Assembly (NCBI RefSeq): GCF_003050935.1
Contig: NZ_QAOX01000012.1
Coordinates: 1-64,000, forward strand
Origin: Luteibacter sp. OK325
Lineage (GTDB): Bacteria > Pseudomonadota > Gammaproteobacteria > Xanthomonadales > Rhodanobacteraceae
Direction: 5' to 3'
Length of the DNA: 64,000 bases
The notes under the pieces are model-generated. The model saw only the letters and a list, made by a program, of their open reading frames with translations. It made no database searches and had not been told where the DNA came from. A program made the position numbers and the translations under genes. Below, one piece after another: positions 1-64,000 of the stretch (its first letter is position 1; each line of letters opens with the position of its first letter).

Positions 1-87
1 CTGCACTCGCGGCTAAACGACATCCCGCCAGCGCTCTTCGAGCGCCTGGCGGCTCAGGCTCCTACGCAGGTGTCCAGAAAAGCTTGA
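1..87 (+). CDS. C-terminal fragment of an unknown protein
   Basis: The first forward frame is open from the window edge to a TGA at 85-87 and would encode the last 28 residues of a protein that starts outside the window, ending in ...APTQVSRKA. It stops upstream of the repeat and terminator that close this interval, as expected for a real gene end. No domain can be recognised from so short a piece, and codon use is only moderately typical, so this may be a chance open frame. Confidence 0.3.
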   Translation: MHSRLNDIPPALFERLAAQAPTQVSRKA

Positions 88-131
88 CCACTGCAATGCA
101 TCGGCGATTGGGTGCTTGCCGCAACCTGGAT

Positions 132-155
132 ATCGCCGATGAATCGGCCCCTACA
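132..155 (-). repeat. REP-like element, 'ATTCAT' stem form
   Basis: Read on the minus strand this is one copy of the window's REP-like family: TGTAGG, a stem of CCGATTCATCGG, then CGAT. It lies 11 bp before the bidirectional terminator at 166-198. A related flank ending in GGGTGCT occurs just to the left (about 103-117) and recurs beside other copies. Confidence 0.75.
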
Positions 156-165
156 AAAAACATTC

Positions 166-198
166 AAAAAAAACCCGGCGCGAGCCGGGTTTTTTTTC
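166..198. terminator. Bidirectional rho-independent terminator
   Basis: An 8-bp perfect stem (AACCCGGC / GCCGGGTT) closes a GCGA tetraloop and is flanked by eight A on the left and eight T on the right. It can therefore terminate transcription from pgi on the minus strand and from the gene entering at the left edge on the plus strand. Confidence 0.9.
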
Positions 199-204
199 GC
201 TCCC

Positions 205-228
205 TGTGGGAGCCGCTTCAGCGGTGAC
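205..228 (+). repeat. REP-like element, 'CTTCAG' stem form
   Basis: This is a plus-oriented copy with TGTGGGAGCCGCTTCAGCGG followed by TGAC instead of the usual CGAT. It sits between the pgi stop codon (233-235) and the terminator, so it lies in the 3' untranslated end of the pgi transcript. Confidence 0.75.
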
Positions 229-232
229 GCTC

Positions 233-1867
233 TCAGCGACGCGAACGAATCGCCGTAATCAGCGCACGCGTTGCCCCATCGAACTGCGACAGGTCGCCGG
301 CGTCTTTGTCGTTCGCCAATGAAGGGTAGATCTGCTTGGCGATGACCTTGCCCAGCTCCACGCCCCACTGGTCGAACGCATTGATGCCCCAGAGGTGACC
401 GAGCAGGAACACCTTGTGCTCGTACAGCGCGATCAGCGCGCCCAGCGAATGCGGGGTGAGCGAGTCGAGCATGAATACGGTGCTCGGGCGATCGCCCTTG
501 AACGTACGCTGCGCGGCGAGTGCATGACGCTCTTCATCCGTGCCCGTCTTTGCTTCGGCCAGTGCTTCTTCGTAGGTCTTGCCCAGCGACAGCGCCGCTG
601 CCTGCGCCAGCAGGTTCGACGTCAGCACGTCCTGGTTCTCGCGCAGCGGATGCGCCGGCTTCACCAGGCCGATGAACTCCAGCGGTACGATATCGGTACC
701 CTGGTGCAGCGCCTGGAAATAAGCATGCTGCGCATTGGTGCCGATGCTGCCCCAGACCACGGGCACGCTTGCCTGCTTCACTTCGCTGCCATCACTCGGA
801 TGCACATGCTTGCCGAGGCTTTCCATCTCCAGCTGCTGGAGATAGGACGGGAGATCCACAAGCGAATCCACATAGGGAATCACGGCGCGGCTGGTGGTAC
901 CGAGGATGTTGCGGTTCCAGATCTCGGCGATGGCAAGCAGCACCGGAAGGTTGTCCTTCCACTCCGCGCTGCGGAAGTGGTCGTCCGCCTCGGCGGCACC
1001 GGCGAGCAGGTCGCGGAAGCCCTTCATGCCAATGGCGAACGCGATGGAAGCACCCACGGCCGACCACAGTGAGTAGCGACCGCCGACGTAGTCCCACATC
1101 GGGAGCACCTGCGAGGCGCCCCACTTGTGCACGGCTTCGTCGTTGGAGCTCACGGCGATGAAATGCCTGGAGGCCTTTGCCTCGTCGCCGCCCTCGGCCT
1201 TCAGGATCCAGTTGCGGAACACACCGCCGTTGAGCAGCGTTTCCTGCGTGTTGAAGCTCTTGGAAACCAGGATGACCAGCGTGCGTGCCGGATCGAGTTT
1301 CTTCATCAGGTCCGTCGCGGCCTGGCCGTCGACGTTGGTGAGGAAGTGGCTGTTGATGCCATCGACGTGGAACTGCTCGAGCGCGTGTACGGCCAGACGC
1401 GGGCCGAGATCCGAACCACCGATACCGATGTTCACGACGTCGGTGACGCGGCCGATCAGGCCAACCGACTCGCCTTCGCCCTTGTGTACCGCGTTGACGA
1501 GGGCTTCCATCTTGTCCAGCGCGTCGGCGACTTCCTTGCGGACGTCCGCTGGCGCTGCCGGATTGCGCGAAGCACCACCGCGCAATGCGGTGTGCAGTAC
1601 CGCGCGATCTTCGGAGGTATTGATGTGCTTGCCTTCGAACATCGCGTCGCGCGCGGCTTTCCAGCCGGTGCTTTCGATGTACTCGCCGACGGCGTCCAGC
1701 GCCGCGATGTCGAGCTTCTGGCGGGACGCGTCGAGAAGGATCGGACCCATGCGTCGGCGCAGGCGCTCACCGCGGGCTTCGTCCTGGACGAGGGCGCGGA
1801 GGTTGGTGGCGGCGAGACGGGAGGCGTGCTCCTCGAAGGAGGGCAGACGGTCGTGCTTTGATTCCAT
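233..1867 (-). CDS. pgi: Glucose-6-phosphate isomerase
   Basis: Cytoplasmic enzyme interconverting glucose-6-phosphate and fructose-6-phosphate. The 544-residue protein is full length for the family. It has the sugar-phosphate stretch GIGGSDLGPRL, the signature DYVGGRYSLWS, the catalytic Glu region LEMESLGKH, the catalytic His in GTNAQHAYFQ and the C-terminal signature FDQWGVELGK. The ATG at 1867 is preferred; a GTG nine bases upstream (1876) is also in frame and neither has a convincing ribosome binding site. It is the last gene of the pcnB-folK-panBCD-pgi run, but a 284-bp repeat-filled gap from panD suggests it has its own promoter. It ends at the terminator 166-198. Confidence 0.97.
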   Translation of the reverse strand: MESKHDRLPSFEEHASRLAATNLRALVQDEARGERLRRRMGPILLDASRQKLDIAALDAVGEYIESTGWKAARDAMFEGKHINTSEDRAVLHTALRGGASRNPAAPADVRKEVADALDKMEALVNAVHKGEGESVGLIGRVTDVVNIGIGGSDLGPRLAVHALEQFHVDGINSHFLTNVDGQAATDLMKKLDPARTLVILVSKSFNTQETLLNGGVFRNWILKAEGGDEAKASRHFIAVSSNDEAVHKWGASQVLPMWDYVGGRYSLWSAVGASIAFAIGMKGFRDLLAGAAEADDHFRSAEWKDNLPVLLAIAEIWNRNILGTTSRAVIPYVDSLVDLPSYLQQLEMESLGKHVHPSDGSEVKQASVPVVWGSIGTNAQHAYFQALHQGTDIVPLEFIGLVKPAHPLRENQDVLTSNLLAQAAALSLGKTYEEALAEAKTGTDEERHALAAQRTFKGDRPSTVFMLDSLTPHSLGALIALYEHKVFLLGHLWGINAFDQWGVELGKVIAKQIYPSLANDKDAGDLSQFDGATRALITAIRSRR

Positions 1868-1948
1868 GGCTTCCACTTGGCGGCGACGGATAGGGAATCC
1901 CGATCTTACCGCAGTGCAGCGTAGGCGGATTGCAAAAAATCAGGCCAA

Positions 1949-2060
1949 TGTGGGAACCGCTTCAGCGGCGAATGAAGCACATGTAGGAGCCGCTTCAGCG
2001 GCGAAAAGCCAACGGAGCGGAGATGCCGCAATTCCTTTCGCCGATAAATCGGCTCCCACA
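1949..2060. repeat. Cluster of three REP-like elements
   Basis: Copies lie at 1949-1972 (plus, CTTCAG stem, one G-to-A change in the GGGAGCC part), 1982-2005 (plus, CTTCAG stem) and 2038-2060 (minus, ATAAAT stem variant). The plus and minus copies face each other, so transcripts can form one large hairpin as well as small ones. The cluster fills the gap between pgi and panD. Confidence 0.75.
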
Positions 2061-2144
2061 CAAAGCAGTCCTGCCCAAAGCAGTCCTGCCCAAAGCAGGC
2101 CTATACCGAGGCAGGCCTGCACCAAGGCAGGCCTACAAAAAGCA
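2061..2144. repeat. Short tandem repeats of 15-16 bp
   Basis: Two and a half copies of a 15-bp unit (CAAAGCAGTCCTGCC) run into about three copies of a related 16-bp unit that begins CAGGCCT. The array directly follows the inverted REP copy and reaches to within 10 bp of the panD stop codon. The sequence shows no coding signal; replication slippage is the likely origin. Confidence 0.7.
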
Positions 2145-2151
2145 GACTGCG

Positions 2152-2532
2152 TTACGCCGCCTGTTTCGGAATCGAATGATTCGTATGCGTGATGCGGTTG
2201 TCCGCGTCGACGTAGACCAGGTCCGGCTGGTATTTGGCCATCTCGGCCTCGGACAGGCCGACGAACGCGGCGATGATCACCAGGTCGCCGGTGGATACGC
2301 GACGCGCGGCGCTACCGTTCACGGAGATGATGCCCGAGCCCTCTTCCGCACGCAGCGCGTACGTGACGAAGCGTTCGCCGTTGCTGATGTTCCAGGCATG
2401 GATCTGCTCGTACTCGCGGATCCCCGCGGCATCGAGCAGGTTGCCGTCGATGGCGATCGAACCTTCGTAGTTCAGCTCGGCGTGAGTCACCGTGGCCCGG
2501 TGGATCTTGCACTTGAGCATGTTGAGGTGCAT
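2152..2532 (-). CDS. panD: Aspartate 1-decarboxylase proenzyme
   Basis: Makes beta-alanine from L-aspartate for pantothenate and CoA synthesis. At 126 residues it has the usual length. The self-processing site is Gly24-Ser25 within NYEGS; cleavage there makes the pyruvoyl cofactor on the new N-terminus of the alpha chain. The start at 2532 puts this site at the same residue numbers as the E. coli enzyme, which supports it over the internal Met5. It is the third pan gene of the minus-strand operon but is separated from panC by 138 bp with no other gene. Confidence 0.97.
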
Positions 2533-2670
2533 GGCGGTCTCTGGAGTTTGGCGGTTACAAAAACGCCCATTCTAACGGAGGGTTGCCCGCTCCGTCGCGT
2601 GGGCTTCCTCTGTCGGTGCGCTTTATGGGGGACAGCGACAGGAAACGCAAGTCCCCGTTCGTGAAGGGAT

Positions 2671-3516
2671 TCAGTCGAAAGGCAGGTTGTCGATCAGGCG
2701 GGTCACGCCCAACCGCGCCGCGACCAGCGCCACCAGGCCTTCCCGATCGTCCGGACCCGGCTCGGCAAGGTCTTCGGCGCGACGGATAGCCAGGTAATCG
2801 GGCACGAAGCCGGCGCGTTCCAGCCGGGCCTTGGCGGCCTGCTCCAGCGCCTGCCAGCTATGGCCCTGGCGAAAGAGCTCACGGGTCTGCTGCAGCGTCG
2901 AGTAGATCTGCGGCGCCCTGGCCCGTTCCTGGGGCGACAGGTACTGGTTGCGCGAGCTCATGGCGAGGCCATCCTCTTCACGCAACGTCGGTCCCGACAT
3001 GACCTTCACCGGCAGGGAGAGATCCCGGACCATCCGCTCGATCACCTTGAGCTGCTGGAAATCCTTCTGGCCGAACACGGCGAGGTCCGGCTGGACCAGG
3101 CTGAAAAGCTTGGCGACCACGGTGGCCACGCCTTCGAAATGACCCGGACGATGAGCACCTTCCAGGGTTTCGGTCAGGTCGGGCACGTGGATGCTCACGC
3201 TGGAGGCCGCGCCAAACGGGTAAAGCGTCGAGACCTCCGGCGCAAACAGGATGTCGCACCCGGCCTCGGCCAGGCCGGCCTGGTCCTGGGCCAGGGTGCG
3301 GGGATAGCGCTCGTAGTCCTCACCCGGGGCGAACTGGGTCGGATTGACGAAAACGCTGGCGATCACACGGTCGGCTCGGGCACGGGCCAGCTTCAGCAGG
3401 GAGTAGTGCCCGGCGTGCAGGTTGCCCAGGGTCGGCACGAAGCCGACGTTCTGGCCGGCACTGCGCCAGCCGCGAACGGCGGCGCGCAGTGCGGCGGCAT
3501 CGGTAACGGTCTGCAT
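2671..3516 (-). CDS. panC: Pantothenate synthetase
   Basis: ATP-dependent condensation of pantoate with beta-alanine. The 281-residue protein has the nucleotidyltransferase HIGH-like motif (GNLHAGH), the ATP-site stretch FGQKDFQQL and the KMSKS-like loop MSSRNQYL. The ATG at 3516 (MQTVTDAAAL) gives the normal family N-terminus; the longer open frame upstream would overlap panB. It starts 10 bp after the panB stop, so the two are probably co-translated. Confidence 0.97.
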   Translation of the reverse strand: MQTVTDAAALRAAVRGWRSAGQNVGFVPTLGNLHAGHYSLLKLARARADRVIASVFVNPTQFAPGEDYERYPRTLAQDQAGLAEAGCDILFAPEVSTLYPFGAASSVSIHVPDLTETLEGAHRPGHFEGVATVVAKLFSLVQPDLAVFGQKDFQQLKVIERMVRDLSLPVKVMSGPTLREEDGLAMSSRNQYLSPQERARAPQIYSTLQQTRELFRQGHSWQALEQAAKARLERAGFVPDYLAIRRAEDLAEPGPDDREGLVALVAARLGVTRLIDNLPFD

Positions 3517-3526
3517 GGTGGAGCCC

Positions 3527-4354
3527 TCAGCTGAAACTGTGTTCGACGCCGGGGAAGCGCTGTTCACGCACGTCCGCGACGTAGGCGCCAATGGCGCCCT
3601 GGATGGAATCGCGTCCCGCGAGGAAATCCTTGGAAAACTTCGGCCGCTTGCCCGGCGTCAGGCCGAGCAGGTCGTAGACGACCAGGACCTGACCGTCGCA
3701 ATCCACGCCCGCACCGATCCCGATCACCGGGATGGACAGTTCGGCGGTGATGCGTGCCGCCAGCGCCGAGGGTACGCATTCGAGGACGAGCAGGTCGGCA
3801 CCCGCCGCCTCCACCGCCTTCGCATCGGCGAAGAGTTTATCGGCGGTGTCCTGGGTCTTGCCTTGCACCTTGTAGCCGCCGAATTTGTTCACCGACTGCG
3901 GGGTGAGGCCAAGGTGACTGCAAACCGGAATGTCACGCTCGGCCAACGCCGAGATAACTTCGCAAATACGACCGGCGCCCTCGATCTTGACCATGGCCGC
4001 GCCGCCCTGCCCGATCAGCCGCGCAGCGGCTTCCATCGCAGTAGGAACATCGCGGTCGCTCATGAACGGCAGGTCGGCTACCAGCAGCGTGGCCGACAGC
4101 CCACGCGCGGTGGCCGCGGTGTGATAGACCATTTCGTCGACGGTCACCGGCAAGGTGCTCGAACGCCCTTGCACCACCATGCCGAGCGAATCGCCGACCA
4201 GGGCCACATCGACCCCGGCAAACTCCAGTTGGGCAGCGAAACTCGCGTCGTAGGCGGTGAGCATCACGATCTTCCTGCCTTCGGCTTTCATTGCCTTCAG
4301 GCCCGGCACGGTCACCGGCTTACGCGCCGGCGCGCTCGTTTTTTCCACGTACAC
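3527..4354 (-). CDS. panB: 3-methyl-2-oxobutanoate hydroxymethyltransferase
   Basis: First committed step of pantothenate synthesis: it transfers a hydroxymethyl group from 5,10-methylene-tetrahydrofolate to ketoisovalerate. The 275-residue TIM-barrel protein carries the magnesium-binding VGDSLGMV stretch, the Asp of [13 protein letters not shown] and the Glu of LECVPSALA. It lies 65 bp after folK. The pairing makes sense, since PanB consumes a folate one-carbon unit and FolK makes folate. Confidence 0.97.
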
Positions 4355-4419
4355 GCTGTGTCGCCTCGTTGGGTGAAACGGGAATTGTCCGCCTTGAAGA
4401 GCGCTAGCTCAACCGAGGC

Positions 4420-4905
4420 TCATGAAAGAGGCGTGCAGCCGTGCGTCGGAATCGCATCCAGCAGGTCGCCGACGCGCCCCATGCCGGGCAGCACCGTATC
4501 GGCGGCGATATCCGCCAGGGGCAGCAGCACGAACGCGCGCTCGGCGATCCGCGGGTGCGGCACGCTCAGGCGGTCCTCGTCGATCACTTCGTCGCCATAG
4601 GCGAGCAGGTCGAGGTCGAGCGTTCTCGGGCCCCAGCGCTCGCCGTCGCGAACCCGCCCGAATGCGCGTTCGGTGGCAAGCAAGGCATCCAGGAGGTCCA
4701 TCGGTGTCAGACCGGTCTCGACGGCGATGGCCGCGTTGACGAAGTCAGGCTGGTCCGTGTGACCCCAGGGCGGCGTGCGATAGAACCGCGACCGCGCCAC
4801 GACTGCCACGCCGGGCAACGCATCCAGGGCGGCGATGGCGGCATCGAGCCGTTCACGCACCTCGCCCAGGTTGCCGCCCAGCCCGATAAGGGCGCGAACG
4901 ATCAC
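4420..4905 (-). CDS. folK: 6-hydroxymethyl-7,8-dihydropterin pyrophosphokinase
   Basis: Transfers pyrophosphate from ATP to 6-hydroxymethyl-dihydropterin in folate synthesis. The 161-residue protein has the N-terminal IGLGGNLG, the signature RTLDLDLLAYG with its metal-binding Asp pair, and HPRIAERAFVLLPL. I place the start at the GTG at 4905 because it gives the family N-terminus (VIVRALIGLGGN) and overlaps the pcnB stop codon as GTGA, typical of translational coupling. A longer frame to 5070 lies inside pcnB and is unlikely. Confidence 0.95.
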   Translation of the reverse strand: MIVRALIGLGGNLGEVRERLDAAIAALDALPGVAVVARSRFYRTPPWGHTDQPDFVNAAIAVETGLTPMDLLDALLATERAFGRVRDGERWGPRTLDLDLLAYGDEVIDEDRLSVPHPRIAERAFVLLPLADIAADTVLPGMGRVGDLLDAIPTHGCTPLS

Positions 4906-6296
4906 GCGCCGCCCGAATCGCCCTTGCCACGGCCGCCGGGCTTGCGCCGACGACGACGCTTGCGTGCAGGTGCCGTCGCCGCGACGGTGGTTTCGTGTGC
5001 GGGGACCCCGCCGCCGCCCAGTGCCGCCGCGAGCATTTCCGGCGGTAGCTGCTGGGCATGCGCCCACCATTCGCCAAGCTCACGCATGCGCTCGGATTCA
5101 TGGGCACGCAGGAGCAGGAAATCGAACGCTGCGCGGAAACGCGGATGCGACATCAGGCGGAAGACGCGCTTGCGGTGAATCTGTTCGAAGCGCGGCTGCA
5201 GCGACCAGATTTCTTCCATCGTGAAGGTAAACCGGCGCGGAATGGCGACGCGCTGGCACTGCTCGCCCACGACGTGTACAGCGGCGCGCTGCCAGGCCTC
5301 GTTGATGTCGAAGCCCTGCGCGATCCAGCCGTGTGCCTGGTCGCGCACTTCGCCCCACAGCAGCACGGCATAAAGGAAAGCCGGCGTGACCGACTTGCCC
5401 TCGGCGATGCGCGCATCCGTATTGGACAGGCCCTGTTCGACCAGGGCACGAAGCGCCTGATCGCCGCGCTCGAGGGCACGGGCCGTGGCCGGGAAGAGGA
5501 ATTTCAGGAGGCCACAGGCTTCGAGCATCTTGAAGCTCTTCAGGCCGTGACCGGCAAGGAAGAGCTTGAGCGACTCGTCGAACAGGCGGGCCGGCGCAGC
5601 TTCTCCCAACAGGTGGCCCAGCGAGGCGAACGGCGCCAGGGCTTCCTTGTCGATGGTGAAGCCCAGCTTCGCGGCGAGACGGGCCGCGCGAAGCATGCGC
5701 ACCGGGTCTTCCCGATAGCGCTGGTCGGGGTCGCCGATCAGTCGCATGGTCTTGTCTTCGAGGTCCTGCATGCCGCCGACATAGTCGCGGACGCTGAAGT
5801 CGGAGATGTCGTAATAGAGCGCATTGACGCGGAAGTCACGGCGGACGGCGTCTTCCTCGATCGTGCCCCAGATGTTGTCGCGAACGATCCGGCCGTCGAC
5901 GATGTGCCGATCGCCCTCACCCCCCGTGCCGTCCTCGCCCGTGCCGCGGAAGGTCGCCACCTCGATGATCTCCGGCCCGAAGACGACATGGGCCAGTCGG
6001 AACCGGCGGCCAATCAGGCGGCAATTACGGAACAGCCCCTTGACCTCGTCCGGCGTGGCATTGGTCGCCACGTCGAAGTCTTTCGGGTGACCGCCGAGCA
6101 AGAGGTCACGCACGGCGCCACCGACCAGGTAGGCAGCGAACCCCGCGTCGTGCAGACGGTAGAGGACGCGCAACGCGGCCTTGCTGATGTTCTTGCGGGA
6201 AATGGAGTGGTGTTCGCGCGGGATGACGCGGAGCGTCGGCGCAACCTCATTCCTGGTTTCGGGATTCAAGCGGTCGTGGTCCTGACGGGCGCGCAT
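4902..6296 (-). CDS. pcnB: Poly(A) polymerase I
   Basis: Adds poly(A) tails to RNA 3' ends to promote decay. The 464-residue protein has the class II nucleotidyltransferase head (LVGGAVRDLLLG followed by DFDVATNA with the catalytic acidic pair), the RRDFRVNALYYD stretch and the RNA-binding domain of the PcnB family. The C-terminus is a strongly basic tail (RKRRRRRKPGGRGKG), an expected RNA-binding feature. It is the first gene of the minus-strand run toward pgi and its stop overlaps the folK start. Confidence 0.95.
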   Translation of the reverse strand: MRARQDHDRLNPETRNEVAPTLRVIPREHHSISRKNISKAALRVLYRLHDAGFAAYLVGGAVRDLLLGGHPKDFDVATNATPDEVKGLFRNCRLIGRRFRLAHVVFGPEIIEVATFRGTGEDGTGGEGDRHIVDGRIVRDNIWGTIEEDAVRRDFRVNALYYDISDFSVRDYVGGMQDLEDKTMRLIGDPDQRYREDPVRMLRAARLAAKLGFTIDKEALAPFASLGHLLGEAAPARLFDESLKLFLAGHGLKSFKMLEACGLLKFLFPATARALERGDQALRALVEQGLSNTDARIAEGKSVTPAFLYAVLLWGEVRDQAHGWIAQGFDINEAWQRAAVHVVGEQCQRVAIPRRFTFTMEEIWSLQPRFEQIHRKRVFRLMSHPRFRAAFDFLLLRAHESERMRELGEWWAHAQQLPPEMLAAALGGGGVPAHETTVAATAPARKRRRRRKPGGRGKGDSGGA

Positions 6297-6358
6297 GCGT
6301 CCTTTAGGTGGACAAATGTAACGAATTAGACCCCGGCCGACGAGTATGCAAAAAACCG

Positions 6359-6386
6359 TTGCCGGGCTCCGGGATTTCGCTATACT
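6359..6386 (+). promoter_or_regulatory. Sigma-70-type promoter of tRNA-Glu
   Basis: A TTGCCG box at 6359-6364 and a TATACT box at 6381-6386 are separated by 16 bp and lie about 30 bp before the tRNA. A GC-rich stretch (GCGCGC) directly after the -10 box resembles the discriminator of stringently controlled stable-RNA promoters. Position and boxes are seen; stringent control is inferred. Confidence 0.75.
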
Positions 6387-6414
6387 AGCGCGCTTCGTAC
6401 CCCACGTACGACCT

Positions 6415-6490
6415 GCTCCCTTCGTCTAGTGGTCTAGGACACTGCCCTCTCAAGGCGGGAACACGAGTTCGAACCTCGTAGGGAGCACCA
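6415..6490 (+). tRNA. tRNA-Glu, anticodon CTC
   Basis: The 76-nt sequence folds as a cloverleaf: acceptor GCTCCCT/AGGGAGC, D-stem GTC/GAC, anticodon stem CTGCC/GGCGG with loop CTCTCAA (anticodon CTC, reads GAG) and T-arm CGAG-TTCGAAC-CTCG. The 3' ACCA end is encoded. The layout matches E. coli tRNA-Glu closely apart from the CTC anticodon. Confidence 0.96.
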
Positions 6491-6518
6491 CTTTTCCTCT
6501 TTCGGCGCCATTCTTCGC

Positions 6519-6842
6519 ATGACCTTTGTCGTTACCGACAACTGCATCAAGTGCAAGTACACGGACTGCGTCGAGGTTTGCCCGGTGGATGCCTTTCACC
6601 AGGGCCCGAACTTCCTGGTGATCAATCCGGACGAGTGCATCGACTGCACCCTGTGCGAGCCAGAATGCCCGATCAACGCCATCTACCCCGAGGACGACGT
6701 CCCCGCGGGTCAGGAAGTGTTTGTCGCGCTCAATGCCGAGCTCGCCAAGGCGTGGCCGGTCATCACCGAGCGCAAGGACGGCCTGCCGGACGCCAAGGAA
6801 TGGGAAGGCAAGCCGGGCAAGCTCGACCTGCTCGAACGCTGA
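6519..6842 (+). CDS. fdxA: 7Fe ferredoxin (FdxA family)
   Basis: Soluble electron carrier with one [3Fe-4S] and one [4Fe-4S] cluster. The 107-residue protein closely follows the Azotobacter FdI pattern: C9, C17 and C50 fit the 3Fe cluster, and C21, C40, C43 and C46 the 4Fe cluster, with C12 as a non-ligand. The free cysteine that normally follows in CPVDCF is replaced by alanine (CPVDAF). It lies 28 bp after the tRNA and ends at a strong terminator, so it may be read from the tRNA promoter as well as its own. Confidence 0.95.
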
Positions 6843-6860
6843 TCCAACCCCGAATTATCG

Positions 6861-6887
6861 AAAAAACGGCCCTGGAGGCCGTTTTTT
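6861..6887 (+). terminator. Terminator of fdxA
   Basis: A perfect stem (ACGGCC / GGCCGT, extended by the A/T runs) with a short CTGGA-type loop, followed by six T. It starts 18 bp after the fdxA stop codon. Confidence 0.9.
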
Positions 6888-6892
6888 GCTGT

Positions 6893-6961
6893 TGTAGGAG
6901 CCGATTCATCGGCCATAGCCAGGTTGCCGCGACCCCATCGCCGGCATAGCCGGCTCCTACA
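6893..6961. repeat. Inverted pair of REP-like elements
   Basis: A plus copy (6893-6916, ATTCAT stem) faces a minus copy (6937-6961) whose stem is CCGGC-ATA-GCCGG, a third stem sequence. The outer TGTAGGAG/CTCCTACA ends pair, so the whole 69 bp can form one long hairpin. The pair sits between the fdxA and bamC terminators. Confidence 0.75.
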
Positions 6962-6973
6962 ACGAGCCAACAA

Positions 6974-7004
6974 GAAAAACGCCGCCTCGAGGGCGGCGTT
7001 TTTC
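6974..7004 (-). terminator. Terminator of dapA-bamC (bidirectional)
   Basis: The stem AACGCCGCC / GGCGGCGTT with loop TCGAG is bordered by A-rich and T-rich runs. It lies about 19 bp past the bamC stop codon on the minus strand. Confidence 0.85.
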
Positions 7005-7022
7005 GTGGAACGGAAAGCAGAC

Positions 7023-7619
7023 TTACTTGCTGCCCATCCGCGACTTCAGCGCGTCGATCACGCGACGGACGCCATCGGCATCGCCCTGCGCACGGATTTC
7101 ACTGCCGGTGCCGCTCGGGTTGACGGTCAGCACGACCGTGTGGGTCGCGCCCTGGGCCGACGCCGGGGCGTCCTTGGCATCCTGGTTGTTGCCGTCCTTG
7201 CCACCGCCGAACATGCGGCGGAACAGGCCCGGACGGGCTTCCGGACGGCCCGGCTTCGCGGCGATCTGGTAGGTGTGGTTGGTGTCGTCGTGGGCGACGA
7301 CGCTACCCAGATCACCCTGGGCCAGCTGTTCACCGATGCGCTTGAAGGCGGTGTCGACGTCGTCGGCCAGGATGAAACCATCCGACACCGGCGCAGCATT
7401 GGTCGCATTGGCGTTGGCCGCCGCGGCGCCCGAACCCACTTCCGGAATCACCAGCGCGGCAGTCGTCGACGGCGTATCCAGACCCGGCGGGATCTCGAGC
7501 GGAGCTTCCTGCTGGGCACGATCCCAGTCCTTCTTCGAGCGGAACGCACCGCAACCGGACACCAGCAGGGCGGAAAGAATCAATGCCGGGACGACCAGCG
7601 CGTACGAGGTTTTCTTCAT
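7023..7619 (-). CDS. bamC: BamC-like outer-membrane assembly lipoprotein
   Basis: Predicted lipoprotein subunit of the BAM complex that inserts beta-barrel proteins in the outer membrane. Residues 1-23 form a lipoprotein signal with a lipobox ending LLVSGC, so Cys23 would be lipidated. The 198-residue protein is much shorter than E. coli BamC (about 340), with an N-terminal part, a small domain and a low-complexity Gly/Asn/Ala segment, then a final beta-alpha region. It lies 29 bp after dapA, as in E. coli dapA-bamC; that position supports the call more than sequence alone. Confidence 0.75.
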   Translation of the reverse strand: MKKTSYALVVPALILSALLVSGCGAFRSKKDWDRAQQEAPLEIPPGLDTPSTTAALVIPEVGSGAAAANANATNAAPVSDGFILADDVDTAFKRIGEQLAQGDLGSVVAHDDTNHTYQIAAKPGRPEARPGLFRRMFGGGKDGNNQDAKDAPASAQGATHTVVLTVNPSGTGSEIRAQGDADGVRRVIDALKSRMGSK

Positions 7620-7648
7620 GAACTCGGGTTCCGTTGAATAGGGTTGCT

Positions 7649-8542
7649 TCAGGCAGCGAACGACAATGGTGCCAGAGCGGCGAGCGTTTCGCGCACCCTG
7701 TCCAGCGCCGGGCCCGCTTCCAGCTCGACCAGGGGCAGCCTTGGAGCGGCCGAACCGAGCCCCAGGGCAGCCAGACCGGCCTTCACCGGGATGGGGTTCG
7801 GCGCGCAGTTGAGCGCGTCGATCAGCGGGGCCAGCCGTGCTGTCTCCCTCGCGGTCTTCTCCGGGTCGCCTGAACGGGCGGCGTCGCAGAAGGCGCGGAA
7901 GGCTTCGGGCACGAGATTGGCCACGACCGAAATGGTCCCGGCGGCGCCCGCCAGCATGGCCTGGTGGGCCGAGCCGTCGTCACCGCTGAGGTAGACGAAA
8001 TCCGGGCGAATAAGTTCCGCGAGGGCGCGAATGCGCTCGGCGTCGCCCCGGGCTTCCTTGATACCGATGATGCCTGCATGGACACGCAGGACCGCCACGG
8101 TCTCCGGCGCGATGTCGCAGCCAGTGCGCGGGGGCACGTTATAGAGGATGACCGGAAGGCCGCCCTCGTCCGCCACCGCGAGGAAGTGCCTGCGCAGGCC
8201 CTCCTGGGTCGGACGGACATAGAACGGCGCCACCACCAGGGCAACGTCGGCGCCAAGGGCCCTGGCCCGGCGCGTGGTGGCTATGGTTTTGGCGGTGCCT
8301 GCCTCGCCGGTGCCGGCGATGACGGGAATACGGTGGTTCACGTGCTTCACGGCGAAGCCGAGCAAGCGCTCGAATTCGTCGTGCTCGAGAAAATGGGACT
8401 CGCCCGTCGACCCGGCGACGACAACCGCCTGGGTGCCACCGGCGATCTGCTGGTCGAGCAGTCGGCCGAACGCGTCTAGATCGAGGGAGCCGTCGGCGGC
8501 GAACGGCGTCGCCAGCGCGGTGATGCTTCCGGAGATGTCCAA
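7649..8542 (-). CDS. dapA: 4-hydroxy-tetrahydrodipicolinate synthase
   Basis: Condenses pyruvate and aspartate semialdehyde in lysine and peptidoglycan precursor synthesis. The 297-residue TIM barrel has the Schiff-base Lys in GIKEARGD, the catalytic Tyr in ILYNVPPRTG and the GSTGE loop, in which the first Thr of the usual GTTGE is Ser. I choose the TTG at 8542 because it gives the family N-terminus (xDISGSITALATPF); ATG codons at 8575 and 8623 would add unrelated residues. Its upstream neighbour gcvR is divergent. Confidence 0.93.
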   Translation of the reverse strand: MDISGSITALATPFAADGSLDLDAFGRLLDQQIAGGTQAVVVAGSTGESHFLEHDEFERLLGFAVKHVNHRIPVIAGTGEAGTAKTIATTRRARALGADVALVVAPFYVRPTQEGLRRHFLAVADEGGLPVILYNVPPRTGCDIAPETVAVLRVHAGIIGIKEARGDAERIRALAELIRPDFVYLSGDDGSAHQAMLAGAAGTISVVANLVPEAFRAFCDAARSGDPEKTARETARLAPLIDALNCAPNPIPVKAGLAALGLGSAAPRLPLVELEAGPALDRVRETLAALAPLSFAA

Positions 8543-8722
8543 GGTGAAACCCGTTGAGTTACCAGCCGTTCGCATGTTACCGGGGCACCTGCGGCGAGTC
8601 CATTCGCGACGTGCACCCATCATTCCATGCGGAGTGTCTTGCTAGCGTGCGACGCAGCCAAGTAAGCTCGGGCCCGTAGCGACGCCCTGCGCCCCGCGGG
8701 TCGCGCCATCGGTAGTCGAGCC

Positions 8723-9283
8723 TTGAATCGTTCCGCAGTACGTAGCACCACCACCGATAACCAGCTCCTCATCTCGACGCTGTCGCCGGCGCACCGCGCC
8801 CCGATCCTCGCGTTGGCCAAGCGCATCGCCGACTCCGGCTGCAACATGGCCGACGCCCGCGTCTCCACGATCGGCAACGACACCTCGGTGATGCTGCTCG
8901 CCTCGGGCGCCTGGGATGCCGTCGCCAAGCTGGAAACCGCGCTGGCCAAGCTGGCCCGCGACGAAGAGCTGCAGATCGTGCATTACCGCACCACCCCGCG
9001 CGAGCCGACCTCGCACCTGTTGCCCTATCTGGTCGAGGTGATCGCCGCCGACCGACCGGGCATCCTGGTGAAGATCATCGAGTTCTTTTCGCGCCGCGAC
9101 ATCAGCGTGGAGCAGCTCACGTCCATGCGTTACCAGGCCATGCAGACCGGCGCTGAAATGTTCCAGGCCCAGATCACCATCGGTATTCCGTCGGAAACAC
9201 ATATCGCCGCGCTGCGCGACGATTTCCTCGAGTTGTGCGATGGCCTCAATCTCGACGCCATCATGGACCCCGTGAAGTTCTGA
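8723..9283 (+). CDS. gcvR: GcvR-like protein with two ACT domains
   Basis: Members of this family in E. coli repress the glycine-cleavage operon by binding the activator GcvA. The 186-residue protein has two ACT-type regulatory domains, roughly residues 13-90 and 100-180, the second with DRPGILVKIIEFFSRRDISVEQL. The only plausible start is the TTG at 8723; the next Met is about 40 residues in. The dapA-gcvR-bcp arrangement is common in gammaproteobacteria. Whether it controls glycine cleavage here cannot be seen. Confidence 0.8.
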   Translation: MNRSAVRSTTTDNQLLISTLSPAHRAPILALAKRIADSGCNMADARVSTIGNDTSVMLLASGAWDAVAKLETALAKLARDEELQIVHYRTTPREPTSHLLPYLVEVIAADRPGILVKIIEFFSRRDISVEQLTSMRYQAMQTGAEMFQAQITIGIPSETHIAALRDDFLELCDGLNLDAIMDPVKF

Positions 9284-9306
9284 CCCAAGGGAAGACAGAC
9301 CTACGC

Positions 9307-9765
9307 ATGATCGGCAAGGGCAAGAAGCTACCGAAACTCGAAGGCGCACTGGGCGATGGCACGAGCCTGTCGCTGGCCTCCCTCCACGGCAAGTGGGTCG
9401 TGGTCTTCTTTTACCCGAAGGACAACACGCCGGGCTGTACGAACGAGGCGAAGGACTTCCGCGATCTCTACGGGGAATTCCAGGCCCGCAACGCCGAAGT
9501 CGTCGGCGTATCCCGTGACTCCGTGCGATCGCACGCGAATTTCGCCGGCAAGCACGAACTACCCTTCCCACTCGTGTCCGACGCCGACGAAGCCTGGTGC
9601 CAGGCATTCGACGTGATCCACGAGAAAGTGCTCTACGGTAAGCGCTACCTCGGCGTGGTCCGCAGTACCTTCCTGATCGACCCCAACGGCAAGCTCGCCG
9701 CGGAATGGCGTGGGATCAAGATCCCCGGCCACGTGCGAGCCGTTCTCGAGAGTGTTCCCACCGCG
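9307..9765 (+). CDS. bcp: Thioredoxin-dependent peroxiredoxin (BCP/PrxQ)
   Basis: Reduces hydroperoxides in the cytoplasm. The 153-residue protein shows the PrxQ core FFYPKDNTPGCTNEAKDF with the peroxidatic Cys44. The resolving Cys five residues later in E. coli BCP is replaced by Lys49; the only other cysteine is Cys98 (AWCQAF). The ATG at 9307 is chosen because the longer frame overlaps gcvR. It lies 23 bp after gcvR in a likely operon and ends before a terminator. Confidence 0.93.
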
Positions 9766-9796
9766 TGACGGATACCGCGTCATGCGGCTCCTCCCC

Positions 9797-9822
9797 CCGG
9801 CCGTCGCCGTGCGGCCGGTTTT
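9797..9822 (+). terminator. Terminator of gcvR-bcp
   Basis: A 7-bp stem (CCGGCCG / CGGCCGG) with an 8-nt loop and a TTTT run, between bcp and phoH. Confidence 0.7.
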
Positions 9823-9849
9823 GCAACCTCTGCAAGAGGTCACTTCCGT

Positions 9850-11238
9850 ATGACCGGAAGCAAGCGCATCTACGCCCTCGACACCAACGTGCTTCTGCAC
9901 GATCCAACGTCGCTGTTCCGCTTCGAGGAGCACGACGTCTTCATACCGATGACGGTGCTGGAGGAACTGGACGACAAGAAGAAAGGCGGCTCGGAAGTCT
10001 CGCGCAACGGCCGCCAGGTAAGCCGTTTCCTCAATGAACTGATCGAACGCGGCGGCGGCGAAGGCATCCGCAACGGCGTGGAGCTGATCAACCCGCAGGG
10101 AATAAAGCTCAACCGTAATGCCGTGGGCCGGCTGTTCTTCCAGCAGCGCACGGGCCACGGCAACGGCAAGGCCGACAACCAGATCCTGGCCGCTGTCATC
10201 GACCTGCGCGACCAGTACCCGGATCGGCCGGTCATCCTGGTTTCCAAGGACATCAACCTCCGGATCAAGGCGTCGATCTACGGCATCACCGCCGAGGACT
10301 ACGAGAACGACCGCGCACTGGACGACTTCGCCCTGCTCTTCACCGGGTCGGACGGGTTGACCGAAGATTTCTGGACACGGCACCCGGAACTGCGCTCGTG
10401 GAACGAGCGTGGCCGCACGTTCTACGAAGTGGACATGCGCGAGGACGAGAACTGGTACGCCAACGAATGCCTGTACATGCCCGGCGAGAACGATGTCGAG
10501 CTGCGCGTACTGGAGATCCGTGGCGACGAGGAGCACCGCAAGGCCAAGCTCGTCCTGCTCGACGATCACACGCATGCCTCACACGGCGTGTGGGGCATCG
10601 CGGCGCGCAATCGCGAGCAGAACTTCGCGATGAACCTGCTCATGGATCCCGACGTCGACTTCGTCACCCTGCTCGGCACGGCCGGTACCGGCAAGACCCT
10701 GCTCGCCCTCGCCGCAGGCCTGGCCCAGGTCATGGACCAGCAGCGTTACCGCGAGATCATCATGACCCGCGCCACGGTCTCGGTCGGCGAAGACATCGGC
10801 TTCCTGCCGGGCACCGAGGAAGAGAAGATGACGCCGTGGATGGGCGCCCTGACGGACAACCTCGAAGTACTCGCCAATCCGGAGGAAGGCGGTTCCTGGG
10901 GTCGTCAGGCCACCAACGACCTGCTTGCCTCACGCGTGAAAATCCGCTCGCTGAACTTCATGCGCGGCCGTACCTTCCTCAGCCGCTACCTGATCATCGA
11001 CGAGGCCCAGAACCTCACGCCGAAGCAGATGAAGACCCTGATCACGCGCGCCGGCCCGGGCACGAAGATCGTCTGCCTGGGCAACGTCGAGCAGATCGAC
11101 ACGCCCTACCTCACGGAAACCACATCGGGCCTCACCTATGCGGTGGACCGCTTCAAGATGTGGGCTCACTCAGGGCACATCACGCTCAAGCGCGGCGAGC
11201 GGTCGAGGCTGGCCGATTTCGCCTCTGAAGCTTTGTAA
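9850..11238 (+). CDS. PhoH-family PIN-ATPase (PhoH2 type)
   Basis: Fusion of an N-terminal PIN ribonuclease-like domain (about residues 5-140, with Asp11 in ALDTNVLLHD and a Glu near 38) and a C-terminal PhoH ATPase (about 230-460) with Walker A GTAGTGKT and Walker B YLIIDEAQN. Characterised PhoH2 proteins are RNA helicase/RNases, so an RNA-unwinding and cleaving role is likely. At 462 residues it is full length. It starts 28 bp after the bcp terminator and ends at its own terminator. Confidence 0.92.
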   Translation: MTGSKRIYALDTNVLLHDPTSLFRFEEHDVFIPMTVLEELDDKKKGGSEVSRNGRQVSRFLNELIERGGGEGIRNGVELINPQGIKLNRNAVGRLFFQQRTGHGNGKADNQILAAVIDLRDQYPDRPVILVSKDINLRIKASIYGITAEDYENDRALDDFALLFTGSDGLTEDFWTRHPELRSWNERGRTFYEVDMREDENWYANECLYMPGENDVELRVLEIRGDEEHRKAKLVLLDDHTHASHGVWGIAARNREQNFAMNLLMDPDVDFVTLLGTAGTGKTLLALAAGLAQVMDQQRYREIIMTRATVSVGEDIGFLPGTEEEKMTPWMGALTDNLEVLANPEEGGSWGRQATNDLLASRVKIRSLNFMRGRTFLSRYLIIDEAQNLTPKQMKTLITRAGPGTKIVCLGNVEQIDTPYLTETTSGLTYAVDRFKMWAHSGHITLKRGERSRLADFASEAL

Positions 11239-11258
11239 GCGCGGGCAAGTGCGACAGC

Positions 11259-11291
11259 AAAGGCGCGGGCAGCGATGTCCGCGCCTTTTTC
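11259..11291 (+). terminator. Terminator of phoH
   Basis: The stem AAAGGCGCGG / CCGCGCCTTT with a loop of about 8 nt and a T5 run, 20 bp after the phoH stop codon. Confidence 0.88.
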
Positions 11292-11385
11292 GTTTCGGCG
11301 GGCTCGGCTTCGCCATCGCGTTCGGGCTTTGGCACTGAGGGAAGGGAGCCGGAGACTTGAGTTGAGAGCAGATTCACAAGCCGTC

Positions 11386-11409
11386 TGTGGGAGCCGCTTC
11401 AGCGGCGAT
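11386..11409 (+). repeat. REP-like element, 'CTTCAG' form
   Basis: A full consensus copy, TGTGGGAGCCGCTTCAGCGG then CGAT, located 29 bp before the thiD start. It would be transcribed into the thiD leader. Confidence 0.78.
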
Positions 11410-11437
11410 GCTCCTCCCCTGCGGATATCATTTCGCC

Positions 11438-12223
11438 ATGACAGCCAAAGCCAGAGCCAAACCCAACACACTGACCATAGCTGGCTCGGATTCTGGCGGC
11501 GGTGCTGGCATCCAGGCCGACCTGAAGACCTTTCATGCGCGTGGGACACACGGGCTCACCGCCATCACGGCGGTGACATCGCAGAACACGCGCGGCGTGA
11601 CGGCGGTTCATACCCTGCCCCTTGCCCACATCCGCAGCCAGATTGACGCGGTGTTCGACGACTACCCGATCGCGGCGGTGAAGACGGGCATGCTTGGCAG
11701 CGCAGCGGTGACGAGACGGGTGGCGAAGGAGATGCGTCTACGCAAGCCGGCGTGGCTGGTTGTCGATCCGGTGATGATTGCTACGAGCGGAGCACGCTTG
11801 CTCGATGAAGACGCGATTGAGGCGATGGTGACGCGCCTGATCCCGCTGGCCGACGTGCTCACGCCTAACCTGCCTGAGGCCGAAGCCCTCCTCGGTAGAG
11901 CACTGGGGCGCGACATGGACACCGTAGGCGCAGACCTCCTCGCCCTCGGCGCACGCGGCGTGCTGCTCAAAGGCGGCCACGGCAAAGGCCGCGAGGTGAT
12001 CGATCGTTTTTACGATGCCAGCGGCGTGATCGAGGTTCGGCACCCGCGTCTACCCATTGAAGGCCATGGCAGTGGCTGCACACTGGCTTCGGCCGTGGCG
12101 GCGGGGCTGGCTCGGGGCAAATCGCCGCACGCGGCTGTCAGGGAGGCTATTGCCTGGGTGAACAAGACCTTCCAGCGAGCCTGGCAGCCCGGCGGAGGCG
12201 CGGTCTACGTGCTCGGGCACTGA
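11438..12223 (+). CDS. thiD: Hydroxymethylpyrimidine/phosphomethylpyrimidine kinase
   Basis: Two-step kinase making HMP-pyrophosphate for thiamine synthesis. The 261-residue ribokinase-fold protein has the N-terminal [19 protein letters not shown], the VKTGMLGS stretch, DPVMIATSG and the anion-hole motif [11 protein letters not shown] with the catalytic-base region. The ATG at 11438 is chosen; a GTG at 11387 in frame lies inside the REP copy. No thiamine riboswitch is visible in the leader. Confidence 0.95.
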
Positions 12224-12299
12224 GCCCGGAGTATCCTAGGCACGTTGATACAGGCCGCATGCGGCCGCAGGTATCGCTTGTCCCTGTCGAGTCCAACCC

Positions 12300-13256
12300 A
12301 TGAATTTCCTCGGGCCCCGCTTCATCGTCCTGTATGTGCTGATCCTGTTCACGCTCTGCGTGCTGCTGGTGCACCTGCGCGGACGCTCGCGCCTGCGCTT
12401 CGATCGCCAACTGGTCGACCACTCGGCGCTCTTCGCGCCGTACAACCTGCTGATGTATGCCTTCTCCGCCGTACCGGCGCGCCCGATCCTCGATCGCGGT
12501 GGCTTTCCTCAGCTCGACCTGCTGCAAGGCAACTGGGAGAAGATCCGCGAAGAAGCCATGCACCTGTTCGACGAGGGCTTCATCCGCTCCGCCGAGAAGC
12601 ACAGCGATGCCAGCTTCAATTCCTTTTTCAAGCAGGGCTGGAAGCGCTTTTACCTGAAATGGTACGGCGAGCCGCTGGCTTCGGCCGAGGCGCTATGCCC
12701 GGAAACGGTCAAGCTGCTCAAATCGATTCCGAGCGTGAAGGCGGCGATGTTCGCCCTGCTTCCGCCGGGTAGCAAACTCAACCCGCACCGCGATCCGTTC
12801 GCCGGCTCGCTCCGCTACCACCTCGGCCTGATCACGCCGAACTCCGACGACTGCCGCATCTTCGTCGACGGCGAAATGCACGCCTGGCGCGATGGCAAGG
12901 ACGTCGTCTTCGACGAAACCTATGTGCACTGGGCGGAGAACCGCACCGATCAGACGCGGGTGATCCTCTTCGCCGACGTCGAGCGCCCGCTGAAGAGCCG
13001 CCTGATGACGGGCATCAACAAGCGCGTCGGTGCCTTCATGGGTTCGATCACGGCATCGCCGAATGACGACGAGAGCAGCGAGCAGGTCGGCTTCGTCAAC
13101 CGGATGTTCGCGATGAACAACCGCGGCCGCGCACGCACCCGTAAATTCAAGAAAGCCAATCCGAAGCTGTTCCGCATCATCAAGTACATCGGCATCGTGC
13201 TGATGATCTGGCTGGTCTTCCTCGCGCCCTACCCCTTCTTCCGCGGCAACCACTGA
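12300..13256 (+). CDS. LpxO-like aspartyl/asparaginyl beta-hydroxylase family protein
   Basis: Fe(II)/2-oxoglutarate dioxygenase of the family that includes LpxO, which hydroxylates a lipid A fatty acid. It has an N-terminal membrane segment (residues about 8-26), the iron-binding HRDPF motif in NPHRDPFAGSLRYHLGL, the second His in YVHWAENRTD and the 2-oxoglutarate Arg in TRVILFADVERP. A second hydrophobic segment lies at the C-terminus (about 293-312). Two membrane anchors and a cytoplasmic dioxygenase domain match LpxO at 318 residues. The lipid A substrate is inferred, not shown. Confidence 0.82.
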   Translation: MNFLGPRFIVLYVLILFTLCVLLVHLRGRSRLRFDRQLVDHSALFAPYNLLMYAFSAVPARPILDRGGFPQLDLLQGNWEKIREEAMHLFDEGFIRSAEKHSDASFNSFFKQGWKRFYLKWYGEPLASAEALCPETVKLLKSIPSVKAAMFALLPPGSKLNPHRDPFAGSLRYHLGLITPNSDDCRIFVDGEMHAWRDGKDVVFDETYVHWAENRTDQTRVILFADVERPLKSRLMTGINKRVGAFMGSITASPNDDESSEQVGFVNRMFAMNNRGRARTRKFKKANPKLFRIIKYIGIVLMIWLVFLAPYPFFRGNH

Positions 13257-13260
13257 TGTC

Positions 13261-13701
13261 ATGAAGCGACTCACCCTCGGCCTCACCCTCTTCCTCGTCG
13301 CGACTGCTGCCGCTGCGGAAGATCTCGGACCGAAGGTCGATCGCCTCGTCGAGGACACCACGAAAAATGCCGCCAGCGAGGCGCGCGCCTTCGACGCCTT
13401 GCTCAAACTCGGCAACGACGGTGTGCCCTACATCATCAGCCATCTCGGCGACGACCGCCGCCTTCCCGAACAATCCATCATCATCCGCCGCCCCGGCCGC
13501 GAAGACCGCCAGGTCAAACCCTGGTACGTGCACGATGGCCTCGAGTTCGTGCTGACCGAGCTGACCGGCTTCTCCCTGGGGCCGCAGAACGGCCACCTTC
13601 TGAAGACGCAGCGCGAGCAGAACACGCGAAAGTGGGTGGCGTGGTGTGTCGGAAGGTTCCCGGACAAGGCGGACGTGTGCCGCTCGAGCGATCGCCGCTG
13701 A
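13261..13701 (+). CDS. Small exported protein of unknown function
   Basis: A 146-residue protein with a clear signal peptide (MKRLTLGLTLFLVATAAAAED, cleavage near residue 19). The mature part is charged, with a short helical stretch and a C-terminal pair of cysteines (CVGRFPDKADVC) that could form a disulphide. It begins 4 bp after the LpxO-like gene and is probably co-transcribed. I do not recognise the family. The last codons and the stop overlap half of a REP-like element (13691-13708). Confidence 0.8.
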   Translation: MKRLTLGLTLFLVATAAAAEDLGPKVDRLVEDTTKNAASEARAFDALLKLGNDGVPYIISHLGDDRRLPEQSIIIRRPGREDRQVKPWYVHDGLEFVLTELTGFSLGPQNGHLLKTQREQNTRKWVAWCVGRFPDKADVCRSSDRR

Positions 13702-13708
13702 AGCGGCC
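13691..13708 (-). repeat. Truncated REP-like element spanning a stop codon
   Basis: ATCGCCGCTGAAGCGG is the minus-strand form of the REP stem and end. It supplies the last codons and the TGA of the preceding small exported protein, then the TCCCACA end of the family is missing. Confidence 0.6.
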
Positions 13709-13730
13709 AAAAAAGGCCAGCTCACGCCGC

Positions 13731-14362
13731 GGCGGGCGTGGACGTCGCGGCGCAGAGCCTTCGGTGACGTAGCGGAGCAGAGCCTTCGGTGCCCACCCTC
13801 GCTGCTCAGACAGTCCTCCGCGTTTCGTACCGGAAAGGCCGTTGCGCGGCCCGTGTTCTTATTGGCCTACGGCCGCTCCACTTGTGCGGAACTCGCCTCG
13901 AGGATGGGCACCGAAGGCTCTCCCGAGCCCTGAGGTTCGCGTGGGTCGAGCCAAAGCGCACGGCAGCATCGCCGGCAGGCGCGCAGGCACAGGCGCGAGG
14001 AAGGTGTTCGGCAGCCGGGTGCCAGCAACCGCCTCCACGTCGACCCGGGGCTCGACAACGGTCGGGGGCAACGACGGCACCACGCAACGGCTCTCCTTCC
14101 ACCCAACCGTATCGTCGTGAGAGACCTTGGTGTCCACCCTCGAGGCGAGTTCCGCACAAGTGGAGCGGCCGTAGGCCAGATAGATACATGGGCCGCGAAG
14201 CGGCCTTCCGCACCGAACGCGGAGGACTGTCTGAGCAGCGAGGGTGGGCACCAAGGTCTCCCCCGCGAGACGCCCAAGTGTACAGCGATGGCACAGCCGA
14301 GCCCGCCAGGCCAAAGGCGAGCCATGTGCGTGGTGCATGGCGCGAATGAATGCCCGGCCTGA
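13731..14362 (-). repeat. Composite inverted-module element, copy A
   Basis: A ~0.63-kb element that matches 50315-50925 in the opposite orientation. It holds two ~142-bp modules in inverted orientation, 13779-13921 (type 2, arms CCTTCGGTG/CACCGAAGG) and 14120-14260 (type 1, arms CCTTGGTG/CACCAAGG), around a ~200-bp GC-rich core. Many frames are open on both strands, but they conflict with each other and with the palindromic structure, so I call it non-coding. It fills the space between two convergent genes, ending 24 bp before the icd terminator. Confidence 0.8.
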
Positions 14363-14377
14363 AATCCACGACGAACC

Positions 14378-14409
14378 AAAAAAAAGACCCCGCATTTCTG
14401 CAGGGTCTC
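14378..14409 (-). terminator. Terminator of icd
   Basis: On the minus strand AGACCCTGCAG, a short loop, then GGGGTCT is followed by eight T. It lies 22 bp after the isocitrate dehydrogenase stop codon. Confidence 0.85.
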
Positions 14410-14431
14410 TCGTCACCACCTGGCGAACGAC

Positions 14432-15454
14432 TTACGCCGTAGCGCGGAGCCGCTCGACGATCGCGTCGCCGAAGGTGTCCGTGGTGCCGGTGCCGCCGAC
14501 GTCCGGCGTGGTGCGGTCGCGGGCTTCCATCGTGTCGCGGATGGCTGCGCGCAAACGCGTGGCCTTGGCGACCATGTCCAGATGGTCGAGCATATCGGCC
14601 GCGGCGAGCAGCAGCGCGCACGGGTTGGCCTTCTTCTGGCCAGCGATATCCGGTGCCGAACCGTGGACGGCTTCGAAGATCGCCGCGTCCTTGCCGATGT
14701 TGGCGCCCGGGGCGAGGCCCAGGCCACCGACGAGACCGGCACAAAGGTCGGAGAGGATGTCACCGAACAGGTTCGTCGTCACGATCACGTCGAACTGGTA
14801 CGGATTCATCACCAGCTGCATGCAGGCGTTGTCGACGATCATCTCGCCGAACTCGATGTCCGGGTAATCCTTGGCTACTTCGCGGGCCACCGTCAGGAAC
14901 AGGCCCGACGAGGTCTTCATGATGTTGGCCTTGTGCACCGCCGTGACCTTCTTGCGACCCTTCTTGCGGGCCATTTCGAAGGCGTACTTGCAGATGCGCT
15001 GCATGCCCGGGCGGGTGTTGCGGATCATCGAGGTGGCAACTTCGGTGTCGCCCTCGCCCGTGGTGGTCTGGCCTTCGGCCAGGTACGCACCTTCGGTGTT
15101 CTCACGCACGGTGATGATGTCGATGTTCTCGTAACGCGCCTTGGTGCCCGGGAAGCTGATGGCCGGACGCACGTTGGAGTAGAGGTCGAACTTGCGACGC
15201 AGGGTCACGTTGATCGAGGTGAAGCCGCCGCCGATCGGCGTGGTCAACGGACCCTTCAGCGCGACCTTGTGCTCGGCGATCTTGTCGATCGTGTGCTGCG
15301 GCAGGAGGTCGCCATGCTTTTCGAGGGCTACCACGCCGGCGTCGACGTAATCGTATTTCAGACCGCAGTCGAGGGCGTCGAGAACGCGAATGGTCGCGTC
15401 CATGATCTCGGGGCCGATGCCGTCGCCGGGGATCACGGCAATCGTCTTGCTCAT
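14432..15454 (-). CDS. icd: NAD-dependent isocitrate dehydrogenase
   Basis: TCA-cycle oxidation of isocitrate to 2-oxoglutarate. The 340-residue protein belongs to the short beta-decarboxylating dehydrogenase branch: [10 protein letters not shown], the isocitrate-binding [18 protein letters not shown], the metal site NLFGDILSD and [15 protein letters not shown]. Asp-Ile at the cofactor loop fits NAD rather than NADP preference by family knowledge. 3-isopropylmalate dehydrogenase is excluded by the isocitrate-type substrate loop. It is a single-gene unit with its own terminator. Confidence 0.92.
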
Positions 15455-15557
15455 GGGGGTAACTCCTGAAGGGAAGCGGAAAAATCGCTCAATTATCGGC
15501 GATTCTGCCCACTTCCTTCAAGGTTACCGCCCCGATCGGGGCGACAAGGACGGCCGG

Positions 15558-15947
15558 TCAGGCCGCCGGATGGTCGGCGCAGGCTTCGGCGTCGGCCGCC
15601 GTCTCGCCTTCCAGCGAGTCGAGGAAATCGACCGCGCGGCGCAGGTGAGGGATAACGATGGAGCCACCGACCACGAGGCCCACGCTGAAAACCTCGAAGA
15701 ATTCATCGCGATTGACACCGGCTTCCTTGCACTGGGCCACGTGGTAGCTGATGCAGTCGTCGCAGCGCAGGACCATCGAGGCGACCAGGCCGAGCATCTC
15801 CTTGGTCTTCACGTCCAGGGCGCCCGCACGGTAGGTCTGGGTATCCAGGGCGAAGAAACGGCGGACGACCTGGTTGTCCTCACCGAGGATGCGCTCGTTC
15901 ATCCGCTTGCGGAACGCGGTGAATTCTTCGATGCGGTTATCACCCAT
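15558..15947 (-). CDS. Carboxymuconolactone decarboxylase/AhpD-like protein
   Basis: A 129-residue all-alpha protein with the redox motif CDDCISYH (CxxCxxxH) typical of AhpD-like peroxidase/thiol proteins. Its start at 15947 overlaps the glutaredoxin stop by one base (TGATG), so the two are co-translated, consistent with a shared thiol-redox role. The longer frame upstream lies within the glutaredoxin gene. The substrate cannot be told from the sequence. Confidence 0.85.
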   Translation of the reverse strand: MGDNRIEEFTAFRKRMNERILGEDNQVVRRFFALDTQTYRAGALDVKTKEMLGLVASMVLRCDDCISYHVAQCKEAGVNRDEFFEVFSVGLVVGGSIVIPHLRRAVDFLDSLEGETAADAEACADHPAA

Positions 15948-16216
15948 CAGTGTGCTGCCTCGAGGATTTCGGCCAGGCGGCCGCTGCGATCGGCGGCCGC
16001 GAGGTCGTCGAAACCACCCACGTGCGTGCCATTGATGAAAATCTGCGGCACGGTGCGGCGCCCACCGCTCTTTTCGAGCATGAGGTCGCGCTGGGCCGGA
16101 TCCATGTCGATACGGACCTCGTTCCAGCCCAGGCCCCTGGCCTTGAGCAGGTTCTTGGCGGCGACGCAGTACGGGCACACCGCGGTCGAATAGATGGTGA
16201 TATCAGGGGTGGACAT
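15947..16216 (-). CDS. grxC: Glutaredoxin 3-like protein
   Basis: An 89-residue dithiol glutaredoxin with the CPYC active site in STAVCPYCVAAKNLL, the cis-proline TVPQIFI and the GSH-binding GGFDDLAA. It reduces disulphides at the expense of glutathione. ATG at 16216 is preferred over a longer frame to 16276 because it gives the family N-terminus (MSTPDITIY). First gene of a two-gene unit with the AhpD-like protein. Confidence 0.95.
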   Translation of the reverse strand: MSTPDITIYSTAVCPYCVAAKNLLKARGLGWNEVRIDMDPAQRDLMLEKSGGRRTVPQIFINGTHVGGFDDLAAADRSGRLAEILEAAH

Positions 16217-16350
16217 GGAGAGGGATGCTCCGGAAGCGAATGGCCAAAAGATGGCGTCGCAGGGCGGATTTTGCAAGACGGACGAACCCCGCCCCGTCAG
16301 TGCGGTCTAAGGCGATCGGACTCCCACGGTGATGGTATCGTCCCCGGCCT

Positions 16351-17967
16351 ATGCGCACGCCCCTGCCCCGCCTCGCCCTGCTCGCCGCCAGCACCCTCGC
16401 CACCTTCGCCGTGGGTGCCCAGGACAACGTGCGCCTGCCCGACCTCGGCAGCTCCGCCGCGGGCCTGCTCAGCCCGCGCGAGGCGAACGAGTACGGCGAT
16501 CAGATGCTCCGCCAGATGCACACCCTCGGGCTCACCGTGGACGACGCCCTGGTCGACCAGTACATCAACGACCTCGGCTTCCGCCTGGTCGCCGCCAGCG
16601 ACCGGCCCAAGGACCACTTCCAGTTTTTCATCGTCAACGACAGCCAGATCAACGCTTTCGCCGCGCCGGGTGGCTATATCGGGGTGAACGCCGGCCTGAT
16701 CGACATCACCACCAGCGAGAGCGAACTGGCGGGCGTCATCGCGCACGAAATCGGCCATATCACCCAGAATCACCTGTACCGGGCTTTCGAGGACTCCAAG
16801 AAGAACGCCCCGCTCATGGCCCTGGTCCTGCTGGGCGCGATCGCAGCCGGCGCGGGTGGCGGGGCCGGCGATGCCGCCCCCGCCGTTCTCATGGGCGGCC
16901 AGGGGCTGATCATGCAGCGGCAGATCAACTTCACCCGCAAGGATGAAATCGAGGCTGACCGCGTAGGCATCCAGACCCTGGCCAATGCCGGCTACGACCC
17001 GGAAGCCATGGCGGAGTTCTTCGGCCGCATGCAGGACACCCTGCGCGTGGGCGAGGACGAAGAGGCTGCGCCCTCCCTGCTGTTGACCCACCCGGTCACC
17101 CTGGAGCGCATCAGCGATGCCAAGGGGCGCGCGCGGGCGATCGAGCAGCGCAACGCTGGCAAACCGCGCCAGCCCACGCTGGACAAAGCCACCTGGGAGA
17201 AGAGCACGGCGCCCGTTCTGTTCGTCAAGGACAACACCCAGCTGGCCCCTAATCGCAGCAAGATCGTTCCGGACAGCGCCGCCGACACCTACGCCCTGAT
17301 GCGCGAACGCATCCGCGTGCTCTCCAGCGACCCCCGCAAGCTCGCGGACATCTACGCCACCAATCTCAAGCGCAAGGACTTCGATACGGCGGCGAACCGT
17401 TACGGCTACGCGATCGCCCTGATCCGCAGCGGCCACGGCATGCAGGCGGCGGAGCAGATCCAGCCGCTACTGGTCAGCCAGCCAGCCAGCGTGGTGCTCC
17501 GCCTGGCCCTGGCCGATGCCTATGTAGAAGCCGGCCGGCACGGCGACGCCATGGCGATCTACAAGATCCTGCACGACAATTCGCCGCGAAACGGCGCCGT
17601 CACCCTCGGCTATGCCAGGGCCCTGACCGATACCGGGCGGGCCGACGAAGCCCGCGTCGCGGCGACCCTCCTCAAGCCCATGCTGGACGACAGCGAGGAC
17701 CCGGAAATCTTCCGTACCTTCGCCCGAGCGAGCGAGCGCTCGGGCGATTCGGTGCGCGCGGCGGAGGCTTATGCCGATAGTGCGTACCTCGCGGGCCGGC
17801 CGTTCGACGCGATGGAGCAGCTGCGCCGCCTGCTCAAACGTGACGACCTCGACTACTACCAGCGCTCGCGGATCCAGGCCCGAATCAGCGACCTGACCCC
17901 GCTTCTGCTGGAGTTGCGCAAGAAACGCGTGACCACGGACGACAACCCGGACGGGCGTAGCCAATAA
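16351..17967 (+). CDS. bepA: Periplasmic M48 metalloprotease with TPR repeats (BepA-like)
   Basis: E. coli BepA degrades or helps fold stalled outer-membrane proteins such as LptD. The 538-residue protein has a signal peptide (1-22), zinc site HEIGH at 132-136 with the third ligand in EADR near 201, a hydrophobic Gly-rich loop at about 155-183, and a TPR-rich C-terminal half (about 350-520). Length and order of domains match BepA (about 487 residues) with a longer C-terminus. It lies on the strand opposite to grxC. A more general M48 role remains possible. Confidence 0.85.
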   Translation: MRTPLPRLALLAASTLATFAVGAQDNVRLPDLGSSAAGLLSPREANEYGDQMLRQMHTLGLTVDDALVDQYINDLGFRLVAASDRPKDHFQFFIVNDSQINAFAAPGGYIGVNAGLIDITTSESELAGVIAHEIGHITQNHLYRAFEDSKKNAPLMALVLLGAIAAGAGGGAGDAAPAVLMGGQGLIMQRQINFTRKDEIEADRVGIQTLANAGYDPEAMAEFFGRMQDTLRVGEDEEAAPSLLLTHPVTLERISDAKGRARAIEQRNAGKPRQPTLDKATWEKSTAPVLFVKDNTQLAPNRSKIVPDSAADTYALMRERIRVLSSDPRKLADIYATNLKRKDFDTAANRYGYAIALIRSGHGMQAAEQIQPLLVSQPASVVLRLALADAYVEAGRHGDAMAIYKILHDNSPRNGAVTLGYARALTDTGRADEARVAATLLKPMLDDSEDPEIFRTFARASERSGDSVRAAEAYADSAYLAGRPFDAMEQLRRLLKRDDLDYYQRSRIQARISDLTPLLLELRKKRVTTDDNPDGRSQ

Positions 17968-17997
17968 CCTGCAGTCGCAAGAATCGGTGGACTTTCG

Positions 17998-18021
17998 TGA
18001 CAATTGTCATTGCGGTGTAAC
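17998..18021 (+). promoter_or_regulatory. Candidate PhoB box and TGACAATTGTCA palindrome
   Basis: TTGTCAT (18004-18010), a 4-bp TGCG spacer and GTGTAAC (18015-18021) resemble the 7-4-7 direct repeats bound by PhoB (consensus CTGTCAT). They overlap a perfect 12-bp palindrome, TGACAATTGTCA (17998-18009). The site lies 48 bp before the phoB start. Autoregulation by PhoB is inferred; the second half-site is weak. Confidence 0.45.
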
Positions 18022-18069
18022 ACTGCACCGCTGCAATATGACCGTCACAGCCACCAGGCGGCCTTACGC

Positions 18070-18756
18070 GTGCATAAACGCATTCTCATCGTGGAAGACG
18101 AAGCATCGATTCGCGACATGGTCGCTTTCGCGCTTCGCAAGGCGGGTATGGACGCGGCTCACGCCGCGGACGCCCGCGCCGCACAGATGGCCATCTCCGA
18201 GCGGGTTCCGGACCTGATCCTGCTCGACTGGATGCTCCCGGGCACCAGCGGACTCGAACTCGCCCGCCGGTTGCGCCGCGAGGAACTCTCCCGGGAAATC
18301 CCGATCATCATGCTCACCGCCCGCGGCGAGGAGATGGATCGGGTGAACGGCCTGGAAGCCGGCGTCGACGACTATGTCATCAAGCCCTTCTCCACCCGCG
18401 AGCTGATCGCCCGGATCAAGGCGGTCCTCCGCCGGAGCCAGGGCGATGACGGCTCCGGCATCGTCGAGCTGGGCGGCCTGCGCATCGACGGGCCCGCCCA
18501 TCGCGTGTTCGCCGGCGAAGAAGCCGTACCCATCGGCCCGACCGAATACCGCCTGCTGTTCTTCTTCATGACCCACCCGGAGCGCGTCTACTCCCGGGCC
18601 CAGCTGCTCGACCACGTATGGGGTGGCAGTGTGTATGTGGAGGAGCGCACGGTCGACGTGCACATCCGCCGCCTGCGCAAGACGCTGGAGCCGTGGAAGC
18701 TCGACGACATGGTGCAGACCGTTCGTGGCGCGGGCTACCGCTTCTCCGCGAATACC
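18070..18756 (+). CDS. phoB: Phosphate regulon response regulator PhoB
   Basis: OmpR-family transcription factor. The 229-residue protein has a receiver domain (phosphoacceptor Asp in [10 protein letters not shown], Lys in YVIKPF) and a winged-helix DNA-binding domain ([17 protein letters not shown]). I choose the GTG at 18070 ([12 protein letters not shown]), the family N-terminus; the frame runs upstream through the candidate PhoB box. phoR follows 38 bp later, and ppk and ppx are nearby, which supports PhoB over other OmpR-type regulators. Confidence 0.92.
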
Positions 18757-18793
18757 TAGGCTAGCGCGGGGTAGCCGCGCTATCGTGGGCGCC

Positions 18794-20071
18794 ATGCCAC
18801 CTCGCATCCTTACTTCCTGGCGACTGCCCGCCACGTGCGCCGCCCTGCTTATTGCGGGCGGCGCCGTCGGCGCGCTCGTGGGTGCGATGCTGGCTGGCGT
18901 GACCGTCGTCGCGCTGGCGGAAATCGTCGTACTGCTGTCGCTGTTCCGTCACAAGTCGGGGCCAATGTTGCAATCGTCCGCATCGCCCCACCCCGAGTAT
19001 GACCGTCTGATGACTCGCACCCGCCGTATCGCATCCCGCCTGCGTGATTTGCGCAGCGCGGCCGGGACCCTTCCCGATGCCGTGGTCCTCCTGGACCATT
19101 CGCAGCATGTCCGCTGGTTCAACCATGCGGCCGAGGAACTGCTCGGCCTGAAACGGCCGCGTGATCGCGGCCGCCTGCTGGCCGACTTGATGCGCAACTC
19201 CGAACTGGCCGAGTGGCTAGCCGAAGGTGCGCGCGAACCGCTCAACGACGTGACGGCACCGGGGCATCCGAACCGCCACGTCACCGCCACGCTCCTGCCC
19301 TTCGGCAGCCGCCAGCGCCTGCTGCTGGCACGCGACACGAGCCACCTCACCCGCCTCGAGCAGATCCGCCGCGATTTCGTCGCCAATGTGTCGCATGAAC
19401 TGCGCACGCCGCTGACCGTCATCCACGGCTACCTCGAGCTGCTCGATCCGGAAGACGTGCCCGAACTGGCACCCGTGCTCGACGAAATGCGGGCGCAGTC
19501 CAAGCGCATGGGCCAGATCGTCGAAGACCTGCTCACACTGTCGCGCCTGGAAACCCAGGACCACGTCGCCGATGAACACGTGCAGATGGCTCCGCTGCTG
19601 GCCAGCCTGCGCAAGGAAGCCGAGGCACTCAGCCAGGGCCGCCACACCGTCTCGCTCGACATGGCCACCCCATTCGACGTACTCGGCTCGCCGAAGGACC
19701 TGCACAGCGCGTTCTCCAACCTGGTCAGCAACGCCGTGCGCTACACGCCTACCGGCGGGCGCATTGCCATCCGCTGGGCTGAAGCCGAAGGCGGTGCCAA
19801 GTTCTCGGTGCAGGATTCGGGCTTCGGCATTCCCGCGACGCACATCGCACGCCTGACCGAACGCTTTTACCGGGTGTCCTCCAGCCGCTCGCGCGATTCC
19901 GGTGGCACCGGCCTGGGCCTGTCGATCGTCAAGCACGTGCTCAACCTTCACCAGGCCCGCCTCGTGATCGAAAGCGAACCGGGCAAGGGTTCGACCTTTG
20001 CCTGCGTTTTCGGCAGCGACCGCCTGCTGGATGGCGCCCGGCTGCAGGAAGCGGCCGGCCTGCACCTGTAA
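18794..20071 (+). CDS. phoR: Phosphate regulon sensor kinase PhoR
   Basis: Inner-membrane histidine kinase partner of PhoB. The 425-residue protein has two hydrophobic segments in residues about 12-52, a PAS-like domain (DAVVLLDHSQHVRWFNHAAEELLG), a dimerisation domain with the phosphoaccepting His in FVANVSHELRTPLTV and an ATPase domain with DSGFGIP and GGTGLGLSIV. The short membrane region without a large periplasmic domain is typical of PhoR. The ATG at 18794 follows phoB. Confidence 0.93.
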   Translation: MPPRILTSWRLPATCAALLIAGGAVGALVGAMLAGVTVVALAEIVVLLSLFRHKSGPMLQSSASPHPEYDRLMTRTRRIASRLRDLRSAAGTLPDAVVLLDHSQHVRWFNHAAEELLGLKRPRDRGRLLADLMRNSELAEWLAEGAREPLNDVTAPGHPNRHVTATLLPFGSRQRLLLARDTSHLTRLEQIRRDFVANVSHELRTPLTVIHGYLELLDPEDVPELAPVLDEMRAQSKRMGQIVEDLLTLSRLETQDHVADEHVQMAPLLASLRKEAEALSQGRHTVSLDMATPFDVLGSPKDLHSAFSNLVSNAVRYTPTGGRIAIRWAEAEGGAKFSVQDSGFGIPATHIARLTERFYRVSSSRSRDSGGTGLGLSIVKHVLNLHQARLVIESEPGKGSTFACVFGSDRLLDGARLQEAAGLHL

Positions 20072-20170
20072 TCGATGGCAGCCAAGCGCCACCGGGTTGC
20101 TGCGATGCCGCTTTCCGGCATGATGACCGATAAGCCACCATCGGACGTCGTGAAAGGATCAGCGGAAAGC

Positions 20171-22246
20171 ATGAGCGAGTCTGTCGACCTCGGCGCACCA
20201 GCGCTGTACATCAACCGCGAGCTCGCGGCACTGGAATTCAACTTCCGTGTTCTGGCCCAGGCGCGCGACCCGGATGTACCGGTCCTGGAGCGGTTGCGCT
20301 ACCTGACGATCGTCAGCAACAACCTCGACGAGTTCTTCGAGGTGCGCGTCGCGGTGCTCAAGCACAAGCACGCGCTGGGTGCGGCCACGCCCGGAGCCGA
20401 TGGACTTTCGTCCACGGACATTCTCACGCGCATTCGTGAGCGTACGCTCGAGCTGGTCGCGGAAATCTACGCCATCTGGCATGAGGAGCTCGGCCCCGCG
20501 CTCGGCGCCGAAGGCATTCGCTACCTCACGCGGGACAAATGGACCGACAGGCAACGCCGCTGGCTGCTGGGCTATTTCCAGAACGAGATCCAGCCCGTGC
20601 TGTCACCGCTGGGCCTGGATCCTTCGCATCCGTTCCCGCGCATCCTCAACAAGACGTTGAACCTGGCCGTGGTGCTCAAAGGCCGCGACGCCTTCGGCCG
20701 CGAGGGACATATGGCCCTGGTGCGTGCGCCGCGCTCGTTACCGCGCATCATCAAACTGCCTGCCGAAGTGTCCGAGGGCGACGGCGATTTCGTGTTCCTG
20801 GCCGAAGTGCTCCAGGCCTTCGCGGACGAGATCTTCCCCGGCTTCGACGTCTGCGCTTCTTACCAGTTTCGGGTTACGCGGAACAGCGAACTGGTGGTCG
20901 AGGAAGCGGAAGTCGAGAACCTGGCGCGCGCCCTCAGTGAGGAACTCGTCGGGCGCGGCTATGCACGACCGGTACGCCTCGAAGTCGGCGCCGATTGTCC
21001 GCGCCCGATCACCGACATGCTGATCGCAAACTTCCAGCTGGAAGAAGCCGATGTCTACCGTTGCGATGGTCCGGTCAACATCATTCGCGCCAGCCTCATC
21101 TACGACCAGATCGATCGTCCCGAACTGAAATTCCCGCGCTTTACGCCACGCCTGTCGCCGGCTTTCGGCAAGGGCGTGAATGAGTTCGACGTGCTTGGCG
21201 TGCGCGACGTACTCCTTCACCACCCGTATGAGTCCTTCGCGTCGGTGGTCGAACTGCTGCGCCGCGCCTCGCAGGACCCCGGCGTGCTGGCGATCAAGCA
21301 GACGCTCTATCGCGCCGGCAAGGATTCGCCGCTGGTGGACCTGCTGGTGGAAGCCGCACGCAACGGCAAGGACGTCACGGTGGTGATCGAGCTGCGTGCA
21401 AGGTTCGATGAAGAGGCCAACATCGGCCTGGCCAACCGCCTGCAGGAAGCCGGCGTGCAGGTGGTCTACGGCGTGGTGGGTTACAAGACGCACGCCAAGA
21501 TGCTGCTCATCGTGCGCCGCGAGGGCGCGGGCCTGCGCCGTTACGTGCACCTGTCCACCGGCAATTACCACCAGGGCAACAGCCGCGGCTATACGGACAT
21601 CGGCCTGATGACTTCGCATCCGGAAATCGGTGAGGATATCCACAAGGTCTTCCAGCAGCTCTCCGGCCTGGGCCCGATGATCCAGCTCAAGCGCCTGCTG
21701 CATTCGCCGTTCACGCTCTACAGCGGCGTCATGGCGCGCATCGAACGCGAGATCGAACACGCAAGCCGTGGCCGTCCCGGGCGCATCGTCGCCAAGCTCA
21801 ATGCGCTCAACGAGGCGCACGTGGTCGAAGCCTTGTACCGGGCGTCGGCGGCCGGTGTGCAGATCGACCTGATCATCCGTGGTGCCTGCACGCTGCGCCC
21901 GGGCATTCCCGGCGTATCGGAGAACATCCGCGTGCGTTCGATCATCGGCCGTTTCCTCGAACACAGCCGCGTCTACTGGTTCGGCAACGACGGTGAGCCG
22001 GAACTGTTCTGCGCGAGCGCCGACTGGATGGAGCGCAACCTCATGCGTCGCATCGAAGTGGGCGTGCCGATCCTCGATCCCGAACTGGCCAGGCGCGTGT
22101 ACAACGAAACCCTAGACAACTATTTGCGCGACAACACGCAAGCCTGGATGCTCGGCACCGACGGGCGCTACACGCGGCGTATACCGGCCACGGGCGAAGC
22201 GCCGTACAACGCGCAGCAAGCGCTGCTGGCCGACTACTGCGCGTGA
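20171..22246 (+). CDS. ppk: Polyphosphate kinase 1
   Basis: Reversibly makes polyphosphate from ATP. With the start at 20171 the protein has 691 residues, close to the 688 of E. coli. The autophosphorylated histidines are His441 (YKTHAKM) and His598 (LEHSRVYWF), 157 residues apart as His435 and His592 are in E. coli. GGAAAGC before the ATG looks like a ribosome binding site; upstream in-frame ATGs at 20075-20123 are alternatives. It follows phoR and its stop overlaps the next gene. Confidence 0.95.
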   Translation: MSESVDLGAPALYINRELAALEFNFRVLAQARDPDVPVLERLRYLTIVSNNLDEFFEVRVAVLKHKHALGAATPGADGLSSTDILTRIRERTLELVAEIYAIWHEELGPALGAEGIRYLTRDKWTDRQRRWLLGYFQNEIQPVLSPLGLDPSHPFPRILNKTLNLAVVLKGRDAFGREGHMALVRAPRSLPRIIKLPAEVSEGDGDFVFLAEVLQAFADEIFPGFDVCASYQFRVTRNSELVVEEAEVENLARALSEELVGRGYARPVRLEVGADCPRPITDMLIANFQLEEADVYRCDGPVNIIRASLIYDQIDRPELKFPRFTPRLSPAFGKGVNEFDVLGVRDVLLHHPYESFASVVELLRRASQDPGVLAIKQTLYRAGKDSPLVDLLVEAARNGKDVTVVIELRARFDEEANIGLANRLQEAGVQVVYGVVGYKTHAKMLLIVRREGAGLRRYVHLSTGNYHQGNSRGYTDIGLMTSHPEIGEDIHKVFQQLSGLGPMIQLKRLLHSPFTLYSGVMARIEREIEHASRGRPGRIVAKLNALNEAHVVEALYRASAAGVQIDLIIRGACTLRPGIPGVSENIRVRSIIGRFLEHSRVYWFGNDGEPELFCASADWMERNLMRRIEVGVPILDPELARRVYNETLDNYLRDNTQAWMLGTDGRYTRRIPATGEAPYNAQQALLADYCA

Positions 22247-23388
22247 AACGGCGCATCCTGCTCCTTTCGGTTTCCGCGGGTGCCGGCCACGTTCGCGCCG
22301 CCGACGCGCTCGAGGCGACCATCGCCGCGCTGGCGGCGGACGGCCTCGACGTGGAAGCGCGGCACCTCGACGTGATGGACTTCGTGCCGTCGCATTTCCG
22401 TCGCATCTATGCCGATTTCTACCTCAGCCTGATCACGAGTTATCCGCGCCTGTGGGGCATGCTCTACCGGATCACCGACGACGTGCGCCCCGAAGCCGTG
22501 ACGCAGCGCATGCGCCGGACCATCGAACGGCTGAACACGCGCCGGCTCCGTGCGGCCATCAACGCGTTCGAGCCTGACGCCATCGTCTGCACGCACTTCC
22601 TCCCTGCCGAGATGTTGATGCGGCAGATCCGCAAGGGCCGGGTCAACGCGCCGGTCTACCTGCAGGTCACGGATTTCGACCTGCATCGCATGTGGGTGAT
22701 CCCCGGGATGACCGGCTACTTCGCCGCGAGCCCGGAGATCGCCCATCGCATGCGTGCCGTCGGCCTGCCGCCTGAACGCGTGCACGTGACCGGCATCCCG
22801 GTGATGCCTGCCTTCAGCCTCGCCCACGATCGTCTCGCCCTGCGCGCGGAGCTCGGCCTGGACCCGAACCGGCCCGCCTATCTGGTCATGGGCGGCGGTG
22901 CCGGCGTTGGCGCACTGGATGAACTGGCCGATGCACTGCTCTCGGGCGGTGGCGATTTCCAGCTCCTGGTCCTGGCCGGGCGTAACGCGGAGATGCTCGA
23001 ACGCCTGCAGACGCTGGCGAACACCCGGCATGCGGGACGCCTGTTCCCACATGGATTCACTCGCCAGGTGGAACGGCTGATGGCCTGCTGCGACCTGGCG
23101 ATCACCAAGCCCGGTGGACTGACCACGTCGGAGTGCCTGGCCGTCGGCCTGCCGATGATCGTCAATGCGCCGATCCCGGGCCAGGAAGAACGTAACGCCG
23201 ATTATTTGCTGGAACAGGGTGCCGCCTGGAAAGCGATCGATGCCGTGGCCCTGGCCTGGCGCATTCGCGAACTGCAGGAACATCCTGCGCGCCTTGCCGC
23301 CATGGCCATCAACGCGCGAGCCATCGGCCGCCCGCATGCGGCGCGCGACGTGGTCGATACGGTGCTCGCCCTGCTGGATAGCCGATGA
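22243..23388 (+). CDS. GT28-family lipid glycosyltransferase (MGDG synthase/UgtP-like)
   Basis: A 381-residue GT-B glycosyltransferase. The N-terminus LLLSVSAGAGHVRAADALEA matches the MGDG-synthase domain of enzymes that glycosylate diacylglycerol, and the C-terminal half has the nucleotide-sugar loop ITKPGGLTTSECLAVGLPMI. The GTG start overlaps the ppk stop (GTGA). In other bacteria such enzymes make glycolipids that replace phospholipids under phosphate starvation. Donor and acceptor are not visible; MurG is excluded by the N-terminal domain. Confidence 0.8.
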   Translation: MKRRILLLSVSAGAGHVRAADALEATIAALAADGLDVEARHLDVMDFVPSHFRRIYADFYLSLITSYPRLWGMLYRITDDVRPEAVTQRMRRTIERLNTRRLRAAINAFEPDAIVCTHFLPAEMLMRQIRKGRVNAPVYLQVTDFDLHRMWVIPGMTGYFAASPEIAHRMRAVGLPPERVHVTGIPVMPAFSLAHDRLALRAELGLDPNRPAYLVMGGGAGVGALDELADALLSGGGDFQLLVLAGRNAEMLERLQTLANTRHAGRLFPHGFTRQVERLMACCDLAITKPGGLTTSECLAVGLPMIVNAPIPGQEERNADYLLEQGAAWKAIDAVALAWRIRELQEHPARLAAMAINARAIGRPHAARDVVDTVLALLDSR

Positions 23389-23888
23389 GTCATTCGCCGC
23401 GCCGCCGCCTCGTCGCCACCCTGGCGACCGCGGCGTTCACGTTCATGCTCGCTTTCATGTTCGCCCACGTCGAAGTCGAGATCGAAGGCCCCTACGGCTG
23501 GGCGACAAGCCTGCCCACCTGGCGTATCGAGAACCACTGGTTGCTCGACCTGCTCTGGGGCGGCCGTCCGATGACGGGCTATCACGCATGGGTGTTTCCC
23601 TTCATCGCCTTGTTCTTCCATTTCCCGATGGTCTTCCAGGGTTACTGGAGCTGGCGTGCACAGGTTCGTGTCATCGCCTGCGTCATGCTTTTCTGGGTGG
23701 CCGAGGACGGCCTCTGGTTCATCCTCAACCCGGCCTTCGGCCTGGCACGCTTCGATCCGGTGAACGTGCCCTGGCATCGCCATTGGTGGGGTCCGGCGCC
23801 GACGGATTACTGGGTGTTCGGCTTCCTTTGCGTCGTGCTTTTCATTCTTTCGGCACTGCCGAAAAGCCGCGCCGGAAAGCCAGCCTGA
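23385..23888 (+). CDS. Integral membrane protein of unknown function
   Basis: A 167-residue protein with four probable membrane segments (about residues 10-27, 68-86, 94-114 and 141-158) separated by Trp/His-rich loops such as WHRHWWGPAPTDYW. It starts inside the end of the glycosyltransferase gene (ATGA overlap), so it is co-translated with it. I do not recognise the family. The tight coupling suggests a role in the same membrane-lipid process. Confidence 0.75.
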   Translation: MSHSPRRRLVATLATAAFTFMLAFMFAHVEVEIEGPYGWATSLPTWRIENHWLLDLLWGGRPMTGYHAWVFPFIALFFHFPMVFQGYWSWRAQVRVIACVMLFWVAEDGLWFILNPAFGLARFDPVNVPWHRHWWGPAPTDYWVFGFLCVVLFILSALPKSRAGKPA

Positions 23889-23918
23889 GAATAAGCGTTG
23901 CATGCAAGCCCCGGCACC

Positions 23919-25475
23919 ATGCCAGAATCCCCCGATACGCCGCTGCGGACAGATCTCTTGCCGACCTCAGGTAAATCGCAGATTAACGAAGGTGAATTCC
24001 TCGCCGCCGTTGACCTCGGCTCCAACAGCTTCCACATGGTGGTGGCCCGCTATGAACACGGTGAGCCACGTGTCATCGACCGCCTGCGCGATTCCGTACG
24101 CATGGCCGTCGGCTTGCGCCCGGACGGTACCCTCGACGCGACCCACCGTTCCGCCGCGCTGGCCAGCCTCGCCCGCTTCGGCCAGCGCATTGCCGGCATT
24201 CCCGCCCTGCACGTGCGCGCCGTCGCGACCAACACGGTACGCCGCCTGGCCTCGCCGCATGCCTTCCTGTCCGCGGCGGAAGCCGCGCTCGGGCATCCGG
24301 TGGAAATCGTCTCGGGTCGTGAAGAAGGTCGCCTGATCTTCCTGGGCTCCTCGCACGACCTGCCAGCGTCGCGCGACCATCGCCTCGTCATCGACATCGG
24401 CGGCGGCAGCACGGAATTCATCATCGGTCGCGGCACCGCACCGGTGTTGACCGAAAGCGTGCAGGTGGGATGTATCGCCTCCACGCTGCGCTTCTTCCCC
24501 GGCGGGAAGATCACCCGCAAGCGCTGGCAGAAGGCCCGTCGCGAAATCGGCGTGCTGCTCCAGCAGTTCTCCGAGGACTACCGCGAAGCGGGCTGGGCCG
24601 ACGCTTACGGCTCGTCGGGCACGGCCAAGTCCATCGGCTCCGTCGTGCGCGCGATGAAACTCTCCGACGACGGCATTACGCCCGAGTCGCTGGCGGCCGT
24701 ACGTGAAGCACTCATTGAACAGGGCTCATCGGGCGCGCTCAAACTGCCCGGATTGGCCGAGGAGCGCGCCGAAGTCTTCGCCGGTGGCGTGGCTATCTTC
24801 GAAGCCGCGTTCGAGGCGCTGGGTATCGAGCGCCTGCGCGTGTCCGAGAGTTCGATGCGCGAGGGCCTGCTCTGGGACCTGATCGGCCGCTCCGCCGGTA
24901 CCGACCCGCGCATGGCCAGCATCGACTCGCTGGCCAGCCGCTACGGCGTGGACCGCGCCCAGGCACGGCGCGTCGAAACCACGGCGCTCGGCCTGTTCGA
25001 TCAACTCGCCAAGGCATGGAAGCTCGACGACGACGCGCGTGAATGGCTTTCATGGGCCGCACGGGTGCACGAGCTCGGGCTGGCCATCGCCCACAGCCAG
25101 CATCAGCGCCACGGCGGCTACATCCTCCGTCATGCCGATCTGGCCGGTTTCTCGCGGCAGGAACAGCAGCTGCTCGCCGCCATCGTGGAATGTCATCGCC
25201 GCAAGCCGGAGAAATCGGTGATTTCGGCCCTGCCGTTGCGCTACCGCGTACTGGCCCGCCATATCACGGCGATCCTTCGCCTCGGCGTGCTGTTCCGCCG
25301 CGCTCGCCGTGCGGAAGCGTTGCCCCGCATCCGCGTGAGTGCCTCTCGCCAGCGCCTGCGTCTGTCGCTGCCGGCGGACTGGCTGGACCAGCACCCGCTG
25401 ACCGAAGCCGACCTCGACCAGGAGCGTGAGCCACTGGCCGAGCTCGGGCTGGACCTCGAGATCGTCACCGAATGA
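23919..25475 (+). CDS. ppx: Exopolyphosphatase (Ppx/GppA family)
   Basis: Releases phosphate from polyphosphate ends, or pppGpp in GppA. The 518-residue protein has the actin-like ATPase motifs AAVDLGSNSFHMVV and VIDIGGGSTEFIIG and a C-terminal HD-like helical region (HELGLAIAHSQHQRHGGYIL) found in long Ppx forms. Location 1.7 kb after ppk supports exopolyphosphatase over GppA. ATG at 23919 is preferred to an upstream TTG. Confidence 0.92.
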   Translation: MPESPDTPLRTDLLPTSGKSQINEGEFLAAVDLGSNSFHMVVARYEHGEPRVIDRLRDSVRMAVGLRPDGTLDATHRSAALASLARFGQRIAGIPALHVRAVATNTVRRLASPHAFLSAAEAALGHPVEIVSGREEGRLIFLGSSHDLPASRDHRLVIDIGGGSTEFIIGRGTAPVLTESVQVGCIASTLRFFPGGKITRKRWQKARREIGVLLQQFSEDYREAGWADAYGSSGTAKSIGSVVRAMKLSDDGITPESLAAVREALIEQGSSGALKLPGLAEERAEVFAGGVAIFEAAFEALGIERLRVSESSMREGLLWDLIGRSAGTDPRMASIDSLASRYGVDRAQARRVETTALGLFDQLAKAWKLDDDAREWLSWAARVHELGLAIAHSQHQRHGGYILRHADLAGFSRQEQQLLAAIVECHRRKPEKSVISALPLRYRVLARHITAILRLGVLFRRARRAEALPRIRVSASRQRLRLSLPADWLDQHPLTEADLDQEREPLAELGLDLEIVTE

Positions 25476-25540
25476 CCGCGATCCGCCCGGCGAACGGGCG
25501 TATCATGGCGCGATTGTTTCACCGTCACGACCGGTAACCC

Positions 25541-26278
25541 ATGCTCAAAGCCGTCTTCGCCAGCCTCCTACTCGCCCTGCCCGCCGTCTCCATGGCCCAG
25601 GCGACCAAGCCGGCAGCGCCAGCGCCGGCGTCCGTCGACCACCCGCGCGTGGTGATGCACACCACCCAGGGCGACGTCACGCTCGAGTTGTTCCCGGACA
25701 AAGCGCCCAAGAGCGTGGCCAACTTCCTGCAGTACGTCCGCGACGGCTTCTACGACGGCACGGTGTTCCACCGCGTGGTCAATGGCTACATGGTCCAGGG
25801 CGGTCTTTACAGCCGGGACCTGACCCAGCGTCGTACGCGCGCCGCCATTCCCAGCGAAGCCGACAACGGCTTGTCAAACGCTCGCGGCACCATCGCGGTG
25901 GCGCGCGGTGGCGATCCGAACTCCGGTACCGCGCAGTTCTTCGTCAACCTGGTCGACAATCGCCGTCTCGACTACGTCAGCAACCAAAGCGGCCTGACAT
26001 GGGGCTTCGCCGTGTTCGGCAAGGTCGTCTCGGGCATGGACGTGGTCGACAAGATCGCCGCCCTGCCCACCCGCGCGCAGGGCCCCTTCGTCGGCGACGT
26101 GCCCAACCCGATAGTCATCATCGACTCGGCCAATGTCGTCGGCGAAGAAAAAGCCCGCCCGGCGCCAGCATCCGCGGCCAGCGCGCCGGCCGCGCCCTCG
26201 CAGGCTGCACCGGCTCCGGCCAAACCGGCCACGCCAAAGAAGGGCGAGAAGAAGACCGCCGCCCCGAAGGCCGCATGA
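25541..26278 (+). CDS. Periplasmic cyclophilin-type peptidyl-prolyl isomerase
   Basis: Proline isomerase that helps fold exported proteins. The 245-residue protein has a signal peptide (1-20), the cyclophilin core with FHRVVNGYMVQGG and GTAQFFVNL, and an Ala/Pro/Lys-rich tail from about residue 195 that is not part of the fold. The PpiA family lacks such a tail, which may bind the cell wall or a partner. Its stop overlaps the lpxH start (ATGA). Confidence 0.9.
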   Translation: MLKAVFASLLLALPAVSMAQATKPAAPAPASVDHPRVVMHTTQGDVTLELFPDKAPKSVANFLQYVRDGFYDGTVFHRVVNGYMVQGGLYSRDLTQRRTRAAIPSEADNGLSNARGTIAVARGGDPNSGTAQFFVNLVDNRRLDYVSNQSGLTWGFAVFGKVVSGMDVVDKIAALPTRAQGPFVGDVPNPIVIIDSANVVGEEKARPAPASAASAPAAPSQAAPAPAKPATPKKGEKKTAAPKAA

Positions 26279-27003
26279 GCACGCTGTTCATCGCCGACCT
26301 TCACCTCGACGAGGCACGTCCTGATATCACGGCCTTGTTCGAGCGCTTTTTAGCGTCGGACGAGGCGCGCTCCGCCACGGCGTTCTACATCCTCGGTGAT
26401 CTGGTGGAAGCCTGGATCGGCGACGATGATGACGCCGAACTACCGACCCGGATCGCCGCGGCGACGCGCGCCCTGAGCGACAGCGGTGTACCGGTGTACT
26501 TCATGGCCGGCAACCGCGACTTCCTGCTCGGCGAGCGTTTCGCCGAACGCGCGGGACTGACCCTGCTCGACGACGGCGCGGTGCACGATATCGAAGGCAC
26601 GCCAACCTTGCTCATGCATGGCGACGTGCTCTGCACCGACGACGTGGAATACCAGGCCGTACGCGCTCAGGTGCGCACGGACGCATGGAAACAGCAGATC
26701 CTGTCGATGCCGCTGGAAGCGCGCCGCGCGTTTGCCGCCAAGGCGCGTAGCGACAGCAAGTCACGCACGGGCCGGATCGACGAGACGATCATGGACGTGA
26801 ACCAGGGTGCGGTCGAAACGGCCTTGCGCCATGCCGGCGTGCATCGACTCATCCACGGACACACGCATCGTCCGGCTATTCACCCGTTCGCTTTCGACGG
26901 TGCGAATGCGGAGCGCATTGTGTTGGGTGACTGGTACGACCACGGATCGGTGCTCGCGATCGACGGTGACCGGTTGGATCTGCGTGGGCTTTGGCAGGTT
27001 TAA
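26275..27003 (+). CDS. lpxH: UDP-2,3-diacylglucosamine pyrophosphatase
   Basis: Forms lipid X in lipid A synthesis, at the cytoplasmic face of the inner membrane. The 242-residue calcineurin-like phosphoesterase has all metal motifs: DLHLDEARP, GDLVEAWIGDD, GNRDFLLG, MHGDVLCTDD and GHTHRP. The start codon overlaps the cyclophilin stop, a common pairing in gammaproteobacteria. Length is normal for LpxH. Confidence 0.96.
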   Translation: MSTLFIADLHLDEARPDITALFERFLASDEARSATAFYILGDLVEAWIGDDDDAELPTRIAAATRALSDSGVPVYFMAGNRDFLLGERFAERAGLTLLDDGAVHDIEGTPTLLMHGDVLCTDDVEYQAVRAQVRTDAWKQQILSMPLEARRAFAAKARSDSKSRTGRIDETIMDVNQGAVETALRHAGVHRLIHGHTHRPAIHPFAFDGANAERIVLGDWYDHGSVLAIDGDRLDLRGLWQV

Positions 27004-27039
27004 CCTGCTTTGCGGGCACCTATCCCTGCGCGAGCACCC

Positions 27040-27177
27040 ATCGCCGATGAATCGGCTCCCACACACAGCGGCTTCGTCGCATTGAATCGCCTTTGTGTGG
27101 GAGCCGCTTCAGCGGCGATGCTCTTGTAGGAGCCGATTCATCGGCGATGCTCTTGTGGGAGCCGCTTCAGCGGCGAT
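27040..27177. repeat. Cluster of four REP-like elements
   Basis: Copies at 27040-27063 (minus, ATTCAT), 27096-27119 (plus, CTTCAG), 27125-27148 (plus, ATTCAT) and 27154-27177 (plus, CTTCAG). The three plus copies are tandem with 5-6-bp spacers (GCTCT), alternating the two stem forms. The flank before the first copy, CGAGCACCC, recurs elsewhere. They lie between the convergent lpxH and DUF455 genes. Confidence 0.8.
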
Positions 27178-27206
27178 CCCTGCGCAAACGACCGTCGAGG
27201 ATTCCC

Positions 27207-28007
27207 TCACCCCAACGTCCGCAGCCAAACCAACTCACTCTCCGAAAACCCAGCCTCACGCCGCGCCTCCAGATTGAACGGCCCCCTCAACGACCCATTC
27301 ATATAGTCGTTCAGCAGTTGGGCGAACGTAGCTTCCGGCTCGATCCCATCACGCTCACAGCACCAATGGAACCAGCGCGTTCCCGCCGCCACGTGGGCAA
27401 CCTCCTCGCGCAGGATCACTTCCAGGATGCCCACGGTGCGTTCGTCGTTCTGCCGGCGCAGCCGTTCCATCATCCCCGGCGTCACGTCCAGACCGCGCGC
27501 TTCGAGCACACGCGGTACCAGAGCCATGCGCGCGGTGTCGCTGTGTGCGGTTTTCTCGGCCATTTCCCACAGGCCGTTGTGCGCGTCGAAATCGCCATAA
27601 GCGTGGCCGAGTTCGTCGAGGCGACCGGCGAGCATCGTGAAATGGCGCGCTTCGTCGTTCGCGCACGACGCCCAGTCGCGGTAGTACGCGTCGGGCTTGC
27701 CGCGAAAGCGGTACACCGCGTCCCAGGCGAGATCGATCGCGTTGAATTCGATGTGTGCGATCGCATGCACGAGCGCGGCGCGACCCTCGGCGGAACCGAG
27801 ACCGCGCTGGGCCAGTTCACGCGAGGGCACCAGGCGCGGGCGTTCCGGCCGGCCCGGTAGCCCGATGGGCGACGGCGGCGGTGACATGGGATCAGGTATG
27901 AGCAGCCCCTCGCCCAGCGCCGACCACGCCTCGAAACTCAGGCGCACCTTTTCGGCGGGATCGGTCGCCTCGAGGCAACGGCGTGCGGCGGCGTGGAGAT
28001 CTTGCAT
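27207..28007 (-). CDS. DUF455 family ferritin-like protein
   Basis: A 266-residue all-helical protein with a repeated di-iron ligand pattern, HIEFNAIDLAWD, NDEARHF and REEVAHVAAG, placing it in the DUF455 group of the ferritin-like superfamily. Some characterised relatives are tRNA-modifying di-iron hydroxylases, but this cannot be assigned here. It follows purF by 38 bp on the minus strand, with a strong stem in between. Confidence 0.85.
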   Translation of the reverse strand: MQDLHAAARRCLEATDPAEKVRLSFEAWSALGEGLLIPDPMSPPPSPIGLPGRPERPRLVPSRELAQRGLGSAEGRAALVHAIAHIEFNAIDLAWDAVYRFRGKPDAYYRDWASCANDEARHFTMLAGRLDELGHAYGDFDAHNGLWEMAEKTAHSDTARMALVPRVLEARGLDVTPGMMERLRRQNDERTVGILEVILREEVAHVAAGTRWFHWCCERDGIEPEATFAQLLNDYMNGSLRGPFNLEARREAGFSESELVWLRTLG

Positions 28008-28015
28008 GACGGCAT

Positions 28016-28039
28016 GGCGGCGCGCCGGGGCGCGCCGCC
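28016..28039 (-). terminator. Strong GC stem between purF and DUF455
   Basis: A 9-bp perfect stem (GGCGGCGCG / CGCGCCGCC) with a 6-nt loop lies between the purF stop and the DUF455 start. No T run follows, so it may be a transcript-stabilising or attenuating hairpin rather than a full terminator. Confidence 0.4.
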
Positions 28040-28045
28040 GATCGC

Positions 28046-29524
28046 TCAGGCGCTGCGGCGTTCGTTCTTGGCCGAATCCGAACGCATGGCTTCCTGCTGT
28101 TCGAGGAAGCCTGCGTCCACACCCGTGACGTACTCACCCGAGAAGCACGACGTGTCGAAATGGGTGAGCGCTTCGTTGCCGTCGGCAACCGCCTGGATAA
28201 GGTCTTCCAGATCCTGGTAGACCAGCCAGTCGGCACCCAGTGCCTTCTCCACTTCTTCCACGGTACGACCGGCAGCCACCAGTTCGGACGCGGCCGGCAT
28301 GTCGATGCCGTAGATATTCGGGTAACGCACCGGCGGCGCCGCGGAAGCGAAGTAGACGTTCTTCGCACCGGCGTCGCGGGCCATCTGGATGATCTGGCGC
28401 GAGGTGGTGCCACGCACGATGGAGTCATCCACCAGCAGCACGTTCTTCTTGCGGAATTCCAGGTCGATGGCATTGAGCTTGCGGCGCACGGATTTCACGC
28501 GCTCGCCTTGCCCCGGCATGATGAAGGTGCGGCCGATGTAGTGGTTCTTGACCAGGCCTTCGCGCATCGGCACGCCGAGCGCCTGGGCGAGCGAGCTGGC
28601 CGCGGTGCGCGAGGTGTCGGGAATGGGAATGACGGCGTCGATGCCGTGATCCGGACCGCGCTCGCGAAGGATCTTCTCGGCGAGCTTCTCGCCCATGCGC
28701 AGGCGTGCCTTGTACACGGAGACGTCCTCGATCATCGAGTCCGGGCGAGCGAGGTAAACGTATTCGAAGATGCACGGCGCGTGCACTGCGCCTTCGGCGC
28801 AACGCTGCGTATGCAACTCGCCACCTTCGGTGACGATGACCGCTTCGCCCGGCTCGATGTCGCGGATGCGCTTGAAGCCCAACACGTCGAACGCAACGGA
28901 TTCGGATGCGATGGCATATTCGTGACCCTGCGCCGTAATGCGCTCACCGAGGACCAGCGGGCGGATACCATTCGGATCGCGGAAGGCGATGAGGCCGTAG
29001 CCGAGCACCAGGGCGATGCAGGCGTAACCGCCGCGGGCACGCGCATGGACGCCCGAGATCGCCTTGAAGACGTGCTCCGGCGTGAGGTCGCCGCGGTCGT
29101 CCACCTGCAACTCGTGCGCGAGCACGTTGAGCAGCACTTCGGAGTCGGAGTCCGTGTCGATGTGGCGACGGTCGTCCTCGAACATCTCCTTGCGCAGGGC
29201 CTCGGTGTTGACGAGGTTGCCGTTGTGCGCGAAGGCGATGCCATAGGGCGAGTTCACGTAGAAGGGCTGGGCCTCATCCGTGCCTTCCGAGCCGGCGGTC
29301 GGATAGCGGCAATGGCCGATACCGATGCGGCCACGCAGCTTGCTGACGCCTGCTGAATTGAAGACGTCGCGAACCAGCCCGTTGCCCTTGTGCAGGCGCA
29401 GGCGCGCGCCGTCCACGGTGGCAATGCCGGCGGCATCCTGCCCGCGATGTTGCAGGACGGTCAGGCCGTCATACAGGGCCGACGCCACTTCCGTGGTGCC
29501 GACGATGCCGATGATTCCGCACAT
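28046..29524 (-). CDS. purF: Amidophosphoribosyltransferase
   Basis: First committed step of purine synthesis, making phosphoribosylamine from PRPP and glutamine. The 492-residue protein starts MCGIIGIVG, with Cys2 as the glutaminase nucleophile after Met removal. The PRPP loop is [13 protein letters not shown]. Two-domain structure and length are normal. It lies 12 bp after cvpA in the classical dedD-cvpA-purF order. Confidence 0.97.
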
Positions 29525-29536
29525 GGGTGTTGCCTT

Positions 29537-30169
29537 CTACGAAGTGGCCGCCGTGGTCGCGGCGGCAGGGTGAACATGATCTTTGTCCGGTTGCGCGGGA
29601 GTGGAGAAGTCGCGCAACCTCATGAGGTCGTCCTTGCTGGGCAGCTTTACGTCCGGCATCTTCAGGTTTTCCAGAGCGGCAGGCGGATGCATGTATCCGC
29701 GCACATTCTCCGGCACCTGCTGACCCAGCCATTCGGCCGCGCCACGGAACTGCGGCATCATCGCCGACTCGCGCCACATCGGGGCGTTAGCCAGGGGAGT
29801 GAAGCCCACGACGAACACGACCAGGGCCACGATGAGTACACCGCGAGCCAGGCCGAAAAGCATGCCGAACAACCGGTCGGTGCCGCCCAGTCCCGTGCTC
29901 GCGACCAGGCGCGAGATTATGAACCGGATCAGCCCGCCCACCAGCAGCACGGCGATAAAGCACAAGCCATAACCGATCGCCACGCGTGCCGAAGGCAGGG
30001 ATACGCTGCTTTCGAAGTAATGCGCCAGCGACGGGCCATATGTCCAGGCCACCCAGAAGGCGGCGACCCAGATCACGAGCGAGAGCACTTCGGAAATGAG
30101 GCCGCGCATGAGGCCGATCAAGACCGAAATGAACAGGATCGCCAGGATGACGCAGTCGATCCAATTCAC
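29537..30169 (-). CDS. cvpA: CvpA family membrane protein
   Basis: Inner-membrane protein, named for colicin V production in E. coli and tied to envelope stress and purine loci. The 210-residue protein has four membrane segments in residues about 5-130, including the N-terminal NWIDCVILAILFISVLIGL. The C-terminal tail is hydrophilic. It sits between dedD and purF as in many gammaproteobacteria. Confidence 0.92.
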   Translation of the reverse strand: MNWIDCVILAILFISVLIGLMRGLISEVLSLVIWVAAFWVAWTYGPSLAHYFESSVSLPSARVAIGYGLCFIAVLLVGGLIRFIISRLVASTGLGGTDRLFGMLFGLARGVLIVALVVFVVGFTPLANAPMWRESAMMPQFRGAAEWLGQQVPENVRGYMHPPAALENLKMPDVKLPSKDDLMRLRDFSTPAQPDKDHVHPAAATTAATS

Positions 30170-30211
30170 GTGGCAGTCCCCGGTTTCACGTTGAGGGCGG
30201 GTCGCGGCACC

Positions 30212-31303
30212 TTACGGCGCCGAAACGACCACGCCGTCCAGGCCAACCTTGGCCTTGATCTGGTCTTTCAGGCGTACCGCGTCGTCGCGCTGGGTCTGCG
30301 GCCCGGCGCGGACGCGCCAGAGCTTGGCACCCGCGCTGGACGCGACGCTGTCGACATAGCCGGCGATACCCGCGCCACGCAGCTTGTCGCGCAGGCGCGT
30401 GGCCTCTGCCTCGCTGCTCACCGCGGCGACCTGCACGGCGAACCCGCCCGCGTGCGGCAACGCTGCAGGGACGGTGACGCTTGCGGCGGCAGGCGCCGGG
30501 ACGGCAGCCGCCTTTGGCGGCGCAGGTACGTCGGCAGTCTGCGTCTCAGCTCTGGACGAGAGCGTCGCAGGCGCGCCTGGCGCGGCGGCCGTGATCTTCA
30601 GGCGCGCCGCTTCGGCAGCGGCACGCGATTCGAAGGGACCGGCTGTCACGCGGGTCAGTGCCTTGCCGGCCTGGTTGGACGCCGACGTGTTGACCGGATA
30701 ACCGAGCGCGCGAACCTTCTGTACCAACGCGTCGGCCTTGCTGCGATCGGCGTAGGCGCTGAGGTTGATGGTGAAACTGCCGCGGGCGGCAGTACCTGCC
30801 GGCAGAGCGGCAGCGGGAGGCGTCGCGGCCACGGCTGCCGGTGCCGGGATGGCTGCCGGCTTCACCGGCCTGGTCGCGGCCGGGGCCACGACTGTGGAAG
30901 CCGGGGTGGCAGCAGGCTTGTTACCGGCCGGCGCATGGGCGAAGTCTTCCGGCAGGGCATCCACCGGCTTGCGCGAGGCGATGTCCACCGAGGCGAGCTT
31001 GTTGCCGTTGCCCGGCGTGACCGAGCCGGCCGGCGGGGCGGCATCGGCCGGAGCGGCGGCCGCCGGATGCACCGGCCCACCAGCCGCTTGTGGGCCGCTG
31101 ACCGAAGCCGGCGAACCGTTGGGCGCCACGTCGAGCGTGCGCGTCTGCAGTTCACGGTCGGGTGCCGGCGGAATCTCGAGACTGACCGTCTGGTCGGCGT
31201 CGCTCTTGGGCGGCGTATTAGAGAACATCATCGGCACGAAAAGGACCAACAGAGCAACCAGGACGGCGGCACCCAGCAGACGTGTTTTCAAGGAAAGCTC
31301 CAT
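30212..31303 (-). CDS. dedD: DedD-like SPOR-domain protein
   Basis: Cell-division protein that binds septal glycan. The 363-residue protein has an N-terminal membrane segment (about 9-27), a long Ala/Pro-rich linker and two SPOR-like domains (about residues 175-235 with FTINLSAYADRSKADAL, and 285-360 with FAVQVAAVSSEAEATRL). E. coli DedD has one SPOR domain, so the second is unusual. Location before cvpA-purF supports the name. Confidence 0.87.
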   Translation of the reverse strand: MELSLKTRLLGAAVLVALLVLFVPMMFSNTPPKSDADQTVSLEIPPAPDRELQTRTLDVAPNGSPASVSGPQAAGGPVHPAAAAPADAAPPAGSVTPGNGNKLASVDIASRKPVDALPEDFAHAPAGNKPAATPASTVVAPAATRPVKPAAIPAPAAVAATPPAAALPAGTAARGSFTINLSAYADRSKADALVQKVRALGYPVNTSASNQAGKALTRVTAGPFESRAAAEAARLKITAAAPGAPATLSSRAETQTADVPAPPKAAAVPAPAAASVTVPAALPHAGGFAVQVAAVSSEAEATRLRDKLRGAGIAGYVDSVASSAGAKLWRVRAGPQTQRDDAVRLKDQIKAKVGLDGVVVSAP

Positions 31304-31377
31304 ACGACCGACGCAATGCGAATCGCGGCGATTATAACCGGCAATCGACGGCCCCGCCGTCGCTCACCCCCCGGCGT

Positions 31378-32646
31378 TCACGTGCGGTGGGACAGCGCGG
31401 CGGCGGCAACAAAGAACGAACCGAACAGCAACAGCACATCGTCCTCGCCGGCCTCCGCACGAGCGGCCTCCCAGGCCGTCCCGACGTTCTCGAAGGCCCG
31501 GCCGTGCGCATCCGGACGTATGGCCGCCAGCATGGCAAGCAGGGCTCCCGACGGCAGGCCCCGCGGGGTATCGCGTTCAAGGCCGGCGAGGTACCAATGG
31601 TCGACACGATCGACCAGTGCATCGATAACGCCCCCGATATCCTTGTCGGCCAATGCGCCATACACCGCACGCACCTGCCCATGGCGCGGCGTGGCGTCGA
31701 GCCAGGCAGCCAGGGCGCGCGCGGCCTGGGGGTTGTGCCCCACGTCCACCAGGGTCATCGGATGCTCGGCGATTCGCTGCAGCCGACCCGGCACACGGAC
31801 CGCCGCCAGCGCCCGCCGGATGGCCGCGGGAGGCACATCGACACGCGACCCGAGGGCGTGGATAGCCGCGATCGCCGTGGCGGCGTTGTCTATCTGCACG
31901 GGCGCATCCAGCCGTGGGCGCGGCAGGTCGAGCACGGTGCCGTCGCGGTGCGACCAGCGCCAGAGACCCTCCCCGTCCACACTGCCGGCCGAAAACGCGT
32001 CGCCGTTGGCCAAGATGTCGGCGCCGATGCCACGCAGGGCCTCCAACAGGCCAGCCGGCGGCAGACGCTCGCCGACGATAGCGGGCCGGCCAGCCCTTGC
32101 GATGCCGGCCTTCTCGCGACCGATGCTGTCGCGGTCGCCACCGAGCCAGTCCTGATGATCCAGGTCGATCGTGGTGATGACTGCCACGTCGGCGTCGATG
32201 ATGTTCACGGCATCCAGCCGACCACCCAGGCCAACCTCGATGACGGCGATGTCGAGCGAGGCGCGGGACATCAGGTCGATGGCCGCGAGCGTACCGAACT
32301 CGAAGTACGTCTGGGGAATCGCGCCCCGCGCCGCTTCGATGCGCTCGAACGAAGCCACCAGCGCCTCATCGGAAGCATCGTCGCCCTCGAGGCGCACGCG
32401 CTCGTTATAACGAAGCAGGTGGGGGGAGGTGTAGCAGCCGACGCGGTAACCGGCCCCGCGCAGCATGCCTTCGAGGAAGGCGACGGTAGACCCCTTCCCG
32501 TTGGTGCCACCGACGGTGATGACGGTGGGTGCCGGACGCGGCGAGCCCATCGCTTCCCACACGGCACGAACGCGGTCCAGGCCGAGTTCGATGTCGCGCG
32601 GATGCGTGCGCTCCTGGTACGAAAGCCACTCGGCGAGGGTGCGCAT
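31378..32646 (-). CDS. folC: Bifunctional folylpolyglutamate/dihydrofolate synthase
   Basis: Adds glutamate to folates and makes dihydrofolate. The 422-residue Mur-ligase-like protein has the ATP loop VGGTNGKGSTVAFLE, the metal-site DHQDWLGG and the ligand-binding GHNPQAARALA. ATG at 32646 gives the family N-terminus (MRTLAEWLSYQERTHP). It precedes dedD-cvpA-purF, as in E. coli, but accD is not next to it; purA is upstream. Confidence 0.95.
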   Translation of the reverse strand: MRTLAEWLSYQERTHPRDIELGLDRVRAVWEAMGSPRPAPTVITVGGTNGKGSTVAFLEGMLRGAGYRVGCYTSPHLLRYNERVRLEGDDASDEALVASFERIEAARGAIPQTYFEFGTLAAIDLMSRASLDIAVIEVGLGGRLDAVNIIDADVAVITTIDLDHQDWLGGDRDSIGREKAGIARAGRPAIVGERLPPAGLLEALRGIGADILANGDAFSAGSVDGEGLWRWSHRDGTVLDLPRPRLDAPVQIDNAATAIAAIHALGSRVDVPPAAIRRALAAVRVPGRLQRIAEHPMTLVDVGHNPQAARALAAWLDATPRHGQVRAVYGALADKDIGGVIDALVDRVDHWYLAGLERDTPRGLPSGALLAMLAAIRPDAHGRAFENVGTAWEAARAEAGEDDVLLLFGSFFVAAAALSHRT

Positions 32647-32700
32647 GATGACGATGCCAGATGGGAAATCGGTCAAGCTTAATCCTTCCGCGAGCACCCT

Positions 32701-32724
32701 ATCGCCGATGAATCGGCTCTTACA
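32701..32724 (-). repeat. REP-like element, 'ATTCAT' form
   Basis: A minus copy with one change (TCTTACA end instead of TCCCACA), flanked by the recurring CGAGCACCC sequence. It lies between the purA terminator and folC. Confidence 0.72.
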
Positions 32725-32746
32725 GAGAGAGCGGGGGAGCACAAAC

Positions 32747-32777
32747 GAAAACGCCAGCCCGGAGGCTGGCGTTTTCG
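32747..32777 (-). terminator. Terminator of purA
   Basis: The 11-bp stem AAAACGCCAGC / GCTGGCGTTTT has a 5-nt loop and A/T-rich arms that serve as the T run. It lies 19 bp past the purA stop codon. Confidence 0.85.
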
Positions 32778-32796
32778 CGACACAGGCTGCTATCGA

Positions 32797-34155
<1,359 letters not shown>

Positions 34156-35025
34156 TTAGCGCTGGCGGCCGGGGCCGTCGTTGAGATAGCGCAGGAATTC
34201 GGAATCGGGCTTGAGCACCAGCACGCCCTTGCCGTCGGCGAAGGATTTACGGTACGCCGCGAGGCTTCGATAGAACGAGAAGAACTCGGGGTCCTGGTTA
34301 TAGGCCTGCGCATAGATGGCGGCCGCCTGCGCGTCGCCGTCGCCCTTGACCTTGGTCGCGTCCCGGTTGGCGTCGGCGAGCAGCACCACCTTCTGGCGAT
34401 CGGCATCGGCGCGAATCTTCTCGGCGCTCTCCTGACCGGTGTAACGCAGCTCGTTGGCAAGCTGCAGGCGCTCGTTGCGCATGCGCTTGTACACCGAGCC
34501 ACTCACCTCGTCGGGCAGGTCGATGCGCTTGATGCGCACGTCGACGATGGCGATGCCGAGGTTCTTGCGCGCCGCTACATCGGTGTCCTTGCGCACCTGG
34601 CCGGTGATGTCCTCGCGACCGCCGGCAATCAGATCTTCAAGGTTGCGCGAGTTGAACTCGTGGCGCAGCGCATCTTTCACGATCGGCGTGAGGCGCTGGA
34701 TAGCCTGCGTCTGCTCGCCCGAGGTGGCGCGGTAGTACGCCGCGTTATCGGCGATGCGCCACTTCACGTAGAAGTCGACGTTGACGCTTTTCTTCTCGAG
34801 CGTGAAGTAACGCTCAGGCTGCGCATCGAGGCCGAGGATGCGATTGTCGAACCGCATCACCTGCTGCACCACGGGAATCTTGAAGTGCAGGCCGGGCTGG
34901 TAGTCGGCGCGCACGATGCGGCCGAACTGCAGCAGGAGGGCGTTCTCGCCTTCCTTCACGACAAACGCACTGTTGAACGCCAGCAGGACGACGATGAGGA
35001 CGATGAGGCCGGAGATGTACTTCAC
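34156..35025 (-). CDS. hflC: HflC, SPFH-domain regulator of FtsH
   Basis: Forms with HflK the large inner-membrane cage around the FtsH protease. The 289-residue protein has an N-terminal membrane segment (residues about 4-20), an SPFH domain (VVKEGENALLLQFGRIV) and a coiled-coil C-terminal part. The GTG at 35025 overlaps the hflK stop (GTGA), which fixes the start. Codon context and length match the family. Confidence 0.95.
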   Translation of the reverse strand: MKYISGLIVLIVVLLAFNSAFVVKEGENALLLQFGRIVRADYQPGLHFKIPVVQQVMRFDNRILGLDAQPERYFTLEKKSVNVDFYVKWRIADNAAYYRATSGEQTQAIQRLTPIVKDALRHEFNSRNLEDLIAGGREDITGQVRKDTDVAARKNLGIAIVDVRIKRIDLPDEVSGSVYKRMRNERLQLANELRYTGQESAEKIRADADRQKVVLLADANRDATKVKGDGDAQAAAIYAQAYNQDPEFFSFYRSLAAYRKSFADGKGVLVLKPDSEFLRYLNDGPGRQR

Positions 35026-36152
35026 TGCGCATTCCCCTGCGGATTCGGATTCGCGTCGGTGGTGGCCGACTGGATGACCGGACCCACGCCCGGAACGTTG
35101 CGAACCGTGCCGCCGTTCGACTCGACCGGAAGCTGGATGATGTTCTTGCCGTTGCTGCCGTCGACGACCTTCGGGTTGCCGGCCATGACTTCCTCGACGG
35201 TTTCGAGCCACAGACGACGACGCGTGACTTCCGGCGCGGCGTGGTATTCCTTCAGCAACGCGTTGAAGCGATCGACATCGCCGTTGGCGCGCGCGATGCG
35301 CTCCACACGCTCGCCCTGGGCTTCGGCGGCGATGCGCGCGGCGTCGCCACGGGCCACCGGTACCACCTGACTTTCGTAGGCGCGGGCCTTGTTCTCTTCA
35401 CTCTGTTTGTCTTCGCGGGCGGCGTTGACGTCGTCGAAGGCGTCCTTCACTTCCTTCGGCGGCGACACGTTCTGAAAGCTGACGCCCGTGACCAGGATGC
35501 CGGCGTCGTACTTGTCGAGCGTGGTCTGGAGGATGTCGCGCGTCTGCTGCTGCAGGGTTTCCTTCGCCGCCGGAGCGACGCCAGCGACAGGTGCCTGCGC
35601 CGGCGCGGGCGTATCGACGCCCGGCGTGGTCAGGATGTTGTCCATGATATTCGCGCCGACCACGGAGCGGACGGCCGCTTCGGAGGCGTTCTTCATCGTG
35701 CCGTTTTCGATGTCGTTGTTCGAGTACAGGAACTTACGCGCATCGGAAACCTGGTACTGCACATTGAAGTCGATCGCGATGATGTTCTCGTCGCGGGTCA
35801 GCATGGACACGTTGTCCGAGATCGAACGGACCTGGGTCATCTCGACCTTGGTCACCGTTTCGATCGGGCTAGGCGCCTTCAGGTGGAAGCCAGGCGGCAG
35901 CACGCGCGAGAACTGGCCGAAGCGCAGCACCACACCGACCTGCCGGGCGTCGATCACCGTGTAGCTGCCGACCAGCAGCCAGGCCACGATAAAGACAAGC
36001 ACGACAGCGAATACGCCGCCGCTTCCCGCGCCGAACTTGCCGAAGCGGGCCTTGAGGCTCTTGATCATGCCGTCGAGGTCGGGCTTGCGCCCGCTCGACC
36101 GGTTGCGGTTCCAGGGATCCTTCTGGCCGTTACCGGGTTCGTTCCAAGCCAT
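35022..36152 (-). CDS. hflK: HflK, SPFH-domain regulator of FtsH
   Basis: HflC partner. The 376-residue protein starts with a short Asn/Pro/Gly-rich cytoplasmic head (MAWNEPGNGQKDPWNRN), then one membrane segment (about 47-65), an SPFH domain (DARQVGVVLRFGQFSRVL) and a long helical part. An Ala/Pro-rich insert (about 190-210) sits within the SPFH-coiled-coil junction. It lies 172 bp after hflX; no gene is seen in that gap. Confidence 0.95.
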   Translation of the reverse strand: MAWNEPGNGQKDPWNRNRSSGRKPDLDGMIKSLKARFGKFGAGSGGVFAVVLVFIVAWLLVGSYTVIDARQVGVVLRFGQFSRVLPPGFHLKAPSPIETVTKVEMTQVRSISDNVSMLTRDENIIAIDFNVQYQVSDARKFLYSNNDIENGTMKNASEAAVRSVVGANIMDNILTTPGVDTPAPAQAPVAGVAPAAKETLQQQTRDILQTTLDKYDAGILVTGVSFQNVSPPKEVKDAFDDVNAAREDKQSEENKARAYESQVVPVARGDAARIAAEAQGERVERIARANGDVDRFNALLKEYHAAPEVTRRRLWLETVEEVMAGNPKVVDGSNGKNIIQLPVESNGGTVRNVPGVGPVIQSATTDANPNPQGNAQ

Positions 36153-36324
36153 GGTCGACAGTCTCCTTGGGGGACCGGAGGGTGGGCGGCTGGCAAGCCT
36201 TCAGGTGAACCCAGACGACGGGGATGGGCGGCGGGCGTTGTGACGCTCGTCGCCGCGCCGAATGGGCACGCAAACGTTGTGAATTCTAGCAGACGGGGGC
36301 GGATCGGTGCTCGACGGCGACCAA

Positions 36325-37632
36325 TCAGAACTCCGCGTGGGGCGGGTCGATGAGGTCGCGGAGAGACCTGGCGTGAGCATCGTCGCCAATAAGCGGCGCC
36401 AGGACCGAGCGTGGCGCGTCGATATCGAGGTGCCACCCGTGCTCGTCGATGGCCTCACCGGCAATGGCGCCGGCCGCTTTCAGACGGGCATGAAGACGTC
36501 CCGCCGTGAGAGGAAGCTCAAGACCCGCACGAATCCGGTCACCACCGAGCAGTTCGCCCAGGGCCTCGCGCAGCCCGTCAAGGCCAGCGCCGCTCGCGGC
36601 CGACAGCCAGACCTGGCGCGGCTTGCCGTCCTCACCGCGATCCATGCGTGGTTCGGCCTCGATCAGGTCGACCTTGTTCATGACCGACAACTGGGGCACG
36701 TCGCCGGCGCCGATCTCCTCGAGTACCTCATTGACCACCCGGCGGAGGATTTCCCGCTCCTCGTCCGCCGCATCACTGACATGGATAAGCAGGTCGGCGT
36801 CGCGCGCCTCGGCCAGCGTGGCGCGGAAGGCGGCGACGAGGTCGTGCGGCAGCTCGCGGATGAAGCCGACGGTATCGGCGATGACCGCGGGACCGCAGGC
36901 CAGGCCGTCGATCTTGCGCACAGTGGGATCCAGGGTGGCGAACAACTGGTCCGCCACATACACACCACCCGTGGTCAGCGCGTTGAACAAGGTGGACTTG
37001 CCGGCGTTGGTATAGCCGACCAGGGCCACGCGCGGCACGGTGTTGCGCAGGCGCGACCGGCGCTGCTGGTCACGCTGGGTCTGAACTTTCTCGAGGCGCT
37101 TGCTCAGCATCTTCACCCGCTCGGCAAGTAGCCGGCGATCGGTTTCCAGCTGGGTTTCACCCGGGCCGCGGTTGCCGATGGCACCGCCGCGCTGGGCATC
37201 CAGATGGGTCCAGCCACGGACCAGACGCGTCGCCACGTGCTTGAGCTGGGCCAGTTCGACCTCGAGCTTGCCCTCGTGGGAACGGGCGCGCTGGGCAAAG
37301 ATGTCGAGAATCAGCCCGGCGCGGTCGACGACACGCGTCCCCAGGTGCTTTTCGAGATTGCGCTCCTGCACGGGCGTGAGCTCGTGGTCGACGAGGACCA
37401 GATCGGCCTCGAGGGCGCGCACGGCTTCAGCGACCTCGTCGGCCTTGCCACTACCGATATAGAAACGGGGATTGGGTGTCGCCACCCGAGCCGGGATGCT
37501 GGCCAGGACTTCAGCGCCAGCCGAAGCGACCAGTTCGGCGAATTCCTCGCCACGGCGGATCGCGTCGCTTTCGCCACGCGAATGCGGCAGGACCAGCACG
37601 GCCCGCTCGCCTTTCTTTTGCCTATCGAACAC
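36325..37632 (-). CDS. hflX: Ribosome-associated GTPase HflX
   Basis: Splits stalled ribosomes after heat or antibiotic stress. The 435-residue protein has the N-terminal HflX domain with YIGSGKADE, the RGPGETQLETDRR linker and the GTPase motifs GYTNAGKST (G1), DTVGF (G3) and NKVD (G4). It follows hfq, as in E. coli, and ends 172 bp before hflK. Confidence 0.96.
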   Translation of the reverse strand: MFDRQKKGERAVLVLPHSRGESDAIRRGEEFAELVASAGAEVLASIPARVATPNPRFYIGSGKADEVAEAVRALEADLVLVDHELTPVQERNLEKHLGTRVVDRAGLILDIFAQRARSHEGKLEVELAQLKHVATRLVRGWTHLDAQRGGAIGNRGPGETQLETDRRLLAERVKMLSKRLEKVQTQRDQQRRSRLRNTVPRVALVGYTNAGKSTLFNALTTGGVYVADQLFATLDPTVRKIDGLACGPAVIADTVGFIRELPHDLVAAFRATLAEARDADLLIHVSDAADEEREILRRVVNEVLEEIGAGDVPQLSVMNKVDLIEAEPRMDRGEDGKPRQVWLSAASGAGLDGLREALGELLGGDRIRAGLELPLTAGRLHARLKAAGAIAGEAIDEHGWHLDIDAPRSVLAPLIGDDAHARSLRDLIDPPHAEF

Positions 37633-37724
37633 TTAGGGGGATGACCTCATGCAGAAGAAGGGGTGCGCGATGCCAAAGCATACGCGCACCCGTCCCTTTA
37701 CATATGGGTTGCCACCGGGGCCCC

Positions 37725-37985
37725 TCAACCCTCGGCGTCGCCCGCACCCGATTCCGGATGATTCTCATGGCCACCGACCCGCACATTGCGGCTCGGCACG
37801 ACCGTCGAGATGGCGTGCTTGTAGACCATCTGGCTCACCTGATTGCGCAGCAGAACCACGAACTGGTCGAACGACTCGATCGTGCCCTGCAGCTTGATAC
37901 CGTTCACCAGGTAAATGGCGACCGGCACACGCTCACGGCGAAGCGCATTCAAAAACGGATCCTGCAACGACTGCCCTTTGGACAT
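37725..37985 (-). CDS. hfq: RNA chaperone Hfq
   Basis: Sm-like hexamer that pairs small RNAs with mRNAs. The 85-residue protein has the Sm1 motif ([19 protein letters not shown]) and the Sm2 motif ([12 protein letters not shown]), with Gln8 of the proximal site in [13 protein letters not shown]. The ATG at 37985 has a good ribosome binding site (GGGGAGAAG). The C-terminal tail is short. A weak hairpin with a T7 run lies in its leader (38024-38042). Confidence 0.97.
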
Positions 37986-38023
37986 TTCTTCTTCTCCCCT
38001 ACGCCTTTCGTACGGGTCCGGGT

Positions 38024-38042
38024 AAAAAAACGCCAAACGGCG
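38024..38042 (-). terminator. Weak hairpin with T7 run in the hfq leader
   Basis: On the minus strand CGCC-GTTT-GGCG is followed by seven T, about 40 bp upstream of the hfq start and 30 bp after the miaA stop codon. The 4-bp stem is too short for efficient termination. It may partly separate miaA from hfq or present a U-rich Hfq-binding tract. Confidence 0.4.
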
Positions 38043-38075
38043 CCCCAGCCCAAGTGTCTTGAATCTTAACTGCTT

Positions 38076-39056
38076 TTAAACGCCAGCAGGAAGCGCCGGA
38101 CGTGACGACTTCGGCATTCCCAGGAACTGCCCGAGGGCCTTGTCCACTTCCGGCAACGGATCCCCCCGGTCCGGGTCGAACGTGCGTGCGTCCAGCTCGT
38201 TGCGCAACCAGGTGATCTGGCGCTTGGCGAGCTGCCGCGTTGCATAGATACCACGGTCGCGAAGGTTCGTCGCGTCGCCCTGCCCGTCCAGATACTCCCA
38301 GGCCTGCCGGTAGCCCACGGCGCGGATGGCCGGGAGGTCGGCGTGGAGGTCGCCACGGGCCTTCAGGGCCCTGACTTCGTCGAGGAAACCGTCGGCCAGC
38401 ATGGCGTCGAAGCGGATGGCGATCCGTTCGTGAAGGGCCTTGCGGTCATCGGGCAGGAGGGCGAGCTTGAGCACCCGCCAGGGCAACCGGTCGCCGACCG
38501 CCTGCTTCTGCAGATCGGTCAATCGCTGGCCGGTGAGCTCCATCACCTCGAGTGCCCGCTGGATGCGCTGCGCGTCGCCCGGCCGGATACGCTCGCCGGC
38601 CACGGGATCGAGTGCCGCCATGCGTGCGTGCATCACTGCCCAACCCACGGTTGCGGCTTCGGCCCCCAGGCGCTCACGGAGCGCGGGGTCGGCTTCCGGT
38701 AGATCCGACAGGCCACGTTGAAGGGCTCGAAAGTAGAGGCCCGTGCCGCCGACCAGGAGCGGCACCTTGCCCGCTTCAGCGATACGACCCATCGCGGCCA
38801 GCGCATCGCTGCGAAACTCCGCCGCCGAATAAGGCTGGGCGGGGTCGCGGATATCGACGAGTTCGTGCGGGTAGCGCGCCAGCGTCGCGGCGTCCGGCTT
38901 GGCCGAGCCGATGTCCAGTCCGCGATACACCAACGCCGAATCGACACTAATCAGACCCACCGGATAGCGATCGGCCAGCGCGCAGGCCAGCGCCGTCTTG
39001 CCCGATGCGGTCGGGCCCATCAGGAAGATGGCGAGGGGACGGGTGTCGAGGGTCAT
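38076..39056 (-). CDS. miaA: tRNA dimethylallyltransferase
   Basis: Adds an isopentenyl group to A37 of tRNAs reading UNN codons. The 326-residue protein has the P-loop [11 protein letters not shown], the [16 protein letters not shown] motif (usual DSMQVY) and [10 protein letters not shown]. The ATG at 39056 ([12 protein letters not shown]) is the family start. It is the first gene of the miaA-hfq-hflX series on the minus strand. Confidence 0.96.
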
Positions 39057-39154
39057 GGGCGCGCGAAGTGAAAAGCGAAGGCAAGCGTACCCCAGGCAGT
39101 GACAGCGACCACGACCTTTGGCAGGATCGTCGGACACACAGGGAGAATGGAAGC

Positions 39155-40135
39155 ATGTTGCGTGTTTCGATAGCGCTTGCCGCCGTAATGGGATTCGTCG
39201 CCTCGGCGCAAGCCGCTACGGTCGTGCCGACCGTCTATGAGGCTGGGCATTTCTTCGCGACCCCGACACTGGCCAACGGACAGGTACTCCGCCTGCTGGT
39301 GGATACCGGCGGGGGCGGCATCAACTACTGGCTTCAGGAAAGCACCGCTGCCCGGCTGGGGCTGCAGAAAGTCAGTTGTCCCGAACTCGCCGATGCCCCG
39401 TTGGTGACCGCACCCGAATACCAACCGGACAAAGGCTTACCCAAGCCAAAAACCTACTGCGGCGCGATCTCGGCACTCGTGCCTGAAGACGGGATCGACA
39501 CGACGATGGACGGCATGGTCGGCTCGTCCTACCTGCCGGACCACATCTGGACCTTCGACTATCCTCGTCGAACGCTGAGTATCGAAGCGCCCAGCTGGAT
39601 GCCTCCGAACAATGCCCACGCGCTTCACATGAACCTTCCCGCGACCCGCAAGGGGCAGGTACGCCAGTCGTTCCCGCGTATCAAGGTCACTGTCGCAGGC
39701 GAGGACGTCGATATGTTGCTCGACACCGGCGCCACTGCCCGGCCTACCAGGGAAGGACTCGCCACCATGGGCACTTCCGTCGTGAAGGGCGAAGGCACGA
39801 CCAGCTACGCCACGGCGCGTCTTATCAGCCATTGGCACGACGCGCATCCAAACTGGGCGGTGCTCGACAATGCCGACGGACTTATCGGACCGAAGCGTGC
39901 CATTCGCGTGCCGTCCGTCGAGATCGGTGGTTGGGCGGTGGGTCCCGTGTGGTTCGTCGAACGACCCAATGCCAATTTCGAACAGGTGATGTCATCCATG
40001 ATGGATGGGACAGTGCATGGGGCGATAGGTGCCAACGTCCTGTCGTCGTTCCGCATGACTCTTGACTACGTCCACGCGACAGCGTGGCTCAGTTGTGTCG
40101 AACGATGCGAAGCCTCAGTGCCGGCCACTAAGTAA
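39155..40135 (+). CDS. Exported retropepsin-like aspartyl protease with two DTG motifs
   Basis: A 326-residue protein with a signal peptide (residues 1-20, [20 protein letters not shown]). It carries two DTG motifs, [13 protein letters not shown] in the first half and [13 protein letters not shown] in the second, which suggests two aspartyl-protease lobes in one chain, as in pepsins, rather than the single lobe of dimeric retropepsins. ATG at 39155 has a ribosome binding site (GGAGAATGG). The last codon and stop lie within repeat R1. Activity is inferred. Confidence 0.72.
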
Positions 40136-40227
40136 GCAGGACAACGCAAGCCTATGCTGCATAAAGCGTAATCCGACTTGTCCACAGGTTTATGCAAGGC
40201 CTGTCCACACTACCTGTGGATATCGCG
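40131..40227 (+). repeat. 97-bp DnaA-box repeat, copy R1
   Basis: First of three ungapped 97-bp direct repeats. DnaA-box-like 9-mers lie at 40178-40186 (TTGTCCACA), 40201-40209 (CTGTCCACA) and, inverted, 40215-40223 (TGTGGATAT), with TTATGCA at 40190-40196. It starts at the stop codon of the preceding protease gene (TAA at 40133-40135). Confidence 0.9.
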
Positions 40228-40254
40228 AAGGATGTTTTCGAGGCGTGGTCAAGT

Positions 40255-40351
40255 AGTAAGCAGCACAACGCAAGTGCATGGTGGTGAACGCCGAAACGGA
40301 CTTGTCCACATGGTTATGCAGGCGATATCCACATTCCCTGTGGATATCACG
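40255..40351 (+). repeat. 97-bp DnaA-box repeat, copy R2
   Basis: Second copy, with the same offsets: 40302-40310 (TTGTCCACA), TTATGCA at 40314-40320, 40325-40333 (ATATCCACA) and inverted 40339-40347 (TGTGGATAT). The last two form a perfect 9-bp inverted repeat around a 5-nt spacer. A further single box, CTATCCACA, lies at 40383-40391. Confidence 0.9.
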
Positions 40352-40438
40352 CGCATGAGAATCAGGGACGCCTGACCTCACGCTATCCACAAGCTGCGTT
40401 AGGCTTCCCCATACGTCACTTTGCGCACGGAAAACACC

Positions 40439-40507
40439 ATGCAACGCCCGACCAACGCCCCGCGCAGTCAACGTGCGCTGACCGCGACGCTGGAGTTCGT
40501 TCAATGA
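40439..40507 (+). CDS. Possible 22-codon leader peptide
   Basis: ATG at 40439 opens a 22-codon frame (MQRPTNAPRSQRALTATLEF then VQ) whose TGA at 40505-40507 overlaps the ATG of the next gene (ATGA). The overlap suggests translational coupling, but the ribosome binding site (GGAAAA) is weak and the peptide has no recognisable feature. It may be chance. Confidence 0.35.
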   Translation: MQRPTNAPRSQRALTATLEFVQ

Positions 40508-40869
40508 CAACCGCACAGGCCCGTTCGACAGGCCGCGCGGAGAACGAGGCCACCGAGCGCGAGAAGTTCTACGCCGATCTCAACCGCACGCGTGCCGAGA
40601 CCGAGAAGATGTACGCAGAGATGAGGAAGCTGAACATGGACGCGTCTCGACACGTTGAAGAAGTGTTGAAGATACGCGCCGAGACGGAAAAGGCCGACGC
40701 CGATGCGAAGAAGCTCATGATGGATGCGACGAAGGCTCAGCTGGAGATCCGCTGGTATCCATACGCTGTCATCGGCTCGCTCGGCCTCGCGTGGCTTGGT
40801 GCCGGCGCAGCTTTGATTACTGCACTGATCAAGCTGTTCGCACTTTGGGGCCAAATGCTCGGATCGTGA
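40504..40869 (+). CDS. Small coiled-coil protein with C-terminal membrane segment
   Basis: A 121-residue protein of unknown function. Residues about 13-82 are a charged coiled coil with an internal duplication of 28 residues, exactly four heptads (RAETEK at 30-35 and 58-63, each followed by a KLxMDA motif). A hydrophobic segment or hairpin follows (about 85-117). It has no signal peptide, so the coil probably faces the cytoplasm. It is bracketed by the DnaA-box repeats, R3 starting 7 bp after its stop. I do not recognise the family. Confidence 0.72.
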   Translation: MTTAQARSTGRAENEATEREKFYADLNRTRAETEKMYAEMRKLNMDASRHVEEVLKIRAETEKADADAKKLMMDATKAQLEIRWYPYAVIGSLGLAWLGAGAALITALIKLFALWGQMLGS

Positions 40870-40875
40870 TCACTC

Positions 40876-40972
40876 AATGATCAACACAACGCAAGCCCTT
40901 GCCTGCGAAGGCGCAATCAGACTTATCCACACGGTTATGCAGGTCGTATCCACAATCCATGTGGATAACGCC
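40876..40972 (+). repeat. 97-bp DnaA-box repeat, copy R3
   Basis: Third copy with perfect DnaA boxes: 40923-40931 (TTATCCACA) and inverted 40960-40968 (TGTGGATAA), plus 40946-40954 (GTATCCACA) and TTATGCA at 40935-40941. Offsets are identical to R1 and R2. It ends 18 bp before the stop codon of the convergent S46 gene. Confidence 0.9.
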
Positions 40973-40989
40973 TGACTCCCGACGCCGCC

Positions 40990-43143
40990 CTACTTCGCAG
41001 GAACGCCAAGCTCCTTGAGCAGCGCCGGCGAGGGATACACCTTGTCCATCAGCCAGCGCATATAGCGCATGTCAACGTGGATGGCGCGCTTATAGCGCGG
41101 GTCGTACATCCAGCTGGCGCTGACGGCCTCCCAGTTGCTGTCAAAGTTGAGGCCGACCAGTTCGCCCTTCGCATTCAATACCGGCGAACCCGAGTTACCG
41201 CCCGTCGTATCGAGGTTGCTGAGGAAGTCCACCGGCATCGCGCCCGTCTTCGGATCGGCGTAGCCCGCGAAGTCGCCCTTGTGGATGGCGTCAAGCAGCG
41301 GCTTCGGTGCATCGAACGGGGCGACGCCCGTATTCTTCTCGACAATGCCCTGCACCGTGGTCAGCGGTGCATAGGTGACCGCATCGCGTGCTTTCAGCGG
41401 CGTGACCTTGCCGTAGCTCACCCGCAACGTTGAGTTCGCGTCCGGATAGACGGCCTTACCCTGCTTTTCGCGATAAGCAATCAGCGCCTGCATGTAGGCA
41501 GGCCGCAGCCGCAGGAGATCGCCCTCACGTGTCTTGCGTTCGTCTTCGATGCGCATCAATGCGGGGCGCAGGCTGCGAGCCGCGACCAGCAAGGCATCGT
41601 CGCTCTTTTCGACGTCGGCCGGCGTCGCCGCAAACAGGCGCGTGCGCTCGGCTTCGTCGCCGAACTTCGTCGTACCGTAGATGTGATCCAGCGCCTTGGC
41701 GAGATCTGCGGGCGTCCGGCCGAAAACCTTGTCGACTTCCGGCAGGCGCTGCGCGTCCGGCAGCTTCTGGTAGCGCGTGACCAGCGAGGTGACCAGGGCC
41801 TGCTCCACACGCGGGTCGTAACGACGCTGGATCTGCTTCAACTGGCTCTGGATGAGCTCCTCGTCGCGCTTCTGGTAGCCAGACTCGCGTTCCGCATCCG
41901 CCTTGGGACGCTCGACGGCAAGACGATCGACCGAGAGCGCGCCGCGCATCAGCTGCGTCTGGCTTGAGAGCAGTCCGACGAGCAGGTCGCGCTCGCGAAC
42001 ATCCTTGCCCTGCGCGATGAGGGCCATGGCCTGGTCGATCTGCGGCTTCAGCGTCTTCGCATCGGACTGCGTGGCGAGCCAGGCCAGCATCGCAGCCTCG
42101 TCGTCGCGACGAACCGTCACGGCATCGCTGCGCTCGAGGCCTTCGAGCTCACCGCTGAAACGCTTGATGCCGTTCTTCAGCGTCTGCAGTTGCGACGCGT
42201 AGCGGATGCCGGCTTCCTTGCCAGCCTTGCCCTCGGTCTCGATCACATCCTGCAAGGCCTTCAGTACCGCCACTGAGGTCGGCAGGCGCCACTCGATCTG
42301 GTCGGCGAATTCAGCAGCTGTGCGGTGACGATAGGTAATGCCCGGATAGCCGGCGAGCATGACGAAGTCACCCTCGGCAACGCCTTCGCTGGCGATCTGG
42401 AGATGCGACGGCGGGTGGTAGGGCACGTTGTCCGGCGAGAAGTCAGCTGGCTTTCCGTCCTTGCCGACATACGCGCGCAGCATGGTGAAGTCGCCCGCAT
42501 GACGCGGCCAGACGAAGTTGTCGACCTCGTCGCCGTAGTTGCCGATGGCCCGGGGCGGCGCATAGACCAGGCGGATGTCGCGAAGCTCGAGCTGGCGAAC
42601 CAGATAGAAGTCGCGGCCATAGAACATGTTGGCCACGCTGCACTTGATGCCGTCTTCTTTCTCGCACTCAGCGACCAGGGCCTTGCTCGCGGCGTCGACA
42701 GCGTCGTAATAAGCCCGGCCCGTCTTGCCCTTGGCCCCGGCAAGCACCCGATCGGTGACCTTGTCGAAGCCGACGGTGACGCGCAGGCGGTAATCGGGGT
42801 TGGCCGGGAGCTCGCCAGCGCGATCCGCGGCCACGTAGCCGTTAGTGATCAGGTCGCGGTCCGGCTTGGTGTTGTACTGGATGACGCCAAAGGCCACATG
42901 GTGGTTGGTCACCACCAGACCATCGGCCGAGACGAAGGAGCCGGTGCCGCCACCGATGCGGACCACCGCATTCAGGGGTGCGCGGGTGAGGTCGGCAAGA
43001 TCCTTCGGGTCACCGCGGAAGCCGGCGTCCTTGAGGTTTTTCGCAATCCCGGGCAACTGTGACGGCAGCCACATTCCCTCGTCTGCCTTCGCGTCCAGCG
43101 CCAGCGCCATGGCTGCCCCCAGCATCATCGAGCGGATCCGCAT
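40990..43143 (-). CDS. S46 family dipeptidyl-peptidase (DPP11-like)
   Basis: Periplasmic exopeptidase that removes dipeptides from peptide N-termini. The protein (717 residues from the ATG at 43143) has a probable signal peptide (MRIRSMMLGAAMALALDAKA), the catalytic His in VTNHHVAFG and Ser in TTGGNSGSP; the Asp lies between. The residue 18 positions after the catalytic Ser is Ser (FDSNW). In the family Gly there marks DPP7 and Arg or Ser marks the Asp/Glu-specific DPP11. It is divergent from tdh. Confidence 0.9.
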   Translation of the reverse strand: MRIRSMMLGAAMALALDAKADEGMWLPSQLPGIAKNLKDAGFRGDPKDLADLTRAPLNAVVRIGGGTGSFVSADGLVVTNHHVAFGVIQYNTKPDRDLITNGYVAADRAGELPANPDYRLRVTVGFDKVTDRVLAGAKGKTGRAYYDAVDAASKALVAECEKEDGIKCSVANMFYGRDFYLVRQLELRDIRLVYAPPRAIGNYGDEVDNFVWPRHAGDFTMLRAYVGKDGKPADFSPDNVPYHPPSHLQIASEGVAEGDFVMLAGYPGITYRHRTAAEFADQIEWRLPTSVAVLKALQDVIETEGKAGKEAGIRYASQLQTLKNGIKRFSGELEGLERSDAVTVRRDDEAAMLAWLATQSDAKTLKPQIDQAMALIAQGKDVRERDLLVGLLSSQTQLMRGALSVDRLAVERPKADAERESGYQKRDEELIQSQLKQIQRRYDPRVEQALVTSLVTRYQKLPDAQRLPEVDKVFGRTPADLAKALDHIYGTTKFGDEAERTRLFAATPADVEKSDDALLVAARSLRPALMRIEDERKTREGDLLRLRPAYMQALIAYREKQGKAVYPDANSTLRVSYGKVTPLKARDAVTYAPLTTVQGIVEKNTGVAPFDAPKPLLDAIHKGDFAGYADPKTGAMPVDFLSNLDTTGGNSGSPVLNAKGELVGLNFDSNWEAVSASWMYDPRYKRAIHVDMRYMRWLMDKVYPSPALLKELGVPAK

Positions 43144-43303
43144 GTTTTCGTTGCCCCTGTCGGCCATGAAGTCCGCTCGACCATAGGGGTCCGGTCCGGA
43201 GCTGGCAATGCCGCGCCGCACAAGCCCCGGCAACGGCCCACGGGACTATAATGCCGGTTTGGGTCCGCGCCGCGGGCCGTCCCCACGACAATCCTGGATA
43301 ACC

Positions 43304-44338
43304 ATGCAGCAGACGATGAGAGCGCTGGTGAAGCGCAAGCCCGAACAGGGCATCTGGATGGAAGAAGTGCCGGTTCCGCAGGTCGGTCCGAACGAGGTCC
43401 TGATCAAGGTCGAGAAAACCGCCATCTGCGGTACCGACCTGCACATCTACAAGTGGGACGAATGGTCCCAGCGCACGATCACCCCGGGCCTGACCATTGG
43501 CCACGAGTTCGTCGGCCGCGTGGTCGACATGGGCCCCGGCGTCACCGGCTACAAAATCGGCGACCGCGTCTCGGCGGAAGGACACATCGTCTGCGGTCAC
43601 TGCCGCAACTGCCGCGCCGGCCGCCAGCACCTGTGCCCCAACACGGTCGGTATCGGCGTGAACCGAAACGGCGCCTTCGCCGAATACATGACCATGCCGG
43701 CGTCGAACCTGTGGCCGATCCCGGACCAGATCCCGTCCGAACTGGCCGCGTTCTTCGATCCCTACGGTAACGCAGCCCACTGCGCGCTGGAATTCGACCT
43801 GATCGGCGAAGACGTGCTGATCACCGGTGCAGGCCCGATCGGTATCATCGCCGCAGGCATCGCCAAGCATGTCGGCGCGCGTAATGTCGTCGTGACCGAC
43901 GTCAATGACTACCGGCTCAAGCTGGCCGCCGACATGGGCGCCACGCGCGTCGTCAACGTCGCCAACCAGTCGCTCAAGGATGTAGTCAAAGACCTGCACA
44001 TCGAAGGCTTCGACGTTGGCCTGGAAATGAGCGGCAACCCGCGCGCCTTCGGCGACATGCTCGACTGCATGTATCACGGCGGCAAGATCGCCATGCTCGG
44101 CATCATGCCCCGCGGTGCCGGCATCGACTGGGACAAGGTCATCTTCAAGGGCCTCACCCTGCAAGGTATCTACGGCCGCAAGATGTACGAGACCTGGTAC
44201 AAGATGACCCAGATGGTATTGACAGGCTTTCCGCTGCAGAAGGTGCTCACCCACCAGATCGCCATCGACGACTTCCAGAGGGGTTTCGACCTGATGGATG
44301 CAGGCCAGAGCGGCAAGGTCGTCTGCTCCTGGACCTGA
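43304..44338 (+). CDS. tdh: L-threonine 3-dehydrogenase
   Basis: Zinc-dependent NAD enzyme oxidising threonine to 2-amino-3-ketobutyrate. The 344-residue medium-chain dehydrogenase has the catalytic zinc site ([19 protein letters not shown]), the structural zinc cysteines ([15 protein letters not shown]) and the nucleotide-binding [14 protein letters not shown] at 43304 is preferred; a second Met four residues on (43316) is possible. The product is used by kbl, 3.8 kb downstream, past a DUF748 gene. Confidence 0.96.
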
Positions 44339-44438
44339 TCCACCAGCGCGGCCGAATTTCGTAAGGCCTTCGCCCGCCCACGCGTGCCCCCGACGAGTAC
44401 ACTTTCCGTCGGGGGCCACGCGGTGAAGGGGCGGAAGT

Positions 44439-47400
44439 ATGGATACTCGCAAGACGTGGCGGAACATCCGCTGGGACAAGGGGCGCGACCAGGCGCTTGC
44501 CGTCTATCGATCGCGCCGTGGTCGGCGTATCGGGCTTGGCGTAGTCATTGCCATCGCCCTATTCGGGTTGCTTGGCTTCCTCGCCGCGCCCTCGCTGATC
44601 CGCTCGCAGATCGCCTCGCGTGCCAGCACGGCGCTCGGCCGTCCGGTTACCGTCGGCGACGTGAGCCTCAATCCGTTTATCCTCAAGCTCACGGTCGAGC
44701 GCCTGCACATCGGTGAAGCGGACGGCCATACTGCCTTCGTCGACGTCGACCGGCTCACCGCGAATGCCTCATGGGCTTCGCTTTTCCGCGCGGCGCCCAT
44801 CCTGGATGAGCTTCGCATCGAAGGGCCACGCGTGCGTATCCAGCGCACGGCGCCGCAGCACTTCAATTTTTCAGACATCCTCGAGCGCCTGGCCAGCAAA
44901 CCGACCGCGCCAGATACCGGCCCGGCGCGCTTCGCCGTGTCGAACATCGCGCTGCACGGCGGCCAGATCGATTTTGACGACCGTGTGCTCAACGCCACGC
45001 ATCGCATCGATCACCTCGAGCTCGGCATTCCCTTCATCGCCAGCCTGCCCAGCGACACCGATATCTTCGTGCAGCCCCTTCTGGCGATGAATGTCGACGG
45101 CAGCCCGCTAAGAGCGCAGGGCCAGACCAAGCCCTTCGCCAGCAGCCGCGAATCCTCGATCACCTTCCGCTTCGATCACCTGGACCTCGCCCGCTACGTC
45201 GGCTTCGCGCCTACCCCACTGCCGGTCGCCGTGCCCAGCGGCAAGCTCACCGGCGTGCTGGCGCTGAACTTCGTGATGACCGAGGCGCGGCCGAGCATCC
45301 GCCTCAACGGCCGGCTGATGCTCGATGAGCTGAAAGTTACAGGCAAGGACGGCAGCGCATTGCTGGATCTGGGCCACGGCGACGCCGACCTGACCGTGCT
45401 CGAGCCGCTCACGTCACGTTATCGGCTCGGCGCGGTGACGCTCGAGCGAGCATCGGTGCGCTATGCGAGCTTGCCGGGCGGGAAGAGCAACTTCGATGCA
45501 CTCACGGCGCCGGGCCCGGGCGCGAACGCGACTCCGCCTGATGCGAAAGCGGCGCCCATGGACGTGCGCATCGACAGCCTCACCCTCAAGGATTCGCATA
45601 TCGCATACGCGGACCTCGGCGCGCCCTCTCCGGCGCAGCTGGACCTCGATCACTTGCAGGGCACGCTGCGCGGACTCAGTACGGTAAAGGCGCAGGCAGC
45701 GACGCTGGACGTGTCCGCACAGATGGCCGGTGGCTCCGTGTCGACCCAGGGCAAGGTGGATCTCCCCGCCGGTAATTACACAGGCAGGCTCGCCCTCAAG
45801 GACGTCGCCTTGCCGGCCCTGATGCCGCTCGTACCGCCGCTTCTCAACGCCGACATCACCGGCGGCAAGGTCGTCGCGGACGGCACGCTGGCACTCGACT
45901 GGCACGACGGCGCAAAGCTGCGCCTCACGAACACCAAGGCACGCCTGGACGATTTTACGCTCGTGCCGCGTGGCGGCCGAGCGTCGCCGGTGACCTGGAC
46001 GTCGCTGTCGGCGGGCATCGCCCTGGTCGACCTTGCCACCCGCGAAGCCCGCGTGGACGAACTGTTGCTGGGCGGCCTGAGCCTCGATGTCCAGCGCCTG
46101 GCCAACGGCAACGTCGACCTGGCCAGCGTGATGCCGCCTTCCTCGACGGCGGCTCATCCGGCCGGCTCGGACTGGCACTGGAGCGTCGCTCACCTCGGAC
46201 TGAACGATGGCAAGGTCACGTTGCGCGACGCCAAAGCACCGGGCAAGCGCAACACCGTGACGATGGCCGCAAGCGCTTTCGGTATCGACGGCCTGTCCGA
46301 CGACCTGCGCAAGCCTCTCAAGCTGGACCTGAAGGGTTCGCTCGGTGACGGTGCCTTTGCCGTGGCGGGCACGGTCAGGCCCGAGCCGCTGGACGCCGAC
46401 CTCAAGATCCAGGCCACGCGTATCGACGTGGCACCCCTGCAGACGTTGGTCACCGTGCCGCTCAACGTGCGCGTAGGTAGTGGACTGCTCAGCCTCGACG
46501 GCCAGGCGCGTTACAGCGCGCAGGGCAAGGATGCGGCGCGCATCGGCTATCGCGGAAACGCCACACTTGGCCGTGTGCGCGTGCTCGACAAAGTCACTAA
46601 CGACGACTTCCTTCGCTGGACGTCGCTCAGCGCCAGCAACATGGTGGTCGCCCTGGGCCAGGGCGTACCCCGTGTCGCGATCGGCGGGCTGGCGCTGGAC
46701 GACTTCTACGCCCGCGTCATCGTCAACGCGACGGGGCGCCTCAACTTACAGGACGTAGTCGCCAACCCCGAAGCGCCGGGCGCTGTGTCAGTGACACAGG
46801 CCCAGGCGAATCCGGCACCAAAGACGGCACCCGCCGCCACGCCGGCTCCGGTTCCCGCCGCTAGCGGACCCGAGGCCGACATACGTATCGGCCAGATCAC
46901 GCTCACCCGCGGCCAACTGAACTACACCGACAACTTCATCAAGCCGAACTACACCGCGGATGTCACCCAGCTCACCGGCAAGATCGGTGCGTTCGGCACC
47001 GCGGGTGGCGCCCCGCCTGCTGCGCTTACCCTGCAGGGCCAGCTGGACAGCAATGCACCGGTCGACATCGAAGGTACGATCAATCCGCTGGCGCCAGTGG
47101 CCTTCCTCGACATCACGGCCAAGGCCGAAGGCATCCAGCTCACCAACCTGTCGCCCTATTCTGGCAAGTACGCCGGTTATCCGATTGCCAGCGGACGGCT
47201 GAACGTCGATGTGCATTACACGCTCGACCAACGCAAGCTGGCTGCGGACAACCACATCTTCATCGACCAGCTCACCTTTGGGGACCGCATCGAGGGACCC
47301 GGGATCAGCCACCTCCCGGTCAAGCTCGCCGTGGCGTTGCTCAAGGACAGCCAGGGGCGGATAGATGTCCACGTGCCGGTATCCGGCTCGCTCGACGACC

Positions 47401-48041
47401 CGCACTTCAGCATCGGCGGCCTGGTCTGGCGGGCCATCGGCAACCTCATCGTCAAGGCGGTGACTTCGCCGTTCCGTCTGCTCGCCTCCATTGGTGGCGG
47501 CCGCGAGGATCTCGGCTACGTGGAATTCGCGCCCGGCTCGGACGTGCTCGACGCGGCGGCCCAGGACAAGCTCGGCCAGATCGTCAAGGTTCTGGGCGAC
47601 AAGCCCTCGGTGAGTCTGGACATCATCGGACGCATCGACACGAGCAAGGATGAGTCCGGCTTGCGCAAGGTGATGGTCGAAGATCTCATTCACAAAGAGC
47701 AGGTCAGCGCCAAGGGCGACGACACCTCGGCACCCACCGCCGAGGAGCAGGACAAGTATCTCGAGCGCGCCTATCGCCATGCCGACTTTCCCAAGCCGAA
47801 GAACGTGATCGGCCTGACCAAGTCGCAGCCGCCGGAAGAGATGCGCACGCTGATGGAAACCAATATGCCGGTGGACGCCGATGCCTTGCGGCACCTGGCC
47901 GAGCGGCGGGCGAACGCGGTGCGACAGTGGTTGCAGGGAAAAGTCGACGACAAGCGCTTGTTCGTGCTGGCGCCGAAGCTCGATCCGAAGGGGATCGACG
48001 ACGACGGGAAGACCACCCGCGTGGATTTCGGACTTCACTGA
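44439..48041 (+). CDS. DUF748 (AsmA-like) envelope protein
   Basis: A 1200-residue protein with one N-terminal membrane segment (about 31-49), then a long region of repeated beta-rich AsmA/DUF748 units (for example [20 protein letters not shown]) and a C-terminal OmpA-like stretch (about 1000-1195; [19 protein letters not shown] and [13 protein letters not shown]). AsmA-like proteins bridge the periplasm and are linked to phospholipid transport to the outer membrane. It sits between tdh and kbl. The N-terminus faces the cytoplasm and the rest the periplasm. Confidence 0.87.
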
Positions 48042-48120
48042 CACGCCAACGCGGCTTACGGGTTTTCTCACCGGGCGGGAGGCCTCACAATTGAGAAATC
48101 CTCCCACCGGACTTCCCACC

Positions 48121-49320
48121 ATGACCTATCCGGGCCAGACGCGCTTCGCCAGCGAACTCGATTCCATTCGCGAACAGGGCCTGTTCAAGAGCGAGCGCAT
48201 CATCGTTTCGCCGCAGTCCGCCGAGATCGAGCTCGAAGGCGGCCGCAAGGTGCTCAACTTCTGCGCGAACAACTACCTGGGCCTGGCGGATCATCCCGAC
48301 GTGATCCAGGCGGCCAAGGATGCCCTGGACACCCACGGCTTCGGCATGGCCAGCGTGCGCTTCATCTGCGGCACACAGGACCTCCACAAGGAACTGGAAG
48401 CGAAGATCGCCGGGTTCTTCGGCAAGGAAGACACCATCCTCTATGCCGCGTGCTTCGATGCCAACGGCGGCCTGTTCGAGCCGCTCCTCGGCGAAGAGGA
48501 CGCTATCATTTCCGACGCGCTCAACCACGCGTCGATCATCGACGGCATCCGCCTGTGCAAGGCCAAGCGTTTCCGCTACGCCAACTGCGACATGGCCGAT
48601 CTCGAAGCCCAGCTACAGGCTGCCGACGCCGCTGGCGCGCGCACCAAGCTGATCACGACCGATGGCGCCTTCTCGATGGACGGTTTCGTAGCGCCCCTCG
48701 CCGAAATCACGGCGCTGGCGAAGAAATACAACGCCCTCGTCCACATCGATGAATGCCACTGCACCGGTTTTCTCGGTGACACGGGCCGCGGTTCCGCCGA
48801 ACTGCACGGCGTGCTCGACAAGATCGACATCATCACCGGCACCCTCGGCAAGGCCCTCGGTGGCGCCCTGGGCGGGTTTACCACGGGCCGTCGCGAGGTC
48901 ATCGAGCTGCTGCGCCAGCGCTCGCGTCCTTACCTCTTCTCGAACTCGCTGCCGCCGCATGTCGTCGCCGCGGGCAGCAAGGTGTTCGACATGCTGGCCA
49001 CCGCCGGGGACCTGCGTGACAAAGTGAAGGAGAACACCCGTTACTTCCGCGAGAAGATGACCGAAGCCGGCTTCGACATCCGTCCGGGACAGCACCCGAT
49101 CGTCCCGGTGATGATCTATGACGCGAAGCAGGCACAGGCCATGGCCACCGCCCTGCTCGACGAAGGCATCTATGTGACCGGCTTCTTCTTCCCCGTCGTG
49201 CCGCAGGGCAAGGCACGCATTCGCACGCAGATGAGTGCGGGGCACACGCGCGAGCACCTGGACAAGGCGATTGCGGCATTTACGAAGGTGGGGAAGCAGT
49301 TGGGTATTTTGCAGGGCTGA
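48121..49320 (+). CDS. kbl: 2-amino-3-ketobutyrate CoA ligase
   Basis: PLP enzyme that splits 2-amino-3-ketobutyrate with CoA into glycine and acetyl-CoA. The 399-residue protein is of the alpha-oxoamine synthase family, with the PLP lysine in [13 protein letters not shown], the [13 protein letters not shown] Asp region and the [14 protein letters not shown]-terminal motif. Together with tdh it completes threonine breakdown to glycine. It lies 79 bp after the DUF748 gene. Confidence 0.95.
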
Positions 49321-49346
49321 GGTGACTGGTCCGCGCTGGCGCGCGG

Positions 49347-49477
49347 ATCGCCGATGAATCGGCTCCCACAATCGCCGCTGAAGCGGCTCCCACAAGAATG
49401 AAGCGGCTCCCACAAGAATGAAGCGGCTCCCACAAGAAGCCGCAGCTGCCTTGTGTGGGAGCCGCTTCAGCGGCGAT
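49347..49477. repeat. REP-like cluster with tandem truncated copies
   Basis: Two minus copies (49347-49370, ATTCAT; 49371-49394, CTTCAG) abut directly, then a 20-bp unit starting AAGCGGCTCCCACAAGAATG occurs three times in tandem (49381-49440). A plus copy at 49454-49477 (CTTCAG) faces them and is followed by the recurring GGGTGCTCGCG flank. Confidence 0.78.
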
Positions 49478-49489
49478 TGGGTGCTCGCG

Positions 49490-50260
49490 TCACCGCCGCC
49501 TCAACGCCGCCACCTCGGCATCGGTCAAATGACGCCACTGCCCCTTGGCCAGTTCGCCCAGTACCAGATCCCCGATGGCCGTGCGAAGCAACCGCCGCAC
49601 ATCGAAACCCAGCGCAGCCAGCAGCCGGCGGATATGCCGGTTGCGGCCCTCGTCGAGGGTCACTTCCAGCCAGGCGTTGCGCTCGCCCTGCCTTAGTAGC
49701 GAAACAGCGGTGGCGCGCAGCGTTTCGCCTGCGTCGACCACGCCCTCCTGCATGGCGGCAACGGTCGTCTCATCCGGCTGCCCTTCGACCTGCACGTGAT
49801 ATGTCTTCGGCACATGCGTGGCCGGCTCGGTGATGCCCGCGGCCCATACCGTGTCGTTGCTCAATAGCAGGAGCCCTTCGCTGGCCTTGTCGAGCCGCCC
49901 GACCGGACTAAGCCACGGCAGTCCCGCGCCCTCGAGCAGCGAGTACACCGTATCGCGCCCGCGCTCGTCCGCCGCGGTGACGACGACTCCCCGCGGCTTG
50001 TTCATCGCGATATAAATCGAAGCGGCCGTCGCCGCGCTGGCGCCGTCGATATCGATCCGCTCGTGCCCGGCTATCGGGAACTCAGGGTCGCGAACGATCT
50101 TGCCGTCCACGCGTACCCTGCCCTCACGCGCCAGCTTCTCGCCCTGGCTACGCGAGCAGATACCGCGTTTGGAGAGCACGCGGGCCAGGCCGAAAACGGG
50201 TGTTGGGGCGCGGCGCGGCCGAGGGCGAGGCGCGCGAGGAGGCTGGAAGGGCATCGACAT
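49490..50260 (-). CDS. Pseudouridine synthase of the RsuA/RluB family
   Basis: Isomerises uridines in ribosomal RNA. The 256-residue protein has an N-terminal S4 RNA-binding domain (LARVLSKRGICSRSQGEKL), the catalytic Asp in GRLDKASEGLLLLSND and the C-terminal family region EGRNRHIRRLLAALG. Start at 50260 (MSMPFQPPRAPRP); the next Met at 50254 is possible. The Pro/Arg-rich head (residues about 4-20) is outside the fold. RluB, RluE or RluF cannot be decided; the target base is unknown. Confidence 0.88.
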   Translation of the reverse strand: MSMPFQPPRAPRPRPRRAPTPVFGLARVLSKRGICSRSQGEKLAREGRVRVDGKIVRDPEFPIAGHERIDIDGASAATAASIYIAMNKPRGVVVTAADERGRDTVYSLLEGAGLPWLSPVGRLDKASEGLLLLSNDTVWAAGITEPATHVPKTYHVQVEGQPDETTVAAMQEGVVDAGETLRATAVSLLRQGERNAWLEVTLDEGRNRHIRRLLAALGFDVRRLLRTAIGDLVLGELAKGQWRHLTDAEVAALRRR

Positions 50261-50314
50261 AGGATAACGGCAATAAAAAGGTTCTTCGCGGATTCCCGGG
50301 GCCGGGCGCTCAGC

Positions 50315-50925
50315 TTTCAGGCCGTGCATTCTTTCGCACCTCGCACCTCGCACCTCGTGCATGGCTCGGCTTCGCCATCGCTCTCTACACTTGCGCGTCT
50401 CGCGGGGGAGACCTTGGTGCCCACCCTCGCTGCTCAGACAGTCCTCCGCGTTCGGATCGGAAGGCCGCTCACGCGGCCCATGTATCTATCTGGCCTACGG
50501 CCGCTCCACTTGTGCGGAACTCGCCTCGAGGGTGGACACCAAGGTCTCTCACGACGATACGGTTGAGTGGAAGGAGATCCGTTGCGTGGTGCCGTCGTCG
50601 GCCCCGGCCGCTCGCGGAACCCCTGGCCTATGCGAAAGCGATGGCTGGCACCCGGCTGCCAAACACCTTCCTCGCGCCTGTGCCTGCGCGCCGGCCGGCG
50701 ACGCTGCCGCGCGCTTTGGCTCGGCCCACGCGAACCTCAGGGCTCGGGAGAGCCTTCGGTGCCCACCCTCGAGGCGAGTTCCGCACAAGTGGAGCGGCCG
50801 TAGGCCAGTGAGAACACGGGCCGCGCAGCGGCCTTTCCGCTACGAAACGCGGAGGACTGTCTGAGCAGCGAGGGTGGGCACCGAAGGCTCTGCGCCCCTA
50901 CGTCCACGTCCGCCGCGACGTCCCC
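50315..50925 (+). repeat. Composite inverted-module element, copy B
   Basis: Second ~0.6-kb copy of the element at 13731-14362, in the opposite orientation. Modules: 50408-50549 (type 1, arms CCTTGGTG/CACCAAGG) and 50749-50891 (type 2, arms CCTTCGGTG/CACCGAAGG), inverted around the core 50550-50748. It lies 55 bp upstream of the pseudouridine synthase start and ends about 18 bp before the NlpC/P60 terminator. Open frames in it are inconsistent between the copies. Confidence 0.8.
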
Positions 50926-50943
50926 GGAATTCCGCGATGAACC

Positions 50944-50975
50944 AAAAAAAAACGGCATGCCGAAGCACGCCGTTT
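50944..50975 (-). terminator. Terminator of the NlpC/P60 gene
   Basis: On the minus strand AAACGGC and GCCGTTT form a 7-bp stem, followed by a run of T (the A9 at 50944-50952). It lies 26 bp after the stop codon. Confidence 0.82.
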
Positions 50976-51001
50976 CGGAAATAGTCGTTGAAGGGCTTCC
51001 G

Positions 51002-51712
51002 TCAGATCTTTGCGATGCCTTCGGGACGCTTGGCGCCGACGAAGTGTTGGGCCCAGTAGGCCTCGTTGAGGCTATCCACGCGTACCGTCTTGCCAGCCGA
51101 CGGGGAGTGGATGAATTGACCGTTGTCGATGTAGATGCCGACGTGCGAGACGGCCTTGCCGCGGGTGCGGAAGAAGACCAGGTCGCCCGTCTTCATTTCG
51201 TTGCGCTTGACCTTCAGGCCGGCGAGGAACTGGCTGGCGGAGTTGGTCGGGAGGTCGAGGCCGATGCTGTGGATGAACACATAGCGGACGAAGCCGCTGC
51301 AATCGAAGCCGGTGGACGGTGCATGTCCACCGCGGTGGTAACGGATGTCGCGCAGCTTCATGGCGAAAGCCAGAAGCGACTCGCGGGCATGACCGTCGAC
51401 GTGACCGGCCAGCTTGGCGGTAGCGGCGGCGACGAGACTGTCGTCATCGTCATCGGCCTGGTTGTCGGTGTCGGTGGATGCGACCTGGACGGCGGCGGTG
51501 GCCGGCGCCTTCGGCGCGGTCAGGGTTGCAAGGTCGGGAATGGTGGACTGGGCGAGCGCCGCAGCCGGAGCGAACACCGGCAGGTCGGTCAGCAACAGCG
51601 AAGCAGACTGGTCCAGGCCCTGGGTAGGCGCGACGGAATCGGCAAACACGGGTGTTACGGCAGCGATACAAGTGGTGGCTAACGCGAGAGCGGTCAGTCG
51701 CTTTAAAAGCAT
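51002..51712 (-). CDS. Exported NlpC/P60 peptidoglycan hydrolase
   Basis: Probable murein endopeptidase. The 236-residue protein has a signal peptide (1-24, ending PVFA), a low-complexity Asp-rich spacer (about 84-92) and an NlpC/P60 domain (about 113-225) with the catalytic Cys in FDCSGFV, a His in SHVGIYI and the third polar residue in FIHSPS. No SH3 or LysM anchor is visible. Nothing regulatory could be assigned in the AT-richer gap upstream. Confidence 0.92.
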   Translation of the reverse strand: MLLKRLTALALATTCIAAVTPVFADSVAPTQGLDQSASLLLTDLPVFAPAAALAQSTIPDLATLTAPKAPATAAVQVASTDTDNQADDDDDSLVAAATAKLAGHVDGHARESLLAFAMKLRDIRYHRGGHAPSTGFDCSGFVRYVFIHSIGLDLPTNSASQFLAGLKVKRNEMKTGDLVFFRTRGKAVSHVGIYIDNGQFIHSPSAGKTVRVDSLNEAYWAQHFVGAKRPEGIAKI

Positions 51713-51978
51713 GAGCGAGAAGGCCTTTTCATCGGAAAGTTAAGCCGCCAAAGTGTGGGACGACCGTGAACGAGGGGTGAAGTTATCAAACCCCATCCAT
51801 CTAGTTGTTGGCATAAAGTTAAAAAATGCCATTCCTAGGAAATATTCAGAGAAGTCGCAGCAACTTGCGGGCTGCAGGAGGGAATTCTGAATGGATATAA
51901 GGAGTTGCTTTCACATACGTGACCGGAAACAGGGGGTCTTCACGACGGCCAGACCCGGCTCACCCTTGTTAGACACCG

Positions 51979-52683
51979 CTAAGGCTTGTAGTTCCTCGCC
52001 CCGAAGATGGCACTCCCGATTCTTACTTCGGTACTGCCCTCACTAATCGCCAGCGCGAAGTCACCACTCATGCCCATGGATAACCGTTCGACCGGAAATC
52101 CCGCTTCCCGAGCCCTGTTACGCCACTGATACAGGGTCCGAAAACATCCTCGCACGACGGCTTCGTCTTCCGAAGCTTCGGCCAGGGTCATCAGGCCGCG
52201 CACTCGCAGCGACGAAAAAGCCCGCATCTGTCCCAGGAACCCGGACAGCTCCTCGGGGGCGAGTCCGAACTTGCTTTCTTCCCGCGAGGTCTTCAGCTGG
52301 ATCAGCACGTCGATGCCCCTGCCCTGGGCCTGCAACGCCTTGTCCAGGGCCACGGCGAGATCGAGGCGGTCGAGGGACTGCACCTCGCCGGCGATCGCCG
52401 CCACAGGCTTCGCCTTGTTCGTCTGCAGATGGCCAATAACGACCCAGTCGAGCCCTTCATCCGCCAGGGCCACTGACTTGGCCTGGATTTCCTGCACCTT
52501 GTTCTCGCCGAAGCGGCGCAAGCCCAGGCCTACCGCCTCGCGGACGACCTGGGCATCGAAGGTCTTGCTGACCGGCAGCAGGGTGACCTCCGCCGGATCG
52601 CGGCCTGCCTGTGCACAGGCCGCGTCGATCGCCGCACGCACGGCCGCGAGGCGGCCGCCCAGCGTGGCGACGTCGGCGGTCAT
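51979..52683 (-). CDS. yggS: PLP homeostasis protein (YggS/YBL036C family)
   Basis: Binds pyridoxal phosphate without known catalysis and controls amino acid and PLP levels. The 234-residue protein has the PLP Lys in LLPVSKTF, GENKVQE, the HLQTNK stretch and SMGMSGDFALAISEGSTEVRIG. Its ATG overlaps the stop codon of the M20 peptidase gene (ATGA), so the two are co-translated. The upstream gap (51713-51978) holds no clear gene. Confidence 0.95.
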   Translation of the reverse strand: MTADVATLGGRLAAVRAAIDAACAQAGRDPAEVTLLPVSKTFDAQVVREAVGLGLRRFGENKVQEIQAKSVALADEGLDWVVIGHLQTNKAKPVAAIAGEVQSLDRLDLAVALDKALQAQGRGIDVLIQLKTSREESKFGLAPEELSGFLGQMRAFSSLRVRGLMTLAEASEDEAVVRGCFRTLYQWRNRAREAGFPVERLSMGMSGDFALAISEGSTEVRIGSAIFGARNYKP

Positions 52684-54122
52684 GCCTTCGACGCTTCCTG
52701 GAAGTGTCGGGCCACCACGTCGGCTACCACCATGCTCACGCGCTTGCCGGTGGGGATATGCAGGAACTCGTTCGGGCCGTGCGCATTGGAATGCGGGCCG
52801 AGCACGCCGGTGATCAGGAACTGCGCCTGGGGGAACTTCTCCCCGAGCATGCCCATGAAGGGAATGCTGCCGCCTTCACCCATATAGGCCGCCGGCGCGC
52901 CGAAGTAGTGCTCGGACGCGTTGGCCACCGCTTCCTCAAGCCACGGGGAGAGCGCGGGGGCATTCCAGCCGCTGCCATCCTTCTCGAGGTCGAACGTCAC
53001 CCTGGCGCCGTACGGCGGGTCCTTCTCGAGCAACTGCTTGAGGAACTTGCCGGCCTCGGCACCGGACAGCGTCGGCGGCACGCGCAGGCTCAACTTCACC
53101 GCTGTCTTCGGGCGCAGCACGTTACCCGCGCTGTCCAGCGCCGGCATGCCGCCGACGCCGGTCACGGCAAGCTGCGGGCGCCAGGTCCGGTTGAGCACGA
53201 GCTCGGCCAGATCGTCGGTCACCGGCTTCATGCCTTCGACGAACGGGAATTTGTCGTAGATGTCGTTGCCCAGCACCTCGGCCGAACGACGTGCCTGGTC
53301 CACGCGCTGCGCCGGGATATCGACGTAGAGCTCCGGCGGCACGATGGCGCCCGTCTGCGGGTTCTCCAGGCGGCTCAGCAGGTCACGCAAGATGCGGAAG
53401 CTCGACGGCACCACGCCGGACGCGTCGCCCGAGTGCACGCCTTCGTCGAGCACCTGCACCGTCAGGTTGCCGCCAGTCATACCGCGCAGCGACGTGGTGA
53501 GCCAGAGCTGGTCGTAGTTGCCACAGCCGGAGTCGAGGCAGACCACCAGGGCAGGGTTGCCGATGCGCTCGGCGAGGTGGTCGACGTAGTACGGCAGGTC
53601 ATAGCTGCCAGATTCTTCGCAAGCCTCGATCATGATCACGCAGCGAGCGTGGGGTACGCCCTGGTCGCGCAACGCCAGCAAGGCCGCGAGCGATCCGAAG
53701 ATGGCGTAGCCGTCATCCGCACCGCCGCGACCGTAAAGCTTGTCGCCCTTGATGACCGGCGTCCACGGACCGAGGTCCTCGGCCCAGCCCGTCATCTCCG
53801 GCTGCTTGTCGAGGTGGCCATAAAGCACGACGGTTTCGTCCGTGCCCGCGCCCTGCACGCCCTGCGCGGGCACGTCGATGTAGATCAGCGGCGTGCGGCC
53901 GTCCAGGCGCACCACCTCCAGCGACGCACCATCAAGGGCGCCGAGCTTCGAGCGCGCCCAGGTTTCCATGAGCGTCACGGCCTGGTCCATGTAGCCATGC
54001 TCGCGCCACTTCGTGTCGAACATCGGCGACTTGTTCGGAATGCGGATGTACTCGACCAGTTGCGGGACGATTTCCGCGTCCCACAGGCCGCTGACGAAGG
54101 AGGAAATGCGAGAGGTATCCAT
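52680..54122 (-). CDS. M20 family metallopeptidase
   Basis: Probably a cytoplasmic di-zinc dipeptidase or carboxypeptidase. The 480-residue protein has the zinc His in YGHLDKQPE, the bridging Asp in YGRGGADDGYA, the Glu-Glu pair in EACEESGS and the dimerisation insert. Related proteins in Xanthomonadales are annotated as dipeptidases. ATG at 54122 gives MDTSRISSFVSG; one at 54137 is an alternative. It overlaps the yggS start. Substrate unknown. Confidence 0.92.
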   Translation of the reverse strand: MDTSRISSFVSGLWDAEIVPQLVEYIRIPNKSPMFDTKWREHGYMDQAVTLMETWARSKLGALDGASLEVVRLDGRTPLIYIDVPAQGVQGAGTDETVVLYGHLDKQPEMTGWAEDLGPWTPVIKGDKLYGRGGADDGYAIFGSLAALLALRDQGVPHARCVIMIEACEESGSYDLPYYVDHLAERIGNPALVVCLDSGCGNYDQLWLTTSLRGMTGGNLTVQVLDEGVHSGDASGVVPSSFRILRDLLSRLENPQTGAIVPPELYVDIPAQRVDQARRSAEVLGNDIYDKFPFVEGMKPVTDDLAELVLNRTWRPQLAVTGVGGMPALDSAGNVLRPKTAVKLSLRVPPTLSGAEAGKFLKQLLEKDPPYGARVTFDLEKDGSGWNAPALSPWLEEAVANASEHYFGAPAAYMGEGGSIPFMGMLGEKFPQAQFLITGVLGPHSNAHGPNEFLHIPTGKRVSMVVADVVARHFQEASKA

Positions 54123-54155
54123 GGCGGGGAGACTCATGAGGTCAAAGCGCGATTG

Positions 54156-54193
54156 TAACAGCGCCTCGTAACAGCCTTCATAACAGCGCCTCG
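54156..54193. repeat. Short tandem TAACAGC repeat
   Basis: Three consecutive 12-13-bp units starting TAACAGC (54156-54168, 54169-54180, 54181-54193) in the leader of the M20 gene. Likely slippage; no other role is visible. Confidence 0.6.
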
Positions 54194-54350
54194 ACACTGA
54201 CGACAGCACCCGCCGACTCGACGTAAGCGTGCGGCCCGCTCGCGCCGCGTGAGGGGCGCACACCGAGCGCATCGCCTCGCTGGTTCGCCCGTGCCGACGT
54301 GCGGGGCAGAGTGCTTCGGCGTCATCCGGCGCGCAGCCCAGGAGGCCTCC

Positions 54351-54689
54351 ATGAAACCGCTCGTCCTTGCCCTTTCCGCCCTGCTCTTCACCACGCCCGC
54401 CATGGCGGGAGCACCCGTCAACATCAACACGGCCGATGCCAACGCCCTCGCCCAGGCCCTCGACGGCGTCGGGCTCGCCAAGGCCCAGGCCATCGTTGCC
54501 TGGCGCGAAGCGAACGGCGACTTCGACAGCGCCGACCAGCTCACCTCGGTCAAGGGCATCGGTCAGTCACTGGTAGACCGTAACCGCGAGTCCATCCAGC
54601 TCGATGCCGTCAAGGACACCGCCAAGCCAGCGAAAAAGGCCCGCCCGTCCCGTCCGGCCAAGGCCCGCGGCGCCGACACCGAGGACTGA
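54351..54689 (+). CDS. ComEA-like helix-hairpin-helix DNA-binding protein
   Basis: A 112-residue exported protein with a signal peptide (residues 1-19) and a ComEA-type double helix-hairpin-helix domain (PVNINTADANALAQALDGVG, ITTVKGIGQSLVDRN-type loops). ComEA binds DNA in the periplasm during natural transformation. The AGGAGG ribosome binding site before ATG 54351 is near perfect. The basic C-terminal tail (KKARPSRPAKARG) could add DNA binding. No other competence gene is next to it. Confidence 0.87.
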   Translation: MKPLVLALSALLFTTPAMAGAPVNINTADANALAQALDGVGLAKAQAIVAWREANGDFDSADQLTSVKGIGQSLVDRNRESIQLDAVKDTAKPAKKARPSRPAKARGADTED

Positions 54690-54794
54690 CCGCCCACCCC
54701 CCTTCCGTCGCCGGCCGAACGCGCTACACTCGCGCCCCGTGCCGGCGGCGCTTTTCTCGCGCCCTGCCGGCGGGAACAGGGGCCTGATGATCCA

Positions 54795-55256
54795 ATGATC
54801 CTGCCGCGTTACCGTATCGCCGCTTCCGGGATTCCCGGGGCTGGCAAGGGCTTGTTCGTCGACGAAGCGGTCGACGCCGGACGCATCATCACCGCGCCCG
54901 ATGCCATCGACCGTACCCACTCCTGGGCCGAGATCCTCACCACCCCGGCGCTGGCCGCCAATCAGTACGCCGCAGCCCGCTGGTTCGAGGATCGCTACAC
55001 CGTTTCGCCCGAGTGGCCGGACGAGTGCTACGTCAATCACAGCTTCGAACCCACCGGGATCTGGCACCTGGGATTTATTTTTGCCTCGAAGAACCTGTCA
55101 CAAGGCACTGAAATAACAGTCGATTATCGCCATCTCCTTCCGCCAGATGAGAACGAGAGCTTTAACGACGCGGCAACTGGTGAGAAAATAACCGGCTTGT
55201 CCTGGCAGGACAGTCTCGCGCTAAGCACGCGCGCCCTTGCCGCCCTGCTCGGCTGA
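54795..55256 (+). CDS. Small SET-domain protein
   Basis: A 153-residue protein with the SET fold of protein-lysine methyltransferases: GKGLFVDEAVDAGRII, CYVNHSFEPTG (like NHSCxPN) and EITVDYRHLL (like ELTYDY). It lacks pre- and post-SET cysteines. Such small SET proteins occur in bacteria; a substrate cannot be told. It starts 105 bp after the ComEA-like gene and precedes an acetyltransferase, so the two modifiers may share a transcript. Confidence 0.82.
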   Translation: MILPRYRIAASGIPGAGKGLFVDEAVDAGRIITAPDAIDRTHSWAEILTTPALAANQYAAARWFEDRYTVSPEWPDECYVNHSFEPTGIWHLGFIFASKNLSQGTEITVDYRHLLPPDENESFNDAATGEKITGLSWQDSLALSTRALAALLG

Positions 55257-55272
55257 TACCTTGGTCACTTCG

Positions 55273-55815
55273 ATGGCAATGTCCGATATCCCTGTTCTGG
55301 AAACGCCGCGCCTGCGGCTTACGGCCCTCACCGAACGCCATTTCGACGATTACGCGAAAATGCTCGCGGACGCCGAAAGCACGCGCTGGATCGGCGACGG
55401 CCAGCCACTCGACCGCATGAACGCGTGGCGCTCCATGGCCATGCTGCTCGGCCATTGGGCCCTGCGCGGCTGCGGCATGTGGGCGATCGAATTGAAAGAG
55501 AGCGGTGAGTTCATCGGCCGCGCCGGCCTGATGAAACCGGAAGGCTGGCCCGACCTCGAGCTGGGCTGGATGCTCAAACCGGAACATCGTCATCACGGCT
55601 ATGCCACCGAAGCCGGCGAAGCCATCCTCGCCTTCGCCTGGAACGAGATGCACGCGCAGCGCGTGATCAGCCTTGTTCGCATTGGCAACGAGGCGTCCGA
55701 CCACGTCGCCGAACGCCTCGGCGGCGAGCATATCGACAACATCGATTTCCTCGGCGGCGCGACACACCTGTTCGCCTACTACCCGCCACATCGCGAAGTC
55801 CGCCGCGCGAGCTGA
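55273..55815 (+). CDS. GNAT family N-acetyltransferase (RimJ/RimL-like)
   Basis: A 180-residue acetyltransferase with the start ETPRLRLTAL, the acetyl-CoA loop HRHHGYATEAGEAIL and a RimJ/RimL-like C-terminus. It probably acetylates a protein N-terminus or a small amine. ATG at 55273 or 55279 are both possible. It begins 16 bp after the SET-domain gene. Confidence 0.85.
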   Translation: MAMSDIPVLETPRLRLTALTERHFDDYAKMLADAESTRWIGDGQPLDRMNAWRSMAMLLGHWALRGCGMWAIELKESGEFIGRAGLMKPEGWPDLELGWMLKPEHRHHGYATEAGEAILAFAWNEMHAQRVISLVRIGNEASDHVAERLGGEHIDNIDFLGGATHLFAYYPPHREVRRAS

Positions 55816-55842
55816 TCGCCCGCCCGGCGGAAAGGCCAGTCA

Positions 55843-56757
55843 TCAAAGCGCTGGCGCGAAATCCGTGCGACGACGACGGTGTGCGGGATTGACCGCGGCG
55901 ATGCCCGCCAGGGCCAGCAAGCGCGCCGTGCGCATCCAGGCGATCACGACCACACCCAGTTGCACGATCAGGAACGCGACGACCAGACCGCTTCCCGCCG
56001 CCGTGGCATTGCCACGCCAGGCCGCGATCAGCACCACCAGTGCCGTGCCGATAAGCGTGATCGTGAGATACACCATCACGGTCGCGAACGGACGCCGCAC
56101 GAACTGCATGAACCCGCGACCCAGCGCGCGGAAAGCCGAGCGCAATCCGATATCCGCGACGAACTGGGCGCGTGCCGATTCGACCACCGACTGTGCGATC
56201 ACGAAGAACAGCAGGGCGACAGCGAGCGCGCTGTACGTGTACATGTCGGCCGTCGCAGGAAGCAGCGCCGCATCCACCTTGTCATCGGCGAATGACGACG
56301 CCGCCTTGGCCACCAGACCGAACAGGGCGTACGGAATCAGCGCCAGCAGCAACAGGCGCAGCATGCGCCCGTATTCGACCGCGCCACCCTGCAGCAGGCC
56401 ACCGAATCCCAGCGCGCGCCCGGCGCGTCCGCCGGCCACTGCCATGCCGGTGAGAAAGGGCGAGATCGCCAGCGTCAGGATCAGGCCCGCGACAAAGGCC
56501 ATGCCCAGCCACGGGTTGTCGCGCCCAAGTGCGATGAACACGTCGCCGAACATCAGGCCGTCGAAATGCTTCGCCCATACCTCGGCGTGCACGGAATGAC
56601 CCAGCAAAGCATCCAGCGTGCTCCATAACGGCAAGGCGACAACCATGGTGGGCAGGAGGGAGATGAGGATCCACAGCAGGAGCAATCGCCACTGCAGGCC
56701 GCCAACGACGCCGCTACCGATGGCAGCGAAGGCCGAACGTTTGGAATGACTGTTCAT
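55843..56757 (-). CDS. Polytopic membrane protein of unknown function
   Basis: A 304-residue protein with about six membrane segments (WRLLLLWILISLLPTMVVALP is the first). Its ATG at 56757 overlaps the stop of the M1 peptidase gene, so it is co-translated with it. I do not recognise a named family. It may assist or regulate the neighbouring peptidase or export. Confidence 0.75.
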   Translation of the reverse strand: MNSHSKRSAFAAIGSGVVGGLQWRLLLLWILISLLPTMVVALPLWSTLDALLGHSVHAEVWAKHFDGLMFGDVFIALGRDNPWLGMAFVAGLILTLAISPFLTGMAVAGGRAGRALGFGGLLQGGAVEYGRMLRLLLLALIPYALFGLVAKAASSFADDKVDAALLPATADMYTYSALAVALLFFVIAQSVVESARAQFVADIGLRSAFRALGRGFMQFVRRPFATVMVYLTITLIGTALVVLIAAWRGNATAAGSGLVVAFLIVQLGVVVIAWMRTARLLALAGIAAVNPAHRRRRTDFAPAL

Positions 56758-58976
56758 AGCGTCCCCAGCATGGTGTAGATACCCTGCAGCAGGGCGGCAA
56801 AGTCGGAACCCCAACGGTTCGAGGCGGCATGGTTCGCCTCGATGGTGCGACTGTCATTGAGCTTGTTGGCGTCGAGGTAAACCTTCCGCTCCGGATCGAG
56901 TTCGGCCGAGGTGGCCTTGAATGGCTTGGTGAAGACAAAGCGTGCCCAGCGACGGTCGTCGTCCCAGCGTACCGTTTCCACCGAGTCGTCGGAGAACGTC
57001 ACCTTCAGCGTCTGCGGAACCTGGGAGCCGTCACGACGCACGGTGACCGTGGTTTTCCAAGGGAACGGACCGCTGCCAGGCTTCGCGTCCGGATGAGCCT
57101 TTTCCCAGGCCTTGCGCTGCTTCTCGACGGCCTCGTCGTTGTCGTCGTTGCTCACCTCGATGCGTTTTCCACCCTTGATCGAGGTGCCGGCGAGAGGGAG
57201 CACTTCATCGCTCACGATCTCGCTGATGCGGTCGTCGACCGTGTCGGTGCCGTACACATACTGATTGAATACCTGGGCCACCACGGCCGGCTTGCCCGAT
57301 GATTCGGCAAGGCTCGCCTGCAGGTCGGCAATGGACGGATGACGGAAATGCCAGGTGGTGTAGTAGTCGCGGAAGGCCTTCTCCATCACCGGCTTGCCGA
57401 GGCGTTCCTCGAGATCGTGCATGGCCGTAGCCGTGCGCGAATACACGGTGCCATAGGCCGAACTCGACAGGCGATCCCACGCATTCTGGCCGAGCGGATC
57501 GGCCGGGTGCGCGAGTGTCGACAGCATGCGCTCCAGCATGAAAGTACCAAGGGGAGCCTCGACGCCGAAGTACGTCCAGATCGGCTTGGTGAGGTAAACC
57601 AGCTGGTTGCGCTCGCGCAACATGCGGTCGTCCCAATACTCGTTAAGCCCTTCGTCGAGCATCGGCTCCTCGAACTCGTTCGAGGCAAGGAGTCCGTAGA
57701 AATAGCCGTGGCCGAACTCGTGAATGGTCACGAAGTCGATGAAGAACTCGTTCAACGTCTTCGGCGTCACCTCACTGGCGTTATCGGCCGTGAAGAACGT
57801 CGGGTACTCCATGCCACCCGCTTCGCTCGCGTTGAACGGCGGTACGACGGCGGTCAACGTCTTGTACGGATAGGGACCGAGTGTCTGCGAGAAGTAGGCG
57901 ATCGAATCGATCGATGCCTTCAGCACGGGCTTCGCATCCACCTCGAATTCCGCCGGGTAGATGACGCGGACCTTGACCTTCGGGCTGCCCGGGCCGGTGT
58001 ACTCGCCCTCGAGCGTCTTGTAGCCGGGAGCAGCCATCCAGGCGAAGTCATGCACGTCGGCCTGGATGAAGTGCCAGGTCAGGTCGTTGCCTTCGGGCGT
58101 GGGATCGCCTTGCTGCTCGCCCACGGCGCCGACGACGTAATCTTTGGGCGCCGTCATGCGTACGTCGTACTCGCCGAAGTCCGCGTAGAACTCGCTGTTG
58201 AAGTGGAACTCGTGCACGTTCCAGCGCGGCTCCGTGGCCCCGCGCTCACCGGGTAATTCGAGCACGCCGATCTTCGGAAACCACTGGCCGACCAGATGGA
58301 ACTTGCCGACGTAGCCCGTGCGCTCGATGACGCGCGGCAGCTGGCTGTGGAAGTTCATGTCGAGCGTGACGCTGCCGCCGGCGGGCACGGGCTGGGCAAG
58401 ATCGATGCGAACCACGGTGTGATCGGTGGCTGGACCGCCATCCGGATGAACGTAGCGCCACTTCAACGCCGCACCATCCTGATCGACGTTACCCAGGTCG
58501 ATGTGGCCCCACTCGCCTTTCTTCACTTCGGCGATGCCGCGTGAGCCACCGTGGGCAGCAAGCACGCCGCGTTCGGTGAAGAACGTACTGCCCTGCCCTT
58601 CGAAGGCATTGAGATAGAGATGCACGAAGACCGCACTGACCGGCCGGTCGCTGCGGTTGCGCCAGGTCATCTGCTGCTGGCCGTCGACCGTGTGCTTGAC
58701 CGGGTCCAGACGGGCCTGGATCCGGTAGGAGACCACACGGTCGGATAGCGTCGCTTCACTACCCGTGCGAGGACCGCCCCACGCCGTCGCCGCACTGGGC
58801 GTCCTGACGAAGGCCGCGTGCGGTGAGGCGAACGGAATCTCGACTGGCACCGCCGTGGGCGCGGGTAGGGGAGCGGATGTGGATGGCGGTACGCCATCCT
58901 GGGCCCATGCCGTGGCGGCGCATAACAACGCACCTGCCGCGACGCGACGAACGACTCTGGCTGCCTTACGGCGCAT
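56754..58976 (-). CDS. Exported M1 family metallopeptidase
   Basis: Zinc aminopeptidase-like protein of 740 residues with a signal peptide (residues about 1-25, from MRRKAARVVRR). The zinc site is HEFGH with the third ligand in EEPMLDEGLNEYWDD. The M1 N-terminal beta domain with the pattern VSYRIQARLDPVKHTVDG is present, and the GGMEYPTFF stretch replaces the GAMEN exopeptidase motif of classical M1 enzymes. A strong ribosome binding site (GGAGGGTGG) supports ATG 58976. Confidence 0.9.
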   Translation of the reverse strand: MRRKAARVVRRVAAGALLCAATAWAQDGVPPSTSAPLPAPTAVPVEIPFASPHAAFVRTPSAATAWGGPRTGSEATLSDRVVSYRIQARLDPVKHTVDGQQQMTWRNRSDRPVSAVFVHLYLNAFEGQGSTFFTERGVLAAHGGSRGIAEVKKGEWGHIDLGNVDQDGAALKWRYVHPDGGPATDHTVVRIDLAQPVPAGGSVTLDMNFHSQLPRVIERTGYVGKFHLVGQWFPKIGVLELPGERGATEPRWNVHEFHFNSEFYADFGEYDVRMTAPKDYVVGAVGEQQGDPTPEGNDLTWHFIQADVHDFAWMAAPGYKTLEGEYTGPGSPKVKVRVIYPAEFEVDAKPVLKASIDSIAYFSQTLGPYPYKTLTAVVPPFNASEAGGMEYPTFFTADNASEVTPKTLNEFFIDFVTIHEFGHGYFYGLLASNEFEEPMLDEGLNEYWDDRMLRERNQLVYLTKPIWTYFGVEAPLGTFMLERMLSTLAHPADPLGQNAWDRLSSSAYGTVYSRTATAMHDLEERLGKPVMEKAFRDYYTTWHFRHPSIADLQASLAESSGKPAVVAQVFNQYVYGTDTVDDRISEIVSDEVLPLAGTSIKGGKRIEVSNDDNDEAVEKQRKAWEKAHPDAKPGSGPFPWKTTVTVRRDGSQVPQTLKVTFSDDSVETVRWDDDRRWARFVFTKPFKATSAELDPERKVYLDANKLNDSRTIEANHAASNRWGSDFAALLQGIYTMLGTL

Positions 58977-59064
58977 GGATCCACCCTCCCCCTGTAATCC
59001 ACCGAGATTGCTGGCTCCGACCCCGACCCGATATAGGCCAGAGGTCACGGTCGGGGGCGAAATC

Positions 59065-59925
59065 TCAACCCGGGAAGGCGCGCTCGCGCATCCACTTCGT
59101 CACGATCCACTTCTCGCCCCTGACGACGGGCGCGCCGCCGTGCAGGGATAACGGGTCGAGGGATCCATCGGCCGCCGCGTACTCGAAGTAGAGGGCCTGT
59201 CCTTTGCGCGGCACGTAACTGAAATCGATCCGCGGGAAGATGGTTTCCCCGCCGGCTTCGACGTCATGCAGATACATGATCAGCGTCGAGACGCGCTGAC
59301 CGCCGGTGGCCAGATGCGGCTGACTGCCCTTCTCGTCGGGCTGGAAGTAGTCGAAGTGCGGCAAGTACTCGCCGCCTGCGCCGTAGCGCATCACCTGGAG
59401 CCCTTCGCCATGCTCTTCGGGCAACCGCATGATGGCTGCCGCACGCGCGTCGATCCGACGAATCAGTTCGTTCTCGGCCCGCTGGAAATACGCGCCATCG
59501 CTGGTACGGATGTCCATGACCGTGTTCACACCGTCGGCCACGCCGACGACGGCCGAGCGCTCGAGCCGGGGAACAGCCATGCGCATCAGCGCGTCGCACT
59601 CGTCGGCGCCGAGCACGTTGTCGAGCACGGCGATGGTGGGGCGGGCGATACGCAGCAGCACGCGAATGTCGCGGTCAGGCGTGCGCAACACGTGACCGTC
59701 GCCCAGACGGCCGTGGAAGGGTGTGAGCGCAGAGGCATGCGCGGCCACCGGCGCGACCGCACTGCCGAATAGCGCCGTGACGATGGCCTCGCGGGCCACG
59801 CCCTCCTCGAACTGGTTTTCCTTCATGGTCAGCAGGAGGTCGGCAGGCGCATTCCCGGCGACAAGGGCCTCGCGGATCCAGTCCTGCCAGTCCTGGGTGA
59901 CCTTGGTGTGGAAGCGCGTATCCAA
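59065..59925 (-). CDS. Prolyl-4-hydroxylase-like 2OG-Fe(II) oxygenase
   Basis: A 286-residue protein whose second half is a P4Hc domain with the iron-binding HFDYF and LHGGAPVVRGEKWIVTKW (His and the 2-oxoglutarate Lys). It probably hydroxylates a prolyl residue in a protein; the target is unknown. The start is a TTG at 59925; no ATG is available until residue 34. The N-terminal half (residues about 1-95) is helical and may bind a partner. Confidence 0.87.
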   Translation of the reverse strand: MDTRFHTKVTQDWQDWIREALVAGNAPADLLLTMKENQFEEGVAREAIVTALFGSAVAPVAAHASALTPFHGRLGDGHVLRTPDRDIRVLLRIARPTIAVLDNVLGADECDALMRMAVPRLERSAVVGVADGVNTVMDIRTSDGAYFQRAENELIRRIDARAAAIMRLPEEHGEGLQVMRYGAGGEYLPHFDYFQPDEKGSQPHLATGGQRVSTLIMYLHDVEAGGETIFPRIDFSYVPRKGQALYFEYAAADGSLDPLSLHGGAPVVRGEKWIVTKWMRERAFPG

Positions 59926-59957
59926 ATGCCTTGCCTGTGTCGTTGCGTTGCTATCTC

Positions 59958-60218
59958 CTACATTGTGCCGCTATCGGAGGTTTCCTGCAGCCAGGCAAGC
60001 TTCCTCGCCCTGGGCAGGCGCTTCACCGTCCACTCGGCTTTCGAGGCGGCGGAGCGGTCGGCGAACGCACGCGAGCCGAGCAGGCGTACCGGCGGATTGG
60101 CCCGCGTGTAGCGGGCGCCCTTGCCCGCCACGTGCGCAGCGTACCGGGCAGGCAGATCGTTGGTGATCCCTGCGTACCAGGCGCCATTGCGGCATTCGAT
60201 GAGATAGACGCACCACAT
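59958..60218 (-). CDS. GIY-YIG nuclease-like protein (UPF0213)
   Basis: An 86-residue protein with the GIY-YIG core ([20 protein letters not shown], the AGITN being the YIG variant) and the Arg and Glu positions of the domain. Single-domain proteins of this type lack known activity. ATG at 60218. It is divergent from the aminotransferase-like gene with 36 bp between starts. Confidence 0.88.
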
Positions 60219-60254
60219 GGCGTAAGGGTACCCGCTGCGACCTACAATGGCTTG

Positions 60255-61319
60255 ATGAACCCCCACTACAATCTGGCCGTAAACCTCCCGTTGCGGCAGA
60301 CAGTCGCGGAGCGGCTAGCAGCTTCCCTGGCCTCTTTCCCCGTGGGGCCCGAACTGCTGGCTTACCCGTCCATGGAGGGAAGCCTGGGCACGCGCGAAGC
60401 CATCGCGGGCTGGATGCGTCGACGCTGCGGCCATGTCGCCGTCGATCCACGCCGGTTGGTCATCACCCTCGGCGCGAGGCATGCTTTGTCGCTCGCTTTG
60501 GACGAGGCCTGCGCGTCGGGCGACACACTGCTCGTGGAGTCGTCGACCTACCACGGCTTTCGCGCCAGCGCCGAGGCCCGTGGCGTTCGCGTCGGCGGTG
60601 TCGGCATGGACGCCGCCGGCATGCTTCCGGCCGAGCTAGAGCGCATGGCCGCGACGACAGGCGCCCGCTGTGTCTACCTGCAACCCACGCTCCAGAACCC
60701 GACCACCGCCACGATGCCACTGGCACGTCGGCGCGAGATCGCCGCCGTGGCCGCGGAACGTGACCTCACGATCATAGAAGGCGACGTCTACTCGCCGCTC
60801 GCCTGGTACGGCAGGGACGCGCTTCCACCGCTGGCCGAGCTCGCCCCGGAACGCTGCCTGCATGCCGGAGGCATCGGCAAGGTCCTCGGCCCCGGCCTCC
60901 GCGTGGGCTGGCTGCTGCTTCCCGATGACGCGAGCCACCAGCGCGCGGCATCGGCGATCCGCCTGGCCACGGACGGGCTGCCCGCGCTCTTTCCGGCCAT
61001 CGTGGCGGGCTGGATGGCGGACGGCGTTGCCGACGTCCTGCTGGGAAACCTCGCTGACGCCATGGTCGAGCGCAATAGCCTGGCCCGCGCCATCCTCGGC
61101 GATGACCTGATCACGGCAAATGGTTTGCACGCATGGCTGCCCGGTGGCGACCCGATCGGAATCGAGGCAAGCGCCCTTGCACGGGGCGTGCACCTCACGC
61201 CGTCCCAACCCCTCGCTGTGGGAGGCGAACATGCAGCGGGCATCCGTCTATGCCTTGGTGCCGAGGAAGATATCGGCCGGTTGGAAGCCGCGTTACGCAT
61301 CGTCGCCGAGGTGCGTTGA
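60255..61319 (+). CDS. PLP-dependent aminotransferase domain protein (MocR-like, no HTH)
   Basis: A 354-residue fold-type I aminotransferase related to the C-terminal part of MocR regulators: [32 protein letters not shown] and the PLP lysine in [16 protein letters not shown]. The winged-helix DNA-binding domain of MocR proteins is absent, so it is likely an enzyme or regulator partner rather than a transcription factor. The ATG at 60255 lies 36 bp from the GIY-YIG start on the other strand. Substrate unknown. Confidence 0.83.
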
Positions 61320-61322
61320 GCG

Positions 61323-62138
61323 TCAGCCCTTCGTCGCCGTAAGCTTCTCCAGGGCCTTGCCGACCGCGGCGAAAGCGAAGGCGCCAGTGACATGGGTGGC
61401 CGCGCCGAGACCGCCGCCACAGTCGAGCTTCAAGGCGTCGCTGCCCGGAGGCCGCACGCCGCAGACGCTGCCATCGGCCTGCGGGTACTGCACGTTCTGC
61501 ATCGAATAAACCGCCGACACGCCGAAGAAGCGATCCGGGTTGCGCGGAAATCCATGCTCCTGGCGAAGCTTCTTCCGGATCATGCTGAGCATGGCATCGT
61601 GCTCGGTGCGTGAGAGGTCGCGCACCCGGATAAGGGTCGGATCGGTACGACCGCCGGCAGCACCCACCGTGATCAGTGGCACCTTGCGCCGCCGACACCA
61701 GACCACGGTCTCCAGCTTGACCTTGAGGGCGTCGCAGGCGTCGATCACCACGTCGTATTTGCGGTCCAGCAGTTCGTCCAGCGTGGAGGGCGTGAGGAAG
61801 CGCTCCATGGCCTCGAGGCGGATGGTCGGACTGATGGCGTGCGCCCTCTCGGCGACCACGCCGACCTTGGGCTTGCCGTACTGGCCTTCCAGGGCGTGCA
61901 TCTGCCGGTTGGTATTGGAGAGGCAGACATCGTCACCGTCGATCAGCGTGAGCCGGCCGATGCCGCTGCGAGCCAGCGCTTCGGCGGCCCACGAGCCGAC
62001 CCCGCCCACGCCGATGACGCACACGTGCGCGTTGGCGAGGCGGTCCAGGGTGCCGCGGCCGTAGAGCCGCTCGATGCCGGCGAAACGTTCGGCCTGGGCC
62101 GTACTCACGGGTATCTCGGTGTGGGGAATGACAGTCAT
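61323..62138 (-). CDS. tcdA: tRNA threonylcarbamoyladenosine dehydratase
   Basis: Cyclises t6A37 to ct6A in tRNA. The 271-residue E1-like protein has the nucleotide-binding GVGGVGSWAAEALARSGIG, the DGDDVCLSNTNRQ stretch and VIDACDALKVK. A hydrophobic stretch near the C-terminus (HVTGAFAFAAVGKA) is typical of the family. It is convergent with the aminotransferase-like gene (4 bp gap). Confidence 0.93.
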   Translation of the reverse strand: MTVIPHTEIPVSTAQAERFAGIERLYGRGTLDRLANAHVCVIGVGGVGSWAAEALARSGIGRLTLIDGDDVCLSNTNRQMHALEGQYGKPKVGVVAERAHAISPTIRLEAMERFLTPSTLDELLDRKYDVVIDACDALKVKLETVVWCRRRKVPLITVGAAGGRTDPTLIRVRDLSRTEHDAMLSMIRKKLRQEHGFPRNPDRFFGVSAVYSMQNVQYPQADGSVCGVRPPGSDALKLDCGGGLGAATHVTGAFAFAAVGKALEKLTATKG

Positions 62139-62202
62139 TGTCTCATATTGAAAGAATGGGACCGTCCGCTATGCTGACAGTCCGGAAAGCCATGGATCAC
62201 CG

Positions 62203-62592
62203 ATGCGCGCGCTGCTTCTCGTCATCCTGGGCCTTGCCGTGGGCGCCATGGGCGCTACGTTCGCCTTGTCGGCCCTTCGCCAGGGCACGCCCTTCCACAG
62301 TGGCGTCATGGCCGTGATGCAGCACCACATGGGCGCACTTCGGGCCAACGTGCGGGCGAAGCAATGCGATGCCAAGGGCAACGCCAGCCATCTGGCGCGC
62401 ATGCGCGAGACCGCCGGCGACATCCGCGACGCTTTCCCTGAGATGGAAGCCTCGTTCTTCCAGGTCGACGACACCCTGCTCACGGCGCTCGACGGCGCCG
62501 TCGCCGCCGCGCCGACAACCTGTGAGGCCCTGGTGGCCGCGTTGAAACCGGTAGGCGACGCCTGCCAGTCCTGTCACCAGCAGTTCCGCTGA
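62203..62592 (+). CDS. Cytochrome c'-like haem protein
   Basis: A 129-residue exported protein with an N-terminal membrane segment or signal (about 1-24) and a C-terminal haem motif CQSCH (Cys121, Cys124, His125), as in cytochrome c'/c556 four-helix proteins. It would lie in the periplasm. It ends one base before the sensor kinase starts, so the two are co-translated. Confidence 0.85.
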   Translation: MRALLLVILGLAVGAMGATFALSALRQGTPFHSGVMAVMQHHMGALRANVRAKQCDAKGNASHLARMRETAGDIRDAFPEMEASFFQVDDTLLTALDGAVAAAPTTCEALVAALKPVGDACQSCHQQFR

Positions 62593-62593
62593 C

Positions 62594-63964
62594 ATGACCG
62601 CGTTACCGCCAGACAGGCCGGCCGGTTTCCTGCGCATGCAGTGGTGGCTGCTCGTGCGCGCCATGGCGCGTTTCGAAACGACCATGTTCCTGCGCACTCG
62701 CTATTCGCAGCCGAAGATGGTGGCGATCGGCGTGGTGGGCAGCTTCTGCCTGGCCGTCTATTACCCGGTCTGGGCCTACCTGTTTCCGCAGCCCTACGAA
62801 AACCTGCCCATGCGGCTGGTTTGCAGCGCCACCTTCATCCCATTGGCGTTGCTGCCCTGGTGGCCGCGTCGCCTGCGTACGCACCTGCCCACGTACTGGT
62901 ACTTCGCCATGACGGTGGCGATGCCCTTCTTTGTCGGCTACATGACCCTGCGCAATGCCACGCCGGCGTGGCTGATGACCCACCTGGCCTGCGTGATGCT
63001 GCTGATGATGCTGTTCGACATCGTCAGCTTCCTGCTCGTCTTCAGCATCGGCAGCTTGCTCGCGGGCGTGGTCTTCGTGCTTTCCCCCGAGGCGCACCTG
63101 CATACGCAGACGATGCTCGAGTACATTCCACTGCTGTTGTTCGGCATGGTCGGCGGTGCCACCTGCACGGTTTCCGCGACGATGGCCGAGCAATCGCGCA
63201 TCGAAGCGCTGACCGCCGCCTCGAACAATATCGCCCACGAGCTGCGCACGCCGCTCGGCTCGCTGCGTATCGCGGCACGCGCCGTGGCGCGTTTCATGCC
63301 GGACCTGATCCGCAGCCACCGTCTGGCCGAGGGCCATGGACTGCCCGTGCCGGAGCTTCGCGCGCAGAACCTGCATGCGCTGGAGCGCAGCATCGGCGTC
63401 ATGGAGCGCGAGGTCACCTATGCCAATACCATCATCGACATGCTGCTGCTCTCCGCCCGCCCGATCGGCGAAGTGCCGCTGATTCCACTGACTGCCCGTG
63501 AATGCGTGGAGCAGGCTTTGCGCCGGTTTCCCTATGGCTCACGCGCTGAACGCGAGCGGATCACCCTGTCGCCCACGGGTGACTTTCCCCTCCTTGGCGA
63601 GGAGAGCCTGGTGGTCCACGTGCTGTTCAATCTCCTGCGCAATGCACTTTTTCATACCGATCGGGCCGGCAAGGGCGACATCGGCGTGTTCATCGAGCCC
63701 GGTGAACGGGCCAGCCGCATCCGTGTCTACGACACCGGCCCGGGCATCCCGCCGGACGTTGTTCCCCGTATTTTCAACCGCTTCTACTCGTATTCGAGCG
63801 ACAGCCCGGGTACCGGTGCGATCACCGGGCTAGGAATAGGTCTCGCTTTTTGCCGCGCGGCGATGGAGCATATGGGAGGTGGCATCGTCTGCCGAACCAA
63901 TCTGGGTGAATTCACCGAATTCACCCTAACCTTTCCGCATGCGGAGACCGGGGACCGGCAGTGA
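62594..63964 (+). CDS. Sensor histidine kinase with CqsS/LqsS-like membrane domain
   Basis: A 456-residue kinase with about six membrane segments in residues 40-190, the phosphoaccepting His215 in NNIAHELRTPL, and an ATPase domain with NLLRNALFH, DTGPGIP and GLGIGLAFC. It has no receiver domain. The multi-pass head resembles sensors of alpha-hydroxyketone signals (CqsS/LqsS), but the ligand is inferred. It is coupled to a haem protein upstream and followed at once by another gene (TGATG). Confidence 0.82.
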   Translation: MTALPPDRPAGFLRMQWWLLVRAMARFETTMFLRTRYSQPKMVAIGVVGSFCLAVYYPVWAYLFPQPYENLPMRLVCSATFIPLALLPWWPRRLRTHLPTYWYFAMTVAMPFFVGYMTLRNATPAWLMTHLACVMLLMMLFDIVSFLLVFSIGSLLAGVVFVLSPEAHLHTQTMLEYIPLLLFGMVGGATCTVSATMAEQSRIEALTAASNNIAHELRTPLGSLRIAARAVARFMPDLIRSHRLAEGHGLPVPELRAQNLHALERSIGVMEREVTYANTIIDMLLLSARPIGEVPLIPLTARECVEQALRRFPYGSRAERERITLSPTGDFPLLGEESLVVHVLFNLLRNALFHTDRAGKGDIGVFIEPGERASRIRVYDTGPGIPPDVVPRIFNRFYSYSSDSPGTGAITGLGIGLAFCRAAMEHMGGGIVCRTNLGEFTEFTLTFPHAETGDRQ

Positions 63965-64000
63965 TGACGTTGAACTCGCAGGGCGATATCCAGCCCTTCC
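63964..64000 (+). CDS. Start of a gene cut by the window end
   Basis: ATG at 63964 overlaps the kinase stop codon by one base (TGATG); a GTG at 63961 in the same frame is an alternative. Twelve residues (MTLNSQGDIQPF) are visible. The tight coupling suggests a partner of the sensor kinase, possibly a response regulator, but nothing in the residues shows this. Confidence 0.5.
   Translation, partial: MTLNSQGDIQPF

Follow-up and report, generated by a model that had tools for sequence, protein, structure and literature searches.

The three direct repeats in the window analyzed here (a 64,000-nucleotide stretch of contig C12 from the 4.94-Mb draft genome of Luteibacter sp. OK325) probably represent a new, repeated version of a DnaA-recharging site. 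On the basis of sequence comparisons, we interpret them as a small array of DARS-like units, i.e., DnaA-reactivating sites predicted to return ADP-DnaA to ATP-DnaA, and we assign this reading a probability of approximately 0.6. Little is known about how DnaA is recharged or restrained outside Escherichia coli and its relatives, and a multicopy element with fixed geometry, found in two families beside orthodox DARS, makes the question directly testable. If the reading is correct, DARS-type control has been duplicated and remodeled, its third box having moved by a helical turn and its units standing in stepped arrays, and the geometry of the unit offers a rule by which similar loci can be recognized from sequence. 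Specialists would be surprised by the multicopy arrays shared by two families, by a third box displaced by one turn, by copies spaced in steps, and by the possible polarity.

The array is flanked by an aspartyl-protease-like open reading frame (ORF) adjoining miaA on one side and by an S46 peptidase gene on the other. The minus-strand genes on the miaA side are presumably purA-hflC-hflK-hflX-hfq-miaA, as judged by recognizing their translations. The initial annotation had described three 97-bp direct repeats (R1 to R3) with DnaA-box-like sequences at offsets 47, 70, and 84 (the last inverted) and TTATGCA at offset 59. The repeats aligned without gaps (identity to R2, 72% for R1 and 74% for R3), and every one of these offsets was recovered, together with two perfect TTATCCACA boxes in R3, a perfect inverted pair with a 5-nt spacer in R2, and a further single box. 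The 97-bp coordinates were correct, but the unit itself is longer, because an upstream TGNNCA half-site is also conserved. DnaA boxes with no more than one mismatch numbered 13 in the window versus 3.3 expected (no shuffle reached 13), and the pattern TATCCACA-N{4,9}-TGTGGATA occurred twice versus 0.00 expected.

Table 1. Positions in the window of the repeats, their component motifs, and neighboring features. Offsets are given within the 97-bp repeat.
Feature	Position	Strand	Offset	Sequence or remark
Repeat R1	40131-40227			
Unit R1	40122..40223	+		model match 3.8e-19
R1 half-site 1	40122-40127	+		CGGCCA (decayed)
R1 half-site 2	40133-40138	+		TAAGCA
R1 CAAG	40147-40150	+		
R1 box a	40178-40186	+	47	TTGTCCACA
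R1 box x	40190-40198		59	weak; TTATGCA from 40190
R1 box b	40201-40209		70	CTGTCCACA
R1 box c	40215-40223		84	inverted
Repeat R2	40255-40351			
Unit R2	40246..40347	+		model match 7.7e-23
R2 half-site 1	40246-40251	+		TGGTCA
R2 half-site 2	40257-40262	+		TAAGCA
R2 CAAG	40271-40274			
R2 box a	40302-40310		47	TTGTCCACA
R2 box x	40314-40322		59	TTATGCA from 40314
R2 box b	40325-40333		70	ATATCCACA
R2 box c	40339-40347		84	inverted
Single DnaA box	40383..40391	+		CTATCCACA
121-aa ORF	40504..40869	+		between R2 and R3
Repeat R3	40876-40972			
Unit R3	40867..40968	+		model match 6.1e-22
R3 half-site 1	40867-40872	+		TGATCA
R3 half-site 2	40878-40883	+		TGATCA
R3 CAAG	40892-40895			
R3 box a	40923-40931		47	TTATCCACA
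R3 box x	40935-40943		59	TTATGCA from 40935
R3 box b	40946-40954		70	GTATCCACA
R3 box c	40960-40968	-	84	inverted; TTATCCACA on minus strand

A sister genome (G196) carries a fourth unit (L086:5857-5946) at about the same place as the single box of the window, which is possibly the remnant of a lost unit. Among the loci compared, the 121-aa ORF had a homologue only in this sister genome; it gave no Pfam match, and nothing ties it to the repeat element.

An alignment of 60 to 65 copies from Luteibacter and a sister genus defined a unit of ~102 bp with constant internal spacing. The 5' part reads TGGTCA-N5-TGACCA, N4, and AACGCAAGT, followed by ~26 nt of poorly conserved sequence; its general form is a TGNNCA-N5-TGNNCA module plus a YAAGT motif. 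The 3' part consists of box a (TT[A/G]T[C/G]CACA), 3 nt, TTATGCA, 5 nt, box b (TATCCACA), exactly 5 nt, and the inverted box c (TGTGGATA). In all aligned units, boxes b and c are in facing orientation with a spacer of exactly 5 nt, and box a is codirectional with b at a distance of 14 nt. Between them, 2 nt from b, Luteibacter has a weak DnaA-box match (box x); neither this match nor TTATGCA is kept in other genera, whereas the arrangement a-14-b-5-c and the TGNNCA half-sites are retained in family-wide alignments.

Conservation was concentrated in these elements, with a mean column identity of 0.94 for the boxes, 0.87 for the TGNNCA module, and 0.87 for CAAGT, versus 0.56 elsewhere. Relative to the orthologous copies in G196, only 3 of 108 box positions had changed, versus 34 of 165 in the rest of the unit (P = 8e-6), and the box variants fell within the degeneracy of the DnaA consensus. 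Not a single compensatory change was found in any pair of the b/c stem (60 copies), and eight copies carried TACCCACA opposite an unchanged stem partner. The boxes behave like sites for a protein on double-stranded DNA. The IHF consensus (YAANNNNTTGATW) fitted only partially in the region adjoining the boxes. Boxes consistent with the known degeneracy and a geometry fixed across two families agree with the original proposal of a DnaA-binding unit away from oriC, which probably acts on initiation timing.

The genome of strain OK325 contains three full-length copies, all at this locus. When searched with a sequence model of the unit, all Luteibacter genomes carried 3 to 9 copies, and 126 of 194 Rhodanobacteraceae genomes (23 of 26 genera) had matches. 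Elsewhere in the same order, matches were found in many genomes of a family whose name we infer to be Xanthomonadaceae, many of them largely restricted to the boxes (from about model position 30 onward), and in hardly any genomes of other families. A scan of named genomes with the core of the unit yielded 13 stretches, all of them from Luteibacter. Among 276 genomes drawn across the Gammaproteobacteria, the matches were members of the same order plus one marginal case. Copy number and loci vary among species. In 31 complete genomes, 70 unit loci formed 17 groups according to their flanking genes; loci were orthologous across genera, and one orthologous group was common to 12 genomes. The neighboring genes were unrelated between the 17 groups, indicating that no single gene is under regulation.

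These loci tend to be distant from the origin. Their median distance from dnaA was 0.70 of the half-chromosome, and none lay below 0.17 (70 loci in 31 complete genomes); the distribution departed from uniform with a Kolmogorov-Smirnov P value of 4e-5, relatedness among genomes being ignored. For comparison, by map position E. coli DARS1 lies at ~0.66, DARS2 at ~0.41, and the oriC-proximal datA at ~0.2. Within arrays, copy-to-copy distances were stepped (e.g., 113 to 117 and 124 to 130). After removal of values that recurred in the same locus group, the spacing fitted best to a period of 11.65 bp (R, 0.57; 95th percentile of jittered controls, 0.40), and phasing at 10.5 bp between copies was not supported. 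The a-to-c direction ran against the replication fork in 63 of the 70 loci and, once orthologous loci were collapsed, in 13 of 17 (P = 0.049); the orientation bias is suggestive only.

Pairs of facing boxes were also searched, the spacer being allowed to vary between 0 and 12 nt (TATCCACA-N{0,12}-TGTGGATA). Matches were present in 141 of 147 genomes of the family, nearly always once outside Luteibacter, and in 130 of 276 genomes of the class; among the matches listed, the spacer was 5 nt in 75 of 75 and 74 of 75 cases, respectively. A reversed-pattern control returned no matches. At all 30 sites that were fetched, a third box (at least 6 of 9 positions; mean, 7.5) stood exactly 3 nt from box II (mean at other spacings, 3.6). 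Judged by their sequence, such 5-nt sites with a third box at 3 nt are orthodox DARS cores. That DARS-like sequences are present in many proteobacteria was already known from a review (PMC10380432) and is not new here.

In all 11 family genomes examined (L103 and L104-L113), the orthodox core (III-3-II-5-I) is situated directly upstream of priA; of 19 sites fetched from other families of the Gammaproteobacteria, 5 lie beside priA. In strain OK325 it reads TCATCCACA-GAC-TTATCCACA-GGTCT-TGTGGATAA (about C1:523752-523787; L103:6254-6288). Given this orthodox DARS in the same genome and a third box at 14 nt in the unit, the array would constitute a second, multicopy, DARS-like class. No report of DARS in Xanthomonas or Luteibacter, or beside priA, was found in the open-licence literature, which is weak evidence of novelty. 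In many genomes of the family (G002, G003, G013, G017, G019, G023, G035, and G066), one unit locus lies only ~5 to 7 kb from the priA-side DARS. Three genomes of another gammaproteobacterial family, f38 (G233, G360, and G451), have 5, 7, and 3 inverted 5-nt DnaA-box pairs, respectively, and multicopy DARS may thus have arisen more than once. An AAGTG beside the priA DARS, at a box distance similar to that of YAAGT in the unit, was considered as the counterpart of that motif and set aside as evidence; in strain OK325 its position is between the DARS and priA, and it may be part of the promoter of priA.

Under the DARS-like reading, ADP-DnaA would bind boxes b and c, with the AAA+ domains meeting head to head as in the DARS model, where the inverted pair brings two ADP-DnaA molecules into this arrangement (PMC8682772; PMC5742627; PMC10380432). 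ADP would then leave, and the released apo-DnaA would bind ATP. Box a, box x, and neighboring units may raise occupancy or output. The upstream TGNNCA/YAAGT module may be bound by an accessory protein with a gating role, like IHF and Fis at their sites in the regulatory region of DARS2, and the mid-to-distal position would determine the dosage of recharging activity against that of oriC. Hda is encoded in this genome; ATP-DnaA is therefore expected to be converted to ADP-DnaA, and a site for recharging would be useful. Several observations count against the reading: the unit lacks a strong box III at 3 nt, the IHF consensus fits only in part, it is not evident why another recharging site would be required in a genome with a single orthodox DARS beside priA, and the orientation bias is not predicted by DARS models.

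The main rival explanation, which we regard as unlikely, is titration or inactivation, i.e., either a high-affinity DnaA sink like those of Bacillus subtilis or a datA-like site at which ATP is hydrolyzed with the help of IHF, delaying reinitiation in both cases. Clustered in the array are 9 to 12 boxes, and the entire genome contains just 27 TTATNCACA; arrays elsewhere reach six or more units, and DnaA-box clusters outside oriC are known to restrain initiation in B. subtilis (PMC13220808). The strict two-sided geometry fits DARS and not the boxes of datA, however, and titration has no need of conserved non-DnaA modules. In E. coli, datA comprises an IHF site and essential DnaA boxes 2, 3, and 7 near oriC and promotes ATP hydrolysis, whereas the array differs in box geometry and the unit loci are distal, with none within 0.17 of dnaA. 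Of the initial suggestion of a titration or timing site, timing is retained, and titration as the leading idea is less well supported in view of the DARS geometry, the distal loci, and the accessory modules.

Orientation is central to two other readings. We consider it quite improbable that the units form a DnaA machine with polarity and helical phasing, confined to Rhodanobacteraceae and Xanthomonadaceae and arranged in ~11.6-bp steps against the fork, whose output depends on passage of the fork or on a strand-specific state and couples replication progress to DnaA reloading or helicase loading, unlike DARS or datA. Very unlikely, too, is a strand-specific fork element such as the A-site of the ABC primosome, where a DnaA-box hairpin on single-stranded DNA lets DnaA load DnaB, serving restart or events on the lagging strand. 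In R2 and R3, boxes b and c are able to pair into a DNA hairpin (z, -2.6 and -3.1), a DnaA-box hairpin loads DnaB in vitro (PMC6127211), and the prevailing direction against the fork would suit this function. R1, however, does not favor the hairpin (z, -1.5), the stem lacks compensatory changes, and allowing for relatedness leaves only weak evidence of polarity. In E. coli DARS, moreover, an inverted pair of the same kind acts as duplex DNA. A site for another protein that reads TGNNCA-N5-TGNNCA, for example, a nucleoid- or chromosome-organizing protein with DnaA as a mere partner, would explain why this module is conserved above background and persists in other genera; we consider it extremely unlikely, as the boxes are conserved more strongly than the module and many Xanthomonadaceae matches consist mainly of the box part. 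We give almost no credence to an ordinary dispersed or mobile repeat, which the differences in copy number and loci between species might suggest. Rather than many dispersed copies with decayed boxes, the pattern named at the outset as evidence against a DnaA-binding unit, this genome has one locus with conserved boxes; furthermore, loci are orthologous across genera, and the boxes are kept while the spacers diverge.

Several other interpretations were rejected. The locus is not oriC, as had been anticipated, since dnaA, flanked by boxes of its own, lies on contig C5. An RNA gene or hairpin, which had been raised as the possible true reader of the repeat, is disfavored by the absence of covariation in the b/c stem and of any Rfam family above threshold. 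A promoter element was discarded because there was no sigma-70-type match and no common neighboring gene. In E. coli, datA lies ~6.4 kb from miaA-hfq-hflXKC-purA (NC_000913.3:4392658-4405985; L097), and the same block flanks the array (window positions 32797-40135). Homology to datA by way of this neighborhood was not accepted; the proximity is probably a coincidence, given that the unit occupies different loci in other species.

Among known systems, the A-site of the ABC primosome shares with the unit a DnaA box within an inverted repeat that is able to form a hairpin, but it acts on single-stranded template DNA, and the stem of the unit shows no compensatory change. datA and the B. subtilis clusters likewise have clustered DnaA boxes outside oriC, but without the rule of a 5-nt inverted pair, and the B. 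subtilis clusters are simple sinks. The priA-side DARS has the same II-5-I pair as the unit, is adjacent to it in evolution, and co-occurs with it in one genome; it differs in having one copy per genome, a third box at 3 nt, and a fixed neighbor, priA.

The closest comparison is with DARS1 and DARS2 of E. coli MG1655, the sequences of which we read directly. DARS1 is TTATCCACT-ATTCC-TGTGGATAA-CCA-TGTGTATTA, and both sites have the spacing I-5-II-3-III. The head-to-head I/II pair has been described as a hallmark of DARS that is essential to their function (PMC10380432). The b/c pair of the unit has the orientation and 5-nt spacer of box II and box I, and in both systems there are additional codirectional boxes on the box II side, an adjoining accessory region, an intergenic location, and a mid-to-distal chromosomal position. 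The unit differs in that its strong third box lies 14 nt from box II instead of 3 nt (an 11-bp shift, approximately one helical turn outward), in the weak extra box x of Luteibacter, and in its occurrence as several copies per locus and at several loci, alongside orthodox DARS. To our knowledge, the TGNNCA-N5-TGNNCA module is not known from E. coli DARS. We did not classify the unit as DARS, because a strong box III in the same direction at 3 nt from box II was looked for in the unit and was absent; most likely, it nevertheless works like DARS.
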